Source: a virus
Virus record (IMG/VR): IMGVR_UViG_3300042887_000193
Location: 1-29,678 of that record
Reading direction: 5' to 3' (one strand)
Length of the DNA stretch: 29,678 bases
Part shown: positions 1 through 29,678 of the stretch, piece by piece
Layout of the letters: each line of letters starts with the position of its first letter
Position numbering within the stretch: the first letter of the stretch is position 1
Made by a program: the position numbers and the translations under genes
The notes under the pieces: generated by a model
The model's database searches: none
What the model saw: only the letters and a program-made list of their open reading frames with translations
Told to the model about the DNA's origin: nothing

Positions 1-26
1 AAAAGCAAGCATGAGGAGATGGAACT

Positions 27-212
27 GTGGCTAAACAAGGACTATACGCAAACATTCACGCCAAGCGGGAACGCATTAAGGCTGGATCAGGCGAGAAGAT
101 GCGTAAGGTAGGTAGCGAAGGCGCACCATCCGCTAAAGACTTTAAAGAATCTGCTAAGACTGCTAAACCTACCCGCAGAGAGATGATTGCTTCTAAGATG
201 AAGGATATGTGA
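27..212 (+). CDS. Small basic phage protein, DUF6321-like
   Basis: This 61-residue, Lys/Arg-rich, soluble protein has no membrane segment. It opens with MAKQGLYANIHAKRERI and carries a GSGEKMRKVGSEGAPSAKDF stretch. The pattern GLYANIHAKR...GEKMRKPG.KGAPTAK is one I recognise from small conserved phage proteins annotated DUF6321; their function is unknown. The high basic charge would suit nucleic-acid or virion-DNA association, which is inference only. The start is GTG at 27, preceded by AGGAGA at 14-19 with a 7-base gap. Its TGA overlaps the ATG of the next gene by one base, so the two are probably translationally coupled. The 5' neighbour lies outside the window, and its last codons (bases 1 to about 14-34) cannot be assigned to a frame. 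Confidence 0.75.
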   Translation: MAKQGLYANIHAKRERIKAGSGEKMRKVGSEGAPSAKDFKESAKTAKPTRREMIASKMKDM

Positions 213-358
213 TGTTTAAAAAAGAAAAGATTAAGCCCGAAAACAGCTTATTACAGACCCATAAAGAATCCACGCTAGAAAAACAACAGAGATTGCGCCT
301 AGAGCGCAGGGCTATGCTTGCCAACAAATTGAAAGACATGGATAAAGAAGTTAAGTAA
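212..358 (+). CDS. 48-residue small charged protein of unknown function
   Basis: This short open frame starts at ATG 212, overlapping the preceding TGA by one base (TGATG), and stops at TAA 356-358 directly before the ATG at 359. The product begins MFKKEKIKPENSLLQTHKES and is highly charged and predicted helical, with an Arg/Glu/Gln-rich middle and the end KLKDMDKEVK. It has no recognisable domain. Its reality rests on the seamless spacing: it fills the gap between two genes exactly and would couple translation from the first gene to the third, which lacks a good Shine-Dalgarno sequence of its own. Function is not known. Confidence 0.6.
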   Translation: MFKKEKIKPENSLLQTHKESTLEKQQRLRLERRAMLANKLKDMDKEVK

Positions 359-1663
359 ATGGACTTAGCTAGTGCATTACGCTCCTTAAGTGATAGGGTG
401 GTAAACCTACCCACCGAGGCACAGCGTTTTATGTACAACCCCCAAGCATTTACCCAAATGTTTGGCGTTAACCGACTACCAAATGAAACAGGGTTTGCTG
501 AAGGCGCAATGGTCGGTGACCGTAAATACGGTAGTGAGAAAGGTTTTAAACAAGGCGAACCGCTTGCCTTGCCAATAGCTGTGGCATCAATGGGCGCACC
601 ACTTGCCGCCCCTACCGCTAGAGCATTAGCACCAAAGGCCGCAAGCATGGCAGAAGATTATCTTGCCAAAATAGGTGGCGTTCAATACATTGCCCCGCCC
701 AATAAAGCCCTAGCTGACGCTATTCGCAATAAGCCAATTGGTGACTTTGATGTGCGATTTGACAATAAACGCAAGTCAGACATTGAAAAGATAGCCAACA
801 CCGTGCCTGTTGTTGAACAATTAAACAAGACTCCTATACCTAAAGTATCGCTGGCAGACTTTGAGGGTAGACCATTTATTACCAGTATGTCTGACCGTAC
901 TGCCGCTGGTGGTGACTTGCTTGGCGTAAACGATGTAATGTTTAAAAGACCCGTACACCTTTATGGTGGGCAAGACTATATGTTTAACGCACCCAATCAG
1001 GTATGGGCATCAGCACAAAGCGCAGTTAAGCCAATTATTGAAAACGCTAAACTTCTTAAAGAAGTTACTGGGCAAAACCCGCTTTATATCCCTTGGCGCA
1101 TGGCCCCATCAGGCGGTGACTTTGCCCACATGACAGGTGAAAGTATGCTGGGATACGCAGAAGCCGCAATGGGTAAAACAGATAAAAAAGCGTTAAATGC
1201 CGCAATTAAAGATTTGATCCCAAACTGGAAGGGTGTAGATTCTGCTGACAGCGTTACACAATACAGAGCCGCACCCAAGGTTGTAAGAGATTCCATCATG
1301 CAGATCATGGATAGGGATTTTAGAAACCTAGGCGGCTTAAACTACGGTCAAGCTAGATTATCGGTTACTGATCCACGCCAAATCAATGCCATGGAAGGTG
1401 GAATACAAAACATTGGTGAAATTTTTGCAGATCAGCCCATGATTATGAAGTCAGGTCACCCATCGTATCCAAGGGGCGTGGCTGGTCAAGGTTTAGGAAC
1501 AATTGACAAAGAATATAATATTTTTGAACTTTTGCCCAATGTAGTAAAAGAGCGTGGCATTGCTAACCCAAGAAACCCATCTGATCCTGACTTGCGAGCA
1601 ATGCAGATGAAGCCATATTCAGGAATCCTAACCGCAAACCTACTAAGACAGTTAGGGTATTAA
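359..1663 (+). CDS. Unknown phage protein, possibly polyvalent-protein-like
   Basis: This 434-residue soluble protein has an Ala/Pro-rich region near residues 75-105. Its central block reads GRPFITSMSDRTAAGGDLLG followed by FKRPVHLYGGQDYMF. A later block includes PWRMAPSGGDFAHMTGESML and a C-terminal part with conserved-looking GLNYGQARLSVTDPRQ. The layout 'GRP..., DRT..GG.L.G, PV.LYGG..Y' recalls domains in large polyvalent phage proteins that are delivered with virion DNA; that resemblance is from memory and weak. No catalytic motif is certain. The start is the ATG immediately after the preceding TAA, without a clear Shine-Dalgarno, so coupling is likely. It lies just ahead of the packaging genes. 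Its stop overlaps the stop of a convergent small gene. Confidence 0.7.
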   Translation: MDLASALRSLSDRVVNLPTEAQRFMYNPQAFTQMFGVNRLPNETGFAEGAMVGDRKYGSEKGFKQGEPLALPIAVASMGAPLAAPTARALAPKAASMAEDYLAKIGGVQYIAPPNKALADAIRNKPIGDFDVRFDNKRKSDIEKIANTVPVVEQLNKTPIPKVSLADFEGRPFITSMSDRTAAGGDLLGVNDVMFKRPVHLYGGQDYMFNAPNQVWASAQSAVKPIIENAKLLKEVTGQNPLYIPWRMAPSGGDFAHMTGESMLGYAEAAMGKTDKKALNAAIKDLIPNWKGVDSADSVTQYRAAPKVVRDSIMQIMDRDFRNLGGLNYGQARLSVTDPRQINAMEGGIQNIGEIFADQPMIMKSGHPSYPRGVAGQGLGTIDKEYNIFELLPNVVKERGIANPRNPSDPDLRAMQMKPYSGILTANLLRQLGY

Positions 1664-1845
1664 TACAAGTATTCAGGTTTAAATTGATTTGCTACCTGTT
1701 CGCCAAAGCGTTTAGTTAAAAAGTCACACACAGATTCATGCGTAACGGTATCAATCCCTGACGCAACACAAAAGGTTTCATGTAAGGTAAGAGCATCAAG
1801 CATTGGCTTAGACATAGGCACATCAACATTAACAGTGGGTGTCAT
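1660..1845 (-). CDS. Small counter-oriented protein of unknown function
   Basis: A 61-residue protein begins MTPTVNVDVPMSKPMLDALT and ends QFKPEYLY. It has no membrane segment and no recognisable motif; two Cys residues are present but not in a metal-binding arrangement. The main support for a real gene is a strong minus-strand Shine-Dalgarno (AAGGAGA, around 1851-1857) seven bases before the ATG. The neat convergent overlap with the stop of the 434-residue gene also helps. It is the only minus-strand gene inside the otherwise right-going late region, and it occupies the gap in front of the terminase promoter, as a self-contained 'moron' would. Function is unknown; a small regulator or an anti-host factor are only possibilities. 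Confidence 0.6.
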   Translation of the reverse strand: MTPTVNVDVPMSKPMLDALTLHETFCVASGIDTVTHESVCDFLTKRFGEQVANQFKPEYLY

Positions 1846-1872
1846 TGCAATCTCCTTGTTTTGTAATATAAT
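1845..1872 (+). promoter_or_regulatory. Sigma70-like promoter upstream of terminase genes
   Basis: A perfect -10 hexamer TATAAT lies at 1867-1872, with TTGCAA at 1845-1850 as the -35 (four of six consensus bases) and a 16-base spacer. Transcription would begin near 1879, about 37 bases before the terminase small subunit ATG. The -35 overlaps the first codon of the minus-strand gene and the spacer covers its Shine-Dalgarno, so the two directions could interfere. This is one of very few non-coding stretches in the late region. Confidence 0.5.
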
Positions 1873-1915
1873 TGTACCAAAGATTAATCTATCTTAACAA
1901 CCACTTGGGTAAGGT

Positions 1916-2212
1916 ATGAGTTCTACAGTAGAAAAGACTAGAAAAAAGACAGGCGGGCGTGTTGCAGGTGTGCCTAATAAGTCAACAGCCCTCGCTAGAG
2001 AGGCGATCGCTAAGTTCGTGGATGGTAACAGTCATATGCTACAAAAATGGCTTGATGAGATCGCTATGAACGAAAAGCTAGGGCCAAAGGTAGCATTTGA
2101 TTGCTTCATGCAAGTCGCTGAGTACCATGTACCCAAGCTGGCGAGAACAGAACACACAGGGGATGCAGACCAGCCCGTCAAGGTAGTTCACGAACACAAG
2201 TTTCTAGATTGA
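1916..2212 (+). CDS. terS: Terminase small subunit
   Basis: This 98-residue basic protein has the N-terminal signature KTGGRVAGVPNKSTALAREA, typical of phage small terminase proteins with a DNA-binding N-terminus (GGR..G.PNK). It is followed by a helical segment (about residues 35-75) and a charged C-terminus. TerS recognises the viral DNA packaging site and feeds it to the large subunit. The assignment rests on that motif and on its position directly before an unmistakable TerL, with which it shares a 3-base overlap (TTGA). GGTAAGGT before ATG 1916 is a modest Shine-Dalgarno. Which packaging strategy is used (pac or cos) cannot be told from the sequence. Confidence 0.85.
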   Translation: MSSTVEKTRKKTGGRVAGVPNKSTALAREAIAKFVDGNSHMLQKWLDEIAMNEKLGPKVAFDCFMQVAEYHVPKLARTEHTGDADQPVKVVHEHKFLD

Positions 2213-3558
2213 AAGAAGTAGTAATCAAATATGAGTATCCCTACAAGGCACGGGATGCGTTCATAGACTTTCACAAGCGTGACCAACGCTGGGCTGTACT
2301 GGTATGCCATAGACGAGCAGGAAAGACCGTAGCGACCATTGCTGACACGATCCGTAGGGCAGTCATGGAGAAAAAAGAGAATGCCCGTTACGCCTACATA
2401 GCACCGTACTACGCCCAAGCTAAGAACATTGCATGGGATTACTTACTCAAGTTTGCAGAGCCAGCCATAGTCAAGGCTAATCAATCTGAATTATGGATAG
2501 AGTTAGTCAATGGGGCTAAGATCAGACTATTTGGCGCAGACAATCCCGATGCTTTACGGGGTCTATACTTGGACGGTGTCGTTTTAGACGAATATGCTGA
2601 TATGAAAATGCGTCTGTGGGGAGAGATCGTTCGCCCATTGCTTACAGACCGCCAAGGCTGGGCTACCTTTATCGGTACACCTAAAGGACATAATGCTTTC
2701 TATGACATTTATAACGAAGCCCAAAAGAACCCGAACTGGTATGTCAAGACCCTAAGGGCAGACCAATCAGGATTACTGCCTGAAGCTGAACTCTTAGACG
2801 CACAACAGTCTATGTCAGCTAACCAGTACGAGCAGGAGTTCCTCTGTAGCTTTGAAGCCGCCATACTGGGCGCATTCTACGGGCAGGAGATGCGTAGGAT
2901 CACCGACCTTGAGCGTATTACCACGGTGGACTATGACCCCATGTTCCCTTGCCATACCGTTTGGGACTTGGGCTTTAATGATTCCACGGCTGTGATTTGG
3001 TTTCAGGTCGTATACGGTGAGATACGGGTGCTAGATCACCACTCTAGTAACGGTCAGGCTATTCCTTACTACACAGGCTTACTAGCCCAAAAAGAGGATC
3101 AATACGGTTACAAGTATGGCTATCACTACCTTCCCCATGACGCTAGGGCTAAAACCTTGGCGAGTGGTGGTAAGAGCATAATCGAACAATTTGCGACAAA
3201 AATTGACATAAATAAGCTAAAAATTGTTCCAAACCTATCACTTCAGGATGGAATACAAGCTACAAGACTTGCATTAACCCGTGCTTGGTTCGATAATAAG
3301 TGTGACGAACTAATTGAATGTTTGCGCCAATACCAAAGGGAGTGGGATGATGATAAGAAAGTATTTAGAGATCGCCCGAAGCACGATTGGACATCACACT
3401 CTAGCGATGCGATGCGCTATCTCAGCATCGTTTGGAAAGATGAAGATAGCCCTATCCTTAAAGATACAAGGGTTAAAGGCGTATCTATCGGGGAAAACGA
3501 AGTAACCCTAAACGAATTGTGGAAGCAAACACCTAAATCAACTTACAGGAGAATTTAA
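2209..3558 (+). CDS. terL: Terminase large subunit (ATPase and nuclease)
   Basis: This 449-residue packaging motor pumps DNA into the prohead and cuts it. The ATPase domain has a Walker A (HRRAGKT, residues 34-40), a Walker B (GVVLDE, 123-128, with catalytic E128) and a coupling motif (TFIGTPKG, 153-160). The C-terminal RNase H-like nuclease shows the acidic residues D253 and D258 (VWDLGFNDST) and D400 in HSSDAMRYL. All expected motifs are present and length is normal for the family. The start is TTG at 2209, overlapping the terS stop (TTGA), so translation is coupled. Its last bases carry the AGGAGAA Shine-Dalgarno of the next gene. Confidence 0.96.
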   Translation: MKEVVIKYEYPYKARDAFIDFHKRDQRWAVLVCHRRAGKTVATIADTIRRAVMEKKENARYAYIAPYYAQAKNIAWDYLLKFAEPAIVKANQSELWIELVNGAKIRLFGADNPDALRGLYLDGVVLDEYADMKMRLWGEIVRPLLTDRQGWATFIGTPKGHNAFYDIYNEAQKNPNWYVKTLRADQSGLLPEAELLDAQQSMSANQYEQEFLCSFEAAILGAFYGQEMRRITDLERITTVDYDPMFPCHTVWDLGFNDSTAVIWFQVVYGEIRVLDHHSSNGQAIPYYTGLLAQKEDQYGYKYGYHYLPHDARAKTLASGGKSIIEQFATKIDINKLKIVPNLSLQDGIQATRLALTRAWFDNKCDELIECLRQYQREWDDDKKVFRDRPKHDWTSHSSDAMRYLSIVWKDEDSPILKDTRVKGVSIGENEVTLNELWKQTPKSTYRRI

Positions 3559-3559
3559 T

Positions 3560-3862
3560 ATGACAGCCGCTAACGCAACATTTGCACTACCCTACGAGCA
3601 TGTAGCCGCTTCACAAACAGCCCAAGTATTAGGTACAACAGGGGCGGCAGGTGATTATTTACACCGTTTAATTATTACTGTATCCGCTACAGCTACTTCT
3701 ACTGTAAGCGTATTAGACAATACTACATCTCATGTATTAGTAGCCGCCAATACTGCAATCGGTGTTTATTCCATTGAAATGAATACTTTTTCTAAAAATG
3801 GTGCTTGGAAAGTAACTACTGGCGCAGGAGCAGAAGTATTAGCAATGGGTAACTTTACCTAA
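3560..3862 (+). CDS. Small beta-rich structural protein, putative head decoration
   Basis: This 100-residue protein is rich in Thr, Ala and Val with alternating hydrophobic residues, predicted to be nearly all beta strand. It contains GDYLHRLIITVSATATSTVS in the first half and ends with GAWKVTTGAGAEVLAMGNFT. It has no signal peptide, no membrane segment and no catalytic motif. I recognise this general type (GDYL.RLII...VS..D...GAW.VTTG) as small phage structural proteins encoded near head genes, but the exact role is not established. Placement between terL and portal, with a strong AGGAGAA Shine-Dalgarno overlapping the terL stop, fits a virion surface or cement protein. The function is inference. 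Confidence 0.65.
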   Translation: MTAANATFALPYEHVAASQTAQVLGTTGAAGDYLHRLIITVSATATSTVSVLDNTTSHVLVAANTAIGVYSIEMNTFSKNGAWKVTTGAGAEVLAMGNFT

Positions 3863-3870
3863 GGATTAAC

Positions 3871-6195
3871 ATGGATCACACCTACGAAGATTGGTACAAC
3901 TGTATTGCTGGCTACGAGAGGTCGTATAAAGAATGGGAAGCCCGTGCTGACCGCATTATCAAGCGGTATCGTGATGACAGCCGTACTAGGAATAACCCTA
4001 ACGCCCGCTTTAATATTCTTTGGTCAAATGTACAGACCATTACCCCAGCTATCTTTGCCCGTCTACCAAGACCCGATGTAAGCCGTAGGTTCAGAGATAA
4101 CGACCCAGTGGCACGGGTGGCATCGATGATGCTTGAACGGGCATTGGACTATGAGATTACCCATTACGGTGACTACAAGTCTGCTATGAGTCAGTCGGTA
4201 TTAGACCGTTTACTTGGTGGGCGTGGTACATCGTGGGTACGCTACGAACCGCATATTGCTGGTGAAGCTGGCGGTATGGCTGAAGGTATGCCCGAAGATG
4301 GGCTACAGGTTACCGAGGATACAGACGAAGCCGAAACCGAAGGCGGTATCTTTCGTGAGGATCAAGAACGCATTGAGTACGAGTGTGCGCCTGTTGACTA
4401 TGTGTATTGGCGTGACTTTGGGCATACGATTGCCCGTACATGGGAAGAAGTAACCGCTGTATGGCGCAAGGTCTACATGGAACGCCCTGCCCTTGTGGAA
4501 CGCTTTGGTGAGGAACTGGGCGGTAAGATACCCCTAGACACCAAACCCGAAACCACAAAAACCTTCAATGAGAAGATGGGTGAAGGTGCATCCGAAGCCG
4601 TTATCTATGAGATATGGGACAAGACCTCAGGTGAGGTGATTTGGCTATCGAAGTCAATGGGTAAGATACTTGATACTCGCCCTGACCCGCTTAAACTTGA
4701 GAACTTTTGGCCCTGCCCTAAACCCCTGTACGCCACACTTACGACAGACAAGCTAGAGCCGATTCCTGACTTTGTTCTATATCAAGACCAAGCCAAGCAG
4801 TTAGACACGCTGGCAGACCGCATAGATGGCTTTATCAACGCCTTAAAAGTACGGGGTGTTTACGATGCTGCCGAACCTAGCCTTGCAAGACTATTCTCCG
4901 AGGGTGAGAACAATACCCTGATTCCTGTTAAGAACTATGCTGCCTTTAGTGAGAAGGGCGGGATGATGGGTGCTATTAACCTTGTGGATATTGCACCTAT
5001 CGCCAATGCCTTACAAATGTCGTATCAGGCAATGGATCAGGTCAAGAACCAAATCTACGAGATTATGGGTATTGCTGACATTCAAAGGGGACAGACCGAC
5101 CCTAATGAAACCCTTGGCGCACAGATTATTAAGTCAAATAACGCCAGCGGTAGACTCAAGACCATGCAACACGCTGTCGTAGACTTTGCTACCGAACTCT
5201 TGAGCATCAAGGCGCAGATCATCTGCAACCACTTTACAGACGATACGATTGTCAAGATTAGTGGTGCAATGCAACTAAGCCCACAGGATCAACAGTTAAT
5301 CCCACAAGCCCTAGCCTTATTGCGTGACGAATCCGCTAAGAACTTCCGTGTTGAGGTGACTAGCGACTCGATGATATTTCAAGACGAACAGCAGGAAAAA
5401 GCTGACAGAATGGAGTTCTTATCCGCTATGAGTGGGTTCTTATCGCAAGCAGTACCAGCGGCACAAATGACACCTGAACTTACCCCTATGTTGGTCGAGA
5501 TGCTGAAATTTGGTGTCACCGCATTTAAGGCAGGTAAAGGCTTAGAGGGCATGATTGACGAAACCGCTGACAAGTTCCGTGAGCAAGCAAAGGCGGCAGA
5601 AGGACAGCCAAAGCCACCTAGCCCTGAGGTACAGAAACTTCAGATGCAAGCGCAGATGGAACAAACCAAGATGCAAGCCCAAGCACAAGCTAAACAAGCT
5701 GAAATGCAGATGCAGTTACAGATGGAACAACAAAAGATGCAGATGCAGATGGAACTAGAGAAGGCTAAACAAGAGTACCAAGCCCAAGAGAACCAGCTTA
5801 AATTCCAATTAGAAGAACAGCGTAATACTTTGGATCGAGAGATGCAGATGCAATCCGAGCAAGCTAAGATGGAGATGGAATTAAAACTTGCACAGATGAA
5901 GATGATGACCGAACGCAATACGCAGGTCTTGTTAGCACACATTAACAACGGGGCTAAGATTGAGGTCGCACGGATTGGGTCAGATGAATCAACTGGTGAA
6001 CAAGCGTATATGTCTGAGATGGAGATGGCAAAGGCTATGGAGCACCCACTACAGCCAATTGCTGACGCTATTAGCATGAGCAACCAGCAAATGACCTTGG
6101 CATTGGGTGACCTAGTAAATACCATTAACGAGAATAACTCCCGACCCAAGCAGGTAGTACGAGGACAAGACGGCAAAATAATCGGGGTACAGTAA
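3871..6195 (+). CDS. Portal protein, P22-like, with long Met/Gln coiled coil
   Basis: This 774-residue protein should form the dodecameric ring at the capsid vertex through which DNA passes. Support comes from its position after terL, its size close to P22-type portals and its N-terminal style (DWYNCIAGYERSYKEWEARA, then NARFNILWSNVQTITPAIFA, FARLPRPDV). The mid-region YQDQAKQLDTLADRIDGFIN and IMGIADIQRG also fit podovirus portals. Residues about 585-690 form an unusually long, low-complexity helical segment dominated by Met, Gln, Glu, Lys and Ala, probably a coiled coil reaching into the capsid like the P22 barrel. A long antisense open frame over that segment is a by-product of its repeated CAG/ATG codons. 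Its stop overlaps the next ATG by one base (TAATG). Confidence 0.88.
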   Translation: MDHTYEDWYNCIAGYERSYKEWEARADRIIKRYRDDSRTRNNPNARFNILWSNVQTITPAIFARLPRPDVSRRFRDNDPVARVASMMLERALDYEITHYGDYKSAMSQSVLDRLLGGRGTSWVRYEPHIAGEAGGMAEGMPEDGLQVTEDTDEAETEGGIFREDQERIEYECAPVDYVYWRDFGHTIARTWEEVTAVWRKVYMERPALVERFGEELGGKIPLDTKPETTKTFNEKMGEGASEAVIYEIWDKTSGEVIWLSKSMGKILDTRPDPLKLENFWPCPKPLYATLTTDKLEPIPDFVLYQDQAKQLDTLADRIDGFINALKVRGVYDAAEPSLARLFSEGENNTLIPVKNYAAFSEKGGMMGAINLVDIAPIANALQMSYQAMDQVKNQIYEIMGIADIQRGQTDPNETLGAQIIKSNNASGRLKTMQHAVVDFATELLSIKAQIICNHFTDDTIVKISGAMQLSPQDQQLIPQALALLRDESAKNFRVEVTSDSMIFQDEQQEKADRMEFLSAMSGFLSQAVPAAQMTPELTPMLVEMLKFGVTAFKAGKGLEGMIDETADKFREQAKAAEGQPKPPSPEVQKLQMQAQMEQTKMQAQAQAKQAEMQMQLQMEQQKMQMQMELEKAKQEYQAQENQLKFQLEEQRNTLDREMQMQSEQAKMEMELKLAQMKMMTERNTQVLLAHINNGAKIEVARIGSDESTGEQAYMSEMEMAKAMEHPLQPIADAISMSNQQMTLALGDLVNTINENNSRPKQVVRGQDGKIIGVQ
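5641..5905 (+). repeat. CAGATG-type low-complexity repeat inside the portal gene
   Basis: Within the portal coding sequence, short units such as CAGATG, CAAGCT and CAAGCC recur many times (for example around 5641-5757 and 5841-5905). They encode runs of Gln-Met, Gln-Ala and Glu-Met. The repeat stays in frame and yields a helical Met/Gln-rich segment. It probably grew by slippage or recombination between units and may vary in length between relatives. Confidence 0.7.
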
Positions 6196-8585
6196 TGGCT
6201 ATAACAGTCAAACATAATAAAGTCAGCACAATCCCTGACACAGATGACACAAGTTTAGTTAGACCCTCTGATTGGAATGCTGACCATACTCTAGTTGGGA
6301 CTATAGATGTAGCTAACGGGGGAACTGGGGCAAGCACCCTGACAGGTTATGTAAAGGGTAACGGCACAAGTGCAATGACGGCTGTTGCAACTGTACCAAG
6401 CACAGACATTACGGGTCTTGGCACAATGTCCACCCAAAACGCCACAGCAGTAGCCATCACAGGTGGCACAATCAATGGCACTACTATAGGTGCTACTACC
6501 CCATCTACTGTAAACGCTACTACGATTACAGGACAGACAGCTAGGGTAAATGGTACTGGGCAGAATTTATTAACAAATACAGTATCACTTGCAACAACTT
6601 GGACACAAACCAATATTGCTGTTACTGGCTCACAAACTGACCCTTTTGGTGGCTCTAGCGCATTTTCAATAAATACTGGAACTAATACTGGTCAGCATAC
6701 TTTTTTTCAATCTACATCGTATGCTTCAAATAGTTTTACTTTAAGCCTTTATGCAAAAGCTGGAACTGCAAATTTTGTTGGTCTATATTCAAGCGCACAA
6801 AATGCTGGTGTAATTTTTAATATAAATACTGGTGCGTTTTCTGCAAATATTAATAATGCACCTACATCTTCTGCAATAACAGCAGTTGGTAGCGGATGGT
6901 ACAGATGTTCAATCGTACTTACAGGTGCTCAAACATTTTCTCAATTTTTTGTATCTGAAGATGGCACAAATTTAAGCTTTACTGGCACAAGTAAAACAAT
7001 CTTTGTTTATGGACTGCAATTAGAAATAGGTAGCACATTAAATACTTATGTGCCTACTACATCTGCTATTGTCTACGGAACTCCTACCCTATCCTTTAGT
7101 GGAGTATCTACTATTGGACTAGAGTCTAATGGTTCTTTATTTGTACAACCAGCAGGAACAGGCGCATTACAAGCACAAGCTACTACATCTACTACAGCAG
7201 GTGGTAATGCTAGGGGTACATACGCAGTAGATTGGCAGACATTAAGAGGCTCTGCTGGACAAGTTGCTAGTGGTGTAAGTAGTGTTTTAAGTGGTGGTTT
7301 ATCTAATGTTGCTTCTAGCAATTATGGAACTATAAGTGGAGGAAGGTCTAATACTGCATCAGGAGGCGGATATTCTTATGTTGGTGGTGGATTTACAAAT
7401 ACAGCTTCATCTCCTTATTCAGTTGCAACAGGCGGTTATTTAAATACTTCCGCAGGATATTTTAATTTTATTGGCGGTGGGTTTACAAATAGCGGAACTA
7501 GCGGAAGTGCAGTAACTACTCAGTCAGGAACAATGAATGGCACAACAGCCGTAACGCTGTCAGGTTCAAATGCTAATATTAAGGTAGGGCAGTACATTAC
7601 AGGCACTTCTATTGCTAATGATACCTATGTAGCCGCCATCTCAGGAACAAGCCTTACTCTTTCTCAAAACGCATCAGGTTCATCTACAAGCACTCTATCT
7701 TTCTTTACTCCTCATGGAGTAGTAGTAGGCGGTGGTAATAACCAAGCTACAGGGGCATATAGTGCAATTTTAGGCGGAGGCGATGCGGGCAGTAGTGCTA
7801 ATAGGAATGTGGCTAGTGGGGATTGGAGTGCAGTTGCGGGTGGTTGGAAAAACACAGCAAGTTCAAATTATTCATTTGTAGGCGGTGGCGGTGGGAATAG
7901 TGCCACTACAGGCTTTGGTTCTGTTGTATGCGGGGGTGGTTTTTTTGGAAATTTACCAACCCAATTTTCAGGAAATGCCGCACAAGGAACATCTGCTTTT
8001 GTTGGCGCAGGCTTTTCAAATATAGCTAGTGGTTTTGGAGCATCTGTTGTTGGTGGAAACACAAATTACGCAACATCAACATATTCTGCTATTCTTGGCG
8101 GTTATGCCGGAACAACAAGAGGAATTACAGGGTACCAAGTATTTCCTGCACATAATGGACCAGTTGGCACAACGCAAGGTTCATCACAAGCTGCCCTATT
8201 AATTATTGGGGCGCAAACCACAGATGCTACAGCTACTGCATTAAGAAGTGAAACAGCAGCCGCAGGAACGACCAATCAAGTAATACTACCTAACAACTCT
8301 GCCTATTTATTTAAAGCTACTGTTATTTCCAATGTAACAGGCGGTGGTAATACATCTGCATGGAAGCTAGAAGGTGCTATCAAGCGTGGTGCTAATGCGG
8401 CTTCTACAGCGATTGTAGGGACAGTTACTACTACGCTATTAGCGGCAGACGCAGGTGCAGCAACATGGGCAATAGCGGCTACGGCAGATACTACAAACGG
8501 TGGATTACGCATTACCTTTACTGGACAGGCTAGTACGACTATACGAACAGTCTGCAAGGTAGAAACGACAGAAGTAACTTTTTAA
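6195..8585 (+). CDS. Tail fibre with YadA-like head repeats
   Basis: This 796-residue putative receptor-binding fibre is modular. Residues 1-120 are a phage fibre N-terminus (IDVANGGTGASTLTGYVKGN, then Thr/Gly-rich repeats). Residues 120-300 look like a carbohydrate-binding-type beta sandwich (SFTLSLYAKAGTANFVGLYS, VGSGWYRCSIVL). Residues about 358-435 and 510-636 hold Gly/Ser/Asn/Ala repeats of the type GG..N.A.S..S.VGGG, the pattern of the left-handed beta-roll head of trimeric YadA adhesins. Residues about 437-507 are an inserted beta module. Residues 660-796 form a Thr/Ala-rich C-terminal domain ending TTEVTF, seen on other phage fibres. The repeats suggest a trimer. The module from about 6550 to 8160 looks more AT-rich than its surroundings, suggesting exchange. 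AAGGAG for the next gene follows its stop. Confidence 0.85.
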   Translation: MAITVKHNKVSTIPDTDDTSLVRPSDWNADHTLVGTIDVANGGTGASTLTGYVKGNGTSAMTAVATVPSTDITGLGTMSTQNATAVAITGGTINGTTIGATTPSTVNATTITGQTARVNGTGQNLLTNTVSLATTWTQTNIAVTGSQTDPFGGSSAFSINTGTNTGQHTFFQSTSYASNSFTLSLYAKAGTANFVGLYSSAQNAGVIFNINTGAFSANINNAPTSSAITAVGSGWYRCSIVLTGAQTFSQFFVSEDGTNLSFTGTSKTIFVYGLQLEIGSTLNTYVPTTSAIVYGTPTLSFSGVSTIGLESNGSLFVQPAGTGALQAQATTSTTAGGNARGTYAVDWQTLRGSAGQVASGVSSVLSGGLSNVASSNYGTISGGRSNTASGGGYSYVGGGFTNTASSPYSVATGGYLNTSAGYFNFIGGGFTNSGTSGSAVTTQSGTMNGTTAVTLSGSNANIKVGQYITGTSIANDTYVAAISGTSLTLSQNASGSSTSTLSFFTPHGVVVGGGNNQATGAYSAILGGGDAGSSANRNVASGDWSAVAGGWKNTASSNYSFVGGGGGNSATTGFGSVVCGGGFFGNLPTQFSGNAAQGTSAFVGAGFSNIASGFGASVVGGNTNYATSTYSAILGGYAGTTRGITGYQVFPAHNGPVGTTQGSSQAALLIIGAQTTDATATALRSETAAAGTTNQVILPNNSAYLFKATVISNVTGGGNTSAWKLEGAIKRGANAASTAIVGTVTTTLLAADAGAATWAIAATADTTNGGLRITFTGQASTTIRTVCKVETTEVTF

Positions 8586-8595
8586 GGAGAATTAA

Positions 8596-8862
8596 ATGGC
8601 ACTTAAGCTCGCTGTTCAAACACAATTTGGCGTACCAGCCCCACAAGCCTACGCTAGAATCACTAACTTCTTTGGCACTAAAGACCAAATCCAAGTCCAA
8701 GTGGCTATTCATTATGATGAGTCGGCAAGGCATGGCAATATGGCTACAGTCAAAGAAAACGCACACTATATCAATATGGAAGATTTAAAGGGCGACTTAA
8801 TCCCAGCAATCTACGAGGTTCTAAAGACCTATAGCGATTACGAAGGTGCAGAGGACTGCTAG
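8596..8862 (+). CDS. Small conserved phage protein of unknown function
   Basis: This 88-residue soluble protein begins MALKLAVQTQFGVPAPQAYA, has a strand-rich first half (IQVQVAIHYDESARHG) and a helical C-terminus ending KTYSDYEGAEDC. The FGV.A.-Y.RI start and the 'LK....F.GAEDC' end match a type of small protein often found beside fibre or tail genes in phages; no function is established. The Shine-Dalgarno AAGGAG (from 8584) overlaps the stop of the fibre gene. Its TAG overlaps the GTG of the next gene by one base. A role in virion assembly is inferred from position only. Confidence 0.7.
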   Translation: MALKLAVQTQFGVPAPQAYARITNFFGTKDQIQVQVAIHYDESARHGNMATVKENAHYINMEDLKGDLIPAIYEVLKTYSDYEGAEDC

Positions 8863-9323
8863 TGTTCCAAACCGCATTTCAAGCCGATGCGTTCCAAAAC
8901 AATGCTTTCCAAGTATTTACTCCGCTTGGCGGGGATGATGGTGGCAGTTGGACAAGGGAAGAATTAAAAAGAGTCAAAAGGCTACATCAAAAGATTGCGG
9001 AACGACAACGCAAGTTAGAACAAGCAACCAAGGATGCTAACGCATTTCGTAAACAAGCATTTAAAGATCAAATTGATCCTGTTGCTAAAGTTAAGCAATC
9101 TAAAGTACAATCAATTCAAAAGGTTAAGGCTGATAAACCGTCAGACGATACACAAGAGTTACAGCGGTCTATAAGCTACCTTGAACGACAACGGGATAAC
9201 ATCCTTGCGGCAGTAGCTTACAGACAAAAGTACGCCCGTATACAAGCGGAACTACAGACCTTGGAAGCCAAACGCCTAGAGGAACTAGACGATGAGGAAT
9301 CCATATTAATACTTTTGCACTAG
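8862..9323 (+). CDS. Coiled-coil protein with AFQ repeats, unknown function
   Basis: A 153-residue protein opens with a tandem short repeat (MFQTAFQADAFQNNAFQV; four FQ-containing units in 18 residues), followed by GGDDGGSW. A long, highly charged helical region (about residues 33-148) follows, with Lys/Glu/Gln-rich heptads typical of a coiled coil. The AFQ-type N-terminus occurs on small phage proteins next to tail genes, perhaps as a docking segment; this is inference. The start is GTG at 8862, with GAGG at 8851-8854 upstream. The last 19 bases overlap the proposed true start of the glycosyltransferase gene, whose Shine-Dalgarno (GAGGA, 9294-9298) lies in this gene. Confidence 0.7.
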   Translation: MFQTAFQADAFQNNAFQVFTPLGGDDGGSWTREELKRVKRLHQKIAERQRKLEQATKDANAFRKQAFKDQIDPVAKVKQSKVQSIQKVKADKPSDDTQELQRSISYLERQRDNILAAVAYRQKYARIQAELQTLEAKRLEELDDEESILILLH

Positions 9324-10213
9324 ACGCTGACAGTCAATACAAACTAGCTTACGATCACCTACACGCTGGCAGATATGAGGCTGGCTTTCGGTTATTTGAG
9401 TACCGCTGGCATCCTGACATCATTGCCAAGCAAACCCAGCCCTACAAACCTGTTTTAACGATCCCTGTATGGCGTGGCGAGTCTCTACTAGGCAAGTCTA
9501 TTGTGGTACAGATGGAACAAGGCTATGGCGATGTATTGCAGTTTTATCGTTTTCTACCCGCCCTAAAGGTTATGGGGGCTAAAAAACTCATCGTCTTACA
9601 AGAATCCTCACTTCATTACCTCATTGGGCAGATGGAATGTATTGATCTTATTACCAATGCCACCGAAGTAGGGGAAGCGGTAGAAGCCGACTATTGGATT
9701 GGATCAATGTCGTTGCCATATTACATTTCAACCGCTATGCCTTATGTTAAAAGCCTTTTTCCAGTGACTAAAAAAAAGATAGTGGGTTCAGAAGGCTATT
9801 TAGAAGCTACGCCTAGCAATATCCCACCCAAAATAGGGGTAAATTGGGAAGCATCCAACAAAAGCCTGTACTACATTAAGTCAATAGACAGTCGAGAAAT
9901 GCTTGATTTAGTGGGCGATAACTGTTATTCCCTAAATCCTAAGACTGAAGGGCCATTTCACCCACTTCCTAACGATGGGTGGAAGAAAGATTGGCTAAAA
10001 ACCGCCCAACACATGAAGGCAATGAAGGGAATCGTCACCGTAGACACAGGCACAGCGCACTTAGCGGGCGCATTAGGCGTAAAGTGCGTGGTTTTACTAC
10101 CTAAAGAGGAATTTGTCTGCTGGAGATGGAAAAATGGCCGTTGGTATGACAGTATTTGCGTACTTAGACCCGAAGAATACGATCAATTACCTGACATCAT
10201 AAGGAGAATGTAA
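9305..10213 (+). CDS. GT9-like glycosyltransferase, proposed ATT start
   Basis: The protein resembles glycosyltransferase family 9 (ADP-heptose:LPS heptosyltransferase fold) fused to a short TPR-like N-terminus, as in many bacterial TPR-GT proteins. Diagnostic blocks are GRYEAGFRLFEYRWHP, VWRGESLLGKSIVVQMEQGY with GDVLQFYRFLP, KIGVNWEASNKS, and the nucleotide-sugar-site block GIVTVDTGTAHLAGALGVKC. An in-frame GTG at 9503 would discard the first two conserved blocks. Coding continues upstream to a stop at 9293-9295 with no ATG, GTG or TTG, so the best start is ATT at 9305, six bases after GAGGA (302 residues). It lies in the head operon and could glycosylate a virion protein or modify host surface glycan. 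Donor and acceptor are unknown. The gene may alternatively have lost its start codon by mutation. Confidence 0.8.
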   Translation: MNTFALDADSQYKLAYDHLHAGRYEAGFRLFEYRWHPDIIAKQTQPYKPVLTIPVWRGESLLGKSIVVQMEQGYGDVLQFYRFLPALKVMGAKKLIVLQESSLHYLIGQMECIDLITNATEVGEAVEADYWIGSMSLPYYISTAMPYVKSLFPVTKKKIVGSEGYLEATPSNIPPKIGVNWEASNKSLYYIKSIDSREMLDLVGDNCYSLNPKTEGPFHPLPNDGWKKDWLKTAQHMKAMKGIVTVDTGTAHLAGALGVKCVVLLPKEEFVCWRWKNGRWYDSICVLRPEEYDQLPDIIRRM

Positions 10214-10590
10214 TGATTTGCCCGAATTGTGGATATTCCCAAGAAAGTCATATAGAAACTAAGCAAACGGATGAAGAATTCTTTTTAGAGTGGTGGATAC
10301 CAACCATTGGTGAGGAAGCTGCTAGAGCGTCATGGCAAGATAAGGTCGCTATGAAGTCACGGGAAGCTCCGATGGTGATGCCCGATATTGAGGGGCACAT
10401 CTCTATGGCAGACGGCACGTGGGTTTCAAGTCGTTCTAAACACCGTGAGAACCTTAAACGCAATAACTGTGTTGAATTGGGTAACGATTTACCTACACAG
10501 CAAAAGACCCACGAATTTAGCCGTAAAGATCAAGAAGCCCGTAAACGGCAGATTGCTGAAATAGCGTATTCAAAACTTAACTATAGATAG
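10213..10590 (+). CDS. Conserved phage protein with N-terminal CxxC
   Basis: A 125-residue soluble protein starts MICPNCGYSQESH, one zinc-ribbon-like CxxC knuckle with no second CxxC pair. The middle is acidic and the conserved-looking core is MADGTWVSSRSKHRENLKRN followed by NCVELGND. The 'SRSKHRE.LKR..CVE.GN' block is widespread in phage proteins encoded near scaffold and capsid genes. There is no agreed function; a DNA- or head-assembly-associated role is inferred. It starts one base inside the stop of the glycosyltransferase gene, with AAGGAGAA upstream, so the two are co-translated. Confidence 0.75.
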   Translation: MICPNCGYSQESHIETKQTDEEFFLEWWIPTIGEEAARASWQDKVAMKSREAPMVMPDIEGHISMADGTWVSSRSKHRENLKRNNCVELGNDLPTQQKTHEFSRKDQEARKRQIAEIAYSKLNYR

Positions 10591-10598
10591 GGAAAACC

Positions 10599-11681
10599 AT
10601 GTCAGATGACCGCAGAGAGATGTTGGAAGCCGCACTAGAGCAAGCTGAAGAAGGCACACTTGAAGCACCTATTGAAAAGGAGATTGAAGTAAATGACGAT
10701 CCAATCGAAGCCGAAGAAAGTCCCGTTGAAGAAAACCGTGACGAAAAAGGTCGCTTCAAAGCAAAGGAAGCCAGCACAGAAGTCGATAGCGAAACCGATA
10801 CGGTTGATGAACCTGACAGCGTGGGACAAGTTCCTGCTGTGGCTGAAGAAGTAAAACGCCCAACGACTTGGAAGAAAGAGTATGTAGAGATTTGGGACAA
10901 GATGGAAAAGGGCGAACAACTCAACAAAGAGGATTTTGTTAAGTTTGCTGAATACGCTAACCAGCGTGAAGCCGAGTACAAGAAAGGCGTGTCTGCCTAC
11001 AAAGCCGAAGCCGACAACGCTAGAACTCTATCCGAGGCGATTGGCCCATTCGTACCTGAACTGCAAGCACAGGGAATACACCCTGCGGCATGGATTAATA
11101 ACCTTGGTCGGGCGCACATGATATTGTCAAAAGCACCCTACCAAGAAAAGGTGCAGATGTTCCATAGACTTGCACAAGATTATGGAATACAATTAAATTC
11201 AGATAGCTTACAAATGCCTGAACAGGCGTATGTAGACCCGTATCAACAGCAGTTAATGCAACAGCTACAGGCAACACAACAGCAGGTGCAACAACTGTCA
11301 GCGATTCGGGAGCAAGAAGAAAATGCTCGTTTGATGTCAGAAATTGAACGGGTAAGCAGTAACAAAGAGAGGTTTCCTCACTTTGACATGGTTCGGGAAG
11401 ATATGGCTCAATTACTTGAGAGAGGTATAGCCCAAGACCTTGAAACGGCTTACGCCAAAGCGGTGCGTATCAACGATGAAGCGTACAAACTGGATCAGGA
11501 TAGACTCCTGAAGTCAGCAAGTACCCAAGCATCTAAGGCACAGCAAGTAGCAAAAGCTAAAGCAACTGCTGTTAGTCCGAAGTCCGTTACTCCTAGCGGT
11601 CAGGTGTCTAAGACAGATGCAAAGGACAGACGCTCGATGCTCATGGCTCAAATAGCCGAAGCAGAAAGCGGTAGGGTTTAA
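10599..11681 (+). CDS. Scaffolding protein
   Basis: This 360-residue protein has a very acidic, Glu-rich N-terminus (about residues 1-85, containing ENRDEKGRFKAKE) and a helical middle (PTTWKKEYVEIWDKMEKGEQ). Gln-rich coiled-coil stretches cover about 205-235 and the C-terminus is basic and Lys/Ala-rich (about 300-335). This is the classic makeup of phage scaffolds, which assemble inside the prohead and leave before or during packaging. The basic C-terminus usually binds the coat protein. Position directly before the major capsid gene supports the call. No protease domain is visible. Confidence 0.88.
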   Translation: MSDDRREMLEAALEQAEEGTLEAPIEKEIEVNDDPIEAEESPVEENRDEKGRFKAKEASTEVDSETDTVDEPDSVGQVPAVAEEVKRPTTWKKEYVEIWDKMEKGEQLNKEDFVKFAEYANQREAEYKKGVSAYKAEADNARTLSEAIGPFVPELQAQGIHPAAWINNLGRAHMILSKAPYQEKVQMFHRLAQDYGIQLNSDSLQMPEQAYVDPYQQQLMQQLQATQQQVQQLSAIREQEENARLMSEIERVSSNKERFPHFDMVREDMAQLLERGIAQDLETAYAKAVRINDEAYKLDQDRLLKSASTQASKAQQVAKAKATAVSPKSVTPSGQVSKTDAKDRRSMLMAQIAEAESGRV

Positions 11682-11704
11682 CTTAACTTAATAAAGGAAA
11701 TATC

Positions 11705-12685
11705 ATGGCATTCGCAAATAGCGCAATCACCGATATTATCGCTACCACCATTCAAAGTCGTAGTGGAGTATTGGCAGATAACTTGACGCAGAACAATGCT
11801 GTTCTACAGCGTCTAAACTCAAAGGGCAATGTACGACCCTTCTCAGGCGGTAATGTAATCCTTGAGGAAATCATGTACAACGACCCAGCGACTAATAATG
11901 TTAATTCATATAGTGGCTACGAAGTATTGAACATCACCCCTGATAGCCCAATTTCTGCGGCACAGTTCAGCATTACTCAGTACGCTGACTCTGTAACCAT
12001 GAGTGGTTTAGAAATGCTCCAAAACTCGTCTAAAGAAGCAATCATTGACCTGTTAGATGGTCGTATGCAAGTTTCTGAAGCCCGTCTTTTGAACCGCATT
12101 TCAAGTGATATTTATGGTGATGGAACTGGAAATGGTGGCAAGAATATTACTGGTTTAGCGGCTGCTGTTGCTGTTGCTAATACAACTGGTACATACGGTG
12201 GTATCAATCGTGCAAACTGGACATTTTGGCAAAACCAATCTTCCACAGGTGCAGATTCTTCTACCTTGATCCAAGCCGCTATGACTTCTGCCGCAATCAA
12301 GTCCGTTCGTGGAACTGATAAGGTAGACCTCATCATCGCTGGTAACACCCTGTATCAACGCTATGTTGCATCCTTACAGGCTATCCAGCGTATTGCTGGT
12401 GTAGACGAAGGTGCGGCTGGCTTTGCTTCCTTGAAGTTCTACGGTGGTGGTATGTCTGCCGATGTTGTACTCGGTGGTGGTATTGGCGCACAAGAGAATC
12501 CGCTTTATATGTATCTCTTGAACACCAACTACATTTTCTTCCGCCCACATAAAGAGCGTAATTTCGTTCCTATCGGTGGCGAGCGTCAATCGATTAACCA
12601 AGATGCAATCGTGAAGCTGTATGGCTGGGCTGGTAACCTTACTTGCTCTAATGCTTCATTGCAAGGCATCTTGTCAGGCACTTAA
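11705..12685 (+). CDS. Major capsid protein
   Basis: This 326-residue coat protein should form the icosahedral shell. Features expected of an HK97-fold coat protein are a helical N-terminus (ITDIIATTIQSRSGVLADNL), an extended strand region (GGNVILEEIMYNDP, then SISAAQFSITQ-like segments), a central helix (LLDGRMQVSEARLLNRISSD) and a hydrophobic C-terminal domain ending VKLYGWAGNLTCSNASLQGI. There is no obvious delta domain or protease site. It follows the scaffold with an AAAGGAAATATC leader that is nearly identical to the leader of the next gene, suggesting matched high translation. Confidence 0.92.
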   Translation: MAFANSAITDIIATTIQSRSGVLADNLTQNNAVLQRLNSKGNVRPFSGGNVILEEIMYNDPATNNVNSYSGYEVLNITPDSPISAAQFSITQYADSVTMSGLEMLQNSSKEAIIDLLDGRMQVSEARLLNRISSDIYGDGTGNGGKNITGLAAAVAVANTTGTYGGINRANWTFWQNQSSTGADSSTLIQAAMTSAAIKSVRGTDKVDLIIAGNTLYQRYVASLQAIQRIAGVDEGAAGFASLKFYGGGMSADVVLGGGIGAQENPLYMYLLNTNYIFFRPHKERNFVPIGGERQSINQDAIVKLYGWAGNLTCSNASLQGILSGT

Positions 12686-12711
12686 TCTACTGATTATAAA
12701 AGGAAAATATC

Positions 12712-13005
12712 ATGGCATATACAACTCTCCCCATCGCTGGTGTAGATTTGGATGGTGTTGCTTACACCAACTCAAACTCCGCTGGCACAGCAATTCCTAC
12801 CATTGGGCCACTCGGTCTACAGACTTTTGCAAATAATGGCTTACGCTATGTGTTCGCACAAGCTGGTGCAGCAATCGGTGCATCTACCGCAACTTGCTCA
12901 ATTAACGCTTCAACCTTTGTAGCAACTGCTTCAGGTGGCACATACCTGTCAGGTGCTTCAATGGCAAGCGGTGATTATGGTTGGTTCAGTAAGGCTAGTG
13001 TTTAA
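12712..13005 (+). CDS. Putative capsid decoration or cement protein
   Basis: This 97-residue, Gly/Ala/Ser/Thr-rich, beta-predicted protein begins MAYTTLPIAGVDLDGVAYTN and ends YGWFSKASV. It lies immediately after the capsid gene, shares the near-identical leader AAAGGAAAATATCATGGCAT with it, and is followed by the operon terminator. High-copy decoration proteins typically occupy this position. There is no enzymatic motif. The call is from position, size and composition, not from a recognised family. Confidence 0.65.
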   Translation: MAYTTLPIAGVDLDGVAYTNSNSAGTAIPTIGPLGLQTFANNGLRYVFAQAGAAIGASTATCSINASTFVATASGGTYLSGASMASGDYGWFSKASV

Positions 13006-13027
13006 TAGCTTTTTGTAGTAAAAACGA

Positions 13028-13056
13028 GGGGTTACCTTAACGGGTAGCCCCTTTTT
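13028..13056 (+). terminator. Rho-independent terminator after capsid genes
   Basis: The 9-bp stem GGGGTTACC (13028-13036) pairs with GGTAGCCCC (13043-13051) with one G-U pair and a 6-base loop TTAACG. It is followed directly by five T residues and then further T-rich sequence. It is the strongest intrinsic terminator in the window. No promoter is visible between it and the next gene at 13092, so downstream tail genes would depend on read-through or antitermination. Confidence 0.88.
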
Positions 13057-13091
13057 CCTTTTAACAACCTAACTACTTAGGAGAATTAAAA

Positions 13092-13739
13092 ATGGCTTTA
13101 CCTTCAGATGAGAACCACGCAGACAGCCGTTTACAGGTGCGTTTTTACAAACGACCCGTACAACAAGAGCATGAATCCATAGAAGCTGGCAGACCAATAT
13201 TTAAAGAGTTTGACTTTGTACACATCTGTGTAGCTGGCGATACTCTGACCGAGATCGATACTTATGCGCTACCTAGCCATAAGACCCGTTTCCCGATCCA
13301 ATGGGCTAACTACATGAACCGTGTAGGGGCAAACGAACCTGATATTGTCGGCACTCCCGTATCAGAATGGCCTATCGTATCGAAAAGCCAAGCCGAGGAG
13401 TTAAGGGCTTTGAAGTTTCATACTGTTGAAGCGATTGCACACGCATCTGACCAACAGTTACAGCGCATGGGTATGGCGGCAGGAATGTCACCTTATGCGT
13501 TCCGTGACAAGGCAAAGGCATTTTTAAATCTAGCTACCAATGCAGCAGAAACCGATAAGCGGGAAAGTGAAATTAATTCTTTGAAAGAAGAACTTGCCAA
13601 AAAGGACTTAGAAACTGCTAAAATAAAGGCAGAAACAGATGCGAAGCTGGCTCAAATGCAGGATCAGATGGCCGCTATACTTGCCGCTGTTGGTGAAAAG
13701 AAAACCCGTAAAAAAGCGGTAGCCACAGAGGAAGTTTAA
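13092..13739 (+). CDS. Conserved phage protein with C-terminal coiled coil
   Basis: A 215-residue protein has a beta-rich N-terminal half (RLQVRFYKRPV, EFDFVHICVAGDTLTEIDTY) and a motif typical of this group (RFPIQWANYMNR). A segment reading AIAHASDQQLQRMGMAAGMS resembles a helix-hairpin-helix-like 'ASD.QLQRLG..' element. A charged coiled coil follows (about 150-205) with a Lys-rich tail. Similar proteins sit just after coat genes in many podovirus-like genomes; function is not established. The Shine-Dalgarno AGGAGAA is ten bases ahead of the ATG. It is the first gene behind the terminator. Confidence 0.7.
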   Translation: MALPSDENHADSRLQVRFYKRPVQQEHESIEAGRPIFKEFDFVHICVAGDTLTEIDTYALPSHKTRFPIQWANYMNRVGANEPDIVGTPVSEWPIVSKSQAEELRALKFHTVEAIAHASDQQLQRMGMAAGMSPYAFRDKAKAFLNLATNAAETDKRESEINSLKEELAKKDLETAKIKAETDAKLAQMQDQMAAILAAVGEKKTRKKAVATEEV

Positions 13740-13740
13740 T

Positions 13741-14643
13741 ATGTCATCAACGATGCTCCAACTAGTTCAACAGACCACTAGCGAACTAAACCTTGCTATC
13801 CCCACTTATGTGGCGGGTAATACAAATCAAGATGTTCAACAGGTTCTAGCCTTAATGAATCGTGTTGGCTATGACTTGGTAAAAGAATACGATTGGCAAG
13901 CATTACAGTTGGAGTATCGGTTTTACACCACAGCAATTACCACGACCTGCGATACGATTAACAACACATACGATTTATTGAATGTTGGTAATGTCACAGG
14001 TCTAAACAATAATTACTCGGTAGTCGGTACAAGTGTTCCACAAGATACTTATGTAGAAAGCGTAGCAGGGTCTATCGTAACTGTTAGCCAGCTATCATCG
14101 GCTACTAGCGTAGGTGGAACTGTTACCTTCTCACAAACCAAGTACCCCCTACCAAATGACTTTGAAACCATTACGGATAATACCCATTGGGACAAAACAA
14201 AGCATTGGCAGATGCTTGGGCCTGAAGATGCACAGCAATGGCAATGGCTAAAGTCAGGTTATATCTCAACAGGCCCACGCATTAGGTGGCGTATTCTAGG
14301 CGATAAGTTTCAAATTTGGCCACCATACAACACCCAAGAGTATTTAGGCTTTGAGTACCGTTCTAAAGGATGGGCTAGAAGTGTCACCGATCAAGTAAAA
14401 AACAGCTTTACTGTAGACACCGATACCACGGTGCTTGATGATACGGTCTTAGTTTTAGGTACAAAACTTAAATATTTCCAAATCAAAGGGTTTGATACTA
14501 CTGCCCTACAAGCTGATTATTACCGCTATTTGAATGTTGCTAAAGCCAACGACAAAGGCTCTGCTACCTTATCGTTTGCACCATACCCAAGCAAAGTTTT
14601 AATTGGTTACGCTAACATTCCTGATACTGGCTACGGGTCATAA
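13741..14643 (+). CDS. Head-to-tail adaptor-like protein with inserted beta module
   Basis: This 300-residue protein begins with helices (MLQLVQQTTSELNLAIPTYV, then NQDVQQVLALMNRVGYDLVK and EYDWQALQLEYRF). This pattern is shared by phage adaptor/tail-tubular-A-like proteins that dock on the portal. The remaining core (NDFETITDNTHWD, GPRIRWRILGDKFQIWPP, LGFEYRSKGWA) continues the same fold. Residues about 63-133 are a Thr/Val/Ser-rich beta insertion (GTSVPQDTYVESVAGS) that resembles a segment in the fibre gene at 6195-8585; without it the protein would be about 230 residues, the usual size. The assignment to the P22 gp4/T7 gp11 functional class is inferred from position and pattern. Confidence 0.7.
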   Translation: MSSTMLQLVQQTTSELNLAIPTYVAGNTNQDVQQVLALMNRVGYDLVKEYDWQALQLEYRFYTTAITTTCDTINNTYDLLNVGNVTGLNNNYSVVGTSVPQDTYVESVAGSIVTVSQLSSATSVGGTVTFSQTKYPLPNDFETITDNTHWDKTKHWQMLGPEDAQQWQWLKSGYISTGPRIRWRILGDKFQIWPPYNTQEYLGFEYRSKGWARSVTDQVKNSFTVDTDTTVLDDTVLVLGTKLKYFQIKGFDTTALQADYYRYLNVAKANDKGSATLSFAPYPSKVLIGYANIPDTGYGS

Positions 14644-16412
14644 TGGCGGTCGCTCAACAAAAAAGGGCAGTTACCGCTTCTCTACCATCCCCTATTGGGG
14701 GTTGGAACGCTAGGGATTCGCTTGCTGAAATGAACCCCTTAGATGCGGTTCAGATGGTTAACTTCTTTCCTACGCCTACGGATGTAACCCTTAGAAAAGG
14801 CTATACCAAGACCTCTACAGGCATTACTGGGGCGGTTTTATCTCTGATGAGTTACTCTAGCCCTACGACTACTAAGTTGTTTGCTGCGACCTCTACGATT
14901 ATTTACGATGCTAGTACCTCTACGGCTACCTCTAGTCTTACAGGTAACACCGATGGTAAGTGGATTCATTCCATGATTACTACTGCGGGTGGCTCGTTTA
15001 TGCCAGCCGTCAACGGGGCTGATCCGATGGTGGTTTATGACGGTACAAGATGGTCTAGAAGTGCTACAACAAACACCGCACAGACTATTTCGACCATTAC
15101 TAGGGGTGGAACGGGTAACCTAACAGCTACCCTAACGACTGCAAGTGCTCATAATCTTGTCACAGGTAACACCATAACAGTAGCAGGTGCAACCCCAAGC
15201 CAATTTAATGGAACTTACCGCATTACTGTAACGGGTGGATCAACCCTCACTTATACGATGGCTACTGCCCCAAGCGGTGATGCAACTGTTGTAGGCACTT
15301 ACACGATTAATTACTTTATTACAGGTCTAAATTCCAACACATTTGCCTATGTAAACCTGTTTAAAGAGCGTCTTTATTTTGTAGAAGAAAACTCCCTAAA
15401 TTTTTGGTATTTACCCGTAGATTCAATTAATGGGGCGGTTACCAAATTCCCCCTTGGTGGCATCTTTAAGAACGGTGGCTACCTGCAAGCAATGGGGACT
15501 TGGACTATTGACGCTGGATACGGGGTGGATGATTTAGCGGTATTTGTGACCAGTAACGGGGAAGTCGCTGTTTACAAGGGTTCTGACCCATCTGACCCGA
15601 ATGATTGGGCTTTGGTTGGTATTTGGAACATTGGACAAACTTTTGCCCGTAAATGCGTGTTTAAATATGGCGGTGACATCCTATTATTGACCCAACAAGG
15701 CTTAGTTCCCCTATCCGCAGGACTTCAATCCACCCGCTTAGACCCAAGAGTTAACATTACAGACAAGATTTTCTTTGCTATTAGCCAAGCAGCAGACCTA
15801 TATTCTGCTAATTTTGGCTGGCAGATTAACTACCTCGCCAAATACAATATGTTGCTTGTTAATATCCCCGTAACTGGCGGGTCAGAACAATATGTCATGC
15901 ACAACATCACAAAGTCATGGGCTAGGTTTACCAATATTTCAGCAAATTGTTGGGAACTTAGTGGTGACGATATGTATTTTGGTGGCAACGGCTTTGTAGC
16001 TCGTTTTTATGACTCATTTTCTGACGATACCAACAATATTAGTGGTTTTGTGCAACAAGCCTACTCGTATTTTGAAACTAGGGGGCAACAAAAACGCTTT
16101 ACTATGGTACGCCCTATCCTACAGACCGATAACGGCTTACCGACCGTTCTATGCGGTATTAGCACCGATTTTGATACAGTACCTTTAACTAGCCAAATAT
16201 CGTTTAACCCATCTACCCTTGATATTGGGGTTTGGGATGTATCAACATGGGATGACACTAACTGGGGTGGAAACTTAGTCGTTAGTAAGTTTTGGCAAGG
16301 CGTAACAGGTTTAGGTTATGCAGGATCAATTAGTATGAATGTTGCATCGCAAGGCATTGACTTTCATTGGGCAAGCACCGATTTTGTAATGGAACGAGGT
16401 GGAGTTATTTGA
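14643..16412 (+). CDS. Tail nozzle/stabilisation protein, P22 gp10-like
   Basis: This 589-residue beta-rich protein has an N-terminal signature (SLPSPIGGWNARDSLAEMNP, then DAVQMVNFFPTPTDVTLRKG) that is common to phage proteins related to P22 packaged-DNA stabilisation protein gp10, the counterpart of the T7 gp12 nozzle. It extends the tail below the adaptor and helps retain DNA. Repeated beta units (AFVTSNGEVAVYKGSDPSDP-like, IWNIGQTFARKCVFKYGGDI) suit a propeller-like core. Residues about 148-225 look like an inserted Ig-like module (AHNLVTGNTITVAGATPSQF). It overlaps the previous stop by one base. The functional assignment is good; the exact family is inferred. Confidence 0.8.
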   Translation: MAVAQQKRAVTASLPSPIGGWNARDSLAEMNPLDAVQMVNFFPTPTDVTLRKGYTKTSTGITGAVLSLMSYSSPTTTKLFAATSTIIYDASTSTATSSLTGNTDGKWIHSMITTAGGSFMPAVNGADPMVVYDGTRWSRSATTNTAQTISTITRGGTGNLTATLTTASAHNLVTGNTITVAGATPSQFNGTYRITVTGGSTLTYTMATAPSGDATVVGTYTINYFITGLNSNTFAYVNLFKERLYFVEENSLNFWYLPVDSINGAVTKFPLGGIFKNGGYLQAMGTWTIDAGYGVDDLAVFVTSNGEVAVYKGSDPSDPNDWALVGIWNIGQTFARKCVFKYGGDILLLTQQGLVPLSAGLQSTRLDPRVNITDKIFFAISQAADLYSANFGWQINYLAKYNMLLVNIPVTGGSEQYVMHNITKSWARFTNISANCWELSGDDMYFGGNGFVARFYDSFSDDTNNISGFVQQAYSYFETRGQQKRFTMVRPILQTDNGLPTVLCGISTDFDTVPLTSQISFNPSTLDIGVWDVSTWDDTNWGGNLVVSKFWQGVTGLGYAGSISMNVASQGIDFHWASTDFVMERGGVI

Positions 16413-16843
16413 GGACAGTTACGACTGATAATCAACGCTATTTAGGCGAATGGTTAGTCAGAATCCTTAACTTTCCCCTACCTGAAACCACCCAATGTAT
16501 CGGGCAGATGAAGGATGGTAATTTAGTAGCAGTAGCGGGATACACCAATTTTATGCCAAAGGCGTGTGAAATTCATATTGGTAGTGTTGGTGAGCATTGG
16601 GCTAGTAAAGATTTTATATGGGCGGTGTTTGATTACCCCTTTAATAAACTCGGTGTTAGCGTTATACTAGGTCAAATCTGTAAGGACAATGAAGATGCCT
16701 TACGATTAAACCGACACCTTGGTTTTAAAGTGGTAGCCGATATACCTGATGCCCACATGAGTGGTGATTTAGTGATTATGGCTATGAGAAAAGAGGAGTG
16801 TCGGTTTCTTAACATCCGATGCTCTCTAAACAAGGGAGAATAG
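16409..16843 (+). CDS. GNAT-family N-acetyltransferase
   Basis: A 144-residue acetyltransferase of the GNAT fold. Visible elements are a strand pair around CIGQMKDGNLVAVAGYTNFM, the acetyl-CoA-side core (FDYPFNKLGVSVILGQICKD) and the classic C-terminal motif NEDALRLNRHLGFKVVADIP. The GNAT 'N..A..LY...GF' signature appears as N..A..LNRHLGF. The best start is TTG 16409, giving a 4-base TTGA overlap with the nozzle gene and a GAGGTGGAG Shine-Dalgarno; a further upstream in-frame ATG lies inside the nozzle gene. GNATs of this sort occur among podovirus tail genes, and the substrate is unknown. It might modify a virion protein or a host factor. Confidence 0.85.
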   Translation: MRTVTTDNQRYLGEWLVRILNFPLPETTQCIGQMKDGNLVAVAGYTNFMPKACEIHIGSVGEHWASKDFIWAVFDYPFNKLGVSVILGQICKDNEDALRLNRHLGFKVVADIPDAHMSGDLVIMAMRKEECRFLNIRCSLNKGE

Positions 16844-16844
16844 T

Positions 16845-17687
16845 ATGGGTGGTGGTGGATTTTTAGGATTAGGGCCTGCTCCGAGTGCGCCTGCACCCCC
16901 TGATTACAGGGGTGCTGCACAAGAAACAGCGTCAGGTAATATTGATGCGGCACGGGTTGCTACTGCGGCTAATCGGGTTAATCAAATCACGCCATACGGC
17001 AGTCTTAAGTACGATATTACTGGTTCTGATCCTTATGGAAACCCTACTTATACCGCTACACAGTCGTTAAGTCCTGCCCAACAACAGCTTTTAGACTATC
17101 AAAACCAAGCTAGTATTGGATTGGGAAAACTTGCAGGTCAAGGTTTAGGGTATGTAGAAAATATGCTACAAACCCCGTTTGATACAAGCAAACTACCGAC
17201 CACAGGGTTTAATCCTAGCCAAAGCTATCAAGATGCGTATATGCAACGCCTTGCCCCACAGTTACAACAAGGGCGTGAACAGGTACAACAACGATTGGCT
17301 AACCAAGGTATTGATATTGGCTCTGAGGCGTATAACCGAGCCATGATGCAACAAGCCCAGCGTGAGAATGACCTTCTCTTAGGGGCAACTACCCAAGGCT
17401 TTGGTGTTGGTCAACAAGCCCGTCAGTCTGCCTTACAAGAACAAGCCTACCTGAGAAACGAACCTTTAAACACCCTATCTGCGGTGCGTACAGGCGCACA
17501 GGTACAAGGCCCACAATTTGTTAATTCATACAACCAAGCAACAACGCAAGGCCCTGATATATTAGGTGCATCACAGATGGGATACAACGCCCAAATGGGT
17601 GACTTTAACGCTAAACAAGCCGCCCAAGCTAACCTTAATCAAGGTTTATTTAGCTTGGCTGGTGCAGGAATGGGCAAATATGGATAA
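16845..17687 (+). CDS. Probable internal virion or ejection protein
   Basis: This 280-residue protein has a Gly/Pro-rich N-terminus (MGGGGFLGLGPAPSAPAPPD) and then long Gln/Ala-rich helical stretches. A middle signature reads ITPYGSLKYDITGSDPYGNP, followed by TATQSLSPAQQQLLDYQNQA. Such Gln/Ala-rich proteins with an 'NQ.TPYGSL.Y' block are common in podovirus virion gene clusters between nozzle and fibre genes. There they are thought to be ejected with the DNA or to build the injection channel. No lytic domain is seen. The Shine-Dalgarno AAGGGAGAA precedes the ATG. The role is inferred from pattern and context. Confidence 0.7.
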   Translation: MGGGGFLGLGPAPSAPAPPDYRGAAQETASGNIDAARVATAANRVNQITPYGSLKYDITGSDPYGNPTYTATQSLSPAQQQLLDYQNQASIGLGKLAGQGLGYVENMLQTPFDTSKLPTTGFNPSQSYQDAYMQRLAPQLQQGREQVQQRLANQGIDIGSEAYNRAMMQQAQRENDLLLGATTQGFGVGQQARQSALQEQAYLRNEPLNTLSAVRTGAQVQGPQFVNSYNQATTQGPDILGASQMGYNAQMGDFNAKQAAQANLNQGLFSLAGAGMGKYG

Positions 17688-17691
17688 AGCA

Positions 17692-17709
17692 ATAAAACAA
17701 GTGTTTTAT
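17692..17709. repeat. Perfect 18-base inverted repeat in an intergenic gap
   Basis: ATAAAACA (17692-17699) and TGTTTTAT (17702-17709) are exact reverse complements separated by AG. The palindrome lies four bases after the stop of the 280-residue gene, in the 54-base gap before the gene at 17742. As RNA it could form a weak AT-rich hairpin; as DNA it could be an operator-like site. The remaining gap (TATATAGTT and onward) shows no convincing -35, and no strong Shine-Dalgarno precedes the next ATG. Confidence 0.5.
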
Positions 17710-17741
17710 ATAGTTAAAACCCTAAATTACGGACTATTACC

Positions 17742-18074
17742 ATGAACCCATACATTTTGCAGATGCCCCAAACCCAAGAATTAGGTGGGTTAAATCCTGT
17801 GTATCAAAACATAGCCGCCCAACAAGCTATGCAACAACAGGCTTTACAACAAGGTATGGGCTTGACTAATCAAGCGGGTATGACCGTTGATGGCAAACAA
17901 GCTGGGGCTGGTTACAGCCAACTAGCTATGGCTAATGCCTTACGCAAACAACAAGAACAACAAAACATGAATATGGCTAATGCAGAAATGTCAGCATTTA
18001 ATCAAAGACCTGCACAAAACTATTATTCTGCTGGCATGAACCCGATGGACATTCCAAGCGATATGGATTATTGA
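17742..18074 (+). CDS. Small Gln/Met/Asn-rich virion-type protein
   Basis: A 110-residue, low-complexity protein begins MNPYILQMPQTQELGGLNPV, with QQAMQQQALQQGMG and KQQEQQNMNMANAEM stretches, and ends GMNPMDIPSDMDY. No domain is recognised. Composition resembles the two Gln-rich proteins around it, and it sits between them in the internal-virion cluster, so it may be a small ejected or assembly protein; this is inference. The next gene begins two bases after its stop. Confidence 0.6.
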   Translation: MNPYILQMPQTQELGGLNPVYQNIAAQQAMQQQALQQGMGLTNQAGMTVDGKQAGAGYSQLAMANALRKQQEQQNMNMANAEMSAFNQRPAQNYYSAGMNPMDIPSDMDY

Positions 18075-18075
18075 T

Positions 18076-19479
18076 ATGGCTCAACAAGTACCCATGATAA
18101 ATGTAGGCGGTAGTAATCTACCCCCTGAAATAATGCAACAACAGCAGGCGTTAAACCGCCAACAGCAGATGGCTCAGTTGCTTATGCAACAGGGTCAATC
18201 TATGCCGTCAGGACAGATGGTAAGTGGGCGTTATGTTGCACCTAGTTTCTTTCAGTACGCAGCACCTTTATTCCAAACCTATGCGGGTAAGAGCCTTGCA
18301 AGAGAAAGTGATGCAGAAGCCGTTAAATTAGCTGAAAAATTGCGTGAGCAAGGTAAGTTAGAAACACAAAGATTAATGAATGTTTTTGGTGGCAGACCTG
18401 CAATTGCAGGAACTCCTGATATACCTACTGAAACTTATGAAACAGTTAAGGGAACTCCTGCTCAATCAGCAATAGCAGCTAATCCAAAATTAGCATTTGC
18501 AGAAGCAATAAATATGCAATCTCCACAAGCTAGAGCGTTGTTGCCATTTTTGGCAGCAGAAGCATTTAAACAGCCAAAATATAAAGAAGTTACTCAATAT
18601 AACGAACAAACGGGTAACACCGAAAATTATCGTTATGACGAAAATTCGCCTAATCCAAGAAGCACTTTGCAGTTTATTGGTATATCTAAACCAGCACTTT
18701 CAATGAGTGACAGAATTACTTTTGGTGATAAAGGCATTCCAATACCAAGTAATCTTGGTGGCGGTAGCCCTGTTGTTAGTAATGTTCCTGATGGTAGTGT
18801 TCCTGCTGGTGGTCAAGTAAACCTAGCACAACCTGTTGTTAAACCTGCTACAAATGCTTCATCAAATGATTTAATTAAAACATATGGCTATGATCCATTT
18901 AAACTTCCTGCAATGCCACCACAACCAAGCGGTGAAGCGGCAAGAGATTGGAAAAAGAACGCTTACAAGCCATTAGAAGGTACTGCTGGTCAAAAGGTTG
19001 ACGGTGCAAAGATGTACTACAACTCGCTTGAGAAGTACAACAATTATGTTTCTACTTTGACTGCCGCTGATTTAGCAAACCCAAGTGTAAGATCAAGATT
19101 AAATTCTTTATACGCTACAGCTAAATTGACAGGTAAAGAAGCCAATAACTTAGGTGTATTGAACGGTGGTGACGAGCGTATCTTGGAAGAAGTGTTGCCT
19201 AACTACAAAGATATTACAGTAACTAAGCGAAACCTTGATCGAATTGTTCAAGATCAAAAAGAATTTGCTAGTGGAATTATTGTTGAAGCGTATGGAACAC
19301 AACAAAAAGTCGTTCCCGAAAATATGCGTAAATTCGTTGTTGTTCCAAGGACGCAAGATGTAAAAGCAGATACTTCAGCTAAAAATGCACCCGTTCAACG
19401 GGCTGTATTAAACAATCAACAGATTGAAACTCGCAACGGTAAATGGGTATATTCGGCAACTGGAAAGGCAGTCGAATAA
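18076..19479 (+). CDS. Probable internal virion or ejection protein
   Basis: This 467-residue protein has a Gln/Met-rich N-terminus (IMQQQQALNRQQQMAQLLMQ), then GRYVAPSFFQYAAPLFQTYA, a charged helix and a Pro/Gly/Asn-rich linker (about 210-275). The C-terminal half is helical (KMYYNSLEKYNNYVSTLTAA, NLDRIVQDQKEFASGII). No lysozyme or transglycosylase motif is visible. Sequence between about 18370 and 18900 is more AT-rich than that on either side. Its stop overlaps the ATG of the next gene by one base (TAATG). Size, composition and location suit an ejection protein; the role is inferred. Confidence 0.65.
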   Translation: MAQQVPMINVGGSNLPPEIMQQQQALNRQQQMAQLLMQQGQSMPSGQMVSGRYVAPSFFQYAAPLFQTYAGKSLARESDAEAVKLAEKLREQGKLETQRLMNVFGGRPAIAGTPDIPTETYETVKGTPAQSAIAANPKLAFAEAINMQSPQARALLPFLAAEAFKQPKYKEVTQYNEQTGNTENYRYDENSPNPRSTLQFIGISKPALSMSDRITFGDKGIPIPSNLGGGSPVVSNVPDGSVPAGGQVNLAQPVVKPATNASSNDLIKTYGYDPFKLPAMPPQPSGEAARDWKKNAYKPLEGTAGQKVDGAKMYYNSLEKYNNYVSTLTAADLANPSVRSRLNSLYATAKLTGKEANNLGVLNGGDERILEEVLPNYKDITVTKRNLDRIVQDQKEFASGIIVEAYGTQQKVVPENMRKFVVVPRTQDVKADTSAKNAPVQRAVLNNQQIETRNGKWVYSATGKAVE

Positions 19480-21071
19480 TGGATAATCTGATCCCATTAC
19501 CTAAAGGTGCTGTAGCAATTGATACTGGCATTCCTTTGCCACAAGGTGCTGTACCAATAAACGAAACAGCTTACGATCGTTTTATTAGCAATATAAAACT
19601 TCCTAAAATGGATGGCAATAGGGTTGTTGGCCCAATGCTTGCCGCTGGTACTGGCGAACTAATTAAAGGTGCTGGAGCATTGACTGAGTTAGCTTTTCCT
19701 GAAACTGGTCGTAACATAGCCCGTCTTGGCGATAGGATTACTAGCCAAGTTAAAGAACAATACCCAGTATCAGGTACTACTGGTCAAATTGGTTCGTATG
19801 TATTGCCATTTGGTGCGGCACAAAAGGCATTAAATACCGTTGCACAAGTCCCACAAGTAGCCAAAACACTTGGCATGATTCCTAGTTTTGCTAGGGCTAC
19901 AGGACAACAGACGGCTATTGGTGGTGCTACTGGGTACGCATTAACTCCAAATATTGAAAACCGTGAAAATGCGGCATTGTTTGGTGCGGCAACTGGGCCA
20001 GTAGGTGAGTTAATAAAACCAGTCGCACAAGGCGTAGGGTATCTTGGAAAACAAATATTAGGTTTATCTACAGGTGCAGGTGGCGATGCTGTTGGCGAAG
20101 CATTTAAAGCTGGAGCAACTAAAAACCCACAGTTTTTAGCAAACTTGCGTGGAGATGTACCTGCAAGCGATATATTAGAAGCCGCACAAAGTGGCTTGCA
20201 AACTCTTAAAAATCAGCGTAGACAGGCTTACGAGCAGGGCATTCAGACAACCAACAAAAACCAAGTGTTTTTAAACTTTAAGCCAATTGAAACTACATTT
20301 CAGGATACGCTTAAAGGTTTGACTGTTAAGGGTGTTGGCGGTGTAACAGCATCAAGGGTAGGCGAAAAGACTTTGCGAGAAATTGACGAGATTAAGTCTG
20401 TAGTTGGTGAATGGAAAAGCAAGCCTGAACTGCACACGGCAGAAGGCTTAGATGCGTTAAAACGCAGGATTGATGACCTGTACGACAATAATATGTCTAA
20501 AGAAGCCAAGTCGGTTCTTACTCAGACTAGGAATCAAGTTAAAAACACCATTGTTAAACAAGACCCAAATTACGCAAAAACAATGCGTGATTACGAACAA
20601 TCTTTAGGCCTTGAGCGTGAACTTGAAACAGCGTTAGGTTTGGGCGATAGAACATCAATTGATTCCGCTATTCGCAAGTTACAGTCTTTAACCCGTAATA
20701 ACGCCAATACTAGCTACCAATATCGCCAACAATTAGCTGATACTTTAAGAAAAGAAGCTGGTGTAGATTTAATGCCAGCATTATCAGGCCAAGCCTTGAG
20801 CAGCGTAACCCCAAGAGGTCTACAAAAGTTACTGCCAAGTTTTACGGCAGGAAGTGCTGTAACAGGGGCATTAAATCTTGGTTTGGAAGGTCTATTGCCA
20901 TTGGCTACACTTCCATTGCAAAGCCCTAGATTGGTAGGCGAAGGCGCATATTTGGCGGGCAAAGCATCAAAACCTGTTCTTGATCTTGCTAACTCAGGAA
21001 CACCTGAACAGCGAAGAATAGCAAAATTATTAATGATGAAAGCCGCACAAGAGGGAACAACAAATGAGTAG
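19479..21071 (+). CDS. Probable internal virion protein with hydrophobic stretches
   Basis: A 530-residue protein starts MDNLIPLPKGAVAIDTGIPL with a short imperfect duplication (IPLPKGAVAI / IPLPQGAVPI). Gly/Ala-rich, moderately hydrophobic stretches follow near residues 45-165, which could insert into a membrane. A long helical region follows (LKNQRRQAYEQGIQTT, LDALKRRIDDLYDNNMSKEA, TMRDYEQSLGLERELETALG), then another hydrophobic Leu/Gly-rich stretch near 450-480. This alternation is typical of ejected podovirus proteins that form a trans-envelope channel. An in-frame ATG 36 bases upstream lies within the preceding gene; the start at 19479 is preferred because of the TAATG overlap. There is no lytic domain. 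Confidence 0.7.
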   Translation: MDNLIPLPKGAVAIDTGIPLPQGAVPINETAYDRFISNIKLPKMDGNRVVGPMLAAGTGELIKGAGALTELAFPETGRNIARLGDRITSQVKEQYPVSGTTGQIGSYVLPFGAAQKALNTVAQVPQVAKTLGMIPSFARATGQQTAIGGATGYALTPNIENRENAALFGAATGPVGELIKPVAQGVGYLGKQILGLSTGAGGDAVGEAFKAGATKNPQFLANLRGDVPASDILEAAQSGLQTLKNQRRQAYEQGIQTTNKNQVFLNFKPIETTFQDTLKGLTVKGVGGVTASRVGEKTLREIDEIKSVVGEWKSKPELHTAEGLDALKRRIDDLYDNNMSKEAKSVLTQTRNQVKNTIVKQDPNYAKTMRDYEQSLGLERELETALGLGDRTSIDSAIRKLQSLTRNNANTSYQYRQQLADTLRKEAGVDLMPALSGQALSSVTPRGLQKLLPSFTAGSAVTGALNLGLEGLLPLATLPLQSPRLVGEGAYLAGKASKPVLDLANSGTPEQRRIAKLLMMKAAQEGTTNE

Positions 21072-21795
21072 AAACGGATCGGGTACATATTCTCTACCTG
21101 CTGGAAACCCAGTAGTAACAGGCACAACCATTGCAAGTACATGGGCTAATAACACACTTAGTGATATAGCTTCTGCTTTGACTGATTCTGTTGCGGCAGA
21201 TGGTCAAACCGCAATGATAGGTAACTTAAATTTAAACAGTAACAAAATTGTTAACTTAGCTACCCCTACTTTATCAACCGATGCAGTAACTAAAGCATAT
21301 GCAGACGCTTTAGTAAGTGGTGGTACAGGTTCGTTTACGACCTTAACGGTTACAGGTACGACAACCCTTGCTACATCCTTAACAGGGGTCTTAAAAGGTA
21401 CTTCAGGCGTTGTTGCTGTAGCCACCGCAGGTACAGAGTATGTAGCCCCCGCAACCGCTACAAACTTTACTGCTCAACAATACTTTGGTAATGTAGCTTT
21501 AACCGATGCCGCTACGATTGCATGGGCGGCTAATACTGCCCAAGTCGCTACCTTTACCTTTGTATCAAATAACAGAACAATGGGTGCTCCTACAGGATTA
21601 GTAAACGGGGCTTATTATGGTCTAGCCGTTATTCAAAACGCAGGGTCAAATACCCTAACTTGGAACGCAGTATTTAAGTGGGCGGGTGGAACTGCGCCTA
21701 CCTTATCAACAGGTGCTAGTGCTAAAGACTATTTTGTATTCCGCTCTGATGGTACAAACCTATACGAGCAAGGTAGAAGTTTGGGGGTTGCATGA
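21064..21795 (+). CDS. Tail fibre, short
   Basis: A 243-residue fibre protein has the N-terminus MSRNGSGTYSLPAGNPVVTG, a signature common to phage tail fibres. GNLNLNSNKIVNLATPTLST and DAVTKAYADALVSGGTG follow, the 'N.I.NLA.PT...DA..K.Y.D' repeat typical of trimeric fibre shafts. The C-terminal domain (about 140-243, containing TIAWAANTAQVATFTFVSNN and VFRSDGTNLYEQGRS) is a beta domain found at the ends of such fibres. It overlaps the preceding gene by eight bases and the next by four (ATGA). It probably acts with the large adhesin downstream. Confidence 0.85.
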   Translation: MSRNGSGTYSLPAGNPVVTGTTIASTWANNTLSDIASALTDSVAADGQTAMIGNLNLNSNKIVNLATPTLSTDAVTKAYADALVSGGTGSFTTLTVTGTTTLATSLTGVLKGTSGVVAVATAGTEYVAPATATNFTAQQYFGNVALTDAATIAWAANTAQVATFTFVSNNRTMGAPTGLVNGAYYGLAVIQNAGSNTLTWNAVFKWAGGTAPTLSTGASAKDYFVFRSDGTNLYEQGRSLGVA

Positions 21796-24236
21796 CCCTA
21801 CCTGTAGTCTTTACTGCTAACGGGCCAAGTGGTTATAACCTAACCAACTCCCTACGCTTTCGTCAAAGTGCGTCTGCTTATTTAAATAGAACTCCAGCTA
21901 GTGCTGGTAATCGTCAAACATGGACTTGGAGTGGGTGGGTTAAAAGAGGAACGCTAGGGACATATCAGCAAATATTTGGTGCTTATATTGGAAGTGGTAC
22001 AACAGATACAAACTATTTTGAAATAACTTTTTCAAGCTCTGACTTAATCTCAATTACTGGGTATTCAACTGTTTATAGAAGAAGTACAGCAGTTTATCGT
22101 GACCCATCTGCTTGGTATCATATCATTGTAGCTGTTGATACAACTCAGGCAACAGCAGGTAATCGACTAAAGGTTTATGTTAATGGTTCTGAAGTAACTG
22201 CTTTTGGTACATCAAATAACCCAACACAAAATACAGATCTTGGTATAAATGGTGCTTATCCTCATGGTATAGGCGCAATTCCAGCAAACGTATCATACTT
22301 TGACGGCTACATGGTTGAGGTCAACTTCATTGATGGTCAAGCCCTAACCCCATCCTCATTCGGTGAAACATCCTCAACTACAGGTGTATGGATTCCTAAG
22401 AAATACACAGGAACATACGGCACTAATGGATTCTATTTACCATTTACCGATAACTCTGCTCTGACTACATCATCCAATGTGGGATTAGGAAAAGACTTTT
22501 CAGGCAATAGTAATTACTGGACTACAAACAATATCAGTATTACATCAGGCTCTACATACGACAGCATGACCGATGTGCCTACGCTGACAAGTGCTACTAC
22601 GGCTAATTATGCAGTAATAAATCCGCTTGATTACAACTCTACATACCTGACACTATCAGCCGCAAATCTTCAACAAACTTATGCTGGTGTAGTTGCTGCT
22701 GCGGCAAGTCGAGCAACAATGGTTATTCCGACTACAGGTAAGTATTATTGGGAAGTTTACATTAATGCTACTGGTGGTGGTTCAGGAGAACGGATTAGAG
22801 TAGGCATTACTAGACCAACAACTGATATTAGCGGTAATTCTATTGATAATAGTGCTACTTCTTATCTGCAAATGAGTAATGGTCAAAAGCGTAATAACTC
22901 GACTGATTCTACTTATGGTTCAGGATTTTCTGCTACTCAGATTATTCAAGTTCTTTACGATGCTACGGCTGGTGCAATCTATTTTGGGCAGAATGATTCT
23001 TATGCAAACGGCTCAGGAAGTTTTAACCAAACATTTTCTACTGCAACTGCGGCATTTACTGGTCTATCAGGCGAATTTATGCCATGTTTTATTACATACG
23101 GTGGTGCGGATATTGCGGTTAACTTCGGTCAACGCCCATTCTCCTACACCCCACCAACAGGCTTTTTACAACTAAACACATTTAACTTACCTACTCCTAC
23201 GATTGGTGCTACTGCGGCTACATTAGCTAATGATTACTTTAATGCGGTGTTATATACAGGTAACGGAAGCACAAATGCAATTACTGGTGTAGGTTTTCAG
23301 CCTGACTTTGTTTGGGGAAAAAGCAGAAGTAATGCGACTAGCAACTTTTTATATGATGCTGTTAGGGGTGTATATAAAAGACTTATTTCAGATTCAACTG
23401 CTGCAGAAACAGATGAAACTGGTGGTGGTTTATCTTCATTTAATAGTGATGGATTTACAGTTCAGGCAAATAGCACAGAAAATGGAAATACAAGAACATT
23501 TGTAGCATGGAACTGGAAAGCCAACGGCTCAGGCTCAACCAACACAGCAGGTTCTATTACATCTACAGTAAGTGCTAATACAAGTGCTGGATTTAGTATT
23601 GTTACTTATACAGGCACAGGTGCTAGCGCAACTGTTGGTCATGGACTAGGTGTTGCACCTAGCATGATTATTATTAAGAACAGAGGAAGCGCACAAAGCT
23701 GGCGTACTTACCATACAAGCGTTGGCGTAAATGCTTATCTGTTGCTTGACTCCACAGCAGCATCAGCGTCAGACAGCGGGTGGACAGGAACAAGCTCAAC
23801 CACATTTACTGTTGGTGGCTCGGGCGCTCAATACAATGCAAGCAGCAATACTTATGTAGCCTACTGCTTTGCACCTATTGCTGGCTACTCTGCATTTGGC
23901 TCATACACAGGCAACGGAAGCACAGATGGAACATTTTTGTATCTTGGCTTTAGACCTAAATTTGTAATGATTAAATCAACTGGTTCGCAAGATTGGGTGA
24001 TGTTAGATTCATCTATTAATCCATACAATGTGGCTGGTAACTATTTAAGACCAAATAGTAGCGGTGCTGAAAATGGTGGTTCAACCCCAACAACTTCTAC
24101 TAACGAAGATTTTTTAAGTAACGGCATTAAGTTTAGAAATGATGCTTCATCTTCAGGCTATACAAATGGTAGCGGTGTAACTTACATCTACATGGCATTT
24201 GCCGAAAACCCATTCAAATACGCTAACGCACGATAG
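21792..24236 (+). CDS. Large adhesin: LamG, SPRY-like and three terminal repeats
   Basis: A putative 814-residue receptor-binding protein. Residues about 15-205 form a LamG/concanavalin-like domain (TWTWSGWVKRGTLGTYQQIF, WYHIIVAVDTTQATAGNRLK, FDGYMVEVNFIDGQ). Residues about 285-460 look like a SPRY/B30.2 domain (TTGKYYWEVYINATGGGSGE, RIRVGIT, ADIAVNFGQRPF). From about 485 three units begin at residues near 487, 606 and 705 with YTG.G...G.GF.P..V..K, the pattern of DUF7483-type repeats. The protein ends MAFAENPFKYANAR, a C-terminus shared by such adhesins. All parts suit glycan or surface binding. It overlaps the 243-residue fibre gene by four bases. Domain names are by recognition, not search. 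Confidence 0.83.
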   Translation: MTLPVVFTANGPSGYNLTNSLRFRQSASAYLNRTPASAGNRQTWTWSGWVKRGTLGTYQQIFGAYIGSGTTDTNYFEITFSSSDLISITGYSTVYRRSTAVYRDPSAWYHIIVAVDTTQATAGNRLKVYVNGSEVTAFGTSNNPTQNTDLGINGAYPHGIGAIPANVSYFDGYMVEVNFIDGQALTPSSFGETSSTTGVWIPKKYTGTYGTNGFYLPFTDNSALTTSSNVGLGKDFSGNSNYWTTNNISITSGSTYDSMTDVPTLTSATTANYAVINPLDYNSTYLTLSAANLQQTYAGVVAAAASRATMVIPTTGKYYWEVYINATGGGSGERIRVGITRPTTDISGNSIDNSATSYLQMSNGQKRNNSTDSTYGSGFSATQIIQVLYDATAGAIYFGQNDSYANGSGSFNQTFSTATAAFTGLSGEFMPCFITYGGADIAVNFGQRPFSYTPPTGFLQLNTFNLPTPTIGATAATLANDYFNAVLYTGNGSTNAITGVGFQPDFVWGKSRSNATSNFLYDAVRGVYKRLISDSTAAETDETGGGLSSFNSDGFTVQANSTENGNTRTFVAWNWKANGSGSTNTAGSITSTVSANTSAGFSIVTYTGTGASATVGHGLGVAPSMIIIKNRGSAQSWRTYHTSVGVNAYLLLDSTAASASDSGWTGTSSTTFTVGGSGAQYNASSNTYVAYCFAPIAGYSAFGSYTGNGSTDGTFLYLGFRPKFVMIKSTGSQDWVMLDSSINPYNVAGNYLRPNSSGAENGGSTPTTSTNEDFLSNGIKFRNDASSSGYTNGSGVTYIYMAFAENPFKYANAR

Positions 24237-24244
24237 GAAATATT

Positions 24245-24736
24245 ATGTTCTATTCAACCACCACAAACACCTATATTCAAGAAGGCACAGCCTTTGAGAT
24301 TAACGGGGTTCAGTACCCACAGAATTGGTTAAACCTATCTACCCCACAAGAAAAGGCTGAGATTGGTTTAGAGGAAGTCATTGCGACTAATAGCCCCGCC
24401 AATCAACAATATTACTGGGTTAGCCAAGAACTAAATGGTGCAACACTAACTTATATAAACAATCCCAAAGACTTAGATACTTGCAAAACCAATGCGGTTA
24501 GTCAGCTAAGAACCACCGCATATACCATGCTCTTGCCTACCGATTGGATGGTCGTAAAGTCAGTAGAAACATCTACCCCAATCCCAACCGATTGGAACAC
24601 ATGGAGAGCATCAATACGGACTACTTGTGAGAACGCTATTACTGCGGTTAATGCTTGCACAAATGTTGATGAATTGGCTACCGTAATGGGTTCTGTGGTG
24701 TGGGATAAATCGCCACAAGCTGAACAGATTGTTTAA
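24245..24736 (+). CDS. Tail fibre assembly-like protein (DUF4376-like)
   Basis: A 163-residue soluble protein has an N-terminal beta part (FEINGVQYPQNWLNLSTPQE) and a C-terminal helical part (LRTTAYTMLLPTDWMVVKSV, then WNTWRASIRTTCENAI). The block 'LR..AY..L.PTDWMV.K..E....W..WR..IR' is characteristic of proteins encoded directly after phage fibre genes and labelled fibre assembly or DUF4376-like. The likely role is chaperoning or capping of the adhesin just upstream. The ATG is preceded by AGGAAATATT, overlapping the end of the adhesin gene. Confidence 0.75.
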   Translation: MFYSTTTNTYIQEGTAFEINGVQYPQNWLNLSTPQEKAEIGLEEVIATNSPANQQYYWVSQELNGATLTYINNPKDLDTCKTNAVSQLRTTAYTMLLPTDWMVVKSVETSTPIPTDWNTWRASIRTTCENAITAVNACTNVDELATVMGSVVWDKSPQAEQIV

Positions 24737-24738
24737 TC

Positions 24739-24969
24739 ATGGATAACGGCATTGATTTGATCCGCTACGGTGCGCTGTGGCAGAAGGTCGAAAACTATGA
24801 ACAAAAGTTCCAAGAAATGTCAAACAAGATTGACAAGATGGAAGCTAGTGTTGAAGAACTGGTTGCAATGGCTAATCGTTCTAGGGGCGGTCTTTGGGTC
24901 GGAATGGGGATTGTATCTGCTTTTAGTTCACTCGTAGGGTTTATTGCACATTGGTTTAGTAAGGGTTAA
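24739..24969 (+). CDS. XhlA-like coiled-coil membrane protein, lysis cassette
   Basis: This 76-residue protein has a helical coiled-coil N-terminus (about residues 12-45, YEQKFQEMSNKIDKMEASVE) and one C-terminal transmembrane segment (about 51-71, GLWVGMGIVSAFSSLVGFIA) followed by HWFSKG. This arrangement is that of XhlA-type haemolysin or holin-accessory proteins. It is the first gene of the block ending in holin and endolysin, so a role in membrane disruption or lysis timing is likely. Two bases separate it from the previous stop. Alternative: an unrelated tail-anchored protein. Confidence 0.65.
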   Translation: MDNGIDLIRYGALWQKVENYEQKFQEMSNKIDKMEASVEELVAMANRSRGGLWVGMGIVSAFSSLVGFIAHWFSKG

Positions 24970-24974
24970 TCAAT

Positions 24975-25427
24975 GTGTCAGATGATCTTGGGTTGTCAGC
25001 AGGTGCAAAGGGCATCAGCGAAGGTATAAAAACAGGCAGGGAAGCTGGTCGTGAGATCGGCAAGAACATTGAAGAAGTACAGAAAGAAGCAGTTAATGTA
25101 GCAAAAGAACGGGCAAATGCAAGAATCCGTGAGCGCAGGGAAGCAGAGTTTAAGAAGGAACGGGCGATATTTAAAGCCCTTGAGGAGTACCGACACCGTA
25201 AACAAATATCGGATGAGGAGTACAAACTAAGGGTGGAGTTTATAAAGAAGTTCGGTACTAAAGAGTGGGATAAGGTCATTCAGATAAAGACCGAGATTGA
25301 GAAGATAGAAAAGGCAGATAAAGACTACTTTGATGCCGAGTTATCAAAAGTTAGATGGGTGCAATTTTGGTGCTTTTTGGTGGCAGGTTGGATTGCTTAT
25401 TTTATTGTATGGGGGAGTAAAAAATGA
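24975..25427 (+). CDS. Tail-anchored coiled-coil protein of unknown function
   Basis: A 150-residue, highly charged helical protein begins MSDDLGLSAGAKGISEGIKT, has a long Glu/Lys/Arg coiled coil (about 25-120, containing ERANARIRERREAEFKKERA) and ends with one transmembrane segment (about 128-147, FWCFLVAGWIAYFIVWGSKK). The start is GTG 24975; the ATG two bases earlier is in another frame. It overlaps the holin gene by four bases. The topology, with the anchor at the C-terminus, is opposite to that of a classical inner-membrane spanin. A lysis-related or membrane-docking role is inferred from position. Confidence 0.65.
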   Translation: MSDDLGLSAGAKGISEGIKTGREAGREIGKNIEEVQKEAVNVAKERANARIRERREAEFKKERAIFKALEEYRHRKQISDEEYKLRVEFIKKFGTKEWDKVIQIKTEIEKIEKADKDYFDAELSKVRWVQFWCFLVAGWIAYFIVWGSKK

Positions 25428-25834
25428 TTCCGCTAATGGCACTAGTCGATGTTGGGATGAAAGTCCTAGACAAGTTTATTCCCGATCCTGAAGCCAAAGC
25501 CAAGGCCCAAGCTGAACTATTAAAAATGCAACAAGAAGGTCGGTTAGCTGAGTTAAACGCTGACATGAACGAACAAAACAATATATCTGACCGCTGGAAA
25601 GCTGATTTAAGTAGTGATTCTTGGCTATCCAAAAACATACGCCCTATGTCTTTAGTGGCTATTTTTGCTGGTTACTTTCTTTTTGCCATGATGTCGGCTT
25701 TTGGCTACGATGCTAAAGAATCGTATGTAAACCTGCTGGGTCAATGGGGTATGCTAATAATGAGTGCGTATTTTGGTGGCCGTACTCTAGAAAAAATCAT
25801 GGATATGAAAGCTAAAAAAGATGAATCTAAGTGA
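25424..25834 (+). CDS. Holin, GTA_holin_3TM type
   Basis: This 136-residue protein matches the pattern of the 3TM holin family first named in gene transfer agents: an N-terminal amphipathic or membrane helix (residues 1-19), then the signature IPDPEAKAKAQAELLKMQQE and GRLAELNADM, followed by two clear hydrophobic segments (about 75-94, MSLVAIFAGYFLFAMMSAFG; about 102-119) and a Lys-rich tail. Holins collect in the inner membrane and open it to release the endolysin. The endolysin gene overlaps its end by 14 bases, a classic holin-endolysin pair. Confidence 0.85.
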   Translation: MIPLMALVDVGMKVLDKFIPDPEAKAKAQAELLKMQQEGRLAELNADMNEQNNISDRWKADLSSDSWLSKNIRPMSLVAIFAGYFLFAMMSAFGYDAKESYVNLLGQWGMLIMSAYFGGRTLEKIMDMKAKKDESK

Positions 25835-26249
25835 ACACTTCACCCTAGACGAACTGACCCACACAGATCATAGGCAGTTTGACAATACGCCCAATGCCTC
25901 AGAGATGGCTAACCTTGTGCGCCTAGCCGCATTCCTTGAGGAAGTTAAGTCTGTCTTAGGTAATAAGCCCGTGATGGTTAACTCAGCTTTTCGTTGCAAA
26001 GAAGTCAATGACGCTGTAGGATCAAAGGACACTAGCCAGCATCGGATTGGATGTGCCGCAGATATTCGAGTACCGAGCATGACCCCCGATGAAGTCGTTA
26101 AGGCGGTGATCGCATCGGGGATTGGATATGACCAAATTATTCGAGAATTTGACCGTTGGACACATATTAGTATTCCTAGTGTTGCTGGCACTAATCCTCG
26201 CAGGCAAGTTTTGATAATAGATAAAACTGGCGTTAGGCCTTATTCTTAG
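25821..26249 (+). CDS. Endolysin, peptidase M15 (cell-wall carboxypeptidase)
   Basis: A 142-residue protein of the M15A/M15_3 peptidase family, cleaving peptide bonds in peptidoglycan stems. Start NLSEHFTLDELTHTDHRQFD is the family's N-terminal 'S.HFTL.EL..T' motif. Zinc ligands are visible as H74 and D81 in SQHRIGCAADI and H115 in WTHIS; E109 (IIREF) may be the catalytic acid/base. SAFRC (55-59) is the conserved preceding element. It has no signal peptide, so it needs the holin upstream. Its stop overlaps the stop of the convergent HNH gene. Confidence 0.92.
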   Translation: MNLSEHFTLDELTHTDHRQFDNTPNASEMANLVRLAAFLEEVKSVLGNKPVMVNSAFRCKEVNDAVGSKDTSQHRIGCAADIRVPSMTPDEVVKAVIASGIGYDQIIREFDRWTHISIPSVAGTNPRRQVLIIDKTGVRPYS

Positions 26250-26737
26250 CCATTGTTACTAAACTCTTTGTGAAGTTCTTGTCTTTTTTCTTTGATTTTA
26301 ATTTTTGCTTCATTTAAATCTACAAAAAAACCAACATGAATTTCTTTATTTTTATAAAAAATTCTTGCTCTCCACTTTTTTCTTTGTTTATTCCAACTAA
26401 TCCCTTTTACGCCTGAAGTATTGTTTTTTGGTTTTTTTGAATTCCATAAATTTTCTGCAATATTACAATTTCTTAAATTTTCAATACAATTGTCAAAAGT
26501 GTTGCCATTTATGTGATCTATGCAATCTTCAGTATTGCCGTTATGAAAAATCCAAATTAATCTGTGGGTTCTGTAAATTTTATAATTTATGCAAATTTGA
26601 TAATAATGATGGCTTTTTGTTCCAGCTAAAGTGCCTTTTGCAGTACCAACTTTTGCTTTTTTCCAAAATAAATTACCATCTTTGTACTCAAACAATTCGT
26701 TTAAATATTCTTTTGTTAAAATGTGGTCTGTTTTCAT
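26246..26737 (-). CDS. HNH homing endonuclease with AP2-like domain
   Basis: A 163-residue protein with an HNH_3-type nuclease: H58 (THRLIWIFHNG), D74-H75 (CIDHINGN), N83 and N87 (CIENLR). It is followed by an AP2-like DNA-binding domain from about residue 108 (SGVKGISWNKQRKKWRARIF). Free-standing HNH genes of this type are selfish mobile elements that cut DNA lacking them. The gene is strikingly AT-rich (long A/T runs, AAA/ATT codons) compared with its neighbours, a sign of transfer. It sits exactly at the convergent junction of the two gene arms. No Shine-Dalgarno precedes the ATG; transcription probably starts at or next to it. Confidence 0.9.
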   Translation of the reverse strand: MKTDHILTKEYLNELFEYKDGNLFWKKAKVGTAKGTLAGTKSHHYYQICINYKIYRTHRLIWIFHNGNTEDCIDHINGNTFDNCIENLRNCNIAENLWNSKKPKNNTSGVKGISWNKQRKKWRARIFYKNKEIHVGFFVDLNEAKIKIKEKRQELHKEFSNNG

Positions 26738-26743
26738 TATTTA

Positions 26744-26752
26744 ATTATACCA
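26744..26752 (-). promoter_or_regulatory. Extended -10 promoter of the HNH gene
   Basis: On the minus strand the sequence reads TGGTATAAT, an extended -10 element (TGnTATAAT) with a perfect TATAAT at 26744-26749. The -35 region is poor (TGTTTT at about 17 bases), as is usual for extended -10 promoters. The start point would fall about at the HNH ATG (26737), giving a leaderless mRNA. Confidence 0.5.
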
Positions 26753-26764
26753 AACAGGGTACGC

Positions 26765-27196
26765 CTAAAACAGGTCGGTTAGGTCTACGACCTTCCACAA
26801 GTCTTTAGGAACATCGTAAAAATATTCATCTCTAGCGACTGCCTTGTTAGGCACTTCAACTAACGGGCAATCTTTGATTTTGTTGGCCCTAATCCAATAG
26901 GCGTGGGTCAAGGGTCGGTTTACTACATACATCGTGGTTCTAGGGTGGTTAAATAACTTATCCTTCCTGTGGGCGATGTGGATCGTGTTAAACGGGCAAA
27001 ACTCCCAATCCCTGACCTCTACCTCGGCATACCCTAAATGCTCCCCCTTACGTCTTAATATGAGGTCTACAGCGTACTTATCGGGGTTAGGGGTAGCATC
27101 GATATACCACAGGTTTCTGAGCCACCTAGCCACGGCATCACGGGCAGGTGGGTCACAGGCATCGTGCAGGGCTTGGTCAAACTTCTTATATTGCAT
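26765..27196 (-). CDS. Putative PD-(D/E)XK-like nuclease or unknown phage protein
   Basis: A 143-residue soluble protein begins MQYKKFDQALHDACDPPARD and ends WKVVDLTDLF. The core YAVDLILRRKGEHLGYAEVE has D44, E58 and E60 spaced as in restriction-endonuclease-like folds (D-x13-E-x-E), although the final Lys is replaced by Glu/Arg; HRKDKLF follows. I read this as a possible PD-(D/E)XK relative with low certainty. A longer in-frame reading to 27259 adds a Cys/Thr-rich leader that only exists inside the upstream gene; the ATG at 27196, overlapping that gene's stop by 11 bases, is preferred. Confidence 0.6.
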   Translation of the reverse strand: MQYKKFDQALHDACDPPARDAVARWLRNLWYIDATPNPDKYAVDLILRRKGEHLGYAEVEVRDWEFCPFNTIHIAHRKDKLFNHPRTTMYVVNRPLTHAYWIRANKIKDCPLVEVPNKAVARDEYFYDVPKDLWKVVDLTDLF

Positions 27197-27428
27197 AGCC
27201 GTGCATGAGGTAGTTAGTACCAAAAAACAGCACACAGAACAGGATTGCCGCCAAACCACCCAAGAGAAACATACGGATAGACTCGATACGCTCCTTCTTC
27301 TTTTCTGAGGCCCGTAAAGCGTTATACGCCTCTAGGTCACCCCAGCCCTTATCAAGCATCCTTTGGCGGTCAGTAAACTTACGCTGAGCCTCATAAAATA
27401 ACTCTGAATCTCGTTCGCTTTTTAACAT
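27186..27428 (-). CDS. Small one-TM membrane protein
   Basis: An 80-residue protein has a charged N-terminal half (residues 1-52, SERDSELFYEAQRKF, ASEKKKERIESIR) and one transmembrane helix (about 53-75, MFLLGGLAAILFCVLFFGTN). By the positive-inside rule the N-terminus is cytoplasmic. A strong Shine-Dalgarno (AGGAGT, minus strand) precedes the ATG, and the lipoprotein gene ends nine bases upstream. No family is recognised. Adjacent lipoprotein and membrane genes may act together at the envelope. Confidence 0.65.
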   Translation of the reverse strand: MLKSERDSELFYEAQRKFTDRQRMLDKGWGDLEAYNALRASEKKKERIESIRMFLLGGLAAILFCVLFFGTNYLMHGYAI

Positions 27429-27436
27429 GATGACTC

Positions 27437-27688
27437 CTAATGAAATATCTTATAACGGGGGTTACAGGTAACCTCGACTGGTACATCAGACATAACCCCG
27501 TTGATCCTGCGCTTAGCGGTGATAACTACGGGGCGTGTACCAGCATCCTCACACTCTGTTATACCCAGTATGACTTGGGCACGGCTCATGTGATACGCCT
27601 GTTTATCAGTTTCTAAGCTGACATTGGGTGGTGAATAAGAACTACAAGCTGTAAGACTTAGCAGGCTTAGCAATAAAATAGACTTCAT
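27437..27688 (-). CDS. Small lipoprotein
   Basis: An 83-residue protein has a textbook lipoprotein signal: MKSILLLSLLSLTAC with lipobox LTAC and lipidation at C15. The mature part of 69 residues starts SSYSPPNVSLET and carries two more Cys (in TECEDAG and VTCNP) that could form a disulphide in the periplasm. It has no Pro-rich or coiled-coil region typical of outer-membrane spanins, so exclusion of superinfecting phage or envelope modification are equally possible. The Shine-Dalgarno AAAGG lies five bases before the ATG, just past a UUCG hairpin. Confidence 0.75.
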   Translation of the reverse strand: MKSILLLSLLSLTACSSYSPPNVSLETDKQAYHMSRAQVILGITECEDAGTRPVVITAKRRINGVMSDVPVEVTCNPRYKIFH

Positions 27689-27700
27689 AAAAACCTTTCT

Positions 27701-27714
27701 GCCCCCGAAGGGGC
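27701..27714 (-). terminator. UUCG-tetraloop hairpin between minus-strand genes
   Basis: On the minus strand GCCCC-TTCG-GGGGC forms a perfect 5-bp GC stem closed by C(UUCG)G, an exceptionally stable tetraloop. It lies five bases after the stop of the upstream gene and about 12 bases before the lipoprotein ATG. The following bases (AGAAAGGTTTTT) give a T run only after a gap. It may act as a partial terminator, an RNA-processing boundary or a stabiliser of the upstream mRNA rather than a full terminator. Confidence 0.6.
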
Positions 27715-27719
27715 GTTGA

Positions 27720-27998
27720 TTAACGGGCTGTAACTTTTAAAGTAATAACTGCGGTGGTTTTGGTGTGCTTCTCGATTAACTCGGCAGGAATATTCGCTTC
27801 TGCGTATACAGCCTTGTTATCTACTGTCTTGCGCTGGGATAGGGTCACGCAGGCTTTATAAAGGTTGCCCTCGATGTGACCTTCTTCTTGCTTGAGTTCG
27901 GTCTTGAGTGCTTCTGCTTGGGCTTCTAAGTCAGCGATTTGAGCTAAGAGCATACCGAGGTGGTCAACTTTGGTAATTTGTAGGTCTAATACTTGCAT
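27720..27998 (-). CDS. Small conserved coiled-coil phage protein
   Basis: A 92-residue protein begins MQVLDLQITKVDHLGMLLAQ with a coiled-coil helix (about 12-48, LEAQAEALKTELKQEEGH), then a beta part (EGNLYKACVTLSQRKTVDNK) ending with a TTAVITLKVTAR strand. The layout 'coiled coil, G.LY.A.V..., K.TT.V..LKV' is common to small proteins in phage DNA-metabolism arms; function is not known. An in-frame ATG ten codons upstream exists, but AAGGAG six to seven bases before 27998 fixes the start. It is the first gene behind the promoter at 28041-28070. Confidence 0.75.
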   Translation of the reverse strand: MQVLDLQITKVDHLGMLLAQIADLEAQAEALKTELKQEEGHIEGNLYKACVTLSQRKTVDNKAVYAEANIPAELIEKHTKTTAVITLKVTAR

Positions 27999-28040
27999 TT
28001 GAATCTCCTTATCTATCTCACTCCCCAATGGAGTAAGACA

Positions 28041-28070
28041 ATTATAAGTTAAGTAATCTTAATAATGCAA
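28041..28070 (-). promoter_or_regulatory. Sigma70-like promoter for the left-going small-gene operon
   Basis: On the minus strand TTGCAT (28065-28070) and a perfect TATAAT (28041-28046) are separated by 18 bases. Transcription would start near 28034, giving a leader of about 35 bases before the ATG at 27998. It lies in the 215-base gap 28029-28243, the longest non-coding stretch in the window. The rest of the gap shows only a short inverted repeat AGGG-ATATA-CCCT at 28081-28093 and a weak GTTCC/GGAAC hairpin just after the exonuclease stop; no RNA gene was recognised. Confidence 0.55.
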
Positions 28071-28243
28071 GATATTTTATAGGGATATACCCTTAGAAAA
28101 CAGGGCTATATTTGGCAGTTACTACGAATAGGGCAGAAAACCGCAAAATTCCCTAATTACTGCATCCTATTTTGACGGCTTAACGCCCTTAAAAAGTGGG
28201 GTACTCGCTTGCGCTTTCCCCCGTTCCCGTGAAGGAACTTTAA

Positions 28244-28987
28244 TTATAAGCCGTTCTTGATTTGGTAAACCCGTAACAAATGTTCAAAGCATTCCCAGCC
28301 TTTTTGAAGCCGATCCTGCTCAATTTCGATCAATTTGACCTGATCGGTCGTACCGTTGACAAAGACGATAGCGCACCTAGCCGTTGGTACTCCTAGACCC
28401 TCTCGGTAAGCGGCTAACTGCATCTCATGTTCAAAGTACACATCCACCTTATCCAAATCGGTATCCTTAGTCTTAAAGTCCACTATAAAGCCCGCCCTAG
28501 CCATCAAGTCGCATTTACCACCATACCCTAGCGGATGGGCAAAAGACTTCTCTGAGAGCCATAGCTGGCTTCCAAAGGCATTCTCTAGGGTTTCTATGAT
28601 GGTGTTAATGTACGGGGGTTTTTCAGGCATATAGACCCCCTCAAACCAGCTTTGAATGATGGCGTGGATTGCAGTACCTCGTTCTGCCGCTTCTCGACCC
28701 TGCGCTTTACTATCCTGCATCACCCTAGCTAACCAGTCTGATTCGGGTTCGTCAGGCAGTCTAGGCAAAGTCAATGCGGCTAAGAGGACTTGTTGTTGCT
28801 TCCATGTATCAAGCCCTGCTTTCGATAGCATTCCGTTAATTGTTGTAACACTAGGCAAAAGTCCGAGCTTCCGTGCGTCACGGAGCGTTGTTGCCCGTTC
28901 CCCAGTTTTGCCGATAGTTGTGTAGGCTGGACTACCATCCTTCTTATACCAATGACCTGATTCACTTAGCTTCTCCTTAATTAACAT
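28244..28987 (-). CDS. PD-(D/E)XK exonuclease, RecB/Cas4-like
   Basis: A 247-residue nuclease of the PDDEXK_1 superfamily. The motifs are in order: RGTAIHAIIQSWF (103-115, H108 as the N-terminal metal ligand), GGKCDLMAR (156-164, D160), IVDFKTKD (168-175, D170 and K172) and QLAAY (190-194, the QxxxY motif). The N-terminus contains LPSVTTINGMLSKAGLDTWK, usual for phage members. It probably processes DNA ends for recombination or replication, acting with the SSB-like protein encoded directly upstream. Its Shine-Dalgarno AAGGAAG lies in the eight-base gap after the SSB stop. Confidence 0.9.
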   Translation of the reverse strand: MLIKEKLSESGHWYKKDGSPAYTTIGKTGERATTLRDARKLGLLPSVTTINGMLSKAGLDTWKQQQVLLAALTLPRLPDEPESDWLARVMQDSKAQGREAAERGTAIHAIIQSWFEGVYMPEKPPYINTIIETLENAFGSQLWLSEKSFAHPLGYGGKCDLMARAGFIVDFKTKDTDLDKVDVYFEHEMQLAAYREGLGVPTARCAIVFVNGTTDQVKLIEIEQDRLQKGWECFEHLLRVYQIKNGL

Positions 28988-28995
28988 TTTCTTCC

Positions 28996-29610
28996 TTAAA
29001 AGGGAATATCGGATAAATCATCATCTTGAATCTTGGGAGCATTCTTTTCACGCTCCTGTTGACCCCGCCACTCGCTACTTTCCGCTATCTTTTCTTTGTA
29101 GTACTTAGGTAGCGCATCGTATTCTTCTTGTTTAAAATTTTGTATCCAAAAGATTTTGGTAGGGTTAATTCCTTCAGGCTGGGCGTTACGCAAGGCAGAC
29201 GGTACGGGGCTAATGCCTGAGATATTAGCGTACTTACCATCCTCTGAGTGCGTGATATTAACCATGCAAAACTTACCCAAAAGGTTCTTGAGGTCAAAGT
29301 TCTTACGATCCTCGGTAGTCATTTTTTTATTCGACCACGCCTCTAAGTCTTGGCGCAAACGGGCTTGATCCCCAAGGCTAACGGTATATCGCTTAGATAC
29401 GATTAACGGCTTGCCATCGTCTGTTTTTAGCGGTAGCCCTGCATCATCATCCCCGTGCAACTCCCAAGTCAACACGACCTTGTGCATGATTTTGGTTTCC
29501 CCAGCCCACTCGGTAGCTTGATGACCTAAGTCGATAACGGAATAAAGCCTTGCCATATGCAAGCCAGCAGGGGCTATTTTAAAATCTTTTTGCGTATCTG
29601 AAATAATCAT
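28996..29610 (-). CDS. SSB-like phage single-stranded DNA-binding protein
   Basis: A 204-residue protein has a beta-rich core (LHMARLYSVIDLG, IMHKVVLTWELHGDD, SKRYTVSLGDQARLRQDLEA, GKFCMVNITHSEDGKYANIS) compatible with an OB fold. An acidic, disordered C-terminus ends DDDLSDIPF and closely resembles the DDDIPF tip by which bacterial SSBs recruit partner proteins. The call rests on this tip and on its place beside an exonuclease. It would coat single-stranded DNA during phage replication or recombination. The Shine-Dalgarno GGGAGAA precedes the ATG. Its start overlaps the end of a partial gene. Confidence 0.8.
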   Translation of the reverse strand: MIISDTQKDFKIAPAGLHMARLYSVIDLGHQATEWAGETKIMHKVVLTWELHGDDDAGLPLKTDDGKPLIVSKRYTVSLGDQARLRQDLEAWSNKKMTTEDRKNFDLKNLLGKFCMVNITHSEDGKYANISGISPVPSALRNAQPEGINPTKIFWIQNFKQEEYDALPKYYKEKIAESSEWRGQQEREKNAPKIQDDDLSDIPF

Positions 29611-29678
29611 ATTGTTCTCCCGTATGGGTTTAAATCGTTAAATACACCCTGTAAGAAATCACGCTGACGGTTAACTGG
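29607..29678 (-). CDS. C-terminal fragment of an upstream gene (partial)
   Basis: The minus strand is open from the window edge to TGA at 29607-29609, giving the last 23 residues (ending FLQGVFNDLNPYGRTI). It is the only frame of the three that reaches the SSB start, with an ATGA overlap. In phage replication arms a RecA-like/AAA ATPase often precedes SSB and exonuclease, but 23 residues do not identify this gene. Confidence 0.6.
   Translation of the reverse strand, partial: PVNRQRDFLQGVFNDLNPYGRTI

Follow-up and report, generated by a model that had tools for sequence, protein, structure and literature searches.

An invariant ATT codon as the apparent start of a phage glycosyltransferase gene that overlaps its upstream neighbour

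How is a phage protein made when its reading frame offers no canonical start codon ahead of a conserved N-terminal region? The question is raised by a predicted glycosyltransferase (GT) gene in a 29,678-nucleotide stretch of viral DNA (IMG/VR record IMGVR_UViG_3300042887_000193, positions 1 to 29,678; hereafter, the window). The GT frame is open from 9296 to the stop codon at 10211-10213, and the first ATG, GTG or TTG within it is GTG 9503. A sequence-only reading of the window had pointed out the openness of the frame to 9296, the lack of canonical starts before GTG 9503 and the GAGGA six bases before ATT 9305, all of which the sequence confirms. The features relevant to the analysis are as follows.

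8862-9323, plus strand: upstream ORF, 153 amino acids, rich in charged residues; its C-terminus (...ELDDEESILILLH) overlaps the GT start
9293-9295, plus strand: in-frame TGA that closes the GT frame, inside gaTGAgg
9294-9297, plus strand: Shine-Dalgarno (SD)-like GAGG, 7 nt before ATT (GAGGA, 9294-9298, six bases before it)
9305-9307, plus strand: ATT, the proposed initiator codon, present in 204 of 204 overlapping loci
9305-10213, plus strand: TPR-GT9 glycosyltransferase gene read from ATT, 302 codons plus stop
9321-9323, plus strand: stop codon of the upstream gene, 16 nt 3' of the A of ATT
9503-9505, plus strand: GTG, an internal codon (Val67 counted from ATT 9305)
10213-10590, plus strand: zinc-ribbon-like gene (MICPNCGY...), with its own ATG in the window

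The glycosyltransferase and its N-terminal region

The gene product is a predicted GT9 (heptosyltransferase) glycosyltransferase with N-terminal TPR-like helices. The PF01075 profile matches all 45 family members tested (best E-value 1.1e-5), the window protein itself yielding a partial match of 21.7 bits, just below the cut-off of 22; a PDB sequence search gave no match. The AlphaFold model (pLDDT 78.5, pTM 0.73) contains two TPR-like helices, at residues 8-20 and 24-35, and a first strand at residues 64-69, and its best Foldseek matches are GT9/heptosyltransferases (3tov, WaaC and TibC; E-value 1.8e-5), with a TM-score of only about 0.45. In this model, initiation at GTG 9503, which codes for residue 67, would delete the TPR-like helices 8-35 along with half of the strand 64-69, and should therefore result in a broken fold.

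The residues upstream of GTG 9503, which the sequence-only reading had taken for a hidden conserved N-terminus, indeed behave as real protein. Across 206 loci, the 24 codons that precede FEYRWH show 10.1, 4.0 and 28.7 changes at codon positions 1, 2 and 3, respectively, a third-position-dominated pattern like that of the whole gene (8.7, 3.7 and 31.6), which indicates that purifying selection on the GT is strong as far as its N-terminus. The first canonical codons of the relatives do not coincide with GTG 9503 but are found at varied internal places; given this variation and the predicted loss of part of the fold, a start at GTG 9503 or at any other internal canonical codon was rejected.

Conservation of the ATT codon and the overlap with the preceding gene

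In a first scan of viral contigs, we identified 80 loci with 73-99% identity; every locus with an intact region lacked a canonical start before the TPR-like motif and carried ATT at the equivalent codon. Further scans, including GT-independent queries with the upstream gene, brought the set to 206 distinct homologous loci. A scan of genome contigs yielded only one contig-edge fragment, and the annotated phage collection contained a single GT, distant (26% identity) and starting at an ATG of its own, and no relative of the upstream gene, the product of which has no match in Pfam or PHROGs. Two of the loci, L033 and L046, lie near opposite ends of one contig (IMGVR_UViG_3300028393_000135, 41003 bases), which has the upstream gene and GT in two non-identical copies; either the pair was truly duplicated or the assembly is chimeric or concatenated.

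The ATT codon is present in 204 of the 206 distinct loci and shows zero changes, counted by parsimony, on a GT gene tree with a total length of 20 substitutions per site; on the same tree, the codons immediately 5' and 3' of it changed 64 and 34 times, respectively, although these loci are metagenomic and related, such that the counts are not independent and parsimony corrects for kinship only in part. From the in-frame stop to the conserved N-terminus, no near-cognate codon other than ATT is common to all loci. That stop is TGA in 188 of the 204 loci and is replaced by CGA or AGA in 16. Canonical codons before FEYRWH are few among the relatives; they occur sporadically, within the conserved TPR region. 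A motif scan of the 204 loci detected GAGG-N7-ATT in 181 and AGGAG-N5 or AAGAGG-N4/N7 in 19; the SD is reduced to GAG only in three loci and to AGG only in one. Thus, ATT is more constant than the SD, a motif of moderate strength (GAGG). In the aligned set, GAGG is supplied by a GAG codon in 139 of 139 loci.

The GT is encoded in the -1 frame relative to the upstream gene, and its proposed start overlies the last codons of that gene (...GAT GAG GAA TCC ATA TTA ATA CTT TTG CAC TAG). The A of ATT is the synonymous third base of an upstream Leu, Ile or Val codon and is invariant. Both T's open an upstream Leu codon, which is TTA in 138 of the 139 loci of one set; for comparison, all but one of the conserved Leu columns of the GT show 17-34 exchanges between TT and CT as first bases. 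The Leu-rich hydrophobic tail that follows DDE in the upstream protein is itself conserved, including in loci without an overlapping gene, and constraint on the upstream gene itself could account for part of the ATT conservation. In 203 of the 204 loci, a change from ATT to ATG would write TGA in the upstream frame, within the conserved tail.

Together, these comparisons make it very probable that the GT is initiated, directly or in a coupled manner, at an SD-AUU site that is fixed across this phage lineage and in which AUU is kept by the overlap. Under this scenario, the initiator tRNA would decode AUU 9305-9307, and the GAGG 7 nt before it, which lies within the last codons of the upstream gene, would position the ribosome. 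RNA folding indicates only weak structure around the start. AUU initiation is weak in Escherichia coli, and AUU starts give lower expression that is sensitive to IF3, so that GT expression might likewise be low or IF3-sensitive. Ribosomes that terminate on the upstream gene, at its stop 16 nt beyond, probably assist, through termination-reinitiation or coupling. Such coupling is plausible because the upstream stop follows the A of ATT by 13 or 16 nt in all but one of the 204 loci, and E. coli ribosomes are known to reinitiate near stop codons (PMC2268962). We infer that AUU is maintained by the overlap with the upstream gene, a feature that the sequence-only reading does not mention, rather than by regulation: the start would lie in the -1 frame of conserved Leu-rich C-terminal codons, and AUU would be retained in preference to AUG because NTG followed by A at this position creates TGA and truncates the upstream protein.

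A separate region of the upstream ORF, 9081-9222 (most strongly 9096-9140), has nearly all synonymous sites frozen in 139 relatives, with at least 10 third positions showing zero changes (for example, Pro is always encoded by CCG). The frozen stretch, which two GT-less loci (L306 and L343) also have, contains a promoter-like TTGCTA-N18-TACAAT (9082-9111) followed by CAAGAGGTTAAAGCTGATATACCG, and has no match in Rfam. A hidden overlapping ORF was rejected as its cause, every other frame being interrupted and none conserved. Possibly, this stretch is a promoter or another cis element for the downstream head genes.

Natural controls and alternative explanations

Several loci provide natural controls. 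In one orthologous lineage (2 of the 206 distinct loci, observed on seven contigs; 55% identical to the window), the GT has a canonical ATG start, located behind AGGAGAAGG and after the upstream stop, and aligned five residues inside the ATT start; the old ATT site reads TTT. This lineage appears to locate the GT N-terminus independently, and because its start is beyond the upstream stop, it is free of the overlap constraint. Three GT-less loci (L306, L343 and L345) keep the Leu-rich tail of the upstream protein, lack GAGG-N7-ATT and have a next gene with a normal ATG; the controls without overlap amount to these three lineages only. In L343 and L345, the next gene is zinc-ribbon-like and is preceded by an SD plus ATG. 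In L306, the place of the GT immediately after the upstream gene is taken by an HNH-endonuclease-like gene that has its own ATG.

In three other loci (L167, L211 and L262), the GT is missing, and an orthologue of the zinc-ribbon-like gene, with no canonical start in its first 50 codons, is joined in frame to the same ATT; elsewhere, this gene starts at its own canonical codon (63 loci). Judging by these junctions, the ATT site serves a second gene in the three loci. The junction residues differ, which suggests that the joins were separate events. A broader reading, that the SD-AUU site is a selected, portable control element that sets a low, IF3-sensitive and coupled level of whichever gene follows, GT or zinc-ribbon-like, lineage-wide, appears to us possible but rather doubtful. 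In the relatives, the third positions of the last GT codons (10190-10215) are also unusually constant, apparently because these codons hold the SD and the overlapping TAATG start of the next gene.

Of the two explanations that the sequence-only reading had offered, a rare ATT start or an ATG recently lost, the former is strongly supported, whereas the latter, along with a sequencing error at base 9307, is refuted for all practical purposes: ATT is shared by the 204 loci from many independent metagenomes, no relative has ATG at this position, the nearest case being the ATG lineage described above, and nothing was found in favour of a loss. A more serious contender, albeit an unlikely one, is programmed -1 frameshifting towards the 3' end of the upstream gene, which would produce an upstream-GT fusion and in which ATT would be no start at all. 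The geometry fits, with the GT in the -1 frame and overlapping the upstream end in 204 loci, an SD-like motif (GAGG) lies ahead of the site, as it does in dnaX-type signals, and the zinc-ribbon swap is equally compatible with a fusion. However, a tandem slippery site between the SD and the upstream stop is found in none of the 139 loci tested, and a single-codon slip in only 5; the invariant A|TTA bases forbid proper re-pairing of the Leu-tRNA in the -1 frame; and there is no stable downstream structure (z-scores from -0.17 to 0.83 for 71-nt segments of six loci). Furthermore, judging by the orthologue whose ATG stands clear of the upstream gene, the protein does not need the fusion to be viable.

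Still less probable is that ATT is conserved solely for the sake of the upstream protein or mRNA, with the GT starting at some other, unrecognised codon or hardly made. The conservation of the upstream tail and the extreme synonymous conservation at 9081-9140 of the same gene are in line with such a need, but the loci share no other near-cognate codon, those without overlap retain the hydrophobic tail without the bases, and the purifying selection on the GT is strong up to its N-terminus. An additional candidate, the third-frame ATG in GATGAGG as the start of a leader peptide, was rejected: it is absent from the GATGACGAGG lineage, and its frame has no consistent end.

Comparison with known AUU starts and implications for annotation

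To our knowledge, AUU has been recognised as a start codon in only a handful of genes. The proposed initiation at AUU in the phage GT is closest in layout to that of orfB in the insertion sequence IS911. The orfB frame is -1 relative to orfA, which it overlaps, and its SD lies inside orfA; in addition, a slippery A6G motif with a structured stimulator gives rise to an OrfAB fusion. AUU initiation of orfB is attributed to Polard et al. 1991 and Prere et al. 2011, as cited in PMC4066793 and PMC9523058, and the structured stimulator is described in PMC5009743. In contrast to IS911, the phage locus has neither slippery motif nor stimulator, and the gene concerned is a glycosyltransferase (or zinc-ribbon-like).

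Like the phage GT as proposed here, infC, the gene for IF3, is a conserved gene with an AUU start, also seen by proteomics in Xanthomonas (PMC5559785; PMC5472188). The infC AUU serves IF3 autoregulation, whereas the likely cause of the phage AUU is the overlap with the upstream gene. Experimentally supported AUU starts include Borrelia pncA/BBE22, for which the shorter annotated start gives an incomplete protein (PMC13398362), and Yersinia pestis RcsD-Hpt (PMC10191623). These are single genes in single bacterial lineages, whereas the phage AUU start, predicted from sequence, is lineage-wide. Lineage-wide conservation of a non-canonical start is shared with Streptomyces sigR, which starts with GTC in 32 of 34 species and with GTT in the other two, and is repressed by IF3 (PMC5472188); sigR differs in its codon, in being a bacterial regulator and in that the regulatory reason has been demonstrated. 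In the literature searched, coverage of which was partial and gives only weak evidence of novelty, no phage gene was described as having a conserved AUU start.

The roughly 200 loci form a natural data set in which AUU is both the sole apparent start and invariant, and in which the ATG orthologue, the gene swaps and the non-overlap loci serve as controls. The question of what fixes a bad start codon thereby becomes testable, the suggested answer being its overlay on the tail of another gene. There is also a practical implication for annotation: gene finders limited to ATG, GTG and TTG would shorten the GT across the whole lineage; the loss, usually of 40-70 residues, would take away the TPR-like helices and, in some cases, the first catalytic-domain strand. 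Elsewhere in the window, the terminase-like gene at 2209-3558 has TTG as its listed start, which overlaps the end of the previous gene.
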